A stretch of 64,000 nt of DNA from Chitinophaga pinensis. Lineage in GTDB: Bacteria > Bacteroidota > Bacteroidia > Chitinophagales > CAMDFR01. Below, one piece after another: positions 1-64,000 of the stretch (positions are counted from its first letter, which is position 1; the number at the start of each line of letters is the position of its first letter). The notes beneath the pieces were generated by a model. That model ran no database searches and had not been told where the DNA came from. It saw only the letters and a program-made list of their open reading frames with translations. A program made the translations under genes and the position numbers. The stretch spans positions 62,001 through 126,000 of the forward strand of contig CAMART010000004.1 in assembly GCA_945860705.1 (NCBI GenBank). The letters are read 5' to 3'.

Positions 1-3
1 AAT

Positions 4-87
4 AGTTACAAGTTTAAAGTTAAATGTTCAAAGTTATATTAAGAAATTAGAATGTAAAATCGAACTAACAACTTTGAACTTGTAACT
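4..87. repeat. inverted pair of AAGTTCAAAGTT-type intergenic repeats
   Basis: AGTTACAAGTTTAAAGTT at 4-21 is matched in inverse orientation by AACTTTGAACTTGTAACT at 70-87 (one mismatch over 18 bases), with a further AATGTTCAAAGTT copy between them. The block lies just downstream of the PD40 gene at 105-1214. It belongs to the dispersed low-complexity repeat family seen at several other places in this window. As RNA it could fold into a long hairpin; whether it terminates transcription is unknown. Confidence 0.7.
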
Positions 88-104
88 CATAACTGTAAAC
101 TGTT

Positions 105-1214
105 CTATTCAACCCAATCCGCCATAAACAAATTCGTATCTCTTGTTCCTTTATTGTTTCTATTAGAAGAGAATATGATTTTTTTACCATCAAATGAAAA
201 CATAGGAAATGCATCAAAAGTCTTGTCATAACTTATTTTTTCAAGACTTGTTCCATCTGAATTGATCATATATAAATTAAAATTAAATCCTCTAGTGCTA
301 GCATGATTACTCGAAAAAATAATTTTATTTCCACTAGGATGAAAGAAAGGCGCCCAATTGGCTTTCCCAAGTTTTGTGATTTGTTTTAAATCAGATCCAT
401 CTATATTACAAGTATAAAGTTCCATATTTGTAGGCGCTACTAGTCCCGACTCTAATAATTCTTTGTATTCTTTTATATCTCCTTCTGATGTTGGTCTAGA
501 TGCTCTGAATACTAACTTTTTGCCATCTGGTGAAAAGAAGGCACCACCATCATAACCAAGACCAAAAGTCACTTGCTTTGGATTAGTACCATCTATATTC
601 ATAGTCCAAAGTTCTAAGTCGCCACTACGTGTAGAAGTAAATACAATCATATCACCTTTTGGAGATACTGTAGCTTCTGCATCATAACCAGGTGTATCTG
701 TCAGTCTTTTGATGATTTTACCTTTAGAATTTGAAACGAAAATATCATAGGTATCATAGATATTCCAAAGGTATTTACCACCACTTCTAGATGCTTCAGT
801 AGGGCAGGCTTTATTGCCCAGGTGTGTAGAAGCAAATAAAATATCTTTATTATTGGGCATATAATAAGAGCAAGTAGTTCTACCTTCAGCAGTACTGATT
901 ATTTTTGGCATTTTCTTTTGAGTATCAAATCCCTTGATAGGCATAGTAAATATCTGATCACAACCTTGTGTCCATGCTTTATTATTGCTTTGGAAAGTTA
1001 TTTTTTTATTATCAAAAGAAAAATATGCTTCAGCATTATCTGCCGCAAAAGTAAGTTGTCTTACATTTTTAAAATGTTTTTCACTGGAGTACAAAATTGA
1101 ATCTGCAGGTGGTGCCATTTTTTTTGGACTAACAAATACTTTATGCAATTTAGTAAAAGACAATACAACAAAACATGATATAATAAGACTAATAAATAAG
1201 ATACTTTTTTTCAT
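105..1214 (-). CDS. TolB/PD40-like beta-propeller protein, exported
   Basis: This 369-residue protein begins with a hydrophobic N-terminal segment (about residues 4-21) and is otherwise built from PD40 (WD40-like) repeats. At least five blades can be read, each with the pattern 'QLT...a.FSpDGkkIvFsSnR' (about residues 50-75, 170-200, 215-240, 280-305 and 325-350). The family forms the propeller of TolB and of many periplasmic proteins in Bacteroidota, where it mediates protein-protein contacts. No catalytic domain is present. TACCTTTG on the minus strand at 1238-1245, just upstream of the start, fits the Bacteroidota -7 promoter element. The substrate or partner is unknown. Confidence 0.8.
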   Translation of the reverse strand: MKKSILFISLIISCFVVLSFTKLHKVFVSPKKMAPPADSILYSSEKHFKNVRQLTFAADNAEAYFSFDNKKITFQSNNKAWTQGCDQIFTMPIKGFDTQKKMPKIISTAEGRTTCSYYMPNNKDILFASTHLGNKACPTEASRSGGKYLWNIYDTYDIFVSNSKGKIIKRLTDTPGYDAEATVSPKGDMIVFTSTRSGDLELWTMNIDGTNPKQVTFGLGYDGGAFFSPDGKKLVFRASRPTSEGDIKEYKELLESGLVAPTNMELYTCNIDGSDLKQITKLGKANWAPFFHPSGNKIIFSSNHASTRGFNFNLYMINSDGTSLEKISYDKTFDAFPMFSFDGKKIIFSSNRNNKGTRDTNLFMADWVE

Positions 1215-1263
1215 AATAAAATATACTATTGAGAGTACAAAGGTAAAACTTATGACATAAAAA

Positions 1264-1285
1264 AAGCTACTATTTCTAGTAGCTT
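1264..1285 (-). terminator. rho-independent terminator
   Basis: Perfect 8-bp stem AAGCTACT / AGTAGCTT with a 6-base loop, followed on the minus strand by a run of T. It lies directly downstream of the lipoprotein gene ending at 1308. Confidence 0.75.
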
Positions 1286-1307
1286 CTTAATATGATATGA
1301 TATTATT

Positions 1308-2153
1308 TTAATTAACTAAAATAACTCCAGTATATAAATTATATGAAAAGAATAAAAATTTCTCATTGCCATAAGTTTCAAACTTACTATCACCTCTTAT
1401 CATATCAATATTATAATGAGAACTATGAAGTAAATCTTTTAAAATTTCTTTATCGATTATTAGATTCCCATCATCATCTGCTAAAATAGCAATTATTTTT
1501 TCAGAAGCTGGCAAATCTGGATTATCCATATTAAAACCTCCATCTCTAATGACAAAATAAACTCCATTAGAATTTGAAGGGTCTGCATTCCATTTGATTA
1601 TTAAATCTTCACTTTTATTTATTTTAACTTTATTATCAAGTATACTGCCATTTTCTATTGTAAAATTTGTAATAACTGGGGATTTTATAGAAGAGGAAAG
1701 CAATAATTCATTACTACTATTGTATATCTTCATATCAATGTTTTTTCCAAAATAGGGCAAAATTGAATTTACTTCACTTGTACTAGTATACTGCTTATAA
1801 ACAGCTTTATCTGTATGAGTACCTGTAGTATATTCTTTATCATCAAGTTTTACCTTAAAATTTTCTAAATCAGTACCTTTTAATTTCATACTTGCACTAA
1901 CAGTTATGTCTGGCAACCCGCCATTTTGTTCTCTACCTATAGTTTGATTGGCTAGTAATAAAAAACCACCTTGATTTTCAGTAAAAAAATTATCATATAC
2001 AGTATAACTCTTGTTTGATAATTCTGAATATACTACCAAAGTATTATCATCTTTTACTTTTCTTAATTCTGAAGATACAAAATTAGATTTTGCACAAGAT
2101 GATAAATAAATAGAAACAAAAATTAAAAAGTAAATTAAATTAGATTTTTTCAT
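1308..2153 (-). CDS. hypothetical lipoprotein
   Basis: I do not recognise the family. An upstream in-frame start at 2198 exists, but the start at 2153 is preferred because it gives a normal signal peptide (MKKSNLIYFLIF...) ending in a lipobox LSSC with the acylated cysteine near residue 20; the upstream start would bury the signal under 15 extra residues. The mature protein is about 260 residues, polar, with no visible catalytic motif, and rich in short beta-strand-like stretches. It is probably anchored in a membrane facing the periplasm or cell surface. A terminator follows it at 1264-1285. Confidence 0.7.
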   Translation of the reverse strand: MKKSNLIYFLIFVSIYLSSCAKSNFVSSELRKVKDDNTLVVYSELSNKSYTVYDNFFTENQGGFLLLANQTIGREQNGGLPDITVSASMKLKGTDLENFKVKLDDKEYTTGTHTDKAVYKQYTSTSEVNSILPYFGKNIDMKIYNSSNELLLSSSIKSPVITNFTIENGSILDNKVKINKSEDLIIKWNADPSNSNGVYFVIRDGGFNMDNPDLPASEKIIAILADDDGNLIIDKEILKDLLHSSHYNIDMIRGDSKFETYGNEKFLFFSYNLYTGVILVN

Positions 2154-2317
2154 TTTTTTTATAGTTAAAACGCTAAATTCTAGATATAATTGCAACATAT
2201 AAGTAAATATATTGATTAGATGTTAAATATCCAAGTTTTTTCTTGGTCTATTATTTAAACTTGTTTTTATTTTGAAGAATACAATTATACTAAAATTAAT
2301 ACTTAGTATATAAAACA

Positions 2318-2349
2318 AAAAAACACAAGCAAAATTGCTTGTGTTTTTT
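2318..2349. terminator. terminator downstream of tRNA-Lys
   Basis: A perfect 15-bp inverted repeat (AAAAAACACAAGCAA / TTGCTTGTGTTTTTT) with a 2-base loop lies 2 bases beyond the 3' end of the tRNA-Lys. The A/T ends give a T-run on either strand, so it can act in both directions. Confidence 0.85.
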
Positions 2350-2350
2350 G

Positions 2351-2423
2351 TGATCCCGCTGGGGCTCGAACCCAGGACCCCTACATTAAAAGTGTAATGC
2401 TCTACCAACTGAGCTACGAAATC
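2351..2423 (-). tRNA. tRNA-Lys (anticodon TTT)
   Basis: On the minus strand the sequence starts GATTTCGTAGCTCAGTTGG and folds as a cloverleaf. The acceptor stem is GATTTCG/CGGGATC with two G-T pairs, the D arm contains AGCTCAGTTGGTAGAGC, the anticodon loop is CTTTTAA giving anticodon TTT, and the T arm contains GGTTCGAGCC. The discriminator base is A. CCA is not encoded. TATATTTG on the minus strand at about 2445-2452 may be its -7 element. Confidence 0.95.
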
Positions 2424-2498
2424 AAAAGCTTCCTTAAAAGCGAGTGCAAATATATGAACTTTATTTTTTAAAAAAAACTTTATTTTATTATTTATTAA

Positions 2499-3032
2499 TT
2501 ATTTCTTAACAATAACCCCATCTGCCATGAAAGTCAATTCTATCTTAGGTTCTGTGATTTTTGCTATTTCTTCTTTACTTTTTCCAGCATCTTCTGCATA
2601 GTGTCTAAGCTGAGCCACAGTAGTGGTATCTGGCATAATCATACCTTCCATGATTACTGTTCTACCTTTTATATCTCTAGGTACAAAAAATGCATAATCT
2701 TTAAAATGAACCATCATGGCATCTGCTGTGCCATTGTCTACTCCCATCCAACAGCCTTTTTTCTCACAAACACCCGTCACTGCTGCGCTTAATTTTACTT
2801 TTTGTGGAGTCTTAGCATCATAAGTTTTTAAGAAATCTTTAAAATCTACTACATCATCTTTTGTAATCTCCGCTCCAAATCCTCCTATTGTATTTATTTT
2901 TGCATACTCTGAGTCTGCACTGGCATAGCACTCTTCATGAGTTTCAGTCTTTGCTTGTTCATTTTTCGCTGTGTTTTTGCAAGAAAATAAAACAATGGTT
3001 GCTATACAAATTGTAAATAAAATGTTTTTCAT
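2499..3032 (-). CDS. DUF4920 domain lipoprotein
   Basis: This 177-residue protein has a signal peptide with a lipobox (LFSC, cysteine about residue 18) and a short linker before a compact domain. The motif VTGVCEKKGCWM (about residues 87-98) with its CxxxxC pair, followed by a beta-rich region ending in a gDGVxvKK-like tail, is typical of the DUF4920 family of Bacteroidota, whose function is unknown. The cysteine pair and the Met/His content would suit redox or metal binding, but that is inference. It lies 14 bases downstream of the FAD-dependent reductase gene and is probably cotranscribed. Confidence 0.8.
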   Translation of the reverse strand: MKNILFTICIATIVLFSCKNTAKNEQAKTETHEECYASADSEYAKINTIGGFGAEITKDDVVDFKDFLKTYDAKTPQKVKLSAAVTGVCEKKGCWMGVDNGTADAMMVHFKDYAFFVPRDIKGRTVIMEGMIMPDTTTVAQLRHYAEDAGKSKEEIAKITEPKIELTFMADGVIVKK

Positions 3033-3046
3033 TTTTTGATTTTTTA

Positions 3047-4282
3047 TTAATTAAAAATTAGTTTTAAATAGAATAATGGATTTTTAAACTTACTTCTCAA
3101 ATCTACATCTACAAACATAGAAGATATAGTATCTCGCAGTGTTTTATTTTTATTCGCTTTATTCACCACAAAATTAAACAAGCTTTGGTATTTAACCAAA
3201 CTTTGTAATCTTGTACTTATTTGCAATTCAGGTCCTAGTCTTCTATAAATTTTTTCATCATAGTTTTTGAGCATCTGAACAGAAAAATCCTTTTTTTCTC
3301 TTGCTTCTTTTATTACTTCAGCAGCTATCATTCCACTTAGCATAGCATTGCCTATTCCTTCACCTGTAAAAGGATCTATCAGTGCTCCAGCATCTCCGCA
3401 CAATAGAAAATTGTCGCCACTTAATTTTCTTTGTTTATTACCCATTGGCAGTGCATGAAGCTTTACATTTCCATCAAGTGTTGCTTCACTAAATCTATCT
3501 TTAAATTGAGGAAGAGCCAAAATTTTATTTAATAATTCTGGCAAATGAATTTTCTTTTCTTTTATTACATCAGCCTTTAATCCTAAGCCTACATTGGCAG
3601 TATTATCACTCATAGGAAAAATCCAAAAATATCCTGGTAGTGCTACATCTACAAAATGAAGTTCTATAAAATTATCTTCATCTAAACCTTTTACATTTTT
3701 ATAGTAGGCACGCAAACCATAGCAATTGTCTGCTAAGTCTAACGAAAAAGTATCATTCAAAACTTTCTTTTGAAAAAGAGAATTAGGTCCATCACAAGCT
3801 ACAACTATATTTGCTTCATAAATATCCTCATTTATAAAACATTGTTTTTTTGTATCTGACCATTCAAATTTTTTGACAAAAGAATTTTCAATAAAAGTTA
3901 TTTCTTTATGTTTTTTTACTTCTTCTATTAAATAATTATCAAAATCTATTCGCTTACATACAAAGCCTGGTGCTATTTTTAACGATTTAAAATCTGGTTT
4001 AAATGGTACACGGAGGCAATTGCCATTAGGTGCATAAAAACTTACTCCATACGAAGGAAGCGCTTTATTAAACAATGCTAAATCATCTACAATAGCAGGA
4101 TTGTATTTTTTGAGCACTTCTACTACTTTACCACTGAGTGCATCGCCACATACTTTATCTCTAGGAAAAGAATCCTTGTCTACTAGTATACTACTTATAT
4201 TTTGTTTTGCTAAAAACAAAGCTGTAGAAGCCCCTGCAGGACCTGCACCTATGATCAGTACATCTACTTTTTTTACCGACAT
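3047..4282 (-). CDS. geranylgeranyl reductase family FAD-dependent oxidoreductase
   Basis: This 411-residue flavoprotein opens with a Rossmann FAD-binding motif (DVLIIGAGPAGAS, residues 7-19) followed by the DKxxFPRDKVCGDAL motif (about residues 35-48) that marks the geranylgeranyl reductase / digeranylglycerophospholipid reductase family. The second FAD motif GDAGALIDPFTGEGIGNA lies at about residues 290-308. Family members reduce isoprenoid chains or act as halogenase-like monooxygenases; the substrate here is not clear. The start abuts the stop of the upstream barrel gene with no gap (4282/4283), which suggests cotranscription. Confidence 0.85.
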   Translation of the reverse strand: MSVKKVDVLIIGAGPAGASTALFLAKQNISSILVDKDSFPRDKVCGDALSGKVVEVLKKYNPAIVDDLALFNKALPSYGVSFYAPNGNCLRVPFKPDFKSLKIAPGFVCKRIDFDNYLIEEVKKHKEITFIENSFVKKFEWSDTKKQCFINEDIYEANIVVACDGPNSLFQKKVLNDTFSLDLADNCYGLRAYYKNVKGLDEDNFIELHFVDVALPGYFWIFPMSDNTANVGLGLKADVIKEKKIHLPELLNKILALPQFKDRFSEATLDGNVKLHALPMGNKQRKLSGDNFLLCGDAGALIDPFTGEGIGNAMLSGMIAAEVIKEAREKKDFSVQMLKNYDEKIYRRLGPELQISTRLQSLVKYQSLFNFVVNKANKNKTLRDTISSMFVDVDLRSKFKNPLFYLKLIFN

Positions 4283-5602
4283 TTAAAATACTATTGAAGT
4301 ACGAAGATACAAAGAAGATGAGGTAAAATGTTGTGGGATAAATAAACCCAACATATTATTACTTCCTACAACTACTGAAACACTTCTTATTTTTTTTACT
4401 AATTCAAATCCTAAATTATAATAGGAATAGCCTCCGAAAGCTACATTTACAGATGGTACAAAATTTCTTTTGCATTGATAAGAGAATTTACTCCACACAA
4501 AAGGTAAATATTTTGCTTGAGTTTTTTGTTGCACACCTATAGTTACAATACCTCTACCTGCTAAAATCACTTTTGAAAAAGCCAGATTGAACGTAACAGG
4601 ATGAAAGACAGTAAACGATTTTTTGGAGTTTTCTATGTTTAATATTTTAAACAAACTATCAGACTTAAAATCTTTAAAAATATTTGGGGTAGTAAAATTT
4701 AGAATATCATTGATGACTATACCTTCAAATTTTATCGCACTATCTCCTTTGTACGAGTTTATTTCATTGCTATATTTTACAAATCCAAAATCAGATACAT
4801 TAAAACGAAGCATCCAATTCTGACTTCTTTGATAAGATACATGAAAATCTGCACTCAACCCTGTGCCTTTAAAACTAAAGAACTCTGGTGCGCCATTATT
4901 GGCTTGCTGAGCTTGCATATTATATTTTACCTCTAAATACTCGCCGTAGGGTGCTGTATATATAGAAGAATTATTCGCTTTTAAACTTAAATATTGTGGA
5001 GACTGAAGCACTGATATTGCTGCACCTAGAACTATGCAATTATTCTTCTTTTCTATCATTTTTGAAATACCTACTTGAAGCTGGTTATAAGCCATATATT
5101 CAAAAGCTAGTTTATCTATATTGATAGTATCATCTTCAAACATTTTATTACCTGCAAATACAAACTGAAAAGCTTCTTTATTGAATACCATATTGCGCAT
5201 ATTTCTATATGTATATGCAAAAGAGTAACTCAATTTCAATTTTGGACTATAATGTGCATACTGAATAGACCACCTAGCCTCATCTTCATAACCATTATTG
5301 GTTCTGAGCTTATTGAAAGTTCTATTTTTTATTTTATCGTCTACAAATGATTTAAATAAAATGGCATGTGCAATTTGAGTATTTATAGCATTTGACTGAT
5401 TATAAAAAGCACCTTGAATATTCAAATAATTTTTCTTTTGCTTATAGTTCCAGGCATTGTTTAGTATGGGTTGTATCGTAAATTGATTGTACTTAAATAA
5501 AGTATTACTTATATCAAAAGTACTATCTTGTTTTATACGTAATGCATAAATAGAATGCATAGAAATCATTAGAACAATAAAAAGCAAAAAAGTTTTTTTC
5601 AT
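4283..5602 (-). CDS. putative outer-membrane beta-barrel protein (DUF5723-like)
   Basis: This 439-residue protein has an N-terminal signal peptide (about residues 1-20) and a long series of amphipathic, aromatic-rich strands ending in LYLRTSIVF, a terminal strand with a C-terminal Phe as in outer-membrane barrels. The overall layout resembles the DUF5723 family of Bacteroidota. No enzymatic motif is visible. It lies 8 bases downstream of a 703-residue lipoprotein gene. The close pairing suggests that the two proteins work together at the outer membrane, which is inference. Confidence 0.6.
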   Translation of the reverse strand: MKKTFLLFIVLMISMHSIYALRIKQDSTFDISNTLFKYNQFTIQPILNNAWNYKQKKNYLNIQGAFYNQSNAINTQIAHAILFKSFVDDKIKNRTFNKLRTNNGYEDEARWSIQYAHYSPKLKLSYSFAYTYRNMRNMVFNKEAFQFVFAGNKMFEDDTINIDKLAFEYMAYNQLQVGISKMIEKKNNCIVLGAAISVLQSPQYLSLKANNSSIYTAPYGEYLEVKYNMQAQQANNGAPEFFSFKGTGLSADFHVSYQRSQNWMLRFNVSDFGFVKYSNEINSYKGDSAIKFEGIVINDILNFTTPNIFKDFKSDSLFKILNIENSKKSFTVFHPVTFNLAFSKVILAGRGIVTIGVQQKTQAKYLPFVWSKFSYQCKRNFVPSVNVAFGGYSYYNLGFELVKKIRSVSVVVGSNNMLGLFIPQHFTSSSLYLRTSIVF

Positions 5603-5610
5603 AAAATCAA

Positions 5611-7722
5611 CTAAAACTTAGCATTTAAATTATATCTAAAATCAGCTGTAAGAGCTATTTTCAATCTATAGTCACTGTATATTTTCAGATGACTGTTGCA
5701 GCTTGACTGATTAGACTTAGTATTAAATCTTGCTACTACCACTGCATTGTATGCTTGAGCAAGTTCATTCATTCTACTTTCGCTTATGATTATTTTATCA
5801 TAGCTTTTCTTTGGTATATCTACTCTGCAAGTTGTATTTAGGTCTGCTGCTTTTACAGTATAGTTTTTTAGTAAAGTATCAATCGCTGTTCCGTATTGGT
5901 CATAAACGATTAAATCTATCTGCGCTTCGAGTGGATAGCCATTAGTTGCAATCAGGTTGATAGCGCCACCTTTTATTGCTTCTAGATCTCTGATACTATT
6001 GCCGATATTGAAATCTAAAGTATCTCTAAGGGTTAGGTTATTTGCCATCAAACTAAGAGGCAATTCCATATTCAGATTTACATTTAATTTAGAATTTGAA
6101 TTCACAAAATCTTGATAGGTGCCGTCGTTGCTATTAGGATTTACATATACTTTCATTGCATACTGCAGTTGATTTGGAAGCAACTCAAATAAATTTTTGA
6201 TATTTGAATTCGCATTACTCAAAGCAATATTTGTATTGGCTGGTCTGAATGGAAACTCGTTGGCTTTAGCAACTCGTATTCTATTATTGACAACTGATGG
6301 CGCAACTAAAGAAACAGTAGATGTATTTTTTCTTGCAGTAAAATCTTGTATCACTACATCACCTTCTACTCCTATACCATTTTCTAGATTTACAGAAAGT
6401 TTTACATCTTCTAAATCTATGTTGCCACCTATTATATTTTTAAAGAAATCGAAATCAGAAATTTCAGGACCTACATCTAATGTATCTCTACCAGCATAAC
6501 CTTTGATTAGCCTAGGTTTAATATTCTCGATGCTATATGATATTCTCAGACTATCACTAGAAGTAATAGTACGTTCTATACCAGAAGAATCTACTCTAGC
6601 ATTGATAGTTTGGGTATAGGTATTAAATGTATTATGATTCTTACCAGTAAGATCAATACTATAGCCACTCAAATTAAAAGATTTGACTATAGTACTTGGT
6701 ATACTAGACGATGGAGCTGGGGGCACAAATGAGGAAACTCGTAAAGGTCTACCCATTTTATCGTATGCGCCTTCGAGAGTATAAGTGAGCGTAAGACCTT
6801 CTTGCACAGAAGAGGAAATATATACATTTAAACTTCCCTCTTCCGCTTCTATATAGGTAAGTTTTGCTCCACCAGGAATTTCTTGAGTAACATCTTCAGT
6901 AGATGCTAATACATCAATAGATGGGAAAATAGCTGTTGCAGAAGATGCTCTAAAACTAAATATTCTAAAATCTAATATAAATTCATCAGAAGTATCTACT
7001 GGTGCAGCGATTCCATAACTACCAGGTGTATCAAAATTAATTAATTGAAAAGTAAATGACCCTTCAACATGTTTTCCAGCCAAATTATATATTCTATATA
7101 CTGAATCATATGCTGGAATAGAATCAATTAAATCATCTATTATTATATCTCCACCAATTTTATTCTTAACTTGAAATCTCATGTTTTTAATAGTGACAGG
7201 AAATCCATTTTTTATCCAACCATCCATATAACCAGTAATCAAATCAATTTCACTAAAATACAAACTAGCATCATAATCTGTAGGAGGTACTGATAAACCA
7301 GATAAACTTGGATATACTAATGTACCACCATGACGAGCAATAATTGTATTACCAAGAAATACATTAGATGGAGTACCTGTAGAAATTAGCTGTTTACATA
7401 ATTGACCTAAAGTAAATGAAGTTATAAAATCTTGTTGTGGCAATTTTAAAGAATCTAGTCTAAATGATTTACTAATTCCTGTATCCGGTATTTCTAATAA
7501 AGTTTTTGAAAAATCAAATGCGTAAATATTCTTTTTATAAACTAAGTTTAGTGAATTATCAGCATTTGTGGTAACTAATGAATCAGAAACTAAATTAGTT
7601 ATGGATAAATCAGCAGATGTAATTGGAGTTAATAAATCTGTATTCCATCCAGATTCTTTATTTCTGCATGAAAATAAAATAAATTGTATAAATATTAATA
7701 ATAAAAATATTGATTTTTTCAT
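5611..7722 (-). CDS. large hypothetical lipoprotein
   Basis: The 703-residue product starts with a signal peptide and lipobox (ILFSC, cysteine about residue 19). The rest is beta-rich, with many Ser/Thr/Asn and repeated short aspartate-containing stretches, and has no catalytic motif that I recognise. Its size, lipid anchor and position immediately upstream of a putative outer-membrane barrel suggest a surface or periplasmic partner of that barrel. I cannot assign a named family. The gene is intact and shows no frame break. Confidence 0.7.
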   Translation of the reverse strand: MKKSIFLLLIFIQFILFSCRNKESGWNTDLLTPITSADLSITNLVSDSLVTTNADNSLNLVYKKNIYAFDFSKTLLEIPDTGISKSFRLDSLKLPQQDFITSFTLGQLCKQLISTGTPSNVFLGNTIIARHGGTLVYPSLSGLSVPPTDYDASLYFSEIDLITGYMDGWIKNGFPVTIKNMRFQVKNKIGGDIIIDDLIDSIPAYDSVYRIYNLAGKHVEGSFTFQLINFDTPGSYGIAAPVDTSDEFILDFRIFSFRASSATAIFPSIDVLASTEDVTQEIPGGAKLTYIEAEEGSLNVYISSSVQEGLTLTYTLEGAYDKMGRPLRVSSFVPPAPSSSIPSTIVKSFNLSGYSIDLTGKNHNTFNTYTQTINARVDSSGIERTITSSDSLRISYSIENIKPRLIKGYAGRDTLDVGPEISDFDFFKNIIGGNIDLEDVKLSVNLENGIGVEGDVVIQDFTARKNTSTVSLVAPSVVNNRIRVAKANEFPFRPANTNIALSNANSNIKNLFELLPNQLQYAMKVYVNPNSNDGTYQDFVNSNSKLNVNLNMELPLSLMANNLTLRDTLDFNIGNSIRDLEAIKGGAINLIATNGYPLEAQIDLIVYDQYGTAIDTLLKNYTVKAADLNTTCRVDIPKKSYDKIIISESRMNELAQAYNAVVVARFNTKSNQSSCNSHLKIYSDYRLKIALTADFRYNLNAKF

Positions 7723-7784
7723 CTAAGTTTAATTATATAAATATAGTGGTATTTTTTAATTAAAAGGTTGTATTTTTAATATAT

Positions 7785-8486
7785 TCATCTATACTTTTTT
7801 AATATATCTAAAAACATATTCTCGCTTTGGTATCCTTCTATTCTCTTTAGTATATTTCCTTTACTATCAAAGATAATAGTAGCAGGTATACTTTTTACAC
7901 CATAATCTTGTGTTATCTGCACTCCATCAAATGCATCTATATCTATCTTGTAAGCTAAATAATTTGAACTTATTTCTGCTAATATATCCGATTTACTAAA
8001 AACCTGTTTATCCATCATTTTGCATGGTCCACACCAGTCTGCTGTAAATTGTATAAAATACTTTTTATTTGTACTATCTGCTAGTTTTATAAAATCTGAA
8101 TAGATTATATCTTGAAACAAAAAAGCATTTGATTCTATTTTTCTATTTATAATCTCATTATTGTATATGACTATATCATTAGAAGGAGCAATAAGATTTG
8201 TATCAACATTTATATAAAAACTATATTTATTTACTTCAGGTATATGAGATATAGTATCATAGACAAAGGCAGTATCAACTTGATTTTTCAATAATGAATC
8301 CATATACAAAAGAAGATTATCTTTTTGTTCTGTTAATTTAGTAGTTGTATTATTTTCTTGATTGGTATTTGATACCGTATCAGATATAATATTAGTATCC
8401 ATATCTAAATATACCTGTGCATCTAGATTATATTCTACAAATATTATCAAGACAAAGCAAAAAATTATTTTAGATAAATTTATCAT
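7785..8486 (-). CDS. exported thioredoxin-fold protein
   Basis: The C-terminal third carries a thioredoxin domain with the active-site motif ADWCGPCKMMD (cysteines near residues 152 and 155 counted from the start chosen here) and the cis-proline segment GVKSIPATIIFD. The N-terminus has a hydrophobic export signal and is followed by a polar linker of about 100 residues. The upstream in-frame start at 8510 is rejected because it lies inside the terminator hairpin of the preceding gene; the start at 8486 gives MINLSKIIFCFVLII, a normal signal. The protein probably acts as a periplasmic thiol-disulfide oxidoreductase. Its targets are unknown. Confidence 0.85.
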   Translation of the reverse strand: MINLSKIIFCFVLIIFVEYNLDAQVYLDMDTNIISDTVSNTNQENNTTTKLTEQKDNLLLYMDSLLKNQVDTAFVYDTISHIPEVNKYSFYINVDTNLIAPSNDIVIYNNEIINRKIESNAFLFQDIIYSDFIKLADSTNKKYFIQFTADWCGPCKMMDKQVFSKSDILAEISSNYLAYKIDIDAFDGVQITQDYGVKSIPATIIFDSKGNILKRIEGYQSENMFLDILKKYR

Positions 8487-8500
8487 TTCACAAAAATAAA

Positions 8501-8528
8501 AAATGCTCACGAATATTCGTGAGCATTT
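8501..8528 (-). terminator. rho-independent terminator
   Basis: A perfect 28-base palindrome (AAATGCTCACGAAT followed by its complement) is followed on the minus strand by a T-rich tract. It lies 23 bases beyond the stop of the peptidoglycan-binding gene at 8552. Confidence 0.85.
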
Positions 8529-8551
8529 ATAATCATTCTATATGTTATTAA

Positions 8552-9610
8552 TTATTTAACTCCTAAAGCGTTTAATGTTTCCATATTTAAATTACCTTGT
8601 GGTAAATTATTATCCGCTTGGAATTTTTTTAATGCAGTTTTAGTATCTTCACCAAAAACATTATCCGCACCTGCTGTACCTACAGAATATCCTCTAGAGA
8701 TTAGAGCATTTTGGATTTGACGTATTCTTTCGCTAGTTAATTTAGCTCCACATAATACTTCTCTCCAATCTGTATATCCACCAGATTTAGTCATTCTTTT
8801 TTCCATTACTTTTTTGTATGAAGCTGGAACTTCTATTTGAATAGTTTCAGCTGGTTTAACCATTACTTGTCTTGGAACTATTTTAATTTCAGCAGGAGTA
8901 ATAATTCGTCTAGTAAATGAAGGAGTTTTCACTACTTTTCTTTCTACCTTATTGAATTGTGCAGGTATTTCTTTTAAACAAATTACTTGACAATCTTTAG
9001 GGTCATTAGATAAACAGTTAGCATCGCCTGTACCTTTTTCCCATCTAGTAGTAGCAGGAGAAACCATAATTTCTTCATATTTAGTTTCATATACTGCAGG
9101 CACCACTTCTACTTTTGTTTTTTCTGCCATAACAACTACCGTATCAAATACTGTTTCATAAGTAGCAGGGATGATTTGAGATTTATAAGAAGCTGGTCTA
9201 TCTACCACTTCTGATTCGTAGAATTCATACTGATCAGGAATAAAACATCTAGCATAACATTTACCTGCTTCTGCGAAAGATGGCAATTCATCATTTGCAG
9301 CACTTAAATTACCAGAGTAGGTTTTTGAAGTATTTTCGTTTGTTGCAAATGCTCTAGGTTCTGATTGAATTACTATATTTTTTGTATTAATAGTAGTAGT
9401 GGTACTTTTTGTATTTTCAGTTCCATTTGCGGGAACATATATATTTTTAGTAGATACATTTGTACTAGTAGTCTTTACAGTAGTAGTTGTATTTACGTTA
9501 GTATTAGTATTTTCTAATTCTTCACTGCCAGTATCTATGTAGATTTGACCTACAACAATATTTAAAGCAAGAAATGAAACGGTAGATATAGTAAGGAAAA
9601 ACTTTTTCAT
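8552..9610 (-). CDS. exported peptidoglycan-binding domain protein with PA-x-Y repeats
   Basis: This 352-residue protein has a signal peptide (about residues 1-21), then an Asn/Thr-rich low-complexity stretch (about 30-95). The middle region repeats short strands of the type 'PAxYexvxxxvxVxPA' (about residues 125-285) with a CYARCF motif at its start. The C-terminus is a PG_binding_1-like domain with IRQIQNALISRGYSVG and TKTALKKFQADNNLPQG (about 293-352). The domain binds peptidoglycan in other proteins, so a cell-wall-associated structural role is likely. The repeat region may form an extended beta array. A minus-strand TATATTTG at about 9640 upstream may be its promoter element. Confidence 0.75.
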   Translation of the reverse strand: MKKFFLTISTVSFLALNIVVGQIYIDTGSEELENTNTNVNTTTTVKTTSTNVSTKNIYVPANGTENTKSTTTTINTKNIVIQSEPRAFATNENTSKTYSGNLSAANDELPSFAEAGKCYARCFIPDQYEFYESEVVDRPASYKSQIIPATYETVFDTVVVMAEKTKVEVVPAVYETKYEEIMVSPATTRWEKGTGDANCLSNDPKDCQVICLKEIPAQFNKVERKVVKTPSFTRRIITPAEIKIVPRQVMVKPAETIQIEVPASYKKVMEKRMTKSGGYTDWREVLCGAKLTSERIRQIQNALISRGYSVGTAGADNVFGEDTKTALKKFQADNNLPQGNLNMETLNALGVK

Positions 9611-9757
9611 TGATATTTATTTTTGATTATTAGGACACAAATATATAAACTCTAACTGAAAAAAAAACAATAAGTCTATTTCATTTATCATTATTGTAGA
9701 TTATAAGCTAAATAATGTAGTTTTGCACATTCATATATAAATATTTTATCATATTCT

Positions 9758-10567
9758 ATGGGCTTTTTTCAAAATAAAGTAATCATTATTACGGGTGCTT
9801 CTTCAGGAATAGGCGAAGCTAGTAGTATATATTTTGCTCGTCAAGGTGCCAAGGTAGTTTTAGCTGCTAGAAATATAGACAAACTAAAACTGATTTGTGA
9901 TAAAATTAATGGCGATAGCCATTATGTATCTTGTGATGTATCAAAAGAAGACGACTGCAAAAAACTTATTGATGAAACTCTATCCAAATATGGTAAAATA
10001 GATATCCTTATAAATAATGCTGGTATTTCTATGCGTGCACTCTTCAAAGATGTAGACCTGAATGTATTAAAACAACTCATGGATATTAATTTTTGGGGGA
10101 TGGTATATTGTACTAAATATGCACTACCTCATATTCTAAAATCTGGTGGGAGTATCGTTTCTATTTCCTCTATTGCAGGTTATAGAGGTCTTCCAGCACG
10201 CACAGGCTATAGTGCATCCAAGCATGCCATGCAAGGTTTTATGGAAACATTGAGAACTGAACATTTGAAAGATGGTATTCATTTTCTCACAGTCTGTCCT
10301 GGTTTCACTGCTTCAAATATCAGAAATACTGCACTCAATGAAGCTGGTAATATGCAAGGTGAAAGCCCTAGAGATGAAGGCAATATGATGACAGCAGAGG
10401 AAGTGGCAGATCATATGGCAAAAGCAATTATTAAAAAGAAAAAAACTTTAGTACTCACAACCCAAGGCAAAATGACTGTTTGGATGAACAAGTTATTTAA
10501 CTCTTGGATGGATACTATGGTATATAATCATATGGCTAAAGAAAAAGATAGTCCGTTGAAAAAATAG
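9758..10567 (+). CDS. short-chain dehydrogenase/reductase (SDR)
   Basis: This is a classical SDR of 269 residues. It has the NAD(P)-binding motif TGASSGIG (residues 12-19), the NNAG motif (86-89), a catalytic serine around residue 138 and YSASK (Tyr151, Lys155). It reduces or oxidises a carbonyl/alcohol with NAD(P)H; the substrate cannot be predicted. TAGTTTTG at 9718-9725 matches the -7 promoter element. The gene is followed by a repeat block leading up to dapD. Confidence 0.9.
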   Translation: MGFFQNKVIIITGASSGIGEASSIYFARQGAKVVLAARNIDKLKLICDKINGDSHYVSCDVSKEDDCKKLIDETLSKYGKIDILINNAGISMRALFKDVDLNVLKQLMDINFWGMVYCTKYALPHILKSGGSIVSISSIAGYRGLPARTGYSASKHAMQGFMETLRTEHLKDGIHFLTVCPGFTASNIRNTALNEAGNMQGESPRDEGNMMTAEEVADHMAKAIIKKKKTLVLTTQGKMTVWMNKLFNSWMDTMVYNHMAKEKDSPLKK

Positions 10568-10571
10568 ATAT

Positions 10572-10642
10572 AAGTATCAAGTAGTAAGAATTAAGACTAT
10601 TACTTGATACTCATTACTTGATACTAAATACTAAAAAAAATG
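10572..10642 (+). repeat. TTGATACT-type intergenic repeat reaching the dapD start codon
   Basis: The gap contains several copies of (A)TACTTGATACT-like and AAGTATCAAGTA-like words. The last 25 bases, 10618-10642, differ by one base from 45988-46012, which precede the thiolase gene at 46010. In both cases the repeat ends with the ATG of the gene. It is part of the dispersed repeat family. Confidence 0.7.
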
Positions 10643-11455
10643 CAAGAACTACAAAATAAAATAGAACAAATCTGGGACAATAGAGAACTACTCAAAGATG
10701 AGGCAAGTATAGAAGCAATTAATCATGTAGTTTCATTACTAGATAAAGGTGAACTACGCACTGCTTTCCCTGTTGGAGATACTTGGCAAGTAAATGATTG
10801 GGTAAAAAAAGCCGTGATTTTATATTTTCCAATTTGTAAAATGGAAACCATAGAAGTAGGTCCTTTTGAATTTCATGATAAAATTCCCTTAAAAAGAAAC
10901 TATGCTCAACTAGGTGTAAGAGTAGTACCACATGCTATAGCACGTCATGGGTGTTTTATTCAAAAAGGTGTTATTTTAATGCCATCTTATGTAAATATTG
11001 GTGCCTATTTAGATGAAGGGACAATGGTAGATACTTGGGCAACAGTAGGCTCATGCGCTCAGATAGGGAAAAATGTACACTTGAGTGGTGGAGTTGGTAT
11101 AGGTGGAGTACTTGAGCCTGTGCAAGCTAGTCCAGTAATCATAGAAGATAATTGTTTTGTAGGTAGTAGATGTATAGTGGTAGAAGGTGTACGTGTACGA
11201 AAAGAAGCTGTTCTTGGTGCAAATGTAGTATTGACAAAAAGCACAAAAATTATTGATGTAAGTGGAGAAAAACCTGTAGAATATATAGGTGAAGTACCGG
11301 AGAGAAGTGTGGTAATTCCTGGATCATATACTAAAAAATTTCCAGCTGGCGAATATCAAGTACCTTGTGCTTTAATAATAGGTAAAAGAAAAGCTAGTAC
11401 CGATTTGAAAACCTCACTCAATGACGTATTGAGAGATTATAAAGTAGCAGTTTAA
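10640..11455 (+). CDS. dapD: 2,3,4,5-tetrahydropyridine-2,6-dicarboxylate N-succinyltransferase
   Basis: The 271-residue product transfers succinyl from succinyl-CoA to tetrahydrodipicolinate in lysine and meso-diaminopimelate synthesis, a cytosolic step feeding peptidoglycan. The sequence matches DapD along its length: helical N-terminal domain (about 1-95), then left-handed beta-helix hexapeptide repeats with GVILMPSYVNIGAYLDEGTMVDTWATVGSCAQIG and GGVGIGGVLEP (about 110-165), and the C-terminal segment. The length is usual for the family. No other lysine-pathway gene is next to it. Confidence 0.96.
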   Translation: MQELQNKIEQIWDNRELLKDEASIEAINHVVSLLDKGELRTAFPVGDTWQVNDWVKKAVILYFPICKMETIEVGPFEFHDKIPLKRNYAQLGVRVVPHAIARHGCFIQKGVILMPSYVNIGAYLDEGTMVDTWATVGSCAQIGKNVHLSGGVGIGGVLEPVQASPVIIEDNCFVGSRCIVVEGVRVRKEAVLGANVVLTKSTKIIDVSGEKPVEYIGEVPERSVVIPGSYTKKFPAGEYQVPCALIIGKRKASTDLKTSLNDVLRDYKVAV

Positions 11456-11675
11456 GATTTAAGGTAAAAAAATAAGTATTAAGATTTAAGTTTAAAATAA
11501 TAAGATTTTATTCTTTTATTATAGTGCTTAGATTCCTATGGTATAAGTAAAAAGATTTAATTTTTTGTGTTTATAAAAATGCATCCTTATATATATGTCT
11601 AATCTTTAAAAAACTTATTTCTTGAATCTAAAACTTGGCTCTTGGTTCTTGAATCTATACTCTTGGATCTAATAC
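11456..11675. repeat. convergent intergenic region with low-complexity repeats
   Basis: This region between dapD (+) and the HAD gene (-) holds AAGTATTAAGATTTAAG-like words on the left and CTTGAATCTA / CTTGGCTCTTGG / CTTGGATCTAATACTTAG words on the right, in inverse orientation to each other. No ORF or RNA gene is evident. Confidence 0.55.
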
Positions 11676-12104
11676 TTAGTTCCCAAACAATTTTTGCCAG
11701 AAACTTTTTTTCTTAGCATAATTAAAATGTGCTTCAGGGTCAGCTAACTGATGATTGAGTTCTCCTCCCTCAGGATGTATCAGTTGCCAAATATTACTCC
11801 AACCTGGGAACCCACCTACATTTCTATCATCTATGAACATATCTGCATCTATCTTTCTTCCGACCCCTGCTTTTATTTCCTCTTCTGGATAATTTCTATT
11901 TATAGCATAAAAATCTACGCCATTTTGTTTGCAATACTCTACTGCTTCATCAAGCATTTGTCCTTCACGATAAGTCCAAAGAACAACTTGATGGCCTTTT
12001 TCCTTGAGCATTTTTATTGTTTGAAAAGCAAAAAGCATTTCTTTTCCAATTTTTGGATAAGCATGTTCTACTATTGTTCCATCAAAATCTATGGCTATTT
12101 TCAT
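11676..12104 (-). CDS. HAD-like hydrolase (BT0820 type)
   Basis: A small (142 residues) member of the HAD superfamily. It has the nucleophile motif DFDGT (Asp6, Asp8), a threonine in VVLWTYREG (motif II-like) and the acidic motif DMFIDDRN near residue 90. The GGFPGWSNIWQLIHPEGG segment is typical of a Bacteroidota subgroup related to BT0820. It probably hydrolyses a phosphate ester; the substrate is unknown. It lies 9 bases downstream of the 304-residue hypothetical gene, so the two are probably cotranscribed. Confidence 0.8.
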   Translation of the reverse strand: MKIAIDFDGTIVEHAYPKIGKEMLFAFQTIKMLKEKGHQVVLWTYREGQMLDEAVEYCKQNGVDFYAINRNYPEEEIKAGVGRKIDADMFIDDRNVGGFPGWSNIWQLIHPEGGELNHQLADPEAHFNYAKKKSFWQKLFGN

Positions 12105-12113
12105 AATTAATTT

Positions 12114-13028
12114 TTATTTAAATCTATCATCCTTTGTTTTATCAAATATAGGTTGAGGAACAGGTGGATTATTGTTCTCGTTGATTGCAAAGGTAAATAC
12201 TTTCTCTATCCAATTCCAAAATCCTCCAGAAAACTTAAAGCCTTCATTAGTACCATCTGGCAAATAAGAAAAGCCTAAACCTAATTGTGCTGAATCTTCT
12301 GGTTCTGTATGGTCGTAAATAATCATCTGCATAGTTGTATCATAGTTCATACTTACAGTTGTATTAAACTTATAATCTACAAATACTCTGCTCGCTAAAG
12401 CTGTATGTCCATCATTATATTTGTATTTAAATATAGGCAAACCAAAACGGGGATAACCTTGATTGAACCAAAGCACATCAGCTATTTTTCTATCACTAAA
12501 TAAATCATATGCATCATATCCTAAAAGCGTATAACAGTTTCTGCCATATGCATAATTTTTTATGATTTTGTAATACAATGCTCCTAACCAACATTCTTGA
12601 TTTAAAGTATCTTGAATATGATAATTCATTGTATCACTTGCATCAAAAAGTGGAAACATTTTCAATTTCATACCTTCCATTTGTATAGTGCCATAGTATC
12701 TATACAGACCCTTTCCCAAATGTACTTGCCAAGTGATAATTCTAAAAGTAGAGTCTGGTGCATATAGAGCCGATACACATCCAAGAGAATCGAAAGGATA
12801 ATAAAACGAACCTTCTATACGAAGTGCTCTAGTCAAAGTAGGAATAAATCTATGAAGCGCATCTATCCTTCTCATGCTATTTGTATCGTTAAGCATAGTA
12901 TTTCCGATGCGAATCAAAGTATCTTGCTTTTCATTGAGCAATATTTTACTATCATTACTCAACTGAGCAATACTGATTTTATGAGCACATACTATCAAAA
13001 TAAAGATATAAAATATTACTTTTTTCAT
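12114..13028 (-). CDS. hypothetical exported protein
   Basis: The 304-residue product has an N-terminal signal peptide (about residues 1-21) and no membrane segment after it. I do not recognise a named family. The mature protein is rich in Tyr, Asp and Met and has no obvious catalytic motif. It is likely periplasmic or surface-exposed. The gene precedes the HAD hydrolase with a 9-base gap. A terminator-like hairpin upstream (13047-13078) separates it from the thiolase gene. Confidence 0.65.
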   Translation of the reverse strand: MKKVIFYIFILIVCAHKISIAQLSNDSKILLNEKQDTLIRIGNTMLNDTNSMRRIDALHRFIPTLTRALRIEGSFYYPFDSLGCVSALYAPDSTFRIITWQVHLGKGLYRYYGTIQMEGMKLKMFPLFDASDTMNYHIQDTLNQECWLGALYYKIIKNYAYGRNCYTLLGYDAYDLFSDRKIADVLWFNQGYPRFGLPIFKYKYNDGHTALASRVFVDYKFNTTVSMNYDTTMQMIIYDHTEPEDSAQLGLGFSYLPDGTNEGFKFSGGFWNWIEKVFTFAINENNNPPVPQPIFDKTKDDRFK

Positions 13029-13046
13029 ATTATTTTCTATTGCAAA

Positions 13047-13078
13047 AATAAAGCCCGTTTTTTAAAAACGAGCTTTTA
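13047..13078 (-). terminator. probable terminator of the thiolase gene
   Basis: Inverted repeat AAAGCcCGTTTTT / AAAAACGaGCTTT with one mismatched pair, followed by T-rich sequence on the minus strand, 30 bases past the thiolase stop codon. Confidence 0.6.
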
Positions 13079-13106
13079 TTTATAAACGTAATTTCTATTG
13101 CCTTTA

Positions 13107-14282
13107 TTATACTTTTTCTATCACAATAGCACTAGCGCCTCCACCTCCGTTGCAGATACCTGCAGCACCATATTTAGCTCCTTTGTTTTTCAAAACAGAA
13201 ATCAGTGTACAAATAATTCTTGCACCACTAGCTCCTACTGGATGACCGAGTGCTACTGCACCACCAAAAACATTTACTTTATTTGCATCTAGACCTAATA
13301 GTTTCGTATTTGCCATTGTCACATTTGCAAATGCTTCATTGATTTCAAAATATTCTAGTTGACTCATTTCAAGACCTGCTTTTTTTGCTGCCAATGGCAT
13401 TGCTTTTGCTGGTGAAGTAGTGAAATCATCAGGTGCTTGTTCAGCATCAGCATATCCTCTGATGATTGCTATAGGCTTCAATCCTAATGAATCTGCTTTT
13501 GATTTACTCATCAAAACTACAGCTGCTGCTCCATCATTAATTTTAGATGCATTTACTGCTGTTACTGTTCCGTCTTTATTGAAAGCAGGTTTTAAAGTAG
13601 CTACTTTATCTGCTCTCAATTTTTTGTACTCCTCATCTTCTTTTATAAAAGTGCTCTCGCCTCTACCTTTTACTTCTACATCAAACAACTCATCAGCAAA
13701 TGCGTTCGAAGCATAAGCATCATTAGCTCTTTTGTATGATTCTATAGCAAATGCATCTTGGTCTTCTCTACTAAAATTAAAATTAGCAGCACATTTATCA
13801 CCACTTGCACCCATCATCAATTTACTATAAGGATCTTGCAATGCATCTTTTACGATTGCATCTACTAGTTCGCCATTTCCATATCTATAACCATTTCTTC
13901 CAGAAGCCATCATATATGGTGCATTGGTCATGCTTTCCATACCACCTGCTACAACGATATCTTTATCGCCAAGCATTATAGATTGAGCACCCAATATGAT
14001 TGCTTTCATACCAGAAGCACATACTTTATTAATTGTAGTACAAGTTGCATTTACATTTATACCTGCTGCCAAAGCTGCTTGACGAGCTGGTGCTTGTCCA
14101 TTATTAGCTTGTATCACATTACCCATGATTACCTCTTCTATTTGTTCACCGGAGATACCAGCTCTTTCTAGAGCTTTTTTAATAGTTTGAGCACCAAGTT
14201 CTGTAGCACTTACTCCACTCAATACACCACTCATACTTCCTATTGGTGTACGAGCCATTGATATGATATATACTTCGTTCAT
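13107..14282 (-). CDS. acetyl-CoA C-acetyltransferase (thiolase)
   Basis: This is a 391-residue type II thiolase. The catalytic triad is visible: Cys88 in INKVCASGMKAI, the His in GGAVALGHPVGASGAR and the second Cys in GICNGGGGAS near the C-terminus. It condenses two acetyl-CoA or cleaves acetoacetyl-CoA. The open frame extends upstream to 14402, but those 40 residues resemble no thiolase and cover the -7 element TACCTTTG (minus strand, about 14304-14311), so the start MNEVYIISMARTPIG at 14282 is chosen. It is a different subtype from the fadA-like thiolase at 46010. Confidence 0.93.
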   Translation of the reverse strand: MNEVYIISMARTPIGSMSGVLSGVSATELGAQTIKKALERAGISGEQIEEVIMGNVIQANNGQAPARQAALAAGINVNATCTTINKVCASGMKAIILGAQSIMLGDKDIVVAGGMESMTNAPYMMASGRNGYRYGNGELVDAIVKDALQDPYSKLMMGASGDKCAANFNFSREDQDAFAIESYKRANDAYASNAFADELFDVEVKGRGESTFIKEDEEYKKLRADKVATLKPAFNKDGTVTAVNASKINDGAAAVVLMSKSKADSLGLKPIAIIRGYADAEQAPDDFTTSPAKAMPLAAKKAGLEMSQLEYFEINEAFANVTMANTKLLGLDANKVNVFGGAVALGHPVGASGARIICTLISVLKNKGAKYGAAGICNGGGGASAIVIEKV

Positions 14283-14355
14283 TTTTATTAAAATTTTAGG
14301 TGGCAAAGGTACGTATTTATCAGTATTTTTTAAGTAGATTTTTATTAATAAGAAC

Positions 14356-14381
14356 AAAAGGCGGGAAAATTCCCACCTTTT
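14356..14381 (-). terminator. hairpin downstream of the DUF4476 gene
   Basis: AAAAGGcGGGAA / TTCCCaCCTTTT inverted repeat with one mismatch, about 30 bases beyond the stop of the 14413-15195 gene. The following T-tract is interrupted, so termination is probable rather than certain. Confidence 0.5.
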
Positions 14382-14412
14382 GCCAAAACCCAATAAACCC
14401 AATAAACCTATT

Positions 14413-15195
14413 TTATCTTGAAGCTAAAAAATCATTTAAAGCTATTGTAGACGAACTAAAAGAGAACACATCATTGATGGAGTAATAATTATTTTTATCT
14501 ATTGTTTTTGCATAAGCTGTTTTTGCAAAATCCAGCTTTGTACTTTCAAAACTAAATTGTTGAAGAATAGCCTTTACTTGATTAGTTGTAAAATTATTTG
14601 AACGAGCTACAGTATTTACTATACTCAGTTTAGTACTTTCAAAAGATGCATTTCTGATAGTGTTTAATAAATTTGAAAACTCCATATCATTCATAGCTCT
14701 AGGAATATTGCAAACTGGTGGAGCTGGAGGAGTGCCACAGTGACCAGGATGATTATTATATTGATGCTCATAATAATGTCTATTTGTAGGTCTGTATCCA
14801 TTAGAATAAGGATCATTATTTGTATATGGTACATTATCCCATCCATTATTATTAGTAAGTGCTACTACATTATCTATTTTTAGTGAACCACCACTAACAG
14901 TAATAAATGTTTCAGTACTAGGTTGGATGTTCACGTTACCACTATACACCATTCTATTTGAATATCCACCTCCATACATCCATTGTTGTGTATATACATA
15001 TAAAATATGATTGCCAGGTGCAAGATTTTCTATTCTTTGTGTTGTGTTTTGCGTATTATAGTTGACACCATCTATGTTTAAAGTAAAAGTAGATTTATCA
15101 TACATTCTCAGATTGAGGATAGAAGGCTCATATTGAGCAGACATATTGCTAAGTGCAAGTACAAAAATAGCTACTAGTAAAATTAGACGTTTCAT
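14413..15195 (-). CDS. DUF4476 domain exported protein
   Basis: The 260-residue protein has a signal peptide (about residues 1-20), a beta-rich N-terminal domain resembling a PEGA-like fold (about 28-110), an Asn/Pro/His-rich linker (about 115-165) and a C-terminal DUF4476 domain. That domain has two related helical repeats, each containing the word SFESTKL (about 184-190 and 211-217). DUF4476 is a Bacteroidota family of unknown function. The gene has one of the few clear Shine-Dalgarno sequences here (AAGGAG, minus strand, 15205-15210, nine bases from the ATG). Confidence 0.8.
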   Translation of the reverse strand: MKRLILLVAIFVLALSNMSAQYEPSILNLRMYDKSTFTLNIDGVNYNTQNTTQRIENLAPGNHILYVYTQQWMYGGGYSNRMVYSGNVNIQPSTETFITVSGGSLKIDNVVALTNNNGWDNVPYTNNDPYSNGYRPTNRHYYEHQYNNHPGHCGTPPAPPVCNIPRAMNDMEFSNLLNTIRNASFESTKLSIVNTVARSNNFTTNQVKAILQQFSFESTKLDFAKTAYAKTIDKNNYYSINDVFSFSSSTIALNDFLASR

Positions 15196-15204
15196 AATTT
15201 GTTT

Positions 15205-15210
15205 CTCCTT
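15205..15210 (-). promoter_or_regulatory. Shine-Dalgarno sequence AAGGAG
   Basis: AAGGAG lies nine bases upstream of the DUF4476 start codon at 15195. It is noted because such sites are scarce in this window. Confidence 0.6.
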
Positions 15211-15355
15211 TTTTTTATTTGTATGAACTAATATAAATAGGTATAAACAAGTGCCGTGCCAAACTTTATAAAAACGCTGGAAGGCTTATGGGGAATAGGT
15301 ATTAAATAGTATATTTTATCAATTCGTATTGATACTAATTAGGGCAAAATAACTA

Positions 15356-15380
15356 ATATTGAATTCTAAGAATTCAATAT
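15356..15380 (-). terminator. AT-rich inverted repeat after icmF
   Basis: ATATTGAATTCT and AGAATTCAATAT form a near-continuous inverted repeat just past the icmF stop. There is no clear T-run, so its role as a terminator is uncertain. Confidence 0.35.
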
Positions 15381-15383
15381 CAT

Positions 15384-18300
15384 TTACATATTCCTTCTAT
15401 ACTGACCTCCTACTTCAAAGAGTGCAGCAGTGATTTGACCTAGTGAACAAACTTTGCAAGCTTCCATCAATGCTTCAAAAATATTTTTGTTTTGAATAGC
15501 TACTTTTTGAATAGTACGAAGTTGCTCTGCTATCACTTCTTCATTTCTTTTTTGTAAGCTCTGCACTGTGTTTATTTGAAATATTTTTTCTTCTTCTGTA
15601 GAACGAATCACTTCTTGAGGAATCACTGTTGGTGAACCTTTTGAACTTAAGAAAGTATTCACACCGATAATAGGATATTCGCCTGTATGTTTTAGTGTTT
15701 CGTAATATAAACTTTCTTCTTGTATTTTACCTCTTTGATACATGGTTTCCATAGCACCAAGTACTCCACCTCTTTCAGATATTTTATCAAACTCCATCAA
15801 TACAGCCTCTTCTACCAAGTCTGTCAATTCCTCTATGATGAATGAACCTTGAAGTGTATTTTCATTTTTCGCTAAGCCCAATTCTCTATTGATGATAAGT
15901 TGTATAGCCATAGCTCTACGTACACTATCTTCTGTAGGAGTAGTGATGGCTTCATCGTATGCATTGGTATGAAGCGAATTGCAATTGTCATATATCGCAT
16001 ACAATGCTTGCAATGTAGTACGTATATCATTGAAGTCTATTTCTTGTGCATGCAAACTTCTACCAGATGTTTGTATATGATATTTGAGCATCTGCGCTCT
16101 TTCGTTGGCACCATATTTTTTAGCTAAAGCCTTCGCCCAAATACGACGCGCTACTCTACCAATAACAGCATACTCAGGATCTATTCCATTACTAAAAAAG
16201 AAGGATAAATTTGGACCAAATTCATTGATATCCATATTTCTACTCAAGTAATATTCTACAAAAGTAAATCCATTTGCTAGGGTAAAGGCCAGCTGTGTGA
16301 TAGGATTTGCGCCAGCTTCAGCTATATGATATCCTGATATAGATACCGAATAAAAATTTCTAATTTTTTTCTCTATAAAATATTGTTGCACATCTCCCAT
16401 CAAACGCAAAGCAAATTCAGTAGAAAAAATACACGTATTTTGAGCTTGATCTTCTTTAAGAATATCTGCTTGAACCGTACCTCTCACTTGTGCAAGTGTG
16501 GATGCTTTGATAGTTTCATATATATCTTTTGGCAAAACTTGGTCGCCTGTTACTCCAAGCAACATCAAACCTAGTCCATCATTTCCTTCTGGTAATTCTT
16601 CATTGTAGATGGGTTGAGTAGTGCCTTTTGCATCAAAAATAGCTTTGATTTTTGCTTTTACTTCAGCTTCAAGTCCATTTGCTTTGATGTATTTTTCACA
16701 TTGTTGGTCTATAGCAGCATTCATAAAAAAACCTAACAACATTGGCGCAGGACCATTGATAGTCATACTTACTGAAGTTTTTGGATCTGCCAAATCAAAA
16801 CCTGAATATAATTTTTTTGCATCATCTAAGCAACAAATACTTACACCACTATTACCAATTTTCCCATAAATATCTGGTCTATATTCTGGGTCGCGTCCAT
16901 ACAGAGTCACACTATCAAATGCTGTAGAAAGTCTTTTAGCTGGCATACCCAAACTCACATAGTGAAAACGTTTATTCGTTCTTTCTGGCCCACCTTCGCC
17001 TGCAAACATACGTGTGGGATCTTCGCCTTCACGCTTGAATGGATAGATGCCTGAGGTATATGGAAACTCACCAGGTACATTTTCTTGCAATGTCCAACGA
17101 AGTATTTCGCCCCAAGCTTTAAACTTAGGTAAAGCTACTTTTGGTACTTGAGTATGAGAGAGTGATTCGCTGTAATTTTTTATAGAGAGTACCTTGTCTC
17201 TTACTTTAAACTGGTAAACTTCATTTTTATACAATTGTTTTTTTGCATCCCATTCATCTATTAGTTTTTTATTTCTAGGATCGAGTAAGACTAAGGAATC
17301 TTCGTACAACTCTTGTATTCTTTTGATGAGTCTGTCTTTATCTTCTACGTTTGTGTTTTTGATATTTTCTATAGTTGTAAAATATCCATAGAGTTTATCA
17401 GCTATAGCACATTGTTCATTTACCCATTTGTCATAGCCTCTATTATTATCTGCTATTTCACTTAGGTATCTAGTTCTTTGTGGGGGTATTACAAATATTT
17501 TTTCACTCATTTCATCTGTAGCTTTGAACGATGAGTCTAAATGAAACTTATTTTTTTGTTTTAAAACATCCATCACCGCTTTATACAAATTATTCATACC
17601 TGGATCATTGAACTGCGATGCAATTGTACCAAAAACTGGCATTTCGTCAACAGGCTTATCAAATTGTTTATGATTTCGTTGAAACTGTTTACGTACATCA
17701 CGAAGTGCATCTTGTGCACCACGCTTATCAAATTTATTGAGTGCGATCACATCTGCAAAATCAAGCATATCTATTTTTTCGAGTTGAGTAGCAGCACCAT
17801 ACTCTGGAGTCATCACATAAAGCGATGCATCACTGAACTCTGTAATCTCTGTATCGCTCTGTCCAATACCAGAAGTTTCGAGTATAATCAAATCAAAATC
17901 TGCCGCTTTAAGAATATCTAATGCTTCTTGCACATGTCCACTCAAAGCTAGATTTGCCTGACGTGTAGCCATAGAACGCATATACACTCTATCACTATTG
18001 ATTGAGTTCATTCGTATTCTATCTCCTAGCAATGCGCCACCAGTCTTACGTTTAGAAGGATCTACAGAGATGATAGCGATATTTTTATCAGTAAAATCTA
18101 CTAAGAATCTTCTAACCAATTCATCTACTAAAGATGATTTACCAGCTCCACCAGTGCCTGTGATACCAAGCACAGGAGTAGTACTTTTAGAAGCAATAGC
18201 TTTTATTTCATCCGTATATTTTTTATATTCTGCTGCATTATTTTCTGCACACGATATCAATTTAGCAATAGCTACCTTATTTTTTGAACTTATTTTTTTA

Positions 18301-18764
18301 GCTTCACCATTCATATTGCTGCCAGTAGGAAAATCGCTTTTTTGTACCAAATCGTTGATCATTCCTTGAAGACCCATTTCTCTACCATCATCTGGCGAAT
18401 AAATACGAGTGATACCATAATCCATTAATTCTTTGATCTCAGACGGCAAAATCACCCCACCACCACCAGCAAATATTTTGATATGACCAGCACCTTTTTC
18501 TTTGAGCAAATCGTGCATGTATTTAAAATATTCATTGTGTCCACCTTGATAGCTCGTCATAGCTATAGCTTGAGCATCTTCTTGAATAGCAGTATCTACC
18601 ACCTCTTGTACACTTCTATCATGTCCTAGGTGTATCACTTCTACTCCACTAGCTTGTATGATACGACGCATCACATTGATGGCAGCATCGTGTCCATCAA
18701 ATAATGATGCTGCAGTTACTATTCTTACTTTATTTTTGGGTGTGTATGCTGCTACTTCTTGCAT
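15384..18764 (-). CDS. icmF: fused isobutyryl-CoA mutase (IcmF) with G-protein chaperone domain
   Basis: The 1126-residue protein interconverts isobutyryl-CoA and n-butyryl-CoA (or related acyl-CoAs) using adenosylcobalamin. Domain order is that of IcmF: N-terminal B12-binding domain with DGHD (residues 23-26, His25 the predicted cobalt ligand), a MeaI-type GTPase with P-loop GTGGAGKS (203-210), then the large mutase barrel (about 560-1110) with segments such as [18 protein letters not shown] and [13 protein letters not shown]. The length fits the family (about 1100). A promoter match lies upstream at 18785-18813. No cobalamin riboswitch fits in the 83-base gap. Confidence 0.95.
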
Positions 18765-18784
18765 AGTATTCTATTTATATTATT

Positions 18785-18813
18785 GCAAATTTAATACACA
18801 ATAGACAAACAAA
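18785..18813 (-). promoter_or_regulatory. predicted icmF promoter
   Basis: On the minus strand, TTTG (18813-18810) is separated by 17 bases from TAAATTTG (18792-18785). This matches the Bacteroidota consensus TTTG-N(17-23)-TAnnTTTG. The element lies 20 bases upstream of the icmF start. A plus-strand TAAATTTG at 18836-18843 faces the other way, only four bases before the glycosyltransferase ATG. Confidence 0.55.
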
Positions 18814-18847
18814 TATATTTTCTCTAGCTTTAGTATAAATTTGTAAA

Positions 18848-19957
18848 ATGAAACATCTACACATTGTATCTTTCGATATACCATTTCCAGCAGATTATGG
18901 TGGAGTGATAGATGTTTTTTATAAGATAAAAGCACTTCATGAACTAGGCGTAGTTATTACGCTTCATTGCTTTGAGTATGGCGAAAGACAGCCTCAAAAA
19001 GAACTTGAAAATTATTGTAAAAATGTATTTTATTACAAAAGAACACGCAGCATTTTAGATTTGTTATCTAGCCAGCCATTTATAGTAAAAAGTAGAGAAA
19101 ATAAGGAGCTACTAGCAAATTTGCTACTAGATAAGCATCCAATTCTTTTTGAAGGACTACATACATGTTTCTATTTAAATCATCCTTTATTGGAAAATAG
19201 ATATAAAATGGTACGATGTCATAATATAGAACATGTGTATTATTACAGTCTATTTGAAAACACAAATAATTTGCTTAAACAGTTTTATTTTAAAAGTGAG
19301 AGTAAAAAATTAAAAAAATATGAATCTGTATTGAGTGCTGCAAATAAACTACTCTGTATTTCTGAAAATGATACAGTGCATTTTATAAAAATAAATAATC
19401 ATTCAGAATATATTCCAGCATTTCATGGTAATGAACTTGTAAATTCTAATCTAGAATTTGATAACTATATATTGTACCATGCCAATCTTTGTGTAAGCGA
19501 GAATGAACAAATGGCTATTTATTTGATTCAGCATATTTTTACGAATAAAAATTACAACTACAAAATAGCGGGTAAAGAGCCTAGTAGTGCACTTCAAAAA
19601 TTACTAGAAAATAAAACGAATATTGAATTAATTGCAAATCCAACGAATGATGTTTTAAACAATCTCATATCAAAAGCTAAAATAAACATTGTAACTTCTA
19701 TGATAGATGCAGGCTTTAAATTGAAGCTCATCAATGCATTGTATCTGGGTGGTCACTGTATAGTAAATAAATCAAAAGATGAAGTACTCAAAAAAACAAT
19801 TCACGAAGTTGATATAGAAAACAACGTAGATTTCAATAATCAAATTGATGAATTAATGCTTCTATCCTACAGCAATCAAGATAAAGAAGTAAGAAACAAT
19901 TACTTAAATAATCAATTTTCCAATCATAATTCTGCAAAAATGATATTATTGGCATAG
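18848..19957 (+). CDS. glycosyltransferase (GT4-like)
   Basis: The 369-residue protein begins with HIVSFDIPFPADYGGVIDVFYK, the N-terminal nucleotide-sugar glycosyltransferase signature of GT-B enzymes that build envelope glycans. The C-terminal half has the donor-binding type segment (NIVTSMIDAGFKLKLINALYLGGHCIVN, about 290-318). It probably transfers a sugar to a surface glycan or lipid in the cytosol. No other glycan genes adjoin it. The TAAATTTG element ends four bases before the ATG, so the transcript may be nearly leaderless. Confidence 0.8.
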   Translation: MKHLHIVSFDIPFPADYGGVIDVFYKIKALHELGVVITLHCFEYGERQPQKELENYCKNVFYYKRTRSILDLLSSQPFIVKSRENKELLANLLLDKHPILFEGLHTCFYLNHPLLENRYKMVRCHNIEHVYYYSLFENTNNLLKQFYFKSESKKLKKYESVLSAANKLLCISENDTVHFIKINNHSEYIPAFHGNELVNSNLEFDNYILYHANLCVSENEQMAIYLIQHIFTNKNYNYKIAGKEPSSALQKLLENKTNIELIANPTNDVLNNLISKAKINIVTSMIDAGFKLKLINALYLGGHCIVNKSKDEVLKKTIHEVDIENNVDFNNQIDELMLLSYSNQDKEVRNNYLNNQFSNHNSAKMILLA

Positions 19958-20060
19958 TAATTGTTAATTGAGTAAAACATTAAAATATTAGATATTTATA
20001 GAAATATTTAACAAATTTGATAAAACACATTTTTAAACCAAAAACCAAAAATTAAAAAAC

Positions 20061-20462
20061 ATGTTAAAAGAATTTAAAGAATTTGCAATGAAAGGTAGCT
20101 TAATTGATACAGCTATAGCTTTTGTAATGGGTGCTGCTTTTGCAGGAGTTTCTACATCATTTATTAATGGTATGTTCATGCCGCTAGTAGCAATGATATT
20201 CCAAGTAGGTGATATGAGTGGAATGAAATTAGTACTTAAAGATGCAGTAGTAGATGCTGCAGGTAAAGTAACTACACCTGAAACTGCAATTATGTATGGT
20301 ACGTTCTTAGGAGCAGTTATCAATTTCTTAATTGTAGCATTTATTATGTTCTTAGTTGTAAAAGCTATGAATAAAATGAAAAAAGAAGAACCAGCTCCAG
20401 CTCTGGTTATTTCTTCTACAGATGCTTTATTGATGGAAATCAGAGATGGTTTGAAAAAATAA
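20061..20462 (+). CDS. mscL: large-conductance mechanosensitive channel MscL
   Basis: The 133-residue product is a pentameric inner-membrane channel that opens under membrane tension and protects against hypo-osmotic shock. It begins with the short amphipathic helix and the KEFAMKGSLIDTAIAFVMGAAF transmembrane helix (about residues 4-26). It then has a periplasmic loop, a second helix (about 74-96) and a charged cytoplasmic tail. Length and order match MscL. A strong terminator follows. Confidence 0.94.
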   Translation: MLKEFKEFAMKGSLIDTAIAFVMGAAFAGVSTSFINGMFMPLVAMIFQVGDMSGMKLVLKDAVVDAAGKVTTPETAIMYGTFLGAVINFLIVAFIMFLVVKAMNKMKKEEPAPALVISSTDALLMEIRDGLKK

Positions 20463-20485
20463 TCTATCTAGAATCTAAAATAATG

Positions 20486-20519
20486 AATCCTGTTCAATAC
20501 CTTTGAACAGGATTTTTTT
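20486..20519 (+). terminator. rho-independent terminator of mscL
   Basis: AATCCTGTTCAA / TTGAACAGGATT stem with a 5-base loop and a run of seven T, 23 bases beyond the mscL stop codon. Confidence 0.9.
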
Positions 20520-20531
20520 ATACAATAACTT

Positions 20532-21299
20532 ATGATTTTAATAGATACGCATACCCATTTATACGATACTAGTTTTGATGCTGATATTTTTGATGTAATA
20601 AAAAAATCAAAAAATGCGGGAGTAATGCATGCATTATTGCCCAATATAGATGTAGAATCAATAAATGCATTGAAAAATTTAGTACTTAAGGATAGCGAAT
20701 ATTTCAAACCCATGATGGGCTTGCATCCATGTTCTGTAAATGAGAACTGGGGAAATGATTTAATGATCATCAAGAAAGAATTAGATGCGGGAAATTATAT
20801 AGCTGTAGGTGAAATAGGACTTGACTTCCATTGGGACTTGACTCATAAAGATGCTCAAATACTGGCTTTTCGAGAACAATTGCAATGGGCTAAAGACAAA
20901 AAGTTACCTGTATCCATACATTCTAGAAAAGCGTATGCCGATATACTTAAAATTTTAAAAGAAGAAAAAACGGACAATTTACGCGGTGTACTACATTGTT
21001 TTGGAGGAGATTTAGCAGAAGCATACAAAGCGATAGAAATGGGATTTTATCTGGGTATCGGTGGAGTGGTGACCTATAAAAATGCTGGAATGGCTGAGAT
21101 TGTGAAAGAAATAAATCTAGAGCATATTATTTTAGAAACAGATGCACCTTATCTACCACCAGTGCCTTACAGAGGCAAAAGGAACGAAAGTGCTTATATT
21201 TTTGAAATAGCATCTTTCATTGCAGATATAAAAAATAAAAGTGTAGAAGAAGTAGCTATGATCACTACACAAAATGCAAAGACACTATACAAATTCTAA
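20532..21299 (+). CDS. TatD family metal-dependent hydrolase (DNase)
   Basis: This 255-residue amidohydrolase-fold protein has all the TatD metal ligands: HTH at residues 7-9 (His7, His9), GEIGLDFHWD (about 95-104), HSRKA, HCFGG and ETDAPYLPP. TatD proteins act as metal-dependent DNA exonucleases. The gene starts just beyond the mscL terminator and runs to 21299, shortly before tRNA-Ser. Confidence 0.93.
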   Translation: MILIDTHTHLYDTSFDADIFDVIKKSKNAGVMHALLPNIDVESINALKNLVLKDSEYFKPMMGLHPCSVNENWGNDLMIIKKELDAGNYIAVGEIGLDFHWDLTHKDAQILAFREQLQWAKDKKLPVSIHSRKAYADILKILKEEKTDNLRGVLHCFGGDLAEAYKAIEMGFYLGIGGVVTYKNAGMAEIVKEINLEHIILETDAPYLPPVPYRGKRNESAYIFEIASFIADIKNKSVEEVAMITTQNAKTLYKF

Positions 21300-21375
21300 A
21301 CCAGTCAACAAAACTTATAATTCTTTTGTTGTACCTTTGTATCTTATAGTTCAAATTTTAATAATAAAAAATAAT

Positions 21376-21462
21376 AGAGAGGTGTCCGAGTGGCTGAAGG
21401 AGCACGCTTGGAAAGCGTGTGTACGGGTAACTGTATCGAGGGTTCGAATCCCTTCCTCTCTG
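21376..21462 (+). tRNA. tRNA-Ser (anticodon GGA)
   Basis: An 87-base class II tRNA with acceptor stem AGAGAGG / CCTCTCT, a D arm beginning GTCCGAGTGGCTGAAGGAGC, anticodon stem CACGC/GCGTG with loop TTGGAAA (anticodon GGA), a long variable arm, and T arm GGGTTCGAATCCC. The discriminator is G, as usual for tRNA-Ser. CCA is not encoded. Confidence 0.95.
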
Positions 21463-21483
21463 CAAAAAAACAGTTAATATTTT

Positions 21484-22008
21484 ATGAAAATCCTTGCATT
21501 TGCAGCTAGTAATAGTTCAGAATCAATCAATAACAAACTTATACATTATACCACTTCACTTATTCAAAATCATGATATCGAACTAATAGATATCAATGCA
21601 TATGAAGTAGTCATCTATAGCACCGAGAGACAAAAAAATGATGGTATACCTACAAAAATTCAGGAATTAGCTCAAAAAATTGACGGAGCAGATACGATTA
21701 TAATTTCTTTTGCAGAACATAATGGAACTTATACAACAGCATTTAAAAATATCTTTGATTGGCTTTCAGTAATGAAAGAACGTAGTACATGGGGAGATAA
21801 AAATATGTTTTTGATGGCTACCTCTCCAGGACCAAGAGGCGGTATTGGTGTACTAGAAACTGCTGAAAAAAGATTTCCTTTCAATGGTGGTAAAGTGATA
21901 GCTACCTACTCGTTGCCTAGCTTTTCAAAAACATTTCATGACACTGAAGGTATCACCGACGAAGCTAAAAAACAAGAATTGCTAGAAACTATTGAAAGGA
22001 TATTTTAA
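21484..22008 (+). CDS. NAD(P)H-dependent FMN reductase family protein
   Basis: A 174-residue flavodoxin-fold enzyme with an FMN phosphate-binding motif at the N-terminus (AASNSSESINNKL, about residues 7-19), SFAEHNGTYTTAFKNIFDWLS (about 75-95) and TSPGPRGGIGVLE (about 113-125), as in SsuE / chromate reductase-like FMN reductases. It would pass electrons from NAD(P)H to FMN or quinone-like acceptors. It converges on the Kir channel gene: the two stop codons overlap by four bases (22005-22008). Confidence 0.85.
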   Translation: MKILAFAASNSSESINNKLIHYTTSLIQNHDIELIDINAYEVVIYSTERQKNDGIPTKIQELAQKIDGADTIIISFAEHNGTYTTAFKNIFDWLSVMKERSTWGDKNMFLMATSPGPRGGIGVLETAEKRFPFNGGKVIATYSLPSFSKTFHDTEGITDEAKKQELLETIERIF

Positions 22009-22949
22009 GCTTCCTCTATAGCATCCATTTTATTCAAATCAAAAAGTGTTTTTTTATTTTCTTTTCTTTCTGTGTAGGGCAATGAGAATTTTTTATTCCA
22101 AATAATTTCGTCGCATATCCAAGATGAACGACTATGTAGCTCTTGTCCATATGTTTCGCTAAAACCTTTGATCATGAGTATCAGTTCTAAGTTACTATCT
22201 TTAAAATCTTGTGCATTCATTTCATATAGAGGACTAGACTCATCAACCTCATGTACTATATTCCAGTTGAGAGGCATTGTCACTACTTTATCTGATTCCA
22301 ATTTGAGTGTATGGTATTTTCTTTTATTGACTCCATCCTCATTTACAATAAATGTTACTAGCAATTTCACCTCTAGATCTAGCAATATATTATCTTGCTT
22401 ATATGCTACACGCACCATGAGTTTGTTATTGGTTTTGGTAGGAACTATAACTGCAGCATTTGAAAACACAAAACCCATGCGTGACTTTATAAATCTACCA
22501 TAAAATAAACCTGTAGCTAAAGAAAAACTCAGTAGACCTACTACCGCTTCTATACTTGAAATAAAATTGACCGAGGCACCTTTGGGAGCTAATGCTCCAT
22601 ATCCTACAGTTGTTAATGTTTGGGCACTGAAATAATAACATTGTGAAAACTCAAATAACCAAGAACCTGCAACCCCTCCAGCTATATGCTCAATACCAAT
22701 AAAACAATAAATAAGTGCAAATAAGCAACTCATAATAAAGTAACCCGCAATAACTAATAAAATAAAATGACTCCATTTCATATCGATCAAATAATGATAA
22801 ATATTTAACTCGCCACCGATACGCTCTACTCTAAATTTTCCGTCTTTACTTAGCGTTCTATTGGTGCTTTCTGCCTTTGAGCTAAAGCCAAGGTCATCTG
22901 CATTTCTATACTTTCGTACACGGTCTCTAAAATTAGTTCTTACAGACAT
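22005..22949 (-). CDS. KirBac-type inward-rectifier potassium channel
   Basis: The 314-residue protein has the Kir architecture. It has an N-terminal cytoplasmic arm, an outer helix (about 58-84), a pore helix and selectivity filter TTVGYGALAPKG with TVGYG at 114-118, an inner helix (about 128-150), and a cytoplasmic C-terminal IRK domain of beta strands (about 165-300). Tetramers conduct K+ across the inner membrane. It lies just downstream of the lhgO gene with a 1-base gap (22949/22951), so cotranscription is likely. Confidence 0.93.
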   Translation of the reverse strand: MSVRTNFRDRVRKYRNADDLGFSSKAESTNRTLSKDGKFRVERIGGELNIYHYLIDMKWSHFILLVIAGYFIMSCLFALIYCFIGIEHIAGGVAGSWLFEFSQCYYFSAQTLTTVGYGALAPKGASVNFISSIEAVVGLLSFSLATGLFYGRFIKSRMGFVFSNAAVIVPTKTNNKLMVRVAYKQDNILLDLEVKLLVTFIVNEDGVNKRKYHTLKLESDKVVTMPLNWNIVHEVDESSPLYEMNAQDFKDSNLELILMIKGFSETYGQELHSRSSWICDEIIWNKKFSLPYTERKENKKTLFDLNKMDAIEEA

Positions 22950-22950
22950 T

Positions 22951-24156
22951 CTACATTTTTTTTAAAATCATATCACTAATGTGATTCCCTATACTCAATG
23001 ATGATGTAGCTGCTGGTGAAGGCGCATTACAAACATTTATTACATTTTTATCATCATGAAAAACATAATCATCCAAAAGGGCTCCATCTCTGCCACAAGC
23101 CAATGCTCGAACACCTGCTCCACCTTCCACTAAATCTTCTTCAGTAAGTTCTGGTAAAAGTTTTTGCAGCGCACTAGTAAATGCAGATTTGAAAAAAGAA
23201 CGACGATACTCGTCCATACCTTGTCTCCAAAATTTTGTAGCCATTTTCCTAAAACCAGGATAAGTAAGCGTTTCAAACAATTCGCCAAAATGAACATCTA
23301 GTTTTTTATACCCTTCTCTTCTAAATGCCAATACTGCATTGGGACCTGCTTCTATACCTCCTTTTATCATTCTAGTAAAATGCACTCCTAACCAAGGAAA
23401 ACTTGGATCTGGCGCTGGATAAATTAAATTTTTCACTAAATATTCACGCTCTTTTCTTATTTTGAAATACTCGCCTCTAAAAGGTAATATTTGCATTCCT
23501 AAATCTTTTTCGTGTGTTTGTTGTGCTAGTTTATCACTATACAAACCTGCACAATTGACCATCAATGAAGCAATATAGGTTTTATTATTGGTGATAATAT
23601 GACAATCACTTCCTTTATTTTCTATTTTAATTACTTTTTCGTTTAAGAAAATATCTGCACCCCACTCTTTAATATTTTTTGCATATGCTTCTGTCACTCC
23701 TGGAAAATCGACAATACCAGATTGAGGCACCCAAATTCCTTTAATTCCACCGACATGTGGCTCTATTTCTCTGAGCTGTTGAATATCCATTAGCTTGAGT
23801 CCATCCAATCCATTTTGAATACCTCTATCCATGATTATATCTAAGGTAGGAATCTGATGTTTTTCAGTAGCTACTATTATTTTGCCTGTTATTTCATATT
23901 TGATATTTTCTTTCTGGCAAAAATCTAAAAGCATTTTATAACCTTCTTTATTATTTTTTGCTCTAAGTCCTTCAGGTTTGTAATAGATACCCGAGTGTAT
24001 TACTCCACTGTTATTACCCGTTTGGTGCTTACCTATTCTATCTTCTTTATCTAGAACTGCAATTTTGAGTCCTTTATTTTTTTCTAATAATTTGTAGGCA
24101 GTAGCTAGTCCCACTATACCAGCTCCAACTATGAGTATATCATATTTTTTTTCCAT
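22951..24156 (-). CDS. lhgO: L-2-hydroxyglutarate oxidase
   Basis: This 401-residue FAD-dependent enzyme of the DAO family oxidises L-2-hydroxyglutarate to 2-oxoglutarate, passing electrons to the quinone pool or oxygen. It has the dinucleotide motif LIVGAGIVGLATAY (about 8-21), the segment HQTGNNSGVIHSGIYYKPEGLRAKN (about 44-68) typical of LhgO, and the C-terminal GGAGVRALACGRDG. Length is usual. TATCTTTG (minus strand, 24176-24183) upstream fits the promoter -7 element. The Kir channel gene follows almost without a gap. Confidence 0.92.
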   Translation of the reverse strand: MEKKYDILIVGAGIVGLATAYKLLEKNKGLKIAVLDKEDRIGKHQTGNNSGVIHSGIYYKPEGLRAKNNKEGYKMLLDFCQKENIKYEITGKIIVATEKHQIPTLDIIMDRGIQNGLDGLKLMDIQQLREIEPHVGGIKGIWVPQSGIVDFPGVTEAYAKNIKEWGADIFLNEKVIKIENKGSDCHIITNNKTYIASLMVNCAGLYSDKLAQQTHEKDLGMQILPFRGEYFKIRKEREYLVKNLIYPAPDPSFPWLGVHFTRMIKGGIEAGPNAVLAFRREGYKKLDVHFGELFETLTYPGFRKMATKFWRQGMDEYRRSFFKSAFTSALQKLLPELTEEDLVEGGAGVRALACGRDGALLDDYVFHDDKNVINVCNAPSPAATSSLSIGNHISDMILKKM

Positions 24157-24224
24157 AATATATATTCTAACTATGCAAAGATAAAGAATAGTTGTATTAT
24201 AAAGTTTTTGTCTATTTTTATAGC

Positions 24225-24797
24225 ATGATAATCATAGATAATTTATTGATAAGCGAAGACATTATAGAAAAAGAATTTGTATGCAATCTATCTAGTTGCA
24301 AAGGTGCTTGCTGTGTATCTGGCGATAGTGGTGCTCCACTTGAAAAAGATGAACTAAATATACTCAAAAAAGAGTACAAAAACTATGAAAGCTTCATGAC
24401 TGACAAAGGTAAAGCCATCATCAATGAACGTGGTTTTTATGAGTATGACGAAGATGATGAAAAATATAAAACTCCATTGATAGAAGGTGGCCCGTGTGCA
24501 TACATCAACTATGATGAGAGCGACATAGCATACTGTGGCATAGAAAAAGCATATTTAGAAGGCAAAACAACTTTTAAAAAACCAATTTCTTGTCATTTAT
24601 ATCCAATAAGAGTTTCAAAACTAAAAAATGGTAGTGAAGCACTCAACTATGAAAAATGGAGCGTATGCAAAAGTGCTTGTTCTCTAGGTAAAAAACTGCA
24701 AGTGCCTGTCTATAAATTTTTAAAAGAACCCATCACTAGAAAGTATGGCGAAGAAGTCTATAATATGCTTGATGCCTTTGCGAATAGAGAGAAATAA
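24225..24797 (+). CDS. DUF3109 family cysteine-rich protein
   Basis: The 190-residue protein carries the cysteine clusters of DUF3109: CNLSSCKGACC (about 18-28), GGPCAY, YCGIE, ISCHLYPIR and CKSAC, which are reminiscent of the YkgJ-type metal-binding cluster. The role is unknown; binding of Zn or Fe is inference from the cysteines. An in-frame TTG 33 bases upstream (24192) would add residues unlike the family, so the ATG at 24225 is chosen. Confidence 0.85.
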   Translation: MIIIDNLLISEDIIEKEFVCNLSSCKGACCVSGDSGAPLEKDELNILKKEYKNYESFMTDKGKAIINERGFYEYDEDDEKYKTPLIEGGPCAYINYDESDIAYCGIEKAYLEGKTTFKKPISCHLYPIRVSKLKNGSEALNYEKWSVCKSACSLGKKLQVPVYKFLKEPITRKYGEEVYNMLDAFANREK

Positions 24798-24991
24798 TTT
24801 TTAAATGTTGAATGTTGAATTTAATACAAAATATTTTCAATCGGAATAGTAACTATAATACAAAATTCTAAATTCATTTATTCAAAATTGCTTTTTATTC
24901 ACATCTACTAAGTGTAAAGCTTCGCTTTAACAATATTTAAGTCAAACTATCTTTACATATACTATTTTGGCAAGATTATCGTTTATATATA

Positions 24992-26392
24992 TTGAAACAT
25001 AGAGCGTTGAGAAAACTTTACACATATATTTTTATTACCGGATTTTTATTAAGTCTAAACTATGTTTATGCTCAAAACAACTCAGCTTTCAAACCTAGCC
25101 ATACTCGTATACTTTTCTTACTCGATGCAAGTGGCAGTATGAAAGAAAAATGGAATGATAAAACTAAATATGAAATATCTAAAGAACTTATCTATCATCT
25201 AGTAGATAGTTTACAAACTGCAAGTCCAGAAGTAGAAGTAGGCATTCGAATCTACGGACATCAGTACCCTCGAGCGGTACACAATTGTACAGATAGTAAA
25301 TTAGAAATCCCTTTTGCAAAAAATAATGCTGAAAAAATAAAACAAGTACTAGATAAAATAACTCCTCAAGGCTACACTCCTATTGCACTGTCTCTTTTAG
25401 AAGCTGCAAAAGATTTTAGCTATGATACCACTGCTCTCAATGCAATAATTTTAGTAACAGATGGTGAAGAAATGTGTGATGGTAATCCTTGCGATGCTAC
25501 TAAAGAACTTATCAAAAAGCGCATAGCTATCAAGCCTTTCATAATAGGATTAAATATAGCTAAAGATGTAGTAATAGATTTTAATTGTGTAGGAAATTAC
25601 TATGATGCAAAAGACGAAAATTCATTTGATAGATTACTGAAAAATGTAACCGATCAGGCATTAAAAAACACAACACTTCAAATAAATTTATTAGACATAA
25701 AAAATCAACCTACTATTTCTAATATTGCTTTTACGCTGTATGACCACTATAGTGGAGCTATCAAGTATAATTTTATACATACGCTCAATGAACAAAATAA
25801 TCCAGACACGCTTTATATAAATCCTGCAGGCACTTATGACATAGAAGTGCATAGTATTCCACCAGTAAAAAAATATAAAATAGAACTAGTGGCAGGCACA
25901 CATAACATTATACCAATAGAAATGCCAATAGGCTACTTAAAACTAGCGATGGAAAATAAAAAAAGTATCGATAATATTCCATGTGTGATTCGTGAAGCGT
26001 ATTCATCTGAGATTTTATATGTTCAAGATTTGAATGATAATGAAGCCTATATAAGAGGTGATTTTGATATTGATTTTCTTACATTGCCGCGCTATACCAA
26101 AAAACTGGTATATGTACCTGAAGAGAAAGAAAAAGAAATGACCATTCCAAAATCTGGCAAAGTACTATTTATGAATGTAGATGCTAGTATAGCGAGCATT
26201 TATGAAATAAAACTAGGAGAATTTAAAATGCTTTATGAATTTGATAAAGTAAAAGAAAAAGATGAATTGGAATTATTGCCAGGTAGATACGCTGTAGTCA
26301 TGCGTCCAAAAAGCGCACCTAAAACCGATTTTACCAAAACAATATATTTTGATATTCAATCTGAAAAAACCACTAATGTGAATTTGAGATGA
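24992..26392 (+). CDS. exported von Willebrand factor A domain protein (1 of 2)
   Basis: The 466-residue protein has a signal peptide ending YAQ (about residue 27), then a VWA domain with MIDAS motif DASGSM (about 45-50), IRIYGH, the conserved TPIALSL and VTDGEEMC segments. This arrangement is typical of the Ca-activated chloride channel-like VWA proteins of bacteria. The C-terminal half is beta-rich and unassigned. The only start that keeps the signal peptide is TTG at 24992. The next gene is its paralogue and overlaps it by four bases (ATGA). Confidence 0.82.
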   Translation: MKHRALRKLYTYIFITGFLLSLNYVYAQNNSAFKPSHTRILFLLDASGSMKEKWNDKTKYEISKELIYHLVDSLQTASPEVEVGIRIYGHQYPRAVHNCTDSKLEIPFAKNNAEKIKQVLDKITPQGYTPIALSLLEAAKDFSYDTTALNAIILVTDGEEMCDGNPCDATKELIKKRIAIKPFIIGLNIAKDVVIDFNCVGNYYDAKDENSFDRLLKNVTDQALKNTTLQINLLDIKNQPTISNIAFTLYDHYSGAIKYNFIHTLNEQNNPDTLYINPAGTYDIEVHSIPPVKKYKIELVAGTHNIIPIEMPIGYLKLAMENKKSIDNIPCVIREAYSSEILYVQDLNDNEAYIRGDFDIDFLTLPRYTKKLVYVPEEKEKEMTIPKSGKVLFMNVDASIASIYEIKLGEFKMLYEFDKVKEKDELELLPGRYAVVMRPKSAPKTDFTKTIYFDIQSEKTTNVNLR

Positions 26393-27804
26393 TGAAGAAA
26401 AATAAATTTCCAATTTTCAATTATTCTATTATCATACTTTTAATAAGTATATTTTATTGTAATAATATATTTGCTCAAAACTTTTATACTACTTACGGAA
26501 AAGAACTTACTCGAATTTTATTTGTACTGGATGCTAGTGGTAGTATGCAATCTAAGTGGGGTAAGGACAGCAAATGGGAAACTGCTCAGCGTGTACTTGC
26601 AGATATATCTGATACACTCTCTAAAGTAGGAAATATTGAAACTGCTCTGCGTGTATATGGTCACCAACATATCATGATAGAAAAAAACTGTGATGATACC
26701 AAACTAGAAGTACCATTTGCAAAAAATAATGGTTCAGCTATACGAAAAAAACTATTGGCTATTCAACCAAAAGGAATAACTCCTATAGCACTTTCGCTTG
26801 AACAAGCTATCAATGACTTTCCTCAAACACCAGCACGAAACGTAATCATACTTATTACTGATGGAGCTGAGTCTTGTTTTAGAGACCCCTGTGAAGCCGC
26901 CTATCAACTACAATTACAAGGCATCACCCTAAAACCACTGATAGTAGGCATAGACCTACCGGAAGAGGCAAGAGAGAGTTATGAGTGTATAGGAAAATTG
27001 TTTAACTCAAAAACAGATTATGAATTTAAAGACCATATAGAAAGAGCAGTATACAGAGCTTTGGCTTCTGCAACACTTCAAGTAGAATTATTGGATGATA
27101 AAAACATGCCTACACAAACGAACTTAAATATGAGTTTTTATGATGCCTCATCGAACTATCTTCTGAAAAACTACTATCATACAATGGGCAAAGATGGAAA
27201 GCCAGACACTATAGATATAGACCCAATACCAAAATATAATATAGTAGTTCATACCATACCTCCAGTAAGAGTAGATAATATAGAATTTACTCCGCAAAAA
27301 AATAATATAGTGCGAATCCCTACTCCACAAGGATTTTTAGACTTTCAACTTACGGGAAGCATCATCAATCCTAGCTTGAAAGACAAAATAAAATGCATTG
27401 TAAAAGGTGGAGAATATGACCAAATAGTGAATGTTCAAAATTTTAATACTTCTGAAAAATATCTTGCAGGTAAATATCAATTAGAGATACTCACCCTACC
27501 TAGAACCATAATAAAAGATGCCACCATCACACATGGCAAAACAAAAACAATCAATATACCAGCACCTGGATTATTACAAATAAGCAAAACAGACCCCGCT
27601 TGGGGAGGGCTTTTTATATTTGAAAGCGGTTGGAAAGTAAAGAAAATATATGAACTAAAAGACGAATTGAAACTCGAAAGCATCTATCTACAACCAGGCA
27701 AATACAGAATCATATACCGAGCTAAAAAATCTAAAAGCATGCACCAAACTATAGATAAAGAGTTTGAAATAGTAAGTGGACAAACTGTAAATTTGAAATT
27801 ATAA
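26389..27804 (+). CDS. exported von Willebrand factor A domain protein (2 of 2)
   Basis: The 471-residue paralogue of the preceding protein shares its whole layout: signal peptide, MIDAS motif DASGSM, RVYGHQ, GITPIALSL, ITDGAESC and the beta-rich C-terminal half. Start and upstream stop overlap in ATGATGA, so the pair is probably translationally coupled; the in-frame ATG three bases later is an equal alternative. Both proteins probably act outside the cytoplasm, perhaps as a heteromeric pair, which is inference. Confidence 0.83.
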   Translation: MMKKNKFPIFNYSIIILLISIFYCNNIFAQNFYTTYGKELTRILFVLDASGSMQSKWGKDSKWETAQRVLADISDTLSKVGNIETALRVYGHQHIMIEKNCDDTKLEVPFAKNNGSAIRKKLLAIQPKGITPIALSLEQAINDFPQTPARNVIILITDGAESCFRDPCEAAYQLQLQGITLKPLIVGIDLPEEARESYECIGKLFNSKTDYEFKDHIERAVYRALASATLQVELLDDKNMPTQTNLNMSFYDASSNYLLKNYYHTMGKDGKPDTIDIDPIPKYNIVVHTIPPVRVDNIEFTPQKNNIVRIPTPQGFLDFQLTGSIINPSLKDKIKCIVKGGEYDQIVNVQNFNTSEKYLAGKYQLEILTLPRTIIKDATITHGKTKTINIPAPGLLQISKTDPAWGGLFIFESGWKVKKIYELKDELKLESIYLQPGKYRIIYRAKKSKSMHQTIDKEFEIVSGQTVNLKL

Positions 27805-27841
27805 GAATTTATTGTAATTTAGTATCCAACTAATTGCGCAT

Positions 27842-28720
27842 ATGAAAGTAGCCATTTATGGAAGAGCTATAGCTCAAAAAGAAATCAAACACTTTGAACA
27901 TCTATTAGATGTAATAAATTCTAATTCAATTGAAGCTATTATATATGAAGGATTCAACGATTTTCTTTCACAAAAAAGAAATATAAAAACTGCTTTAAAT
28001 ACTTTTACTCTTCATGAAAACCTACATACAAAAGTAGATGTATTGCTATCTATAGGTGGTGATGGTACTATATTAGATTCCGTTTCGTTTATCAAAGATT
28101 CAGGTATTCCTATTGTTGGAATTAATTTTGGCAGAATGGGATTTCTTGCAGCCACAAGTAATGATGATATAGAAAATGCTATAAAAGCACTACTCAATAA
28201 ATCCTATACAGTAGTAGAAAGAGAACTTGTAGAAGTGTGTTGTGATAAAGCATTATTTGGTACTGAAAACTTTGGACTCAATGAATTTACATTGCAAAGA
28301 AAAAACACTTCTTCTATGATAAATATTGATGTATTTATCAATAATGAACACTTAAACACTTATTGGGCAGATGGTTTGATAGTGGCTACTCCAACGGGTT
28401 CTACAGGCTATTCATTAAGCTGTGGGGGACCTATTGTATATCCAAATTCTCAAAGTTTTATTATTACTCCAGTAGCACCACACAACTTGAATGTACGTCC
28501 TATGGTTGTGCCTAACGATGTAGAACTTAGATTTGAAGTAAGTGGTAGAGGCAATCGATTTTTGGCAACGCTTGATACTCGCGTTCAAAATATAGATAAT
28601 ACGTATAAAATATCTTTGAAGAAAGCTCCGTTTACTATCAAACTTATAAGACTAGATAATAAAACTTTTATAAACGCACTCCGCACCAAACTACTCTGGG
28701 GACTTGATAAGCGAAACTAA
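27842..28720 (+). CDS. nadK: NAD kinase
   Basis: The 292-residue enzyme phosphorylates NAD to NADP in the cytosol. It has the GGDGT motif (residues 72-76), the NE motif in GLNEFTLQR, the second NAD-binding glycine-rich segment TPTGSTGYSLSCGGP (about 183-197) and the C-terminal HNLNVRPMV. Its end lies one base before the start of the next gene (tsaC), which suggests one operon nadK-tsaC-glycosyltransferase. Confidence 0.95.
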   Translation: MKVAIYGRAIAQKEIKHFEHLLDVINSNSIEAIIYEGFNDFLSQKRNIKTALNTFTLHENLHTKVDVLLSIGGDGTILDSVSFIKDSGIPIVGINFGRMGFLAATSNDDIENAIKALLNKSYTVVERELVEVCCDKALFGTENFGLNEFTLQRKNTSSMINIDVFINNEHLNTYWADGLIVATPTGSTGYSLSCGGPIVYPNSQSFIITPVAPHNLNVRPMVVPNDVELRFEVSGRGNRFLATLDTRVQNIDNTYKISLKKAPFTIKLIRLDNKTFINALRTKLLWGLDKRN

Positions 28721-28721
28721 T

Positions 28722-29294
28722 ATGAGTGATTTTACTGATGATATAAACTTATCTATTTCAAATCTTGAAAAAGGGAATATAATCTTATACCCTTCAGATA
28801 CTGTATGGGGTATAGGCTGTGATGCCACCAATGAAGAAGCTATAAAAAAAATATATGCACTCAAACAACGTGATGAACAAAAATCAATGATCGTTTTGGT
28901 AAAAGATATTGATATGTTATTGGATTATATTGAAAATGAAAACACCAATACAATCAAAGAAATGATTCAAAAGTATTCTGATAGACCTACTACTATTATT
29001 TATAAAAAACATAAGCATCTTGCATCCAACCTTTCAAATGATGGAAGCATAGCCATAAGAATCACCAATGAAAAATTTACTTATAATTTAATTGAGAAAT
29101 TTGGAAAACCAATCGTTTCTACTTCAGCAAATATATCAGGAGAAGCTACTCCAATGCTTTTTAATGAAGTGTCATTGAGTATAAAAGAAGGTGTTGATTT
29201 TATAGTAAAATACAGACAAGAAGATTTAAGTACTGCAAATCCATCTAGAATTATTAGTTTTGAAAATAATACTATAAAAATAATCAGAGACTAA
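28722..29294 (+). CDS. tsaC: L-threonylcarbamoyladenylate synthase (Sua5/YrdC family)
   Basis: The 190-residue YrdC-fold protein makes threonylcarbamoyl-AMP from threonine, bicarbonate and ATP, the first step of tRNA t6A37 formation. Motifs: YPSDTVWGIGCDATNEEAIKKIYALKQR (about 21-48) and STSANISGEATP (about 136-147). An upstream in-frame TTG (28704) inside nadK is less likely than the ATG at 28722. The stop codon directly abuts the GTG of the next gene. Confidence 0.92.
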   Translation: MSDFTDDINLSISNLEKGNIILYPSDTVWGIGCDATNEEAIKKIYALKQRDEQKSMIVLVKDIDMLLDYIENENTNTIKEMIQKYSDRPTTIIYKKHKHLASNLSNDGSIAIRITNEKFTYNLIEKFGKPIVSTSANISGEATPMLFNEVSLSIKEGVDFIVKYRQEDLSTANPSRIISFENNTIKIIRD

Positions 29295-31232
29295 GTGAAG
29301 CTATCTATCATCATAGTTAACTATAACGTAAAATATTTTCTAGAGCAATGCCTGCTCTCAGTGCATGATGCTATCAAAAATATAGATGCAGAAGTATTTG
29401 TAGTAGACAATCATTCTCATGATGAAAGTGTGCAAATGGTGCAAGAAAAATTTCCTTGGGTACATTGTATAGCTAATGAAAAAAACACTGGATTTTCTGT
29501 AGCAAACAACCAAGCTATACATTTATCAAAAGGCGAGTATGTTTTATTATTGAATCCAGATACTGTAGTAGCCGAAGATACATTTCAAAAATGTATTGCT
29601 TACATGGATAACCATAAAAATATTGGTGGACTTGGCGTGAAAATGGTAGATGGAACTGGAGAGTTTTTACCTGAAAGCAAACGAGCATTACCAACACCAT
29701 GGGTTTCTTTTTTTAAAATTAGTGGACTTTCTTCACTATTCCCTCTTTCAGAAAATCTAGCGAAATATCATTTAGGATATTTAGATAAAAATAAAAATCA
29801 TGAAGTAGAAGTATTGAGTGGAGCTTATATGTTTATGAGAAAAGAAACATTAGATAAATGTGGCTATCTAGATGAATCTTTTTTTATGTATGGAGAAGAT
29901 ATAGACTTGAGTTATAGAATCATCAAAGCAGGATATAAAAATCATTATTTTGCAGATACTACTATCATTCATTATAAAGGAGAAAGTACTAAAAAAGGAA
30001 GCATCAATTATGTAAAAACTTTTTACGAAGCGATGATTCTTTTTGCAAAAAAACATTATACAAGTGGCCAAGCAAATATTTATACTAGCATAATTTATAT
30101 TGCTATTATTTTAAAAGCTATACAAACCATGCTTTTTAGTGCCTTAAAAAACATTTGGTTACCTTTATTCGATTTTTGTTTTTCGTTTGTAGGCATGTTT
30201 TTGATCAAAGAACTTTGGGAAAATAAAATCATGCAAGATGATTCTTATTACAATCCATTATTCACTTATGTTTTCATACCGCTCTATATAATAGTATGGA
30301 TGCTTTGTGGACTTTTTTCTGGCGCATACGACAAACCAATAAGACCCATAAATATTTTAAAAGGACTTGGAGTAGGTACTTTGATACTTACAGCAATATT
30401 TGGTTTATTGCCCAATGAGTATCGATATTCAAGGGCAATTATTCTCATCAGTGCTGTATGGGTTACACTGAGTTTTTATCTTAATAGATATTTGTTCTCT
30501 AAACTCAGTAAACACTCTGTAGTATTTGAAAATAATACTGAACAAAAAATAGCTATTGTAGGAGAACTCTCAGAGGCGAAGCGTGTATTGACTTTGCTCA
30601 ATCAAGCAGGGGTGCAATTTTTCTTTTCAGGATTTATTAATCCAATGCATCAAACAAATAAAAATTATTTAGGCAATATCTCTCAAATAAAAACGCTTTG
30701 TAATTCGTTTAAAATAAATGAACTGATTTTTTGCAATGAGAGCATCTCTAATAAATTTATTATAGAACAGTTAACTAATCTATCTAATAAAGTCAATTTC
30801 AAAATAGTACCAAAAAATTCGGAGAGTATCATTGGTAGTAATTCAAAAAACACTTCAGGTGACTTGTATGCTATAGATACCAATCTAAAAATAGGATCAT
30901 TTGCTCAAAAAAGAAATAAACGTATTTTTGATTTTGTGATGGCACTAATTTTACTGCTAATTGCTCCATTATTGCTTTTTATGAGTAAAAATATCATCAC
31001 TACTTTCGCCAATATTATTTCTGTTTTATTGGGTACAAAAACCTGGATAGGTTATACTGCATCTCAATACACCTCAAGATATCAGCTTCCAAAGCTTAAA
31101 AATGCTGTTCTTGACAATAACTTATATAATCTAGACAATGAAAGTATTGATTTGTATAATCTTCAGTATGCGCGAGAGTACTCCATAGCAGAAGATTTCA
31201 AAATACTTAGAAATAAAATAAACAAGATTTAG
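29295..31232 (+). CDS. GT2 glycosyltransferase fused to a membrane domain with degenerate sugar-transferase tail
   Basis: The 645-residue protein starts with a GT2 domain (about 1-260) like rhamnosyl/galactosyl transferases: LSIIIVNYNVKYFLEQCL, VDNHSHDES, NPDTVV and the EDIDLSYRI region. Membrane helices follow (about 265-400), then a Rossmann-like part (KIAIVGELSEAKRVL). The C-terminal segment starts with KRIFDFVMALILLLIAPLLL, the helix of polyprenyl-phosphate sugar transferases, but lacks their cytosolic catalytic motifs. The start is GTG (29295), directly after the tsaC stop with no gap. It probably acts in envelope glycan synthesis. Confidence 0.78.
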   Translation: MKLSIIIVNYNVKYFLEQCLLSVHDAIKNIDAEVFVVDNHSHDESVQMVQEKFPWVHCIANEKNTGFSVANNQAIHLSKGEYVLLLNPDTVVAEDTFQKCIAYMDNHKNIGGLGVKMVDGTGEFLPESKRALPTPWVSFFKISGLSSLFPLSENLAKYHLGYLDKNKNHEVEVLSGAYMFMRKETLDKCGYLDESFFMYGEDIDLSYRIIKAGYKNHYFADTTIIHYKGESTKKGSINYVKTFYEAMILFAKKHYTSGQANIYTSIIYIAIILKAIQTMLFSALKNIWLPLFDFCFSFVGMFLIKELWENKIMQDDSYYNPLFTYVFIPLYIIVWMLCGLFSGAYDKPIRPINILKGLGVGTLILTAIFGLLPNEYRYSRAIILISAVWVTLSFYLNRYLFSKLSKHSVVFENNTEQKIAIVGELSEAKRVLTLLNQAGVQFFFSGFINPMHQTNKNYLGNISQIKTLCNSFKINELIFCNESISNKFIIEQLTNLSNKVNFKIVPKNSESIIGSNSKNTSGDLYAIDTNLKIGSFAQKRNKRIFDFVMALILLLIAPLLLFMSKNIITTFANIISVLLGTKTWIGYTASQYTSRYQLPKLKNAVLDNNLYNLDNESIDLYNLQYAREYSIAEDFKILRNKINKI

Positions 31233-31246
31233 AATCAACATATTTT

Positions 31247-31275
31247 TGAACTAAAACAATTCTTAGTTAGTTTTA
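31247..31275 (+). repeat. 29-bp direct repeat, left copy
   Basis: The 29-base sequence starting TGAACTAAAACAATTC and ending TTAGTTTTA is repeated without mismatch at 32062-32090. It lies just after the glycosyltransferase gene. The unit contains internal dyads (AACTAA / TTAGTT and TAAAAC / GTTTTA). Confidence 0.85.
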
Positions 31276-31369
31276 TGAATGAAATTATAAAGGAATATCT
31301 ATTTACACCACATTTTACTAATATATATTGCAAAACACTATAACCTATTAATATTTTTGCCTTCGGCGA

Positions 31370-31395
31370 CTTCTTTTTTCTTAATAAAAAAGAAG
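31370..31395. repeat. perfect hairpin
   Basis: CTTCTTTTTT and AAAAAAGAAG pair around the 6-base loop CTTAAT. It is flanked by GCCTTCGGCGA on the left and GCAAAAAATCAAG on the right. It may terminate transcription from the glycosyltransferase operon or be part of a dispersed repeat. Confidence 0.6.
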
Positions 31396-31450
31396 CAAAA
31401 AATCAAGTCTTTGAATCCTTTTATCACAAAAGCTACACATACTTATACTC

Positions 31451-31515
31451 ATTAAAATAAGGTGTGGCATCAATTTTTATCTTTTGAGTACATTTGTCTG
31501 CCACACCATTTTAAT
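31451..31515. repeat. long interrupted inverted repeat
   Basis: ATTAAAAT-AA-GGTGTGGCA pairs with TGCCACACC-ATTTTAAT (17 paired bases with a two-base bulge) around a loop of 29 bases. It could be the end structure of a small mobile element or an RNA hairpin. Confidence 0.6.
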
Positions 31516-31639
31516 GATGCATTATACCCAGCATATAAGTATGCTTGTTTTGTAGACAAAACCATTCAATGACTATAGGCAAATACGCAGAGACAATAGC
31601 TACTTATCTGGATAATCCAATATTAATATATAATTTTGG

Positions 31640-31912
31640 TTGCAAAATACAGAAATAGCTATAGAAAGATTAAAATCAAGAGTTTTAGAAGGTGGACATC
31701 ATGTAGCTGAAGACATCATCATAAGACGATATCACAATGGTATAAATAACTTGTTTAATATTTATTTTTCTATTGTGGACGAATTGCTTATATTTGATAA
31801 TTCAGAAGGAAAATTAGAATTGATTTGTAGTAAAAAAAATTTAGATTTAATTAATATAGTCAATCAAAATAAATTTAATAAATTAAAATCATATCATAAT
31901 AGTCATGAATAA
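31640..31912 (+). pseudogene. C-terminal remnant of a zeta-toxin-like ABC-type ATPase (COG4185)
   Basis: The 90-residue reading frame begins at a TTG and gives IAIERLKSRVLEGGHHVAEDIIIRRYHNGINNLFNIYFSIVDE (here broken up: RLKSRVLEGGHHVAED, IRRYHNGINNLF, VDELLIFDNS). This matches the C-terminal part of the predicted ABC-type/zeta-toxin family ATPases. The N-terminal half with the Walker A motif is absent: in frame upstream there is only FWL preceded by a stop (TAA 31631-31633). The gene is therefore a truncated remnant of a toxin-like kinase and cannot bind ATP. Its small partner gene follows, overlapping it. Confidence 0.7.
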
Positions 31913-32045
31913 TTTAAGCGAACAACAGAAAAAAATTATTGCAGGGTTAGATTTAATCTATCAAAGACTTCTAGAATATAAAAAGAAAATAAATAGCGAT
32001 TTAGTAATCATAAAAGACAATAAAGTAGTACATATTAAACCATAA
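31905..32045 (+). CDS. small partner protein of the zeta-toxin-like ATPase
   Basis: A 46-residue protein (MNNLSEQQKKIIAGLDLIYQ at the start, DNKVVHIKP at the end). Short proteins of this type (a helix with the pattern KKIxxGLDLxYxRLxExKK and a terminal VxxIKP strand) accompany COG4185 ATPase genes in many genomes; I know this from memory and could not search. The start overlaps the stop of the ATPase remnant by eight bases, a typical coupling. The gene looks intact while its partner is decayed. An antitoxin role is inference. Confidence 0.6.
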   Translation: MNNLSEQQKKIIAGLDLIYQRLLEYKKKINSDLVIIKDNKVVHIKP

Positions 32046-32061
32046 TTTTTTTATGGTTATC

Positions 32062-32090
32062 TGAACTAAAACAATTCTTAGTTAGTTTTA
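32062..32090 (+). repeat. 29-bp direct repeat, right copy
   Basis: Identical to 31247-31275. It lies in the promoter region of the ferritin gene, 31 bases before the ATG, so it may be a regulatory element duplicated together with, or by, the intervening segment. Confidence 0.85.
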
Positions 32091-32121
32091 CATATATTAT
32101 AAATCAAAAAATAAAATCATT

Positions 32122-32631
32122 ATGTTATCAAAAGCACTCAATAAGGCACTCAACAAACAAGTACAACTTGAATTCGAATCATCAAACGTATACTTAGCTA
32201 TGGCATCTTGGGCAGAACAAGAAGGCTATGAAGGTATTGCTAATTTTATGTATTTACATTCTGATGAAGAACGCATGCATATGCTTAAAATTTTTAAGTA
32301 TATCAATGAACGAGGAGGTGAAGCAGAAGTACCAGCACTAGGTAAAGTAGAACATAAATACAAATCTGTAGTAGATATGTTTACAAATGTACTGAAACAT
32401 GAAGTACATGTATCATCTGAAATAAATAACCTAGTAGATAGCTGTCTGAAAGAAAAAGACTATGCTACTCACAATATGCTTCAGTGGTATGTAGCAGAGC
32501 AAATGGAAGAAGAAAGACTAGCTCGTACACTTTTAGATAAACTGAAACTAATAGGTAATGACAAAAGTGGTATCTATATGTTTGATAGAGACTTGAATAG
32601 TGGTGGTGGTGAAGGTGGTGAAAAAGGATAA
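32122..32631 (+). CDS. ftnA: ferritin
   Basis: The 169-residue, four-helix protein stores iron in a 24-mer shell, oxidising Fe2+ at a ferroxidase site. The canonical diiron ligands Glu17, Glu50 and His53 (LEFESSNVY, DEERMHML) are present, as is a further acidic ligand region (about 94 and 127-130). The C-terminus carries a Gly/Glu-rich tail (SGGGEGGEKG) beyond the usual end. Upstream sits one copy of the 29-bp repeat, a possible regulatory element. Confidence 0.94.
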   Translation: MLSKALNKALNKQVQLEFESSNVYLAMASWAEQEGYEGIANFMYLHSDEERMHMLKIFKYINERGGEAEVPALGKVEHKYKSVVDMFTNVLKHEVHVSSEINNLVDSCLKEKDYATHNMLQWYVAEQMEEERLARTLLDKLKLIGNDKSGIYMFDRDLNSGGGEGGEKG

Positions 32632-32650
32632 TAAATAAATGTTTAAATAA

Positions 32651-32686
32651 AAAATGCCTGTCACACATAAGTAAGACAGGCATTTT
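32651..32686. terminator. rho-independent terminator of ferritin
   Basis: AAAATGCCTGTC / GACAGGCATTTT stem with a 12-base loop. It is 19 bases beyond the ferritin stop and may also serve the convergent T9SS gene. Confidence 0.85.
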
Positions 32687-32744
32687 CAGTTTATTCTATA
32701 TTGTTTATTGTCACGCTAAGGCATTATCACCAACCACAAATCAT

Positions 32745-34376
32745 CTATTCCTTAATAAATTTTCCATTTCCTATTACTTTATTTTCTTTGTTTAGTATTC
32801 GTATAAAATAAATTCCCTTGCTTAGTTCATTGATATTAAGTTGGTAAATCATCTCTCCGTCATAGACTCCTCGTTCCTCGGAGTGACAAAGTCCAATAAC
32901 ATTATTCCCAATAGCATCAAATATCTCAATTTGTATTTCACTTATATCTTTATACTTAAATCTTGATACTTCTACATTTATTACATCACTAGCAGGATTT
33001 GGATAAACACGAATCTCATTTTGAGCCTGCCACGCCTGTGGCGTGGGCTCTACCTCCACACTACTCCATCCACACCAATTGCTATCTACTATACAGCCAT
33101 TGCTATCTACACGTAAGAGCCAACCTTGTTGTGGGATAAGACCAGATCCTAATGTAGGATTGTATTCACCTACAGCAATAATATCTCCATTTGATGCAAT
33201 ATCTAGATCATATAATCGAAAGAAATATGCAGATGAATCATGACCATAAGGTTTATAAAATTTACGCCAAATAACATCTCCATTTCTATCAGTCTTTTGA
33301 AGCCATCCTCCATTTATTACTCTTGTCCCTATAGTTTGTCCTCCATAACCGCAAGATATAAAATTGCCATCATTGGTTTCTTTTATATCAAAAAACTCAC
33401 CTCCAGTATTCATAGAATCTGCTTTGTCATAACATTTTTCCCATTGTTTGGTAAAATCACTATTCCACTTGACTATATATGGATGAAAAGTAGCATAATC
33501 TTCTAATAGTACACCAGATGGCACTTCTCGTATCAATACTCTAGTGCCTACATAAGAGCCACAACTGATATAGCCTCCATCTCTAGTCTTTTGAAAACTA
33601 TAGGCTGCTTGTCCGTTATTACTTGTATCTGTCCATTGCCATTTTTGAGCTCCAAGACTATCAGTGCGTATGAGTGTAGTTTTGTAGGTGAGCTTGTAAT
33701 GTTCTCCCCAATCTGGGTATTCTTTATAACCTCCTATCACCATCAATACATCTCCACTATCTACTGCAATAATTGTTTGTGCTAGATTATTAGAAGCTAT
33801 TGATACTATATTATAATTCAACTCCCGTATCTTATTACCTAATGTATCTATTTTGAGTAGTATAGCTTGTCGAGCATTTCCTTTACCACCAGTAGCATAA
33901 TAATGATTAGCTTGTTTTACTATAGAAGTTAATGTGCCATTTGTTATTCCAGTAGGTATTGTAAAATATTTATTAATACTTAGACTCGTATCATAAAAAC
34001 AAACTAGATAGTTTCTTAAAAAAGTGCCAGTATCTTCTGTATATCCACAAGTAATTATATTACCATCCAACAATAAAGATTTCCCATAATAAAAAGTACT
34101 TGTAAATGTAAAATATTGTACTGGTCTAAATGTATTATAATTACTTAATGTTCCATCATTATTAAATTTTGATATATAACTTTTTATACCAATTCCTGTA
34201 AGTAAAGATGTATCTGGATAATACCCTATAGTAAATATTTTATTATCATAAAAAGTAACATTATCTGGTACTGTATTTAAATTATTAAATAAAAATGATT
34301 TTGAATAATATTGGGAATAGGACTTAAGTCCTATTCCCATATTGATATAAAAAATTATGAATATAATGCGATACAT
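32745..34376 (-). CDS. T9SS type A sorting domain protein with propeller-like repeats
   Basis: The 543-residue exported protein has a signal peptide ending YSQ (about residue 22), beta-strand repeats with 'GYTEDTGTF', 'KTRDGGYISCGSYVG' and 'NDGNFISCGYGG' signatures of a propeller, and a C-terminal T9SS sorting domain starting at IRVYPNPASD (about residue 456). It would be secreted and attached to the surface. Two palindromic repeats lie inside the coding sequence: 33023-33050 encodes EPTPQAWQAQ before the sorting domain, and 32860-32889 encodes CHSEERGVYDG within it. Its start overlaps the upstream stop by one base (TAATG). Confidence 0.82.
   Translation of the reverse strand: MYRIIFIIFYINMGIGLKSYSQYYSKSFLFNNLNTVPDNVTFYDNKIFTIGYYPDTSLLTGIGIKSYISKFNNDGTLSNYNTFRPVQYFTFTSTFYYGKSLLLDGNIITCGYTEDTGTFLRNYLVCFYDTSLSINKYFTIPTGITNGTLTSIVKQANHYYATGGKGNARQAILLKIDTLGNKIRELNYNIVSIASNNLAQTIIAVDSGDVLMVIGGYKEYPDWGEHYKLTYKTTLIRTDSLGAQKWQWTDTSNNGQAAYSFQKTRDGGYISCGSYVGTRVLIREVPSGVLLEDYATFHPYIVKWNSDFTKQWEKCYDKADSMNTGGEFFDIKETNDGNFISCGYGGQTIGTRVINGGWLQKTDRNGDVIWRKFYKPYGHDSSAYFFRLYDLDIASNGDIIAVGEYNPTLGSGLIPQQGWLLRVDSNGCIVDSNWCGWSSVEVEPTPQAWQAQNEIRVYPNPASDVINVEVSRFKYKDISEIQIEIFDAIGNNVIGLCHSEERGVYDGEMIYQLNINELSKGIYFIRILNKENKVIGNGKFIKE
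32860..32889. repeat. palindromic repeat inserted in coding sequence
   Basis: The block TCATAGACTCCTCGTT plus CCTCGGAGTGACAA differs by one base from 34960-34989. It contains ACTCC/GGAGT arms. On the minus strand it encodes CHSEERGVYDG, an insertion relative to the usual spacing of T9SS sorting domains. Confidence 0.75.
33023..33050. repeat. GC-rich palindrome in coding sequence
   Basis: CCACGCC-TGT-GGCGTGG forms a 7-bp hairpin with GAGCC/GGCTC flanks. It stands out in base composition from its AT-rich surroundings and encodes EPTPQAWQAQ just before the sorting domain. Confidence 0.7.
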
Positions 34377-34867
34377 TATTTGATTATACTTAATTTACCT
34401 TCTCCAAGTTTTATTCCATCACATACTACTCTATACAAATAATTACCGTTGCTCCAGTTTTTTGTATCTATATTGTGTATGTTTCTTTCTCCTACTATTT
34501 TGCTACTATGTACTATTTTGCCTAATAAATCTGTAATTGTAATAATACCATCTTGACTAATACATGGCAATTGATATTCTATGGTCACTAGTTCTCTTGC
34601 AGGATTTGGATATACTTTTATATAACTAGTTTCTATAGCTTTTGTATTGGCTTTATATGGATTGGCTCTACGCTGATTGTTTTCTGTAGGAAATTCTGGT
34701 TCTGTTTGATAAGCTCCATCATAGAAATAATTGAGTATACTTTGTGCTCGTTCTTTGATGATACGCCCTCCATTATTTGCCATAGATTGTAGGGCTTCTT
34801 TTACCCTGTGGTTGGTGTTGTATTTTTCACCAACCATATCATGACTATTCCTTAACAAATTTTCCAT
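34376..34867 (-). CDS. C-terminal fragment of a T9SS protein, probably truncated
   Basis: The 163-residue frame lacks a signal peptide. Its first ten residues (MENLLRNSHD) come from reading out of frame through the end of another sorting domain. From DMVGEKYNTN on it resembles the C-terminal part of large T9SS proteins: KEALQSMANNGGRIIKERAQSILNYFYD, then a sorting domain starting IKVYPNPARELVTIEYQLP. It is therefore the tail of a large gene whose front has been lost, joined to the remnant at 34845-34990. It is probably not exported. Confidence 0.6.
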   Translation of the reverse strand: MENLLRNSHDMVGEKYNTNHRVKEALQSMANNGGRIIKERAQSILNYFYDGAYQTEPEFPTENNQRRANPYKANTKAIETSYIKVYPNPARELVTIEYQLPCISQDGIITITDLLGKIVHSSKIVGERNIHNIDTKNWSNGNYLYRVVCDGIKLGEGKLSIIK

Positions 34868-34990
34868 TTCCTATTACTCTATTTTCTTTATCTAGTATTC
34901 GTAAAAAATAAATTCCCTTATGTAGTTAGTTTATATTGATTTGGTAGTGTAGCACTCCATCATAGACTCCTCGTGCCTCGGAGTGACAAT
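34845..34990 (-). pseudogene. remnant of a second T9SS sorting domain
   Basis: On the minus strand this reads YQININ, stop, then LHKGIYFLRILDKENRV-IGNGKFVKE and a TAG stop. It is closely similar to the end of the 32745-34376 gene (YQLNINELSKGIYF-IRILNKENKVIGNGKFIKE). It has an internal stop and no body, so it is dead. It also carries the second copy (34960-34989) of the repeat found within that gene. Confidence 0.75.
34960..34989. repeat. second copy of the 30-base CCTCGGAGTGACA repeat
   Basis: Matches 32860-32889 with one mismatch in 30 bases. It lies at the equivalent place in the dead sorting-domain copy, so the insertion is older than the duplication. Confidence 0.75.
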
Positions 34991-35054
34991 GATATGTAAT
35001 AACTTCACTACGCAATATAAAATGAAAAAAGGAGAAATGCAAGTTATTGCACAT

Positions 35055-35089
35055 AAAAAAAGCTACTACTTAAAAGTAATAGCTTTTTT
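35055..35089 (-). terminator. terminator of the DUF1015 gene
   Basis: AAAAAAGCTAcTACTT / AAGTAaTAGCTTTTTT stem with one mismatch, ending in T on the minus strand, 21 bases past the stop of the gene at 35110. Confidence 0.75.
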
Positions 35090-35109
35090 ATAATAGGATA
35101 AATTGTTTT

Positions 35110-36354
35110 TTAAAAAGTATGCACCACCAATCCGCTTCTTAGTTTTGGTTCAAACCAAGTAGTTTTGGGAGGCATCACATTGCCACTATCTGCTATGTTT
35201 ATGAGTTGTTGTATGGTTACTGGATAGATAGCAAAAGCTATTTTCATTTCTCCACTATTTACTCTTTTTTCTAGTTCACCTAAGCCTCTTATACCGCCTA
35301 CAAAATCTATTCTTTTGTCAGTTCTTTGGTCATGTACTCCAAGTATTGGCGACAATAAATTATCTGAAAGTACAGTGATATCTAGCACACCTATAGGGTC
35401 AGCATCATTGTATGTACCTGGTTTTGCAATCATTTTGTACCAAGTAGCATCATAGTAAAAACTAAACTCATGAAGTTTGCTTGGTTTATAAATAGTGCTA
35501 CCTACTTTTTCTATATCAAATTTTTCAGATGCTTTAGTCATAAACTCATCAAAGGATAATCCATTTAAATCTTTCACTACTCTATTATAATCAATGATAG
35601 ACAGCTGTGATGCAGGAAATAATACTGAAAGAAAATAATTATACTCTTCGTTACCTGTATGATTTGGATTTGCTTCTTTTCTTCTTTGTCCTACTTTAGC
35701 TGAAGATGCAGCTCTGTGGTGTCCATCTGCAATATATGTGTAAGGTACTTTTTCTTTAAATAGTTGTGTGATATTAGCCACTGTAGAAGCATCATCTACT
35801 ACCCATAAAGTATGACCTACACCATCATCTGCCGTAAAATCATATACAGGAGCATTTTTGATAGCATTATTTACTATTTCATTTATTTCAGCTACATCAT
35901 TATAGCAAGTAAATACTGGGCCTACATGCGCACTAAGCGTATCCATATGTTTGATACGGTCATTTTCTTTATCTGGTCGAGTAAACTCATGCTTTTTGAT
36001 GATATCATTGAAATAATCTTCTATACCAGCACATACTACTAATCCGTATTGTTCGTGTGTGCCCATTCTTTGTTTATAGATATAGTAGTTTTCAGTAGCA
36101 TCTTGCTCTAACCAACCATTTTTAATAAATAAATCTAAATTATCTTTTGCTTTAGTATATACTTTTTCGTCGTATAGATTGATGCTAGGATCTAAATCTA
36201 CTTCTGGTTTATTGATTCTATAAAACGAATATTCATTATCGCCTTTTTCTGCTCTAGCTTCTTCACTATTAAGCACATCATATGGTTTGGCTGCTATTTT
36301 TTTCTCTAATCCTTTTTGTGGTCTGAATCCTTTAAATGGTTTGACAATTGCCAT
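35110..36354 (-). CDS. DUF1015 family protein
   Basis: The 414-residue protein matches the DUF1015 family over its length: AIVKPFKGFRPQ at the start, AAKPYDVLNSEEAR, the segment YIADGHHRAASSAKV (about residues 208-222) and the C-terminal FAIYPVTIQQLINIADSGNVMPPKTTWFEPKLRSGLVVH. Despite high conservation, no biochemical function is established; the conserved DGHHR motif looks like part of an active site. It sits alone between a T9SS region and a nuclease-like gene. CAAAGATA just upstream (minus-strand TATCTTTG) may be its -7 element. Confidence 0.9.
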   Translation of the reverse strand: MAIVKPFKGFRPQKGLEKKIAAKPYDVLNSEEARAEKGDNEYSFYRINKPEVDLDPSINLYDEKVYTKAKDNLDLFIKNGWLEQDATENYYIYKQRMGTHEQYGLVVCAGIEDYFNDIIKKHEFTRPDKENDRIKHMDTLSAHVGPVFTCYNDVAEINEIVNNAIKNAPVYDFTADDGVGHTLWVVDDASTVANITQLFKEKVPYTYIADGHHRAASSAKVGQRRKEANPNHTGNEEYNYFLSVLFPASQLSIIDYNRVVKDLNGLSFDEFMTKASEKFDIEKVGSTIYKPSKLHEFSFYYDATWYKMIAKPGTYNDADPIGVLDITVLSDNLLSPILGVHDQRTDKRIDFVGGIRGLGELEKRVNSGEMKIAFAIYPVTIQQLINIADSGNVMPPKTTWFEPKLRSGLVVHTF

Positions 36355-36404
36355 TTTATGTATATTTTAATGAAATGCAAAGATAGATATTAATTAGCTA
36401 TAGA

Positions 36405-36515
36405 AAAAGTATCAAGTATTAAGAAATAAGATGCTAGATAGTAAAAATACTATAAACCTGACTGCCGTCAGGCAGTCTAATAACTTATAACTTTAAACTT
36501 TCGACTTTAAACTTA
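36405..36515. repeat. low-complexity repeats with a GC-rich hairpin
   Basis: The gap between the nuclease-like gene and DUF1015 holds AAGTATCAAGTATTAAG and ACTTTAAACTTTCGACTTTAAACTT words of the dispersed family. In the middle is GACTGCC-GTCA-GGCAGTC (36460-36477), a 7-bp stem unlike its AT-rich surroundings, which may terminate transcription of the 36513-37550 gene. Confidence 0.6.
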
Positions 36516-37550
36516 AAATCGTATATTAAAATAAACTGGAAGATGGTCGCTGTAGCCTCCTACAAAACGAGTTCCTGCATATATTCTATTTGTACTAACT
36601 ACGCCATTTTTATCTGTATAAAGCATTTTCTCGTTGTAGTAAATTGTATATGGTACTCCACCAACTGCGCCTATACCGAGCCATCTGATTAGATTTTTAC
36701 TCAGAATTATTTGATCTAGATTTCCCCACTCACCTTTATAAAAATGAGAACCTTTCACAACCTGACCCACTGGAGCTTCGCTGATATTGTACAAATCACT
36801 TTTGAAGTTGTCCATGTTTTTATAATCTACTGCTCCAAGCACTTGAGTGATACTTGCATTGGTAGGATAGTCATTAAAATCTCCCATGATGATGATATTC
36901 GCATTGGCATCTTTTTTCATGACATCATCTGTACTAGCTTTAAGTGTAGCTGCCGCTTTTAGCCTTTTATATTCGCTCTCCTTTTCTCCTTCTCTCCTAC
37001 TTGGCCAGTGATTTACATATACATGAAGAATAGTACCATTATAGGTTTCAAAAGTAGCATGCAAGATCAGTCTTGTTCTGAAATCAGGTACTGTGTCTAT
37101 AGACACATACAAATATTCTTCTTTTATGACTTTACAAATATCTTTATTGTATATCAAACCGACATCAATCCCTCGATCATCTGGAGAATTTTGATGAACA
37201 ATTCCTAAATTAAATTTTTCTATACTAGGCTGTTTAATAAGGTCTTGAAGCACTCCTTTATTTTCTATTTCTGACAATCCAATAAATAATGGCGCGTCTT
37301 TTTCACAAATATTTGACAATACTTCTGAAGTTCTATCTAGATGTGTTTGGTATATTTTACTAGTATATTTATAAGTGCCATTTGGTAAAAACTCTGCATC
37401 ATTGGTATATGGATCATCTATGGTATCAAAAAGATTTTCTATATTATAAAAAATCACTTTGTAAGTGGGTGCCATTCTCTTTGGCGAAGATGCATTTACT
37501 TGAAAAACTACTAATAATGCAAATAAAAATACTGCTAATTTCTTTGTCAT
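36513..37550 (-). CDS. exported endonuclease/exonuclease/phosphatase family protein
   Basis: The 345-residue product has a signal peptide (about 1-20) and the DNase I-like fold motifs YNIENLFDTIDDP (about 35-47), GLSEIENKGVLQDL (about 102-115), VNHWPSRREGEKES (about 183-196), MGDFNDYPTN and the terminal YSDHLPVYF. The catalytic Asn/Glu/His/Asp set of the superfamily is therefore present. It is probably a periplasmic or secreted metal-dependent phosphodiesterase or nuclease. Its substrate is unknown. Confidence 0.88.
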   Translation of the reverse strand: MTKKLAVFLFALLVVFQVNASSPKRMAPTYKVIFYNIENLFDTIDDPYTNDAEFLPNGTYKYTSKIYQTHLDRTSEVLSNICEKDAPLFIGLSEIENKGVLQDLIKQPSIEKFNLGIVHQNSPDDRGIDVGLIYNKDICKVIKEEYLYVSIDTVPDFRTRLILHATFETYNGTILHVYVNHWPSRREGEKESEYKRLKAAATLKASTDDVMKKDANANIIIMGDFNDYPTNASITQVLGAVDYKNMDNFKSDLYNISEAPVGQVVKGSHFYKGEWGNLDQIILSKNLIRWLGIGAVGGVPYTIYYNEKMLYTDKNGVVSTNRIYAGTRFVGGYSDHLPVYFNIRF

Positions 37551-37684
37551 ATTTTTTTAAATTCAATTTCCTTGCCAAAGATAGAAGTATTCTATAAACT
37601 AAATATTATGAATTTGTGTTTTATTAGTAATTTTACGGAACTTAATCAGGAGTAAATGCATTCTATAAACTAAAAACTAAGCAG

Positions 37685-38002
37685 ATGAAAGAAGTAAGTG
37701 TACAAGAATTGAAATCTATGATAGATAATCTAGAAGATTTTCAATTGATAGATGTGAGAGAGCCTCATGAAGCGGAAATATGTACTATAGGTGGACTGTT
37801 AATACCTATGAGTGAAATACCTGCAAATCTAGAGAAAATAGCTGCAGATAAAAAAGTAGTAATACATTGTAGAAGCGGTGCTAGAAGTGCCAATATTATT
37901 CAATGGCTAGAAGAAAATCATCATAAAGAAAATTTATACAATCTTAAAGGTGGAATTTTAGCATGGGCTAGAGAGATTGATACGAGTTTGACACAATATT
38001 AA
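37685..38002 (+). CDS. rhodanese-like domain protein
   Basis: A single rhodanese domain of 105 residues with the active-site cysteine Cys62 in HCRSGARSANI and the LIDVREPHE motif (21-29). It probably transfers a sulfane sulfur in the cytosol. It precedes the DAHP synthase gene by 17 bases and may be cotranscribed, though no functional link is apparent. Confidence 0.88.
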   Translation: MKEVSVQELKSMIDNLEDFQLIDVREPHEAEICTIGGLLIPMSEIPANLEKIAADKKVVIHCRSGARSANIIQWLEENHHKENLYNLKGGILAWAREIDTSLTQY

Positions 38003-38019
38003 AAACAATTCAATTTTAA

Positions 38020-39123
38020 TTGGTATCAAAAGAAAACTTTGCTATAGAAGCAAATGCTATATCTGCGAATAAGCAAAAGCCCTTTTTAATAAGTGGTCCG
38101 TGCAGTGCAGAAACCGAAGAACAAGTGCATCAAACAATAGACGCACTCATACTTCACAATCCAAATATACATGTCATAAGAGCTGGAATATGGAAACCTA
38201 GAACTAGACCTGGAGCATTTGAAGGTATAGGTAAGGTAGGATTAAGTTGGCTGAAAGATGCATGTACAAAACATGATAAACCATGTACTGTAGAAGTAGC
38301 TAATAAAAGCCATGTGGAAGAAGCACTAGATGCTGGAATAGATATGTTATGGATAGGTGCTCGTACTACAGTAAATCCTTTTGGGGTGCAAGAAATAGCA
38401 GATGCTTTGAAAGGAGTAGATATTCCTATATTGATAAAAAATCCAGTCAATCCCGATATAGATTTATGGATTGGAGCTTTTGAACGATTGAACAAAGCAG
38501 GCATAAAAAATCTTACTGCTATTCATAGAGGATTTTCATCTTATACAAAATCGGAATATAGAAATAAACCAAACTGGGAAATACCTATAGAACTTAAAAG
38601 AAGATTTCCAGATTTGGCTATGATTTGTGATCCATCTCATATATGTGGTAGAAGAGATACCTTGCTCAAAGTAGCTCAAAAAGCTATGGATTTAAATTTT
38701 GATGGATTGATGATAGAGAGCCATATCAATCCTGATCAAGCTTGGAGCGATGCCAACCAACAAATAACTCCACTTCAACTCAAAGAACTACTTGAAAATA
38801 TTGTATTAAGAGAAAATAAAATAGTAGACGAAGAAACAGACTTATCTCTAGTAGAAATGCGCAGCAAAATAGATAGAATAGACAACTATATCATAGAACT
38901 ACTAGCCGAGCGAATGAGTATAAGTGAGGAAATTGGGAGCTATAAAGCGAAAAACAATATCACCATTTATCAGCCAAAAAGATGGTCGCAAATAGTAGAT
39001 AGAATGCTGAAAATAGGCACTCAAAACGGCTTATCTGAGGCTTTTATTTTAAAACTCATACAACAAATAAATAAAGAGAGCATCAGACACCAAACAAATA
39101 TCATGAACAAAAAAGATGCATAA
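38020..39123 (+). CDS. bifunctional DAHP synthase / chorismate mutase
   Basis: The N-terminal domain (about 1-265) is a type I DAHP synthase: FLISGPCSAETEEQ (22-35), AGIWKPRTRPGAFEG, IHRGFSSYTKS and ICDPSHICGRRD. It joins phosphoenolpyruvate and erythrose 4-phosphate, the first shikimate step. The C-terminal part (about 275-360) is an AroQ-type chorismate mutase helix bundle: VEMRSKIDRIDNYIIELLAER. Such fusions allow feedback control by prephenate in other Bacteria. The only usable start is TTG at 38020, because a stop lies directly before it. Confidence 0.93.
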   Translation: MVSKENFAIEANAISANKQKPFLISGPCSAETEEQVHQTIDALILHNPNIHVIRAGIWKPRTRPGAFEGIGKVGLSWLKDACTKHDKPCTVEVANKSHVEEALDAGIDMLWIGARTTVNPFGVQEIADALKGVDIPILIKNPVNPDIDLWIGAFERLNKAGIKNLTAIHRGFSSYTKSEYRNKPNWEIPIELKRRFPDLAMICDPSHICGRRDTLLKVAQKAMDLNFDGLMIESHINPDQAWSDANQQITPLQLKELLENIVLRENKIVDEETDLSLVEMRSKIDRIDNYIIELLAERMSISEEIGSYKAKNNITIYQPKRWSQIVDRMLKIGTQNGLSEAFILKLIQQINKESIRHQTNIMNKKDA

Positions 39124-39209
39124 TAAATTTTGAATTTACGATTTTGCATTGTAAATTAGCATTATAAATTTATAAGTAAAAAGATTATTCACTATTTAAA
39201 TAAAGAAAA

Positions 39210-39377
39210 ATGTCATTAACCAATCAAAACAACAAGAAAGATAAGGATAAGAAAAAAGGTGGACCTGCAGCAAGCAAATTTAATATGACTGGAGGCAAAG
39301 GAGGCACTGTAAAATCTCAAACAACAGGCTCTAACAATGCAGCTACACGTTCTAAAGCAGCAGGAAGAGGTAGCTAA
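39210..39377 (+). CDS. small basic Lys/Gly-rich protein
   Basis: A 55-residue open frame (MSLTNQNNKKDKDKKKGGPA at the start, ending AAGRGS) preceded by an A-rich leader. The composition (Lys, Gly, Ser, Asn, Thr; no Cys, Trp, Tyr) is low-complexity and intrinsically disordered. The frame is clean from ATG to TAA and similar short proteins occur in Bacteroidota as far as I recall. It could bind nucleic acid. Function is unknown. Confidence 0.5.
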   Translation: MSLTNQNNKKDKDKKKGGPAASKFNMTGGKGGTVKSQTTGSNNAATRSKAAGRGS

Positions 39378-39404
39378 AAATCATCTTAAAATATTAAAAA
39401 AAAT

Positions 39405-39422
39405 ACCAAACGTTTGTTTGGT
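39405..39422 (+). promoter_or_regulatory. TetR operator in front of the tetR gene
   Basis: ACCAAAC-GTTT-GTTTGGT is a dyad with 7-base arms. With the base before it, TACCAAACGTTTGTTTGGT is identical to 43411-43429 in front of fadN. It overlaps the -33 box of the predicted promoter at 39412-39443, so binding would block RNA polymerase. A half-site GTTTGGTA lies at 39443-39450. Confidence 0.75.
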
Positions 39423-39443
39423 GTTTTTTTTTGCCTAACTTTG
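39412..39443 (+). promoter_or_regulatory. predicted promoter of the TetR gene
   Basis: TTTG (39412-39415), 20 bases, then TAACTTTG (39436-39443) matches the Bacteroidota promoter consensus. It is 23 bases before the ATG at 39467. Confidence 0.6.
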
Positions 39444-39466
39444 TTTGGTAATTATTAGTTGAATCA

Positions 39467-40030
39467 ATGAATATCGAAAAACCCAAGAAAGGCGAACAAG
39501 CCATTATTATAAATTCACTAAAACTTTTTAGACAACAAAGTTTTCATAATACTAGTATGGAAGACATAGCAAAAAGCTGTGGCATACTCAAAGGCAGTCT
39601 ATATCATTATTTCAAAAGCAAAGAAGACTTGATGTTTAGAGTGATTTCTTTTGTGCATTTATATTTTAAAGAAGAAGTATTTATACATGCATATAATGAT
39701 AAAATAAGCGCAAAACAGAAACTAAAAAAACTATGCGATGCGAGTGAGCTTGTATTTTTCGATAAAAAAACAGGTAAACTATATGGCAATATAGGTGTGG
39801 AAAGTGCATTGGTAGTCCCTGAATTTAATCCAATAATTCGTGAATTTTTTCAAGATTTCTTCAACGCAGTAAAACATATCTATAAAGAAAAATATGGTGA
39901 AAAAATAGCCAATGAGCTAGCTGAAAGAAGTGTAGCAGAAGTAGAAGGCAGTATCATGCTTGCTCGTATTTTTAATGATAAAACCTATATCACTAATACG
40001 CATAAAAGAATCATTGCTAGGTTGGAGTAA
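39467..40030 (+). CDS. TetR/AcrR family transcriptional regulator, probable fatty-acid regulator
   Basis: The 187-residue protein has the TetR DNA-binding domain (about residues 10-55) with FHNTSMEDIAKSCGILKGSLYHYFKSKEDLM, followed by a helical ligand-binding domain. The sequence ACCAAACGTTTGTTTGGT occurs over its own promoter and over the promoter of fadN at 43491, so it probably represses itself and the fadN-fadA operon, and releases DNA when it binds acyl-CoA. The direct evidence is only the shared operator; the ligand is inference from known FadR-type TetR proteins. Confidence 0.85.
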   Translation: MNIEKPKKGEQAIIINSLKLFRQQSFHNTSMEDIAKSCGILKGSLYHYFKSKEDLMFRVISFVHLYFKEEVFIHAYNDKISAKQKLKKLCDASELVFFDKKTGKLYGNIGVESALVVPEFNPIIREFFQDFFNAVKHIYKEKYGEKIANELAERSVAEVEGSIMLARIFNDKTYITNTHKRIIARLE

Positions 40031-40035
40031 TTTTA

Positions 40036-40839
40036 TTATGATAATGAAACTTCCCCTTTCTTAAATATACTCGTATAGTTATATAAAAGAGAGATTATAA
40101 AATTGGGAATAAAAGGAAAAATGAATATAATTAATTTATTCATGATACCAGAAATACAAAGTGCTTGATTTTTAAATAATGAATTCATTGCACAACTGGC
40201 AACGTATTCTGGTGTATGCATCACCCTTAATTTTTTTGCTAATTGTATGTTTACTTTTGCTGGATCGTATAATGCAGTAGCAGTTGCACCAGGCATAAGA
40301 CAAGTAACAAATACATTGTGCGGATTCAATTCTGTTCTTAATGCTCTAGTAAAATATCTCATATAAGTTTTTGAAGGACCATACAAAGAAATGAATGGAT
40401 AAGGCATAACTGCTGAGATAGACGAAACATTCAATATATATCCTTTTTTATTTTTCACCATTTCTTTTGAAAAATAATTGCATAAAAATGTAGGTGTATT
40501 GATATGAAGTTGTAAAATTTTTGATACGTCTGTGTCTTTTGCAAAAGCTATTTCAGAAAAAACTAAAATACCTGCATTATTTATGAGCACTTCTATATCT
40601 AAATTATTTTTTGTACAAAAATCGAATATATTTTTAGCAGCATCTTGTCTACTCAAATCTTCACAATATACTATACAATTTAATCTGTATTTAGTATCTA
40701 ATACTATTTTAGCATTATTCAATCCTATCTCATCATTACTGACCAAAAGTAAATTATATTTCAATTGTGCTAGCTCATGACATATAGCCAAACCAATACC
40801 AGATGATGCACCTGTGACTAATGCTATTTTATGATTCAT
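40036..40839 (-). CDS. short-chain dehydrogenase/reductase
   Basis: A 267-residue SDR with TGASSGIG (residues 9-16), NNAG (87-90), catalytic Ser around 139 and YGPSK (Tyr153, Lys157). A hydrophobic stretch near the C-terminus (about 228-247) could attach it to the membrane. Its start overlaps the end of the OYE gene by 11 bases, so the two are coupled in one operon on the minus strand, converging on the tetR gene. The substrate is unknown; a redox step on lipids or enones is possible given the neighbour. Confidence 0.85.
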   Translation of the reverse strand: MNHKIALVTGASSGIGLAICHELAQLKYNLLLVSNDEIGLNNAKIVLDTKYRLNCIVYCEDLSRQDAAKNIFDFCTKNNLDIEVLINNAGILVFSEIAFAKDTDVSKILQLHINTPTFLCNYFSKEMVKNKKGYILNVSSISAVMPYPFISLYGPSKTYMRYFTRALRTELNPHNVFVTCLMPGATATALYDPAKVNIQLAKKLRVMHTPEYVASCAMNSLFKNQALCISGIMNKLIIFIFPFIPNFIISLLYNYTSIFKKGEVSLS

Positions 40840-42010
40840 GATGAATTAGTTGGTGTTTATTACATTCAAAAGGTCCATTATACATCACTGCTATACAATG
40901 ATTACAGGTATCACATATTGCCTGCTTTGTTTCATCACTTTTTATATCATTTATAAAACTTGGATTGCTTATTAATGCTCTCGCTATAGCTACAAAATCC
41001 ATTCCTGCATCAAGTGCTTCATCTATATTTTTTTTAGACAATATTCCTCCCACATAAATTAATGGTAGTGATACATTTTTTCTAAAATATGTTGCATCAT
41101 CCAAGAAATAATTTTCTTTAAAATCTAAACTTGGTATTAACTTATTGCCGAAAACTCGTGTAAATATACCCATCATTTTATTATCCATTTTTGATGCTAA
41201 AGTTTTTAGTGGCATATCTCCACGCATCACATACATAGGTGCTTTACTTACATAACCACCGCTTAATACTAATGCATGCACGCCTATTGTTTCCAGTTTT
41301 TTAGCAACTATCAATGCTTCTTCTTTATGCATACCCTCTTTAAATCCGTCATCCATATTCATTTTTACAATGACAGCAATTTTGTCTTTTGCTACCCCTA
41401 ACACTTCTTCCATAACCATAGTCATAAATTTCATTCTATTTTCTATACTACCACCAAATTCGTCTCTGCGTGTATTTATATATGGAGATAAAAATTGACT
41501 TATCAAATATCCATGACCTGCATGAATTTCAATTGCATCCAATCCACAATCTATAGCTATTTGCGTTGCTTTTGCAAAGCTTAACGATATTTGTCGCATA
41601 TCTTTTTGCGTCATCGCTTTAGCAAAACATGGAGCATATAAATTAATATGAGAAGTAGCGCTCCAAGGTCTTCGACCTATGAGTGAATATTTAGACATAT
41701 TACCACAATGTCCTATTTGAATAGAAAGAGCAGTATCTTCTTGATGTATCTTATCTGCAAATAATTTCAAACTGGGTTTTAACGAATCATTGATTAATAA
41801 TTGGTGAGGGAAAGACAAACCTGATTTTTCTACAGCTGCATATGCTATAGTAGTCATCGCTACTCCACCCCTAGCTACAGATAAATGATAATCGAGTAAT
41901 TCATTACTGAGTTGATGTCCTGCACACATCCCTTCAAATGCAGCTGCTCGTATGCTTCTATTTTTAAGTAAAAGAGGTCCTATTTTGAAAGGTGTAAATA
42001 ATGTTGACAT
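40829..42010 (-). CDS. NADH:flavin oxidoreductase (old yellow enzyme family)
   Basis: The 393-residue TIM-barrel flavoenzyme has the OYE hallmarks: TPFKIGPLLLKNR at the start, a His pair in IEIHAGHGYLISQFLSPYINTRRDEFGG (about 161-188), YVGGI and ARALISNPSFI for FMN phosphate binding, and a cysteine cluster CDTCNHC near the C-terminus. It lacks the extra domains of 2,4-dienoyl-CoA reductase (usual 640 residues). It probably reduces C=C bonds of enones or enoyl compounds. TATCTTTG (minus, about 42032) may be its promoter. Confidence 0.87.
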   Translation of the reverse strand: MSTLFTPFKIGPLLLKNRSIRAAAFEGMCAGHQLSNELLDYHLSVARGGVAMTTIAYAAVEKSGLSFPHQLLINDSLKPSLKLFADKIHQEDTALSIQIGHCGNMSKYSLIGRRPWSATSHINLYAPCFAKAMTQKDMRQISLSFAKATQIAIDCGLDAIEIHAGHGYLISQFLSPYINTRRDEFGGSIENRMKFMTMVMEEVLGVAKDKIAVIVKMNMDDGFKEGMHKEEALIVAKKLETIGVHALVLSGGYVSKAPMYVMRGDMPLKTLASKMDNKMMGIFTRVFGNKLIPSLDFKENYFLDDATYFRKNVSLPLIYVGGILSKKNIDEALDAGMDFVAIARALISNPSFINDIKSDETKQAICDTCNHCIAVMYNGPFECNKHQLIHHES

Positions 42011-42124
42011 TCAGATAAATTAATAGATTGTCAAAGATATTATTTAAGTAACTAAATATATTTAAAGATTAAAATACTATTTTATCTTTTATTTTGTATT
42101 TTTGTATCATAAAATTTATATAGC

Positions 42125-42568
42125 ATGAATAAAATAGAATTAAAAGAAAAAATGATTAGCATTCAAAATGACTTAATCTTAAATCTCGAAAAAACTTTAA
42201 ACGACTATAATACTGGTGCTGATTTAGATGAAGACAACACATTAGATATTGAGGATCTATCACATCAAGATGAGTTTAATGATATTAGAAATTCATTAAG
42301 TAGTAGATATAAAAATGCAAAAACTGATTTAGAGAATTTAAAAGACATGAATTTTGATGAATCTAATTCTATAGAGAAAGGTGCAATAGTGCAGTTGAAT
42401 AAACTAAACTATGTAATAGGAATAGCTATACCTAAATTCAAGTTACATGACAAAACTTATGTAGGTATATCTGAAAATGCCCCAATAATCAAACATATGA
42501 AAAGTAAAAATATAGGAGAATCATTTATGTTTAATGATAAGAAATTTGTGATAAACGATATTCTATAA
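42125..42568 (+). CDS. GreA/GreB-like hypothetical protein
   Basis: The 147-residue protein has an N-terminal helical, charged region (about 1-85, probably coiled coil, rich in Glu, Asp, Lys, Asn) and a C-terminal beta domain (IEKGAIVQL, VIGIAIP, then the SPIGxALLGKxVGDExxx-like stretch APIIKHMKSKNIGESFMF). This layout resembles the GreA/B-type proteins of Bacteroidota that are not true Gre factors. The similarity is weak and a role at RNA polymerase is not proven. Confidence 0.5.
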   Translation: MNKIELKEKMISIQNDLILNLEKTLNDYNTGADLDEDNTLDIEDLSHQDEFNDIRNSLSSRYKNAKTDLENLKDMNFDESNSIEKGAIVQLNKLNYVIGIAIPKFKLHDKTYVGISENAPIIKHMKSKNIGESFMFNDKKFVINDIL

Positions 42569-42589
42569 TTCTATAACAACAATAGTCAC

Positions 42590-43303
42590 CTACTTTTTTC
42601 TAGATTCTTTTCGCAAAACATTTAGTTTTTGCTTAGTTTCTTTATTAATTTTTTCAGTAGCAGCACTATAAGCTATAGAAGAAATATCTAATGTATTTTT
42701 TTCAATAAAATCTAAAGTTTCTTTTGGATAGATATTATAAATTTCTCTGAGCGTCCAGCCTATTCCTTTTTGTACATAATATGCATCGTCTTTTAATAAT
42801 GGCTGTATAAAAGAAATCAGCTCTTCAAATGGCAATACTTTTTTGCGCTTACTAGCATACTCTAGAAGTCCTACAATTGATTGTCTTCGCTTCCAGAGAT
42901 TTTCAGACTTATTCCATTTTTTATAGTAAGGCAAAATCCAATTAGGATTTTCTTCTAATACTTGAGCATATATTTTTGATAGATCATCACTATGCTCCCA
43001 ACAGCTACACTTATCTACCCAATTGATGATTTTCTCAAATTCATTTTTACTTAGTGATTTATGCTGAAATGGATATATAGATAAACTCATAGATTCAAAA
43101 TAAGAAGTATTATTCCATATAAAATCCCAAATAGCTAATTGGAGTTCTGCATCGTGCTCTTGAAACGAAAATACTTTTTGTTTGATAAATGCTCTGAGTG
43201 AAGGAACTGTATAATGAAACTTTTGAACAGAAGCATACTCTTTACTTTTGTTTTTAGAATTTAGCTCTATATAGCTCTCTAATTCTTTTAAATATTTATC
43301 CAT
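42590..43303 (-). CDS. DNA alkylation repair enzyme (AlkD-like HEAT repeat protein)
   Basis: The 237-residue all-helical protein matches AlkD-type glycosylases: HxxVPSLRAFIKQ, WDFIWNNTSYFE, NWVDKCSCWEHSDDLSKIY, WKRRQSIVGLLEYA and YYVQKGIGWTLREIY are conserved family segments. Such proteins excise alkylated bases by wrapping DNA in HEAT repeats. It converges on the preceding gene, and its 5' end faces fadN. Confidence 0.82.
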   Translation of the reverse strand: MDKYLKELESYIELNSKNKSKEYASVQKFHYTVPSLRAFIKQKVFSFQEHDAELQLAIWDFIWNNTSYFESMSLSIYPFQHKSLSKNEFEKIINWVDKCSCWEHSDDLSKIYAQVLEENPNWILPYYKKWNKSENLWKRRQSIVGLLEYASKRKKVLPFEELISFIQPLLKDDAYYVQKGIGWTLREIYNIYPKETLDFIEKNTLDISSIAYSAATEKINKETKQKLNVLRKESRKK

Positions 43304-43411
43304 AATAAAGAGTAAATATATAATTTTTCACATTAAATAACATGACCCAACAACAAGATATTTCTGTATATTTATAAAAATATTTAGGTAGGTAAATTTT
43401 TGAAAAATTTT

Positions 43412-43429
43412 ACCAAACGTTTGTTTGGT
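43412..43429 (+). promoter_or_regulatory. TetR operator in front of fadN
   Basis: ACCAAACGTTTGTTTGGT, the same 18-base dyad as at 39405-39422 (19 bases identical with the leading T). Here an A follows, giving a perfect TACCAAAC / GTTTGGTA pair of arms. It covers the -33 TTTG of the promoter at 43424-43456. Confidence 0.78.
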
Positions 43430-43456
43430 AAATTGAAATAAATATACTTATATTTG
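43424..43456 (+). promoter_or_regulatory. predicted fadN promoter
   Basis: TTTG (43424-43427), 21 bases, then TATATTTG (43449-43456) fits the Bacteroidota consensus. The leader to the ATG at 43491 is about 30 bases. Confidence 0.65.
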
Positions 43457-43490
43457 AATCTCAAATTATACAACATTTAATTTATATATA

Positions 43491-45890
43491 ATGATGAACG
43501 CATCAAATAGAAAAATAAAAAAAGTAGCCGTACTGGGTTCTGGAGTTATGGGTTCTCGTCTGGCTTGTCATTTTGCCAATATAGGACTACAAACCTACTT
43601 ACTAGATATAGTGCCATTTGATTTAAAAGAAGAAGAAAAAACAATTCCTGCAGCACGAAATAGAATCGTAAATGCAGCACTAGATAGCACATTGAAATCA
43701 AATCCCTCTCCTATTTATGATAAAGCTTTTGCTTCTAGAATAAAAACTGGAAACTTTGATGACAATATGGAATGGATTAAAGACTGTGACTGGATACTTG
43801 AAGCAGTGGTAGAAAATATCGATATCAAAAAACAAGTTTTTGAAAAAGTAGAAAAATATAGAAAGCCTGGTACATTGATTACATCTAATACATCTGGTAT
43901 TCCTATTCATCAAATGACAGAAGGCAGAAGTGAAGATTTCAAAAAATATTTTTGTGGTACACACTTTTTTAATCCACCAAGATATTTAAAACTTCTAGAA
44001 GTAATTCCTACACAATATACCGACCCAAGTGTAGTAGAATTCTTTATGCACTATGGTGCACGTTTTTTAGGCAAAACGATGGTACTTTGCAAAGATACGC
44101 CAGCATTTATTGCCAATAGAGTTGGAGTATTCAGCATCATGGCTATATTTCATTTGATGAAAGAAATGGATATGACTGTAGAGGAAATAGATGCACTTAC
44201 TGGACCATTGATAGGCAAACCAAAATCTGCAACATTCCGTACTTGCGATGTGGTAGGTATAGATACTCTTGTAAAAGTAGCTAAGGGTGTATATGACAAT
44301 TGTGGTGATGATGAAGCGCGTGATTTATTTCAAATACCTGATTATGTAAATAAATTGGTAGAGAATAAATGGTTTGGAGATAAGAGTGGACAAGGGTTTT
44401 ACAAAAAAGAAAAAAGTGCAGCAGGCAAACAAATTTTAGCACTTGATGTAAAATCTTTTGAATATAAAGCAAGTGAAAAACCAAAATTTGCTTGTATAGC
44501 AGCTACAAAACCAATCGAAAATCTTAAAGAAAGATTGGTGGCGCTCAATAAACAAAGTGATAAAGGTGCCGAGTTTTTAAAGAAACTTGGATATCATTTA
44601 TATAAATATGTTTCTAACCGTGTACCAGAAATATCTGATGAAGTATATCGTCTAGATGATGCTATGTGTGCTGGTTTTGGATGGGAAATAGGTCCATTTG
44701 AAAACTGGGATGTACTAGGTGTAGAAAGAACTGTAAAAGCTATGAAAGAAGCAGGTTTTGCTCCTGCTCCATGGATAGATGAAATGCTAGCTGGTGGAAA
44801 TACTTCTTTTTACAAAATAGAAAAAGGAGTAAAGTTCTATTACGATATGCTCAGTAAATCTTACAAACAAATACCTGGTCAAGATAAATTTATAAAACTT
44901 GATAACCTACGTGCCAATGCTCCAGTATGGAAAAGCAGTGCATGTACACTTCACGATTTAGGTGATGGCATTTTGAATCTAGAGTGGAACACAAAAATGA
45001 ATTCTATAGGTGGTGAAGTGATAGAGGGCGTAAATAAAGCAATAGAGATAGCAGAAAAAGATTGGAAAGGTTTAGTAATTGCTAACGAAGGAACTCAAGC
45101 ATTTTCAGCAGGTGCAAATATCGGTATGATATTTATGCTTGCTATCGATGAAGAATGGGATGAATTAAATTTTGCAATAGCAGCATTCCAAAATACGATG
45201 ATGCGTGTACGCTATTCATCCATACCTGTTGTGATAGCTCCGCATTCATTGACACTTGGTGGTGCATGCGAAATGACCATGCATAGTGACGCAGCTATAC
45301 TTGCAGCAGAAACATATATAGGACTTGTAGAAGTAGGTGTGGGTGTGATACCTGGTGGTGGTGGCACCAAAGAAATGGCACTAAGAGCTTCAGATGCATA
45401 CTATAATGGCGATCCACAATTGCCTACTATTTTTGAAAAATTCACTACAATAGCTACTGCAAAAGTTGCTACATCTGCATATGAAGGTTTTGGAATTGGA
45501 GTGCTCGATAAAAAGAAAGATAGTGTATGTGTAAACGCAGATATGCGTATCATGGAAGCAAAGAAAAAAGCACTTGAACTGTCTGATTTAGGATATGTAC
45601 AACCTATGCAAAGAACAGATATAGAAGTATTAGGTAGAACTGGATTGGGTGCATTATATTCTGGTGCTACTTCATTCAATATAGGTGGATATGCTACAGA
45701 ACACGATGTGAAAGTTGCTAGAAAACTAGCTTATGTAATGTGTGGTGGAGATTTAAGTGAGAAAACTAAAGTAAGTGAACAATATTTATTGGATTTAGAA
45801 AGAGAAGCGTTCTTAAGTTTATGTGGCGAAAAGAAAACATTAGAAAGACTACAAAGTATATTGACTACAGGAAAACCGCTTAGAAACTAG
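43491..45890 (+). CDS. fadN: 3-hydroxyacyl-CoA dehydrogenase / enoyl-CoA hydratase (FadN type)
   Basis: The 799-residue bifunctional beta-oxidation enzyme hydrates enoyl-CoA and oxidises 3-hydroxyacyl-CoA with NAD. It has an N-terminal Rossmann domain (KKVAVLGSGVMGSRLACHFA, about 9-28), CGTHFFNPPRYLKLLEVIP, two C-terminal dehydrogenase repeats, and the crotonase domain at the C-terminal end (about 480-720; EGTQAFSAGANIGMI). This order, reversed from E. coli FadB, is that of FadN. The in-frame ATG three bases later is an alternative start. It is followed by the thiolase fadA and controlled, by inference, by the TetR operator upstream. Confidence 0.93.
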   Translation: MMNASNRKIKKVAVLGSGVMGSRLACHFANIGLQTYLLDIVPFDLKEEEKTIPAARNRIVNAALDSTLKSNPSPIYDKAFASRIKTGNFDDNMEWIKDCDWILEAVVENIDIKKQVFEKVEKYRKPGTLITSNTSGIPIHQMTEGRSEDFKKYFCGTHFFNPPRYLKLLEVIPTQYTDPSVVEFFMHYGARFLGKTMVLCKDTPAFIANRVGVFSIMAIFHLMKEMDMTVEEIDALTGPLIGKPKSATFRTCDVVGIDTLVKVAKGVYDNCGDDEARDLFQIPDYVNKLVENKWFGDKSGQGFYKKEKSAAGKQILALDVKSFEYKASEKPKFACIAATKPIENLKERLVALNKQSDKGAEFLKKLGYHLYKYVSNRVPEISDEVYRLDDAMCAGFGWEIGPFENWDVLGVERTVKAMKEAGFAPAPWIDEMLAGGNTSFYKIEKGVKFYYDMLSKSYKQIPGQDKFIKLDNLRANAPVWKSSACTLHDLGDGILNLEWNTKMNSIGGEVIEGVNKAIEIAEKDWKGLVIANEGTQAFSAGANIGMIFMLAIDEEWDELNFAIAAFQNTMMRVRYSSIPVVIAPHSLTLGGACEMTMHSDAAILAAETYIGLVEVGVGVIPGGGGTKEMALRASDAYYNGDPQLPTIFEKFTTIATAKVATSAYEGFGIGVLDKKKDSVCVNADMRIMEAKKKALELSDLGYVQPMQRTDIEVLGRTGLGALYSGATSFNIGGYATEHDVKVARKLAYVMCGGDLSEKTKVSEQYLLDLEREAFLSLCGEKKTLERLQSILTTGKPLRN

Positions 45891-45895
45891 ATAAT

Positions 45896-45941
45896 AGACA
45901 TTAGATATTAGACGCTAGATATTAGACACTAGATATTAGAT
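45896..45941 (+). repeat. tandem TAGATATTAGAC repeat
   Basis: Three copies of a 14-base unit (TAGATATTAGAC/T plus two bases) lie at 45902, 45916 and 45930. The 30 bases 45896-45925 recur in inverse orientation with one mismatch at 56332-56361, where they overlap the end of sufD. Confidence 0.8.
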
Positions 45942-45967
45942 AAATAAATTAAAAAATAATATAACCA

Positions 45968-46012
45968 TGTATCTTGATACTTATATCTTGATACTTAATA
46001 CTAAAAAAAATG
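45968..46012 (+). repeat. TTGATACTTAATACT-type repeat reaching the fadA start codon
   Basis: Contains (C)TTGATACTTA twice. The last 25 bases including the ATG match those upstream of dapD (10618-10642) with one mismatch. Confidence 0.7.
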
Positions 46013-47188
46013 GAAGCATACATCGTAAAAGGATTTAGGACAGCAGTAGGTAAAGCAGGTAAAGGTGGTTTCAGATTTATGAGCCCTGTAGATTTGGGAG
46101 CTATGGTAATCAATCATCTTCTAACTACTACACCAGAATTGGACCCTACAAGAATAGACGATTTAATAGTAGGCAATGCAGTACCTGAAGCAGAACAAGG
46201 TTTACAAATGGCTCGTTGGGTAGGACTTCGTTCTAACTTGCCTCAATCTGTAGGTGGAGTGACAGTGAATAGATACTGTGGTAGTGGTGTAGAAACACTC
46301 GCTATGGCATCAGCAAAAATAAAAGCTGGAATGGCTGATTGTATTATTGCAGGAGGAACAGAAAGTATGAGTTTGGTTCCTACAATTGGTTTTAAAACAG
46401 TACCTAACTATGAAATCGCAAATGCACATCCAGACTATTACATCGGTATGGGATTGACAGCAGAACTAGTAGCTGAAAAATATGGCATCACACGCGAAGA
46501 GCAAGATTTATTTTCGTTTAATTCGCATCAAAAAGCATTGAAAGCTATAGCTGATGGGAAATTTAAAGATGAGATAGTGCCTATAGAAGTAGAGCAAGTG
46601 TACTATGAAAATGGCAAAAAGAAAACTAAAAAATATATTGTAGATACAGATGAAGGGCCTAGAAAAGACACTAGCTTGGAAGGTTTAGCAAAACTAAAAC
46701 CTGTTTTTAAATTGAATGGTTCTGTAACAGCTGGTAACTCTTCACAAACCAGTGATGGTGCATCTTTTTGTATAGTGATGAGCGAAAGAATGGTAAAAGA
46801 ACTGAACCTTACTCCTATTGCACGAGTTATCACTTCAGCTACAGTAGGTGTAGATCCTAGATTAATGGGTATAGGTCCAGTAGCAGCAATTCCTCGTGCA
46901 TTGCAATTAGCAGGTCTTAAAATGAATGACATTGATTTAATTGAACTCAATGAAGCTTTTGCTGCACAATCACTTGGTGTTTTAAAAACACTATCAGATA
47001 TCAATCCTGAAATAGTAAATGTAAACGGTGGCGCTATAGCGCTTGGTCATCCACTAGGTTGTAGTGGCACTAAACTAAGTGTTCAACTATTTAATGAACT
47101 ACGTAGAAGAAATAAAAAATACGGAATGGTGAGTGCATGCATCGGTGGCGGGCAAGGAATTGCAGGCATCTATGAGTTATTGAATTAA
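46010..47188 (+). CDS. fadA: acetyl-CoA acyltransferase (3-ketoacyl-CoA thiolase)
   Basis: The 392-residue thiolase cleaves 3-ketoacyl-CoA in the last step of beta-oxidation. Cys90 in VTVNRYCGSGVETLA, the His in GGAIALGHPLGCSGTK and the second Cys in SACIGGGQG form the catalytic set. It follows fadN, as in fadN-fadA operons, after a 119-base gap filled with repeats; a strong terminator comes after it. The acyl-CoA dehydrogenase that completes the cycle is not in this window. Confidence 0.93.
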   Translation: MEAYIVKGFRTAVGKAGKGGFRFMSPVDLGAMVINHLLTTTPELDPTRIDDLIVGNAVPEAEQGLQMARWVGLRSNLPQSVGGVTVNRYCGSGVETLAMASAKIKAGMADCIIAGGTESMSLVPTIGFKTVPNYEIANAHPDYYIGMGLTAELVAEKYGITREEQDLFSFNSHQKALKAIADGKFKDEIVPIEVEQVYYENGKKKTKKYIVDTDEGPRKDTSLEGLAKLKPVFKLNGSVTAGNSSQTSDGASFCIVMSERMVKELNLTPIARVITSATVGVDPRLMGIGPVAAIPRALQLAGLKMNDIDLIELNEAFAAQSLGVLKTLSDINPEIVNVNGGAIALGHPLGCSGTKLSVQLFNELRRRNKKYGMVSACIGGGQGIAGIYELLN

Positions 47189-47212
47189 GATTTTTTTCAG
47201 AAAATATTTCCT

Positions 47213-47242
47213 ACCTCCAAGTAATCACTTGGAGGTTTTTTT
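47213..47242 (+). terminator. rho-independent terminator of fadA
   Basis: ACCTCCAAGT / ACTTGGAGGT stem, 4-base loop, then seven T, 25 bases past the stop codon. Confidence 0.92.
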
Positions 47243-47300
47243 ATTTAGTTGACAAATAGATAATATTTAATTAATATTGTATACAAAACATAATAATAGC

Positions 47301-49010
47301 ATGAACAAAATTTTACAAATTATTTTTTTTATATTTTTTATTTCCATAAATATAAATGCTCAGTCATGGAATTGGGTAAATACTATTGGTACATCTGGCT
47401 CTGATAAAGTCATCAACGTAAGAAGTGATGCATCAAGTAATGTAGTAGTATCCGGATATTTCTCTGAAGATGTAAATCTTGGTAATGGAGTGTTACTCAC
47501 TAGAACAACCACAGGAGGCTCAAGCAAAGAAGCATTTGTAGCAAAGTATGACTCTAATGGAATATGTCAGTGGGCGAAATCTGCTGGTGGTTGGTTTGAT
47601 GATCGAGTATTGGGAATGGACTTAGATAATGATGGAAATGTATACATCACAGGTACTTGTTGGTTTAGTATTCAAATGGGACCATTTTACGTAAATGACC
47701 CGACGGGTAGTTCTTGCTGTGACCAGACATTCGTGGCTAAGCTTGATAAAAACGGCAATTGGATTTGGACAAATATGGCAGGTGGATTTGGTGATGACCA
47801 AGGACTAGATATGGTAACTGATGCCGTAGGTAATAGTTACATAGCTGGTTTTATGGCAGATGATGCGGGTATAGTTCTCAATGGCTCTGGTACAGCTACT
47901 TTTATTGCTCCTACTAATCTTGGCTCACAAGTATACAACTATTGGGTGGCAAAAATAGATAGTGGAGGAGTTTGGCGTTGGGGTCGTTCTTTTGGAAACT
48001 TACCATGGGATCCAGATCATTTTAAATATGTAGAAAGAGATAATGCTATAGCTATGGATGGAGAAGGAAATCTATATATAGCTGGTGGGTTTGATGGCAC
48101 TAGACAATTTGGTAATGATACACTTACTTCAAATGGAGGAACTGATATCTTTTTGATGAGCTATGATACAAGTGGTAATTTCAGATGGGCAATCAGTGGT
48201 GGTAGTGAAAAAGATGATTGGTGCAATGGTGTAGCTGCAGATAGTTTGGGTCATGTGTATATCACTGGTGAACATAGAGATTCTTTTAATTTCGGTTCAG
48301 TATATATAAAAAATTATGACAAGCGAGATGTATTTGTAGCAAAATTTGATGCTAATAACGGTACTTGTATATGGGGCAAAAGAGCAGGAAGTAAAGTAGG
48401 AAGCGAAAGAGGGAATGATGTATTTGCTAATAGACATTGCAAAGTATATGTAGTAGGTGATATAGGTGAGAAATCTAATTTTGGTGGCGATATCGAAACT
48501 GATAGTACAGGAAGTATCAATTCATTTTTAGCTAGAATATCTGTAGATGGTGATTGGATGTGGGCTGTCACTGGTGGTAGTAGCGACAGTAATGATAGAT
48601 GCAATGCTGTAGCAGTAGCTCCCAACCAAGCTATTTATATAGGTGGCAATTTTAAACTTCCTGCAACTTACGGACTAATCAATGTACCAAACGCTGGCAA
48701 AACAGATGGATTTTTCTCTGCATTGCGAGACGTGAGTCAACTAGATACATGTGGCGAAGTATCTCCTAATAGTATATTCAATAATTTCAATGATGCTTTA
48801 GTAAAAGTATATCCAAATCCTGCTTCAGATTTTATCTATATTGAAACTATTGAAGATATAAATTCAACATTGGTTGATATAAACGGAAAAATAATTTTTG
48901 CAACAAAAGAAAAAACCATAGATATAAGTAAGCTTACAAAAGGCATGTATATACTTCGCATTGAAAATAAATCAAAAGAATTTACACAAAAGAAAATAGT
49001 GATAAATTAA
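47301..49010 (+). CDS. T9SS type A sorting domain protein with SBBP-like repeats
   Basis: The 569-residue exported protein has a signal peptide (MNKILQIIFFIFFISININA) and a series of SBBP-like beta-propeller repeats: 'FVAKYDSNGICQWAKSAGG', 'DGNVYITGTC', 'GNSYIAGF' and similar at about 50-residue spacing. It ends in a T9SS sorting domain starting KVYPNPASDFIYIE (about residue 500). The ATG at 47301 is chosen over an in-frame TTG at 47277 because it gives a normal signal peptide. A surface-exposed or secreted role is likely; the ligand is unknown. Confidence 0.85.
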   Translation: MNKILQIIFFIFFISININAQSWNWVNTIGTSGSDKVINVRSDASSNVVVSGYFSEDVNLGNGVLLTRTTTGGSSKEAFVAKYDSNGICQWAKSAGGWFDDRVLGMDLDNDGNVYITGTCWFSIQMGPFYVNDPTGSSCCDQTFVAKLDKNGNWIWTNMAGGFGDDQGLDMVTDAVGNSYIAGFMADDAGIVLNGSGTATFIAPTNLGSQVYNYWVAKIDSGGVWRWGRSFGNLPWDPDHFKYVERDNAIAMDGEGNLYIAGGFDGTRQFGNDTLTSNGGTDIFLMSYDTSGNFRWAISGGSEKDDWCNGVAADSLGHVYITGEHRDSFNFGSVYIKNYDKRDVFVAKFDANNGTCIWGKRAGSKVGSERGNDVFANRHCKVYVVGDIGEKSNFGGDIETDSTGSINSFLARISVDGDWMWAVTGGSSDSNDRCNAVAVAPNQAIYIGGNFKLPATYGLINVPNAGKTDGFFSALRDVSQLDTCGEVSPNSIFNNFNDALVKVYPNPASDFIYIETIEDINSTLVDINGKIIFATKEKTIDISKLTKGMYILRIENKSKEFTQKKIVIN

Positions 49011-49036
49011 ATAAATTTCTATACACACATAAAACA

Positions 49037-49074
49037 CAAAAGGCTGTACTAGAATATCTAGACAGCCTTTTTTT
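49037..49074. terminator. terminator between converging T9SS genes
   Basis: AAAGGCTGTaCTAGA / TCTAGACAGCCTTT stem with a one-base bulge, then a T-run on the plus strand. It serves the gene ending at 49010 and perhaps also the one ending at 49089. Confidence 0.85.
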
Positions 49075-49088
49075 AATCAAAAACTACA

Positions 49089-49679
49089 TCAATTTGTTTT
49101 CATGACTTTTGAAGTGGCTTCGAAATTTTTATGTTTTAAATGAATAAAATACATTCCTTCGCTTTCATTGCTTATATCTATATTGATAGCTGTGCTATAT
49201 GATTCGTTTTTATTATAAACTACTTTTCCCCTAATATCCGTAATATATACAAGCATAGGAGTATTATAAATTTCAGGTGATAGATTTATATTATAGTTTC
49301 CTTCATTAATATTATTGATGATATGAAAATATTTTTTTGAATTCTCTGGAGTATTTATTCCTACAGAAGCATCGCATTTGTCACTTCTAGAAAGTTCAAA
49401 ACGTTCTGTATTCATTACCTCTTGCATCACTTTCACTTGACCTTTACTAAAACTAGTCATACATCCGTCATCTACATAGTCCATATAGTTCATATACATT
49501 TCTCCATTGGCATCACTACCGCAAGTATTATTGGGTCTGTGAGGAAAACTAGGGCACCCAAAATTTTTATCTAATTGTGGAGGTGTATCTGCTATTCTAT
49601 CATCTCCACATATAGCATCTCCCCAAATATGACGCAAACCTAACCAGTGACCAATCTCATGTACTGTTGTGCGTGCCAT
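49089..49679 (-). CDS. 3' part of a frameshifted M43-type metalloprotease with T9SS domain
   Basis: This 196-residue frame starts inside the catalytic region. It contains the zinc motif [11 protein letters not shown] (HExxHxxGxxH), the Met-turn [12 protein letters not shown] and a C-terminal T9SS-like sorting domain ending [21 protein letters not shown]. The N-terminal half is encoded in the overlapping frame 49640-50407. A shift of one base at about 49675-49700 splits the gene; paralogues at 51170 and 52497 are intact. The apparent ATG at 49679 is probably not used. Confidence 0.75.
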
Positions 49680-50407
49680 AGGTCTGTAGATGTACCTATC
49701 CCACCAAAACTTGTATATCCAATAACCAATCCATCTGCAAAAGGATCATCAGCTATAGAAAAAGGGAAACGTGCATAGCCCAATACTGGACCTGCTAAAT
49801 TGCATACCCAAATATTTAAATACTTAGCTGGATCCCATGCATCTACTCCTCCAAAACTAGACAACTTCACATTTTCAGATGTGCCAGCATCCAAATCAAA
49901 TAAAGTTTGTGATGTGTAATTTCTAGTAATGCCTGTTGTAGGATTTAGGTTATCGTCTACTACAGCCAAACAAAACTCAAAAGTAGGGTTTCCAACAATG
50001 TTATATAGTTGATATGATGATGGCAAGGAATCTGGATTTCTATTATTAAAATCTCTATTAAGTGCATCTATTTGAGACATCACTTGCGCATCTGATATAT
50101 TTTGCACTGGAGTATTATATACTATATGCACTACTATTGGTATTCTTATTATACCATCTGTCTTATTACTTACTTCAATATTCTCTCTTAGTGAAGTAAT
50201 ATTCATTCTATCTTCAAATTTATTTTTTTCTGAAATCAATTCGGGATGCTCACTTAATATTTTTTCTAAATACTGCATACTTCCACAAGTATTTTGTGCA
50301 GTAAGATTTATGAAAAGAATAGTTAAAAAAAGTAGTGTAAAAAGTTTCGTTTTCATAGCTTTTGATTTTATAAAAGCAAATGTATTTGTACAATTGTCAT
50401 AATACAA
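49640..50407 (-). CDS. 5' part of a frameshifted M43-type metalloprotease
   Basis: The 255-residue frame has a signal peptide ([21 protein letters not shown], after an apparent 17-residue extension; the start at about 50356 fits better) and the M43 propeptide and N-terminal half: [55 protein letters not shown]. It loses the frame just before the zinc motif and ends in out-of-frame residues ([12 protein letters not shown]). Whether this is a real mutation or a sequencing error cannot be told from the sequence. Confidence 0.75.
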
Positions 50408-50542
50408 TACATAGATTATTATTTTACAATTTGATGACAGATAAATGACAAGAGTGTGACTTTATACTTAAAACCAATTATAAATTTATATCTTTATAAA
50501 TATCTAATAAAGTATCACTAATATAAAACAATCATAATCTAA

Positions 50543-51070
50543 ATGCAATCCATCTTCACACATACATACAATTCTCCACTAGGCGAAATCATATTGGGTG
50601 ATTTTGAAGGGAAATTAGTATTGGCAGATTGGAAGTATAGAAAGATGCGCTCAAGTATTGATAAGCGAATTCAAGATGGATGTAGCACTGATTATCTAGA
50701 GAACAAAACAGACTTACATCAATTATGTATACAACAATTAGATGAGTATTTCCAAAATAAAAGAACGACATTTGATATTCCTCTTTTACTTATAGGCAGT
50801 GATTTTCAAAAACAAGTATGGAATGAATTACTAAATATTCCTTTCGGAAAAACATCTTCGTATCTAGCACTTTCACAAAAACTAAATAATGAAAAAGCGA
50901 TTCGTGCAGTAGCTAGTGCGAATGGAGCAAATGCAATTTCTATTATTATTCCATGTCATCGTATCATCGGCTCTGATGGTGATTTGGTAGGCTATGCTGG
51001 TGGTCTATCTGCAAAGAAAAAATTGCTGCAACTAGAAAATAGCTTTAATCAATTGGAAATGAATTTTTAG
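50543..51070 (+). CDS. ogt: methylated-DNA--[protein]-cysteine S-methyltransferase
   Basis: The 175-residue suicide enzyme removes methyl groups from O6-methylguanine, transferring them to Cys138 in IIPCHRIIGSDG. The N-terminal domain and the helix-turn-helix (FGKTSSYLALSQKL, RAVASANGANAI) are as in Ogt/MGMT. It is a lone plus-strand gene within the minus-strand protease cluster. Confidence 0.94.
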   Translation: MQSIFTHTYNSPLGEIILGDFEGKLVLADWKYRKMRSSIDKRIQDGCSTDYLENKTDLHQLCIQQLDEYFQNKRTTFDIPLLLIGSDFQKQVWNELLNIPFGKTSSYLALSQKLNNEKAIRAVASANGANAISIIIPCHRIIGSDGDLVGYAGGLSAKKKLLQLENSFNQLEMNF

Positions 51071-51120
51071 AATAATTGTCAAAAGAATAAATATTTGATT
51101 ATGTAAATTTTATTTTTACT

Positions 51121-51156
51121 CAAAGTTCTCAAAGAAGACACAAAGTTCTCAAAGAA
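51121..51156. repeat. tandem 16-bp repeat
   Basis: CAAAGTTCTCAAAGAA occurs at 51121-51136 and 51141-51156, with a 4-base spacer. It lies between ogt and the metalloprotease gene and resembles the other low-complexity repeats. Confidence 0.75.
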
Positions 51157-51169
51157 ATTCATTGATTAT

Positions 51170-52489
51170 TTACTTCACCACTTTCTTTCTCAATATATAT
51201 CTGCCATTTGATATTTGTAAATAATAAAATCCAGAAGTAAGTTGAGAAATATCAATAGCATGAATATCATTATTTACATCTAGTATTTTATTTAGAACAG
51301 ATTTACCAGCATTATCTATCAGCTCTATTTTCACTTGATTATTTCTAATAGATTTAAAATCTATATTTATAAAATCTACAGCAGGATTTGGGTAAACAGA
51401 AATATTATTTTCAAAATTATTTTGAGAAAAACCTACTCCATACAATGGTGCTTTCTCAGCTAAATCTGGTCTTAATGTAATAAGGTTTACCAGCATGATT
51501 GCAGCTTGCTCTTGAGTAAACATATTTTGACAGTGCTCATCACTATAGTCCATAAAGTTTTCTATCATATCAGGGTAATCAACTCCTACATCTACACAAG
51601 TATTTTTAGTGGTATCACAATCAAAATTACTTGCCGCTCCTGCTTTTGGAGTATCGTCTATACCATCATCTTCTGCGCATAAGTCTTCATCTGCCCATAT
51701 ATGTCTGAGTCCTAAATAATGTCCCACTTCATGCACACATGTTCTACCTGGCGCTACACCTGGATCTATCACATATGGGTTGTTTCTACCAAATGCAGTA
51801 TAGTCTATCACTACTCCTTGTTTTGCAGAATCTGTATAGCTAGCCGCATCCCAGTTTGCTGCTCCAGTTGGTGGATATGCATAACCCAAAACACCTAAAG
51901 GAATAGTATTCAAATTACACACCCAAATATTCAAGTATTTATCTGTGTTCCATGGCGCATCTCCTTCATCAGGATTTTTCACATTGTCTTGAAAAGCGTT
52001 AAAACCTACAAAAGGAATCGCTGGTGTACCTGTCTTTCTTATTATACCTGTTGTAGGATTTCCAGTAGGATCTGTAGTTGCTAAATAAAATTGAAAATTT
52101 AAACTTCCTGCAATTGGTTTAAATACAGCTCTCGTTTGAGTGCTATCACTATTCCATCTATTATAGTCATTATTTAATACTTCTATTTGAGAAAAAACTA
52201 ATGAATCAGGAAGATTTTCGTTGGGTGCAGTATGTACAATATGAACTACTACTGGTATTCTGTAGAGTGTATCACTATTTACAGCTCTTGATGATTTCAT
52301 TTCCTCTACTATTCTTTTCGATTGCTCAAACATTGCATTTACTCTAGCTTTATATCCAGGATGCAAACTCTCTTCTTGCTCTATCACATCTACAGTTCTA
52401 CAAGGATTGACCAATTGTGCTTTTATAATATTAGATGATACTAAGATAATAGTTAATACAATAAATATTTTTTGTTTAATTTTTTTCAT
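51170..52489 (-). CDS. M43-type zinc metalloprotease with T9SS sorting domain
   Basis: The 439-residue exported protease has a signal peptide (about 1-24), a propeptide-like region, and the zincin motif HEVGHYLGLRH (His253, Glu254, His257, His263), with a Met-turn at IENFMDYSDEHCQNMF. It ends in a T9SS sorting domain starting VYPNPAVDFINIDF (about residue 366). It is a pappalysin/cytophagalysin-like secreted protease. It lies 7 bases downstream of a second such protease, forming an operon. Confidence 0.88.
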   Translation of the reverse strand: MKKIKQKIFIVLTIILVSSNIIKAQLVNPCRTVDVIEQEESLHPGYKARVNAMFEQSKRIVEEMKSSRAVNSDTLYRIPVVVHIVHTAPNENLPDSLVFSQIEVLNNDYNRWNSDSTQTRAVFKPIAGSLNFQFYLATTDPTGNPTTGIIRKTGTPAIPFVGFNAFQDNVKNPDEGDAPWNTDKYLNIWVCNLNTIPLGVLGYAYPPTGAANWDAASYTDSAKQGVVIDYTAFGRNNPYVIDPGVAPGRTCVHEVGHYLGLRHIWADEDLCAEDDGIDDTPKAGAASNFDCDTTKNTCVDVGVDYPDMIENFMDYSDEHCQNMFTQEQAAIMLVNLITLRPDLAEKAPLYGVGFSQNNFENNISVYPNPAVDFINIDFKSIRNNQVKIELIDNAGKSVLNKILDVNNDIHAIDISQLTSGFYYLQISNGRYILRKKVVK

Positions 52490-52496
52490 TGAATAA

Positions 52497-54611
52497 TTAT
52501 TTTGTTATGAATAGTTTTTTAGTAATAGAATGAAGATGTTGTGTTTTTATTTCTAGATAATATAATCCCGACTGTATAGATTGAATATTTATTTTATCTT
52601 GACTATTTTCTACAAAACCTATCTCTACTAATTGTCCTAAATTATTTTTCAATATATATTTACATGGATAAATACATTCATCATTTGACTGTATACTTAC
52701 AAAATCATTTGCAGGATTTGGATATACCATGATATTATTTGACAGTATAACTTCTTCATCTATTCCTACTCCATATGTTTTTATATTGATATTATCTAGA
52801 TAAAGTACATTACCCCAACCAGACTTATTCTCAAATTTAAACTGAATATTCTCTGCATTGATGTATGGATTCAAATCTATCTTTTCTGTTTTCCATTGTG
52901 TACTTGTAGGTGTAAATAAAATATTTGTTTCACTTTGTGTAGCAAGTGTACTTCCTCCTTTACGCCAAAGCTGTATCCATGTATGACCACAATCAAGTGT
53001 AGCAAATACCGTGAGTGTATCATTTCTTGTACTTGTTCTATTAGCATAGGCTACATCGAAATTCAAATATGGGAAATTAGTATTTTTTAAATTATAAGAT
53101 GCTGTAAGCAAATTATCTTTTCTATTAGTTGGATTGCTCCCATTATCAAAATTATCTATACTCATAGATTGTCCGCTAGTGCTATATCCACCTATTGATG
53201 TATTTATTGACCAAGTTCTATCACCATTTGGATTTTCAACACTCCAACCGGTAGGCAAAATAGAAGATTCAAAACCTTCTGAAATAGGTGTATTCTGTCC
53301 TATTGATGCTGTGCCTGTCACATAAAAATTTTTAGTAGCATTATCATTCAATGCATAATCATCATCACCACCACCGTTGGCATTAAATAAAAATATACTA
53401 AACGTATGTGCTCCAGTAGCCACATTTTCTATAGGCAAAGTAAACGAACCTATTTTTCTTGGTGCAAGATTTCCATACCATTTTGCAGATTTATTCGTAC
53501 CTCCATCTATATTATATATTATCTCTAGATAAGTAATATTTTGCGAACCATTATTTTTAAATCGGATAACAGGCAATAAATTATTAGCACAATTAGTATC
53601 AGATGGCGATACCATATCTTCATATGCCGCATCAAGATTCAAATTGCATACACTTGATGCAGCAAGTAATTGACCTCTTTGAGAAAGCAAAGCTGCCCGA
53701 GCTCTATCTACTTGACCTTGTGAGAACATCACCTTTGCAGAATCATCTACATAATCCATATAATTCATAAAAAGATTTTGTGCCGAACAACTCACTTGTG
53801 GATGTGTAGGTCTACCATAATATTCTATTCGTTGATTAGGGGTATCACCCACAGAGTCACTACCTGCACATTCGTTTGGTTCGCCACCATCATCGCCCCA
53901 AATATGATATAGTCCCATCCAGTGACCTGTTTCATGTGTAGCCACTCTACCCATTTCATTACCAGTATTGATAACACCTGTTGTGCCTACGCAATCATAC
54001 CTGAGTACCACTCCATCTGTACTAGGACTCATACCTGGAAACTGTGCATAGCCCAATACTCCATTCAAATCTCCTGTAAATCGTGCCGTCCAAATATTAT
54101 AATATTGATTTGGATTCCAAATGGTATTTGGCTTTCCATTAGTCTCAAGCATAGTTCTATCCCACTGTGCTATGCCTAGATTATGACGCACTATACCACT
54201 AAACACATTTCCAGATTCATCAAATCTAGCTAAACAAAATTCTACTTGCATATTACCTAGCAATGGTTTGAAAACCGCTGGTATTCTATTCGTATCTACA
54301 TTTCTATTATTAAAATCTCTATTGAGTGCATCGAGTTGCGAGAGTATTTGTTCATCAGTGATATTCTCTCCAGTACCATACGCATCGCCATTGTGCAATA
54401 CATGAAATACGACTGGAATAGTGAGAATACTAGCTCTACTACCTTCATTTATTTTTTCTTGTATTTGTCTTTCTATATCTTCAAGATGTGTTTTTAAACG
54501 AGGATTGCTTTGGAGTTGTTCTTTCAGATTTTCTGTAGTAGCACAATAGTGAGATTGACTAAAACTAAACGAATATATAGCTATAGAAAATAGTAGTAAA
54601 ATATGTTTCAT
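52497..54611 (-). CDS. M43-type metalloprotease with adhesion domains and T9SS sorting domain
   Basis: The 704-residue protein has a signal peptide (about 1-19), a metalloprotease domain with HETGHWMGLYH (His226, Glu227, His230, His236) and a Met-turn [16 protein letters not shown]. It then has a CARDB-like domain (about 325-435) and a jelly-roll domain of the cleaved-adhesin type (EGFESSILPTGWSVENPNGDRTW, about 445-610). The sorting domain starts MVYPNPANDFVSI (about 628). Binding domains suggest that it attacks extracellular protein or peptides attached to glycans. Confidence 0.87.
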   Translation of the reverse strand: MKHILLLFSIAIYSFSFSQSHYCATTENLKEQLQSNPRLKTHLEDIERQIQEKINEGSRASILTIPVVFHVLHNGDAYGTGENITDEQILSQLDALNRDFNNRNVDTNRIPAVFKPLLGNMQVEFCLARFDESGNVFSGIVRHNLGIAQWDRTMLETNGKPNTIWNPNQYYNIWTARFTGDLNGVLGYAQFPGMSPSTDGVVLRYDCVGTTGVINTGNEMGRVATHETGHWMGLYHIWGDDGGEPNECAGSDSVGDTPNQRIEYYGRPTHPQVSCSAQNLFMNYMDYVDDSAKVMFSQGQVDRARAALLSQRGQLLAASSVCNLNLDAAYEDMVSPSDTNCANNLLPVIRFKNNGSQNITYLEIIYNIDGGTNKSAKWYGNLAPRKIGSFTLPIENVATGAHTFSIFLFNANGGGDDDYALNDNATKNFYVTGTASIGQNTPISEGFESSILPTGWSVENPNGDRTWSINTSIGGYSTSGQSMSIDNFDNGSNPTNRKDNLLTASYNLKNTNFPYLNFDVAYANRTSTRNDTLTVFATLDCGHTWIQLWRKGGSTLATQSETNILFTPTSTQWKTEKIDLNPYINAENIQFKFENKSGWGNVLYLDNINIKTYGVGIDEEVILSNNIMVYPNPANDFVSIQSNDECIYPCKYILKNNLGQLVEIGFVENSQDKINIQSIQSGLYYLEIKTQHLHSITKKLFITK

Positions 54612-54707
54612 TAATTGATGTTATAAAACAAAAATACTAGTTTTTAGGGAGAATATTTGAATGAATTTATTTTGTAAAAACTAATTATTTATTAGAGCTA
54701 TTTCCTG

Positions 54708-54830
54708 CTATGCGCTTGTATCTCTGCTTACTTTGTAGCAGAGGATTCCGAACATTCGGAACGCTTCTATCAGGGCTAGTAGAAGCAGGTGTGGCTTTGT
54801 AACCAAGGGGTTTAAACCCCTTGCAAAAAA
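54708..54830. repeat. three consecutive hairpins downstream of sufS
   Basis: CTCTGCT/AGCAGAG (about 54722-54746), TTCCGAA-CA-TTCGGAA (about 54749-54764) and the perfect 20-base palindrome CAAGGGGTTTAAACCCCTTG (54804-54823) lie in a row. They follow the sufS stop on the minus strand. One may end sufBCDS transcription; the cluster looks like a structured repeat element. Confidence 0.6.
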
Positions 54831-54853
54831 TCCCTTGCTGAAAACTGACTATA

Positions 54854-56074
54854 TTATATCATCCTCACCACTCGCTCCAATCCACTTATCAAAGTATCTA
54901 CTTCTTCTTTAGTATTATAAAAAGAAAATGAAGCTCTGCATGTACCGCCTTCTAGCGAAAGACTTTCCATCAGTGGCATACAACAATGATGACCTGTGCG
55001 TATAGCTATGCCCATTTTATCAAGTAGCACACCTACATCATACGTATGAATGTTTTCTATCACAAAAGAAATCACCGATGCTTTATTATTTGCAGTACCT
55101 ATGATTCGTAGTCCGTTTATTTGTTGTATTTTTTCGGTAGCATATTGTAGCAATGCTGTTTCTTGCTTTTGTATAAAATCAAATCCTACAGATTCTACAT
55201 ATTTTATGGCTACTCCCAAGCCTATCACACCAGCTATATTAGGTGTACCTGCTTCAAATTTGTAGGGCAAATCATTGAAGGTTGTAGTTTCATAACTTAC
55301 CGTTTTTATCATCTCACCACCATAGTGAAATGGATTCATTTCATTTAGTATAGATTCTTTAGCATACAAAACTCCGATGCCTGTTGGTCCAAATAATTTA
55401 TGACCAGAAAATACAAAAAAATCCGCATCGAGTGCTTGTACATCTATAAAAGCATGTGCCACAGCCTGCGCTCCATCTATCAATACTTTAGCACCAAACA
55501 AGTGCGCTTTTTCTATGATATCTTTTACAGGATTGATAGTACCTAGCGAATTAGAGGTGTGCACACAACAAACCAGTTTAGTTTTTACACTAAGTTGCTT
55601 GTAATAAATATCCATCATCAATTCTCCATGTTCATTGATAGGTATTATTAATAGCTTCGCTTTTTTCTGAGTGCAGAGTTGTTGCCAAGGCACTAAATTG
55701 CTATGATGTTCTAGTGCAGAAATAATTATTTCATCACCTTCATGTATGTTATGCATTGCCCAACTATACATCACTAAATTGATTCCTTCAGTAGTTCCTC
55801 TAGTAAAATTTATTTCATGTCTATATTTTGCATTTAGAAATTTCTGAATCGTATCTCTAGAGTTTTCGTATAGTTCTGTAGCATTGCTTGCAAGAGTATG
55901 AGCGCTTCTATGTATATTGCTATTGGTATGTGTATAATAATTTGAGATTGCATCTATCACTACTTGTGGCTTTTGAGTAGTAGCTGCATTGTCTAAATAA
56001 ACGAGAGGTTTGTTATTTACCTTTTCGTTTAGTATCGGAAAATCTTTCCTTATATTATCAAGTTCAATGTTCAA
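54854..56074 (-). CDS. sufS: cysteine desulfurase SufS
   Basis: This PLP enzyme of 406 residues removes sulfur from cysteine for iron-sulfur cluster assembly. The PLP lysine is Lys226 in FSGHKLFGPTG and the catalytic cysteine is Cys364 in IAIRTGHHCCMPLM. YLDNAATTQKP (27-37) and the RGTTEGINLVM segment are typical. It is the last gene of the suf operon on the minus strand, 271 bases after sufD with a repeat-filled gap. Confidence 0.95.
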   Translation of the reverse strand: MNIELDNIRKDFPILNEKVNNKPLVYLDNAATTQKPQVVIDAISNYYTHTNSNIHRSAHTLASNATELYENSRDTIQKFLNAKYRHEINFTRGTTEGINLVMYSWAMHNIHEGDEIIISALEHHSNLVPWQQLCTQKKAKLLIIPINEHGELMMDIYYKQLSVKTKLVCCVHTSNSLGTINPVKDIIEKAHLFGAKVLIDGAQAVAHAFIDVQALDADFFVFSGHKLFGPTGIGVLYAKESILNEMNPFHYGGEMIKTVSYETTTFNDLPYKFEAGTPNIAGVIGLGVAIKYVESVGFDFIQKQETALLQYATEKIQQINGLRIIGTANNKASVISFVIENIHTYDVGVLLDKMGIAIRTGHHCCMPLMESLSLEGGTCRASFSFYNTKEEVDTLISGLERVVRMI

Positions 56075-56345
56075 TATTATTAGTTCAAAGTTTAATGTTC
56101 AATGTTTAAAGTTCAATGTTTAAAGTTTCAAGTTATTTGCCTTATCTCTATACATACCCCTTACCTTCAGCTAAAGCGGAACAGGCTCTCTCAAAAGGAG
56201 AATTAATTTCGTAAAATATTTATTTTATTAGTTCTTGGTTCATACATCTAATACTTTTGCTCTTGTTTCTTGTTTCTTGTTTCTTGGCTCTTAGCTCCTA
56301 TTTCTTGTTTCTTATATCTTGGCTCTTTAATCTAATATCTAGCGT
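56075..56345. repeat. repeat-filled gap between sufD and sufS
   Basis: Contains AGTTCAAAGTTTAATGTTCAATGTTTAAAG (broken here: AGTTCAAAGTTTAATG, TTCAATGTTTAAAG) at 56085-56125 and CTTGTTTCTTGTTTCTTGGCTCTTAG-like words (TTGTTTCTTGTTTCTTGGC) at 56264-56291. No gene is visible. It is one of the longest blocks of the dispersed repeat family. Confidence 0.65.
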
Positions 56346-56361
56346 CTAGTATCTAATGTCT
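56332..56361 (-). repeat. TAGATATTAGAC-type repeat overlapping the sufD end
   Basis: The reverse complement of these 30 bases matches 45896-45925 with one mismatch. It encodes the last five residues of SufD (ADIRY) and its TAG stop. Confidence 0.8.
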
Positions 56362-57638
56362 GCATCCAACGCTCTCTCTATCGCTTTCTCAACATAAGTC
56401 TTCACAGCTTCATTGTCCAGCTTTTCTATTACTTCATTAGCAAATGCAACAGTAAGCATAGACTTAGCTGTAGCTTTACTGATACCTCTAGCTATCAAAT
56501 AAAATAACGCATTTTCATCAATATTACCTATAGCAGCACCATGACTACACTTTACATCATCTGCAAATATTTCTAATTGTGGTTTGGTATAAATGTTCGC
56601 ATTTTTTGAAAGCAGTAAATTTTTATTGGATTGATATGCATCTGTTTTTTGAGCATCTACATGTACATGTATTTTACCATTAAAAACTCCAGTACCTTCA
56701 TCATTCATCACACCTCTATACAACTGAAAACTACTGCAGTGTGGCAACTTATGTTCTATCTTCAAATGATTATCTATGATACTTTTTTTAGAGGCTAAAT
56801 AAATAGCTTTTGTATCACAAGTAAGCCCTGGTGCATTCATAGCAATATGCAAATTATTCCTAACTAGTGCTCCACTATCTGAGTAAGTAAATACATCACA
56901 ATTAGCATCACGTTCTTGTGCTATTTCCCAAGTATTCAGATTCTGAATCTCATGTAGGTTGTCTTGTATCAAATATATTTTTGCATGCGAATTTGGATAT
57001 AATATCAACTCATTTACTTCATTGCTTAAAGATTTTACAGCATCTTTTGTATAGTGTTTGACTATGATACTAGCATGAGCTCCAGATTCAAAAACTATCA
57101 AATTTCTTATCTGTTGAAGATAATCAACAGCTTCACTTGTATCGTGATATTCTATTAAAATGGGTTGCTCAAGTACACTATTTTTTTTCACTACAACAAA
57201 AACACCTTGCATATAAAACGAAGTATTGAATGCTACATAAGGCTCTTTAGTATTATTGGCTAATGTATTGAAATGAGCCTGAAATAATGTATGTGAAGCT
57301 GATGCATCTATATGATGTACTTCTATATCATCTGTAAAAACTGAATGATGTAATGAAATACTTCCATTGATAAATACAATTTTATTTATTGATTCAAAAA
57401 CACTTGGCTCAAGTACTTCGCTATTTTTTACTACATAACTATTTCTGTAGTCTAGTTCGCTTTTGCTAAAAAACAATGTAGGAGTGTACTTCCATTCTTC
57501 ATGTCTTGTAGTAGGGAAACCCATCTTCATAAAACTAGTTATAGCATCCGCTTTATGTTTATTGACACTATCATTTGATTCATTTAATTTAGCTAAATGA
57601 GTTTCTATAATAGATGAACTGTTTTGTGTATCTGTCAT
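56346..57638 (-). CDS. sufD: Fe-S cluster assembly protein SufD
   Basis: The 430-residue protein is the SufD subunit of the SufBCD scaffold. It has the N-terminal helical region (about 1-60; MGFPTTRHEEWKYTP), the right-handed beta-helix core, and the C-terminal segment FADDVKCSHGAAIGNIDENALFYLIARGIS (about 360-389). Its last codons (DADIRY and stop) are encoded within a dispersed repeat (56332-56361), so the true C-terminus was probably remodelled. It follows sufC by 10 bases. Confidence 0.94.
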   Translation of the reverse strand: MTDTQNSSSIIETHLAKLNESNDSVNKHKADAITSFMKMGFPTTRHEEWKYTPTLFFSKSELDYRNSYVVKNSEVLEPSVFESINKIVFINGSISLHHSVFTDDIEVHHIDASASHTLFQAHFNTLANNTKEPYVAFNTSFYMQGVFVVVKKNSVLEQPILIEYHDTSEAVDYLQQIRNLIVFESGAHASIIVKHYTKDAVKSLSNEVNELILYPNSHAKIYLIQDNLHEIQNLNTWEIAQERDANCDVFTYSDSGALVRNNLHIAMNAPGLTCDTKAIYLASKKSIIDNHLKIEHKLPHCSSFQLYRGVMNDEGTGVFNGKIHVHVDAQKTDAYQSNKNLLLSKNANIYTKPQLEIFADDVKCSHGAAIGNIDENALFYLIARGISKATAKSMLTVAFANEVIEKLDNEAVKTYVEKAIERALDADIRY

Positions 57639-57648
57639 TACTCTTTTG

Positions 57649-58395
57649 TTATACTAATTCTTTTACCCAATCATAACCTTTTTCTTCCAACTCTAGTGCT
57701 AGTTCTTTACCGCCAGTTTTCACGATTCTACCATCATACATTACATGCACAAAGTCTGGCACTATATAGTCGAGCAATCTTTGATAGTGTGTGATTACAA
57801 TAAATGCATTTTCACTATTTCTAAGTTTGTTTACTCCATTAGAAACAATACGCAATGCATCTATATCTAGTCCACTATCCGTTTCATCAAGTATTGCAAG
57901 TTTTGGTTCGAGCATCGCCATTTGAAAAATTTCATTTCTTTTTTTCTCACCACCACTAAATCCTTCATTCAGCGAGCGACTCATAAATGCTTTATCTATT
58001 TCTACTAAAGCCATTTTTTCTTTCATACGCTCCAGAAATTCTTTTGCAGGCATAGGTTCCAAGCCTTGTGATTTCCTTTTTTCATTGATAGCAGCTTTCA
58101 TAAAGTTAGTAGTAGAAACTCCAGGTATTTCTATTGGATATTGAAAAGCCAAAAACACACCTGCTCTAGCTCTTTCGTCTGCTTCCATTTCTAGCAAATC
58201 CTGTCCATCAAATTCGATACTACCTTCTGTCACTTCATATTGATTTTTACCTGCTATAACTGATGCCAATGTACTTTTACCAGTACCATTTGGTCCCATG
58301 ATAGCATGTATCTCTCCTTTTTTTACTTCAAGATTAAATCCTTTTAGAATCTCTCTCTCTCCTATTCGTGCGTGTAAGTTTTTTATATTTATCAT
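57649..58395 (-). CDS. sufC: Fe-S cluster assembly ATPase SufC
   Basis: The 248-residue ABC-type ATPase powers the SufBCD scaffold. Walker [10 protein letters not shown] (34-42), the signature [15 protein letters not shown], Walker [17 protein letters not shown] and the switch His in VITHYQRLL are all present. It is followed by sufD after 10 bases. The gap to sufB is 610 bases and holds a four-helix protein gene. Confidence 0.96.
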
Positions 58396-58407
58396 ATTTT
58401 TTTTTAC

Positions 58408-58490
58408 CTGTTACAAGTTCAAAGTTTTGTGTTCAAAGTTTCATTTACAAAGTTCAAAGTTGATAGTTTCATGTTCAAAGTTTTTTGCTT
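58408..58490 (-). repeat. AAGTTCAAAGTT repeat, left of the four-helix gene
   Basis: Contains at least four GTTCAAAGTT words (e.g. AAGTTCAAAGTT at 58415-58426). The words are in inverse orientation to those at 58945-59003. Together they flank the four-helix gene. Confidence 0.75.
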
Positions 58491-58514
58491 GTATATAAAT
58501 TCGTAATTCTTATA

Positions 58515-58901
58515 TTACTTAAATTTATCACCTTTTAAATTACTGTTCTTCAAATAAGAAATAAATCCATATAATAATTTATTTATTTCTATTGCTTTGT
58601 TGTATGCATTATTAAATTCTACATCATTAATATATAGTAAGTCTGATGCTATATAAAGTTGAGCTCTTAACTCAGCACATGAACCTTTTGCAATATATAA
58701 AAAATGAATAAATTCTTTATTCCCTCCTCTTTCAAATCCTTCAGCTATATTAGAAGCTATAGATATACTACATCTTCTGATTTGATCTTTTAAGCTAAAG
58801 TCTTTTTCAAATTTACCAATTGATGTAAGTTCATAAATGTCTTTTGTAAGCTCTCTAGCTTTTTGCCAAGCAACTATATCTTCAAACTTTTCTATTTTCA
58901 C
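58515..58901 (-). CDS. four-helix bundle protein (23S rRNA-intervening sequence type)
   Basis: The 128-residue all-helical protein has the S23/four-helix signature: FEDIVAWQKARELTKDIYELT (about 6-26), DQIRRCSISIASNIAEGFERG (about 39-59) and FIHFLYIAKGSCAELRAQL (about 64-82). Such proteins were first noted in 23S rRNA intervening sequences and occur as isolated genes in many Bacteroidota; their function is unknown, though they form pentamers. Here it lies inside the suf operon, between sufB and sufC, flanked by inverted repeat blocks, so it is probably an inserted gene. Confidence 0.85.
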   Translation of the reverse strand: MKIEKFEDIVAWQKARELTKDIYELTSIGKFEKDFSLKDQIRRCSISIASNIAEGFERGGNKEFIHFLYIAKGSCAELRAQLYIASDLLYINDVEFNNAYNKAIEINKLLYGFISYLKNSNLKGDKFK

Positions 58902-58944
58902 TTTGTCAATTAATTATATTATATAAGTATCTAGCTTTATTCAA

Positions 58945-59003
58945 TTTACAACTTTGAACTATTAACTTTAAACTTTGAACTCACAACCTTAAACTTTGAA
59001 CTT
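58945..59003 (-). repeat. AACTTTGAACTT repeat, right of the four-helix gene
   Basis: Three AACTTTGAAC(T) words (58950, 58971 and about 58992), in inverse orientation to the left block. They end three bases before the sufB stop codon. Confidence 0.75.
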
Positions 59004-59005
59004 AT

Positions 59006-60451
59006 TTATCCTACAGAATTTTCCAAGCTTATCTGCAAAAGTTTTTGTGCCTCTACTGCAAACTCCATCGGCAATTCTTTAAATACTTCCTTGCAAAATC
59101 CATTCACTATTATATTCACCGCTTCTTCATCACTCAAGCCTCGCTGATTGCAATAAAACAGCATATCCTCTCCTATCTTAGATGTTGTAGCTTCATGCTC
59201 AACTTTAGCTGTATCATTTTTTACTTCTATATATGGAAATGTATGCGCGCCAGATTCGCTTGTCATAAGCATACTATCGCATTGCGAATAATTATAGGCG
59301 TTGTCTGCTGTTTTTTGTATCTGTACTAATCCTCTATAAGAGTTATGACTTTTTCCTGCACTGATTCCTTTTGATACGATTCTACTTCTAGTGTTTTTAC
59401 CTACATGTATCATTTTAGTGCCCGTATCTGCTTGTTGATGATTATTAGTAACTGCTACTGAATAAAACTCTCCAATAGAATTATCTCCTTTAAGTATACA
59501 ACTTGGATATTTCCATGTCACGGCACTACCTGTTTCTACTTGAGTCCAACTTATTTTCGAACTTACACCTTTACAGATTCCTCTTTTTGTTACAAAATTG
59601 AATATACCTCCTTTACCTTCTTTATCGCCCGGATACCAGTTTTGTACAGTAGAATATTTTATTTCAGCTCTATCAAGAGTTACTAATTCTACTACTGCTG
59701 CATGCAATTGATTTTCGTCACGCTTTGGTGCAGTACACCCTTCAAGATAACTTACATAACTATCATCTTCTGCTATGATTAAAGTTCTTTCAAACTGACC
59801 TGTATTTTCTGCATTGATTCTAAAATAAGTAGAAAGCTCCATAGGACATCGAACTCCTTTTGGTATAAAAACAAAACTACCATCACTAAAAACTGCTGAG
59901 TTCAAAGCCGCATAATAATTATCTCGCACTGGTACTACCGAACCTAAATATTGTTTTACCAACTCTGGATACTCATGTACCGCTTCTGATATAGCACAAA
60001 AAATAATTCCTTTTTCTGCTAACTGTTTTTTGAATGTAGTAAATACACTTTCGCTATCCATCACATAATCAACTGCTACACCTGCAAGTAGTTCTTGTTC
60101 TTTGATAGGTATACCTAGTTTATCATATGTTTTTTTTATCTCAGGGTCTAGTTCATCCAAACTATTTAAGTTTGGTTTTTTCTTTTGAGAAGCGTAGTAT
60201 ATGATATCTTGAAAATTGATTTTTGGAAAACTCACATTATGCCACTGTGGTTCTTTCATAGTAAGCCAAATTCTATAAGCCTCCAATCGCCAATCCAAAA
60301 GCCATTGTGGTTCATTTTTTTTAGCTGAAATAAATTTTACAATATCTTCATTCAAGCCTTTTTTTGCAAACTCTTGCTCTAGGTCACTTACAAAGCCCCA
60401 TTTATATTCACTATTGGTGTGATCGTCTAATATTTGATTACTATCTGTCAT
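59006..60451 (-). CDS. sufB: Fe-S cluster assembly protein SufB
   Basis: The 481-residue scaffold protein binds nascent Fe-S clusters with SufC and SufD. Typical segments are [34 protein letters not shown] (about 183-216; the first part is the core motif), [23 protein letters not shown] (about 235-257) and [23 protein letters not shown] with the conserved Cys (about 415-437). It is the first gene of sufBCDS. TATCTTTG (minus, 60536-60543) upstream could be the -7 element of its promoter. Confidence 0.96.
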
Positions 60452-60613
60452 TATAATTATTTCATGCTTAAAGAGAAATCTTTATCTATTGTTAATACAA
60501 AATAGCGATATAAAGTTCTCCATAAAACTGGATTGCAAAGATACTTAATTTAGACAAATTCTAGATAAAAAGTAAAAGAGATGAATATCTTTAAATGTTA
60601 TTTTTGTAAATAT

Positions 60614-61315
60614 TTACCTTTTCTGTCTACTCAATATTAATATAATATCGCCCATAAGATTATTCATAGAGAGCGAATCAGTACCATTGTAGTAACCTCT
60701 TACATGCCCTTCACCATCTACAAGGACAAACTTATCACTATGCTCAAAATCACCTGCACCTGCATCACCTTGTTGTGTAGTGAGTCCAAACTCATTTCTA
60801 CCCAAATCAAAGGTTGCTTGCTTATCCCCTCTAAGAAAAGTCCATTTACCAGGAATAGCACCCATACTAGTAGCATATTCTTTTAGGGCTGGTATACTAT
60901 CTCTTTCTGGGTCTATTGTAAATGAAATCATTTTTACATTATCATCATTCAAAAATTCTTTTTGAATTTTTTTCATATTCTCATTCATCTTAGGGCAAAT
61001 ACCAGGGCATGATGCAAAGAAAAACTCAGCTACATATAAACTTCCTTTTAAACTTTCACTTTTAAAAATTTGTCCATCTTGAGTTGTGAAAGTATATGGC
61101 TTTATAGTTCTATAAATTGTATCTATTCTTATCTTTCCAGTATTTTCTGCTACTGTATCTAATCCTATAGGAAAATAAAATCTTGGGAATTTTACAGTCA
61201 CTCTGTCTTTTTCTTTGTATTTGAAAACCATCACTGCTACCAATGGCAACATAACAGCTAATGCAATACCTACAATAGACAATACAGCTTTATTATTTTT
61301 ATTTTCTCCGCTCAT
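60614..61315 (-). CDS. SCO1/SenC family copper chaperone
   Basis: The 233-residue thioredoxin-fold protein has one N-terminal membrane helix (about 11-31), the Cu-binding motif CPGICP (Cys103, Cys107) and the third ligand His192 in EHSDKF. It delivers copper to the CuA site of cytochrome c oxidase or acts in redox control on the periplasmic face. It lies downstream of cytochrome oxidase genes, which supports that role. A terminator at 61372-61401 separates it from the subunit IV gene, so it may have its own promoter. Confidence 0.92.
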   Translation of the reverse strand: MSGENKNNKAVLSIVGIALAVMLPLVAVMVFKYKEKDRVTVKFPRFYFPIGLDTVAENTGKIRIDTIYRTIKPYTFTTQDGQIFKSESLKGSLYVAEFFFASCPGICPKMNENMKKIQKEFLNDDNVKMISFTIDPERDSIPALKEYATSMGAIPGKWTFLRGDKQATFDLGRNEFGLTTQQGDAGAGDFEHSDKFVLVDGEGHVRGYYNGTDSLSMNNLMGDIILILSRQKR

Positions 61316-61371
61316 AATTATATATGATATTTATAATTGTATAAATGTAAAATGAATAGAATAGTTCAAAT

Positions 61372-61401
61372 AAAGATGCCCACGCAAGCGTGGGCATCTT
61401 T
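61372..61401 (-). terminator. terminator between oxidase subunit IV and SCO genes
   Basis: AAAGATGCCCACGC / GCGTGGGCATCTTT, a perfect 14-bp stem with a 2-base loop, followed by TTTATTT on the minus strand. It is 17 bases beyond the subunit IV stop. Confidence 0.88.
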
Positions 61402-61418
61402 AATAATATTTATTTTTA

Positions 61419-61778
61419 TTAAAAAAAGTTCATTAATTCTTGATAGTGTCTCCAACAGTTACCTTCCCATAAGAATGCTATAACAGCCCATATAAGAAAT
61501 AAAAATGGAATACCAATAGTCATAATAAAGGCTTTCTTTTCATGTTTTACGTGCATAAATACAGCCATAATAGCTACTGCCTTAACAACACTCATAAGTA
61601 TAAGTATAACATTTAGTGGTCTTTTTGGCCAATGCATACTCATATCCCACCATAGAGCAAATAGTACTTCTACTACTGTTAGTACTCCTAGAAAAATAAT
61701 CATTTTACCTACTTCACTTACCCCTTTTTTGTATTCAGCTTCTGGTAGTATGTGTCCATGTTCTTCGTGTGATGACAT
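61419..61778 (-). CDS. cytochrome c oxidase subunit IV (CtaF/caa3-type)
   Basis: The 119-residue inner-membrane protein has three hydrophobic segments (about 24-46, 55-75 and 82-103) and matches the small bacterial subunit IV of caa3-type oxidases (MHVKHEKKAFIMTIGIPF). It stabilises the oxidase and lacks cofactors. The gene is downstream of two subunit III genes on the minus strand. Confidence 0.85.
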   Translation of the reverse strand: MSSHEEHGHILPEAEYKKGVSEVGKMIIFLGVLTVVEVLFALWWDMSMHWPKRPLNVILILMSVVKAVAIMAVFMHVKHEKKAFIMTIGIPFLFLIWAVIAFLWEGNCWRHYQELMNFF

Positions 61779-61804
61779 AATTTTTTATTTTTTATTTTTT
61801 TATA

Positions 61805-61868
61805 ATTTAAAGTTTATTAGTTACAAACTAAATATACTTAATTCTTGATACTTAAATCTTAATACTTT
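61805..61868 (-). repeat. TTGATACTTAAATCTTAATACTT repeat
   Basis: The 94-base gap between oxidase subunits holds CTTGATACTTAAATCTTAATACTT (words TTGATACTTAAATC and TTAATACTT) of the dispersed repeat family, here within a respiratory operon. Confidence 0.6.
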
Positions 61869-61872
61869 TTTC

Positions 61873-62562
61873 TTATAGAAGGTAGAAGCATAAAAATACA
61901 TATACCCATACTAAATCTACAAAGTGCCAAAATAATCCCACTTTTTCTACCATCTCGTAATGTCCTCTTCTTTGGAATGTACCATTGGCAGTTTCATAAC
62001 AAATCCAAACATTTAGAATTACTCCAAAAAGTACATGTAATCCGTGAAAACCTGTGATTAAGAAGAATAGAGCACCAAAACTAACTGGTCTTCCATCGCC
62101 ATTTGCACCAAAAGGGCAATTAGTCAAGGTCATTCCTTCAGCTATTAAGTGAGACCACTCCAAATATTGACATCCTAAAAATGCTAATCCACCAATAATA
62201 GTTGGAATCAACCATTTGATAACACCGTTTTTATTCATTTGATGTCCTTCTTGTACGGCACGAACCATCGTCCATGAAGAGAATATCAATATAAATGTCA
62301 TGATAGAAACAAATACTAATGGTAGGTTGTAGTGATCTAAACCATGTATTGGCACAGAACTAAACACTTCACTAGATTTTGGCCATATATCAAGATTTGT
62401 ATACCTTACTGCTCCATATGCTAATAGAAATGATGCGAATGTAAATGTATCATTGATTAGGAAGTACCAAATCATGATTTTTCCATAGCTTACTTTGAAG
62501 GGAGATACACCTCCATTCCAGAGTGCTTTTGAATCTTCATTATGTGCTGTAGCTGTTGCCAT
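61873..62562 (-). CDS. cytochrome c oxidase subunit III (copy 2)
   Basis: This 229-residue protein has several membrane helices and the subunit III signatures FFLITGFHGLHVLFGVILN (about 163-181) and VEKVGLFWHFVDLVWVYVFLCFYLL at the C-terminus. It supports proton transfer and stability of the heme-copper oxidase. It follows a related subunit III gene, 31 bases away. Confidence 0.93.
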   Translation of the reverse strand: MATATAHNEDSKALWNGGVSPFKVSYGKIMIWYFLINDTFTFASFLLAYGAVRYTNLDIWPKSSEVFSSVPIHGLDHYNLPLVFVSIMTFILIFSSWTMVRAVQEGHQMNKNGVIKWLIPTIIGGLAFLGCQYLEWSHLIAEGMTLTNCPFGANGDGRPVSFGALFFLITGFHGLHVLFGVILNVWICYETANGTFQRRGHYEMVEKVGLFWHFVDLVWVYVFLCFYLL

Positions 62563-62593
62563 AGTTATTGAGTTTATATTTATATTTATATTT

Positions 62594-63214
62594 TTATGTA
62601 TTATATACTATATATAAAAATGAATATAAGTAAATCCATAGCACTCCTAAGAAGTGCCAAAACATTACTAATATTTCATAATTTACTTTTTTGTTTATAT
62701 CTGCTATTCTTTTTAATTCTTCAATAGGATTTCTTTTTATGATACTCATGATGAGAGTAATAAAAAGCGCTGACATACCAGCTATTAAGTGAGCTAAATG
62801 AAACCCAGTAATGATATAAACAAATGAGCCTGATACATTACCGCTTAATGGAAACCCTAGTTCTTTTATTTGTATCCAACCATAGTATTGTAAAGCTGTA
62901 AAAATAACCCCTAGTAAAAATGTTGCAAACAATAAAAATTTATACTGATCTTGACCTTTTTTATAAAAATTTAATGACCACTGTATGGTTGCACTACTCA
63001 ATATGATAGCAATAGTACTATATAGGAATATACTCGGTATTGAAAAACTTTCCCATTTAACTGTGTCCCCTTTTTTGACAAGTAATGCACTAGTCAAAGC
63101 CACAAACATCATAGTCATCGATACCATGCCTATAAGCATCATGAATTTTTTAGGATGTAATCCTACAGATCCTTGTAATGGTTGTTCTATTTTATTATTT
63201 AAACTTATTGCCAT
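62594..63214 (-). CDS. cytochrome c oxidase subunit III-like protein (copy 1)
   Basis: The protein (206 residues from the ATG chosen) has five or more membrane helices and YIITGFHLAHLIAGMSAL (about 125-142) and VMFWHFLGVLWIYLYSFLYIVYNT at the end, the subunit III signature. An in-frame ATG at 63238 would overlap ctaB by 14 bases; the start at 63214 avoids this but both are possible. Two subunit III genes in tandem are usual in Bacteroidota caa3-type clusters. It lies downstream of ctaB. Confidence 0.9.
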   Translation of the reverse strand: MAISLNNKIEQPLQGSVGLHPKKFMMLIGMVSMTMMFVALTSALLVKKGDTVKWESFSIPSIFLYSTIAIILSSATIQWSLNFYKKGQDQYKFLLFATFLLGVIFTALQYYGWIQIKELGFPLSGNVSGSFVYIITGFHLAHLIAGMSALFITLIMSIIKRNPIEELKRIADINKKVNYEILVMFWHFLGVLWIYLYSFLYIVYNT

Positions 63215-63224
63215 GATTTCATTT

Positions 63225-64000
63225 TTAAATTTTGTCAAATAAAATTACAAATAAGCTTACAGGGAGGTATATTAGTGATGCAAACATAAGTTGTTTGGCA
63301 TCTTTATCTTCTTGAGTAAAATACAATTTCACAGCTGGTATTAAAAAAATAATACCAGTAATGCTAAGAATAATTGTTCCAATCAAACCAATTTGAGAGA
63401 AAGCAAAAGGTAAAAATCCTGCAATTATCAATGCAATCACATATATAACACACATCAATGCTGTGTTTTTGTTTTTACCACCTTTGCTAGGCAAAAGCAT
63501 GATTCCAGCTTTATTATAGTCATCATATTTCATCCAAGCAATAGCCCAGAAATGTGGAAATTGCCAAATAAATTGAATTAAAAATAACAATAAAGCAAAT
63601 TGATTTAAATGTGTAGTTGCAGCTACATAACCGATAATTGGAGGTAATGCGCCAGGTATTGCACCTACAAATACAGCAATACTGCTGATTCTTTTTAATG
63701 GAGTATATAAAAATGCATAACTAATTAACGATAAAGCAGCTAACAAACCAGCTGTAGTATTGAAGTAAAGAGTAATCAATAATATTCCAGAAATAGCTGT
63801 AATACCTGCAGTTAATGATGCCTCTAAAACACTCATCCTTTGTGTTGGCAATGGACGATTTGCTGTACGTTCCATTAATTTATCAATATCTTTCTCTATG
63901 ATTTGGTTTATTGCATTTGCAGCACCTGTTATTAAATAACCACCAAGAGCAATCATTATCACAGGTAATAAAGTGATTTTATCTGCACCTACCATATAAC
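63225..64000 (-). CDS. ctaB: protoheme IX farnesyltransferase (partial, runs off the window)
   Basis: The UbiA-family membrane enzyme farnesylates protoheme to make heme O for the oxidase. ANAINQIIEKDIDKLMERTANRPLPTQRM (about 27-55 of the visible part) is the substrate/metal-binding motif. The reading frame is open to the edge: the codon before the ATG at 63995 is TAT and no stop intervenes. The N-terminal first helix of the family (about 40 residues) is missing, so the gene begins beyond 64000. The ATG at 63995 is therefore not its start. Confidence 0.92.
   Translation of the reverse strand, partial: YMVGADKITLLPVIMIALGGYLITGAANAINQIIEKDIDKLMERTANRPLPTQRMSVLEASLTAGITAISGILLITLYFNTTAGLLAALSLISYAFLYTPLKRISSIAVFVGAIPGALPPIIGYVAATTHLNQFALLLFLIQFIWQFPHFWAIAWMKYDDYNKAGIMLLPSKGGKNKNTALMCVIYVIALIIAGFLPFAFSQIGLIGTIILSITGIIFLIPAVKLYFTQEDKDAKQLMFASLIYLPVSLFVILFDKI

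Follow-up and report, generated by a model that had tools for sequence, protein, structure and literature searches.

The tetR-fadN locus

The window, as we call the whole 64,000-nucleotide stretch of DNA analyzed here, lies on contig C4 of a 2.94-Mb genome (G000) and contains a gene for a TetR-family regulator and the beta-oxidation genes fadN and fadI (Table 1). Four genes separate tetR from fadN, and each half of the locus has its own operator. The fadN-fadI order is conserved, and fadI is probably on the same transcript as fadN. Between a 367-aa ORF (38020-39123) and tetR, a short forward-strand ORF (39210-39377) would encode a peptide of some 55 aa rich in Lys and Gly (MSLTNQNNKKDKDKKKGGPAASKFNMTGG...).

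Table 1. Genes and regulatory features of the tetR-fadN locus, in window coordinates
Feature	Position	Strand	Remarks
Operator O1, TACCAAAC-GTTT-GTTTGGTg	39404..39423	+	Upstream of tetR; exact match; kept in all four genus members and upstream of 48 of 50 orthologs
-7 box TAACTTTG, tetR promoter	39436..39443	+	19 bp from TTTG; identical box in all genus members
Secondary right half-site CTTTGTTTGGTAA	39439..39451	+	27 bp downstream of the right half of O1; over the tetR promoter's -7 box and probable start site
tetR, TetR-family regulator, 187 aa, proposed beta-oxidation repressor	39467..40030	+	TetR_N, 59.3 bits; AlphaFold2 pLDDT 88.8, TetR fold
Operator O2, TACCAAAC-GTTT-GTTTGGTA	43411..43430	+	Upstream of fadN; exact match; at fadN in 4/4 genus members
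-7 box TATATTTG, fadN promoter	43449..43456	+	21 bp from TTTG; equivalent box in relatives
fadN, 3-hydroxyacyl-CoA dehydrogenase / enoyl-CoA hydratase, 799 aa	43491..45890	+	3HCDH_N, 3HCDH, ECH_1
fadI, acetyl-CoA C-acyltransferase (thiolase), 392 aa	46010..47188	+	Thiolase_N/C; 119 bp after fadN

The initial annotation had reported an identical dyadic 19-mer before tetR and fadN and nowhere else in the window. The sequence TACCAAACGTTTGTTTGGT was indeed found exactly twice, at 39404-39422 and 43411-43429, and a scan of the window allowing up to three mismatches to TACCAAAC-N4-GTTTGGT gave no third copy, the two known copies being read on both strands. Each is a dyad of 7-bp arms, ACCAAAC and GTTTGGT, around GTTT, and the dyad of the fadN copy is longer (TACCAAAC...GTTTGGTA). 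Under a first-order Markov model of the window, 0.00016 exact occurrences of ACCAAAC-N4-GTTTGGT are expected per window and 0.007 per genome.

Promoter geometry

Bacteroides promoters have been described as having a -33/-7 pattern in which TTTG stands upstream of a TAnnTTTG box (PMC2483708; PMC7366714). The TTTG of the tetR promoter (39413-39416) and that of the fadN promoter (43424-43427) are followed by such boxes after spacers of 19 and 21 bp, respectively. From this measured geometry, the -33 TTTG is inside the operator at both genes and the -7 box is outside, in agreement with the overlap and spacing first proposed.

The half-site CTTTGTTTGGTAA, a feature absent from the initial annotation, was conserved in all four genus genomes, while the bases between it and O1 were not; it was not seen in other genera. 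Its position over the tetR -7 box could possibly tighten autoregulation.

The TetR protein

The N-terminus of TetR carries the helix-turn-helix domain of the family, with a PF00440 score well above the cut-off of 24 bits, and the AlphaFold2 model is all-helical with nine helices, as in the TetR-family fold. As is also typical of the family, a dyad operator lies near its own gene. The top PDB matches of the model were TetR proteins (TM 0.82-0.85), and the closest solved structure was an uncharacterised TetR of Legionella (3on4, TM 0.82-0.85) rather than a FadR. Bacillus FadR, FasR, AibR and PfmR were lower-ranked fold neighbours, which agrees with a CoA-ester effector without proving it. The protein scored far below the cut-offs of the equivalog models for Bacillus FadR (NF053878, 36.1 bits against 200) and AcuR (NF051457, 65.5 bits against 247).

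Genome-wide distribution of the operator

In the whole genome, ACCAAAC-N4-GTTTGGT occurred in three exact copies against about 0.01 expected, and the reversed pattern, used as a control, in none. The copies lie before tetR, before fadN-fadI and, at C9:46883, 27 bp upstream of a minus-strand gene for a 599-aa acyl-CoA dehydrogenase (acdh), which passes the NCBI FadE model NF058590. The enrichment before fatty-acid genes predicted by the initial annotation was thus seen. Four sites had a single mismatch; three were within genes, and the sole regulatory one (C11:78014) precedes etfB-etfA. The etfB operator (L017, about 8015-8032) shares bases with the likely start codon of a small divergent gene, and this overlap may be the cause of its single mismatch (ACC to ATC).

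The further sites checked with one or two mismatches were within genes, except for three. C9:46879 is the acdh operator read out of register. For C3:192809, between genes with arms ACCAATC/GATTGGT, and C15:74269, near a contig end, we claim no regulatory role. Among the downstream genes that had been predicted, acyl-CoA dehydrogenase and electron-transfer flavoprotein (etfBA) were found; the acyl-CoA ligase genes of the genome had no site within two mismatches, and the same was true of its other acyl-CoA dehydrogenases. None of the 0- and 1-mismatch sites belonged to the other four TetR genes of the genome.

The operator had also been said to cover the promoters. This applies to the -33 element at tetR and fadN, with the -7 box left free, and not to every target: in this genome, the etfB operator is upstream of the likely -33 element, and the acdh operator is just before the start codon and not over -33. 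Because the operator is placed differently at these two targets, the block may act at different steps there.

Conservation of the regulator and its operator

The three genus relatives had the site at the same four targets (tetR, fadN, acdh and etfBA), as far as their contigs allow. A TetR ortholog was present in 89 of 199 Chitinophagales genomes. The exact site was found in 40 of these 89 and in 4 of the 110 genomes lacking the ortholog (Fisher p = 6e-13, uncorrected for relatedness and overstating independence because the genomes are related). All matches in the four TetR-less genomes were within genes (L178, L207, L179, L209, L211); every intergenic site of the regulatory type that was seen belonged to a genome with the ortholog.

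When 50 TetR orthologs were examined, 48 had a site with up to three mismatches upstream of their own gene, and 31 had TAnnTT(T/C)G 16-21 bp from the TTTG of the site. The gene order tetR-fadN-fadI-acyl-CoA dehydrogenase was kept in most of 80 loci, which were named records mostly from Chitinophagales and other Bacteroidota MAGs. The operator precedes the TetR ortholog also where tetR is apart from fadN (L096-L098, L120, L126), and in L094 tetR is adjacent to fadN, yet each has one operator. Away from tetR, the intergenic exact sites of relatives were found before fadN, acyl-CoA dehydrogenase and etfBA (six further genomes), and further ones before thiolase, FadE-type dehydrogenase and SDR genes. 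Across 295 genomes of the class, with G000 set aside, the exact 20-bp sequence TACCAAACRANCGTTTGGTA occurred only three times, outside the order; all three matches precede a TetR relative (37-43% identical), followed by fadN in two.

The etfB operator of L193 and L196 has another, imperfect operator-like sequence just upstream of it, which reads acctacctttgtttgata in L193. Exact sites upstream of a glmS-like gene (L188:1501, L208:1428) have a different spacer (ACCAAACTATAGTTTGGT) and no CG junction; they were set aside as probably unrelated and are possibly the site of another regulator. The L183 site before a TonB-plug gene, which overlaps a short ORF, was also set aside.

Operator anatomy

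The average of 77 sites was TTTACCAAAC-RANC-GTTTGGTAAA. GTTTG was invariant, and CG was found at one arm junction in 77/77 sites, though the 14-base search pattern did not demand it. The left arm, which holds no promoter element, was equally conserved across the fadN, acdh and etf sites. The tetR operator of one clade, which comprises most of L040-L060, has the form CC(T/G/A)ACC-RAYC-GTTTGGTAA, a near-gapless dyad with a changed left arm (CCTACC or CCGACC); four genomes of this clade keep the N4 dyad at etfBA.

We tentatively propose, at somewhat less than even confidence, that Chitinophagales and some neighbouring Bacteroidota have this TetR subfamily as their ancestral regulator of beta-oxidation, and that the operator of the subfamily, in which the -33 TTTG is embedded, combines two dyad registers, ACCAAAC-N4-GTTTGGT and a gapless (T)ACCRAYC|GTTTGGT(A), maintained by way of the invariant CG. 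One clade would then have moved the tetR-fadN operator to the gapless form and kept the N4 form at etfBA. A QacR-like reading of the overlapping dyads, with two dimers, was considered and is not claimed, because the 2-bp offset of the dyad centres makes simultaneous binding unlikely.

Comparison with known regulators

Bacillus FadR (NF053878; 3whb/3whc, 5gpa) resembles the TetR described here in its TetR fold (TM about 0.6-0.7) and its link to fatty-acid degradation, but the present protein is far from the family cut-off, as given above. The operator of Bacillus FadR, TGAATGA..TCATTCA, is probably unrelated to the one found here. Thermus PfmR reportedly has the consensus TACCGACCGNTNGGTN, which fits the TACCGACCGTTTGGTA variant of the tetR operator found in a related clade; its fold match to our TetR is TM 0.65-0.70 with only 16-18% identity.

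In Thermus thermophilus, a TetR-family FadR represses the 3-hydroxyacyl-CoA dehydrogenase - thiolase - acyl-CoA dehydrogenase operon TTHA0890-0892 (PMC5597230). Its gene order is identical to that of the fad cluster here, whereas the operator, TTRNACYNRGTNYAA (PMC5597230), is unlike ACCAAAC-N4-GTTTGGT, and a visual comparison did not place the 77 sites in the Thermus FadR regulon. The most similar known operator is that of Thermus PaaR (TTHA0973), also a TetR-family protein of CoA-linked catabolism: its selected consensus AACnAACGTTnGTT (PMC6651687) and ACCAAACGTTTGTT agree in 13 of 14 positions. The PaaR regulon differs, being that of phenylacetate, and the effector is phenylacetyl-CoA according to the title of a cited reference. 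FadR_Sa of Sulfolobus acidocaldarius, a TetR-family repressor of a beta-oxidation cluster (PMC6449355), likewise has an operator at its own gene, and differs in being archaeal, with a 16-bp motif and a large 23-gene cluster.

A proposed beta-oxidation repressor and its alternatives

We consider it very likely that TetR is an autoregulated, FadR-like repressor of beta-oxidation, which would block promoters at its own gene and the fad genes and be released by a pathway intermediate. The target set, here and in relatives, and the co-occurrence of site and regulator support this reading, which the initial annotation had already proposed. As for a FadR-type regulator, the operators are on core beta-oxidation genes (fadN-fadI, acyl-CoA dehydrogenase, etfBA and thiolase). 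In the proposed mechanism, a dimeric TetR would bind operators of the TTTACCAAAC-RANC-GTTTGGTAAA type before its own gene and, in this genome, before fadN-fadI, the FadE-type acyl-CoA dehydrogenase and etfBA. At tetR and fadN, the promoter's -33 TTTG lies within the right half of the operator, so RNA polymerase would be kept off by the bound repressor. During fatty-acid degradation, the repressor would be released by an intermediate, for which a fatty acyl-CoA is the likeliest candidate, and the pathway and the repressor gene itself would be switched on.

The regulator and operator may be as described and the effector a metabolite further downstream or another CoA thioester, be it of a branched-chain, a dicarboxylic or an aromatic acid. 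The weak NCBIfam matches of the protein, both far below cut-off, were best to AcuR, an acrylate regulator, and then to Bacillus FadR; its fold neighbours include AibR (isovaleryl-CoA) and PfmR besides FadR and FasR; and PaaR, the close operator relative, has by the title mentioned above a phenylacetyl-CoA effector. Every target, however, is a general beta-oxidation enzyme (fadN, fadI, acyl-CoA dehydrogenase, ETF), and no branched-chain or phenylacetate genes were seen at the sites, so that we regard another effector as rather unlikely.

It is far less probable that a different regulator binds the operator and that tetR is a passenger of the fad cluster. The genome does have four further TetR genes, and we infer the binding of the operator by this TetR; but the site precedes the TetR ortholog even where the gene lies apart from fadN, and intergenic regulatory-type sites were found only in genomes with the ortholog. 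That the sites are chance repeats or similar promoters, as TTTG-rich Bacteroidota promoters with the -33 TTTG in the right half might suggest, is refuted by the Markov expectation and the genome copy number, with all three copies at one pathway or its regulator, by the co-occurrence across the order and by the equal conservation of the non-promoter left arm.

This type of switch is textbook, and FadR-type TetR regulators are already known from Bacillus, Thermus and Sulfolobus; on the best reading, the present regulator is of a known kind and new by sequence and operator. A literature search, with most subscription journals outside its coverage, found neither a description of any Bacteroidota regulator of fatty-acid degradation nor a published account of the switch in the Chitinophagales lineage. 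As predicted from sequence, a conserved on/off switch made of a repressor and a 20-base tag recurs across Chitinophagales. The analysis provides, for a large environmental order, a regulator, a list of targets and a 20-bp operator whose motif is drawn from 77 sites, and the operator site can be used to annotate beta-oxidation genes and their promoters in uncultured genomes.
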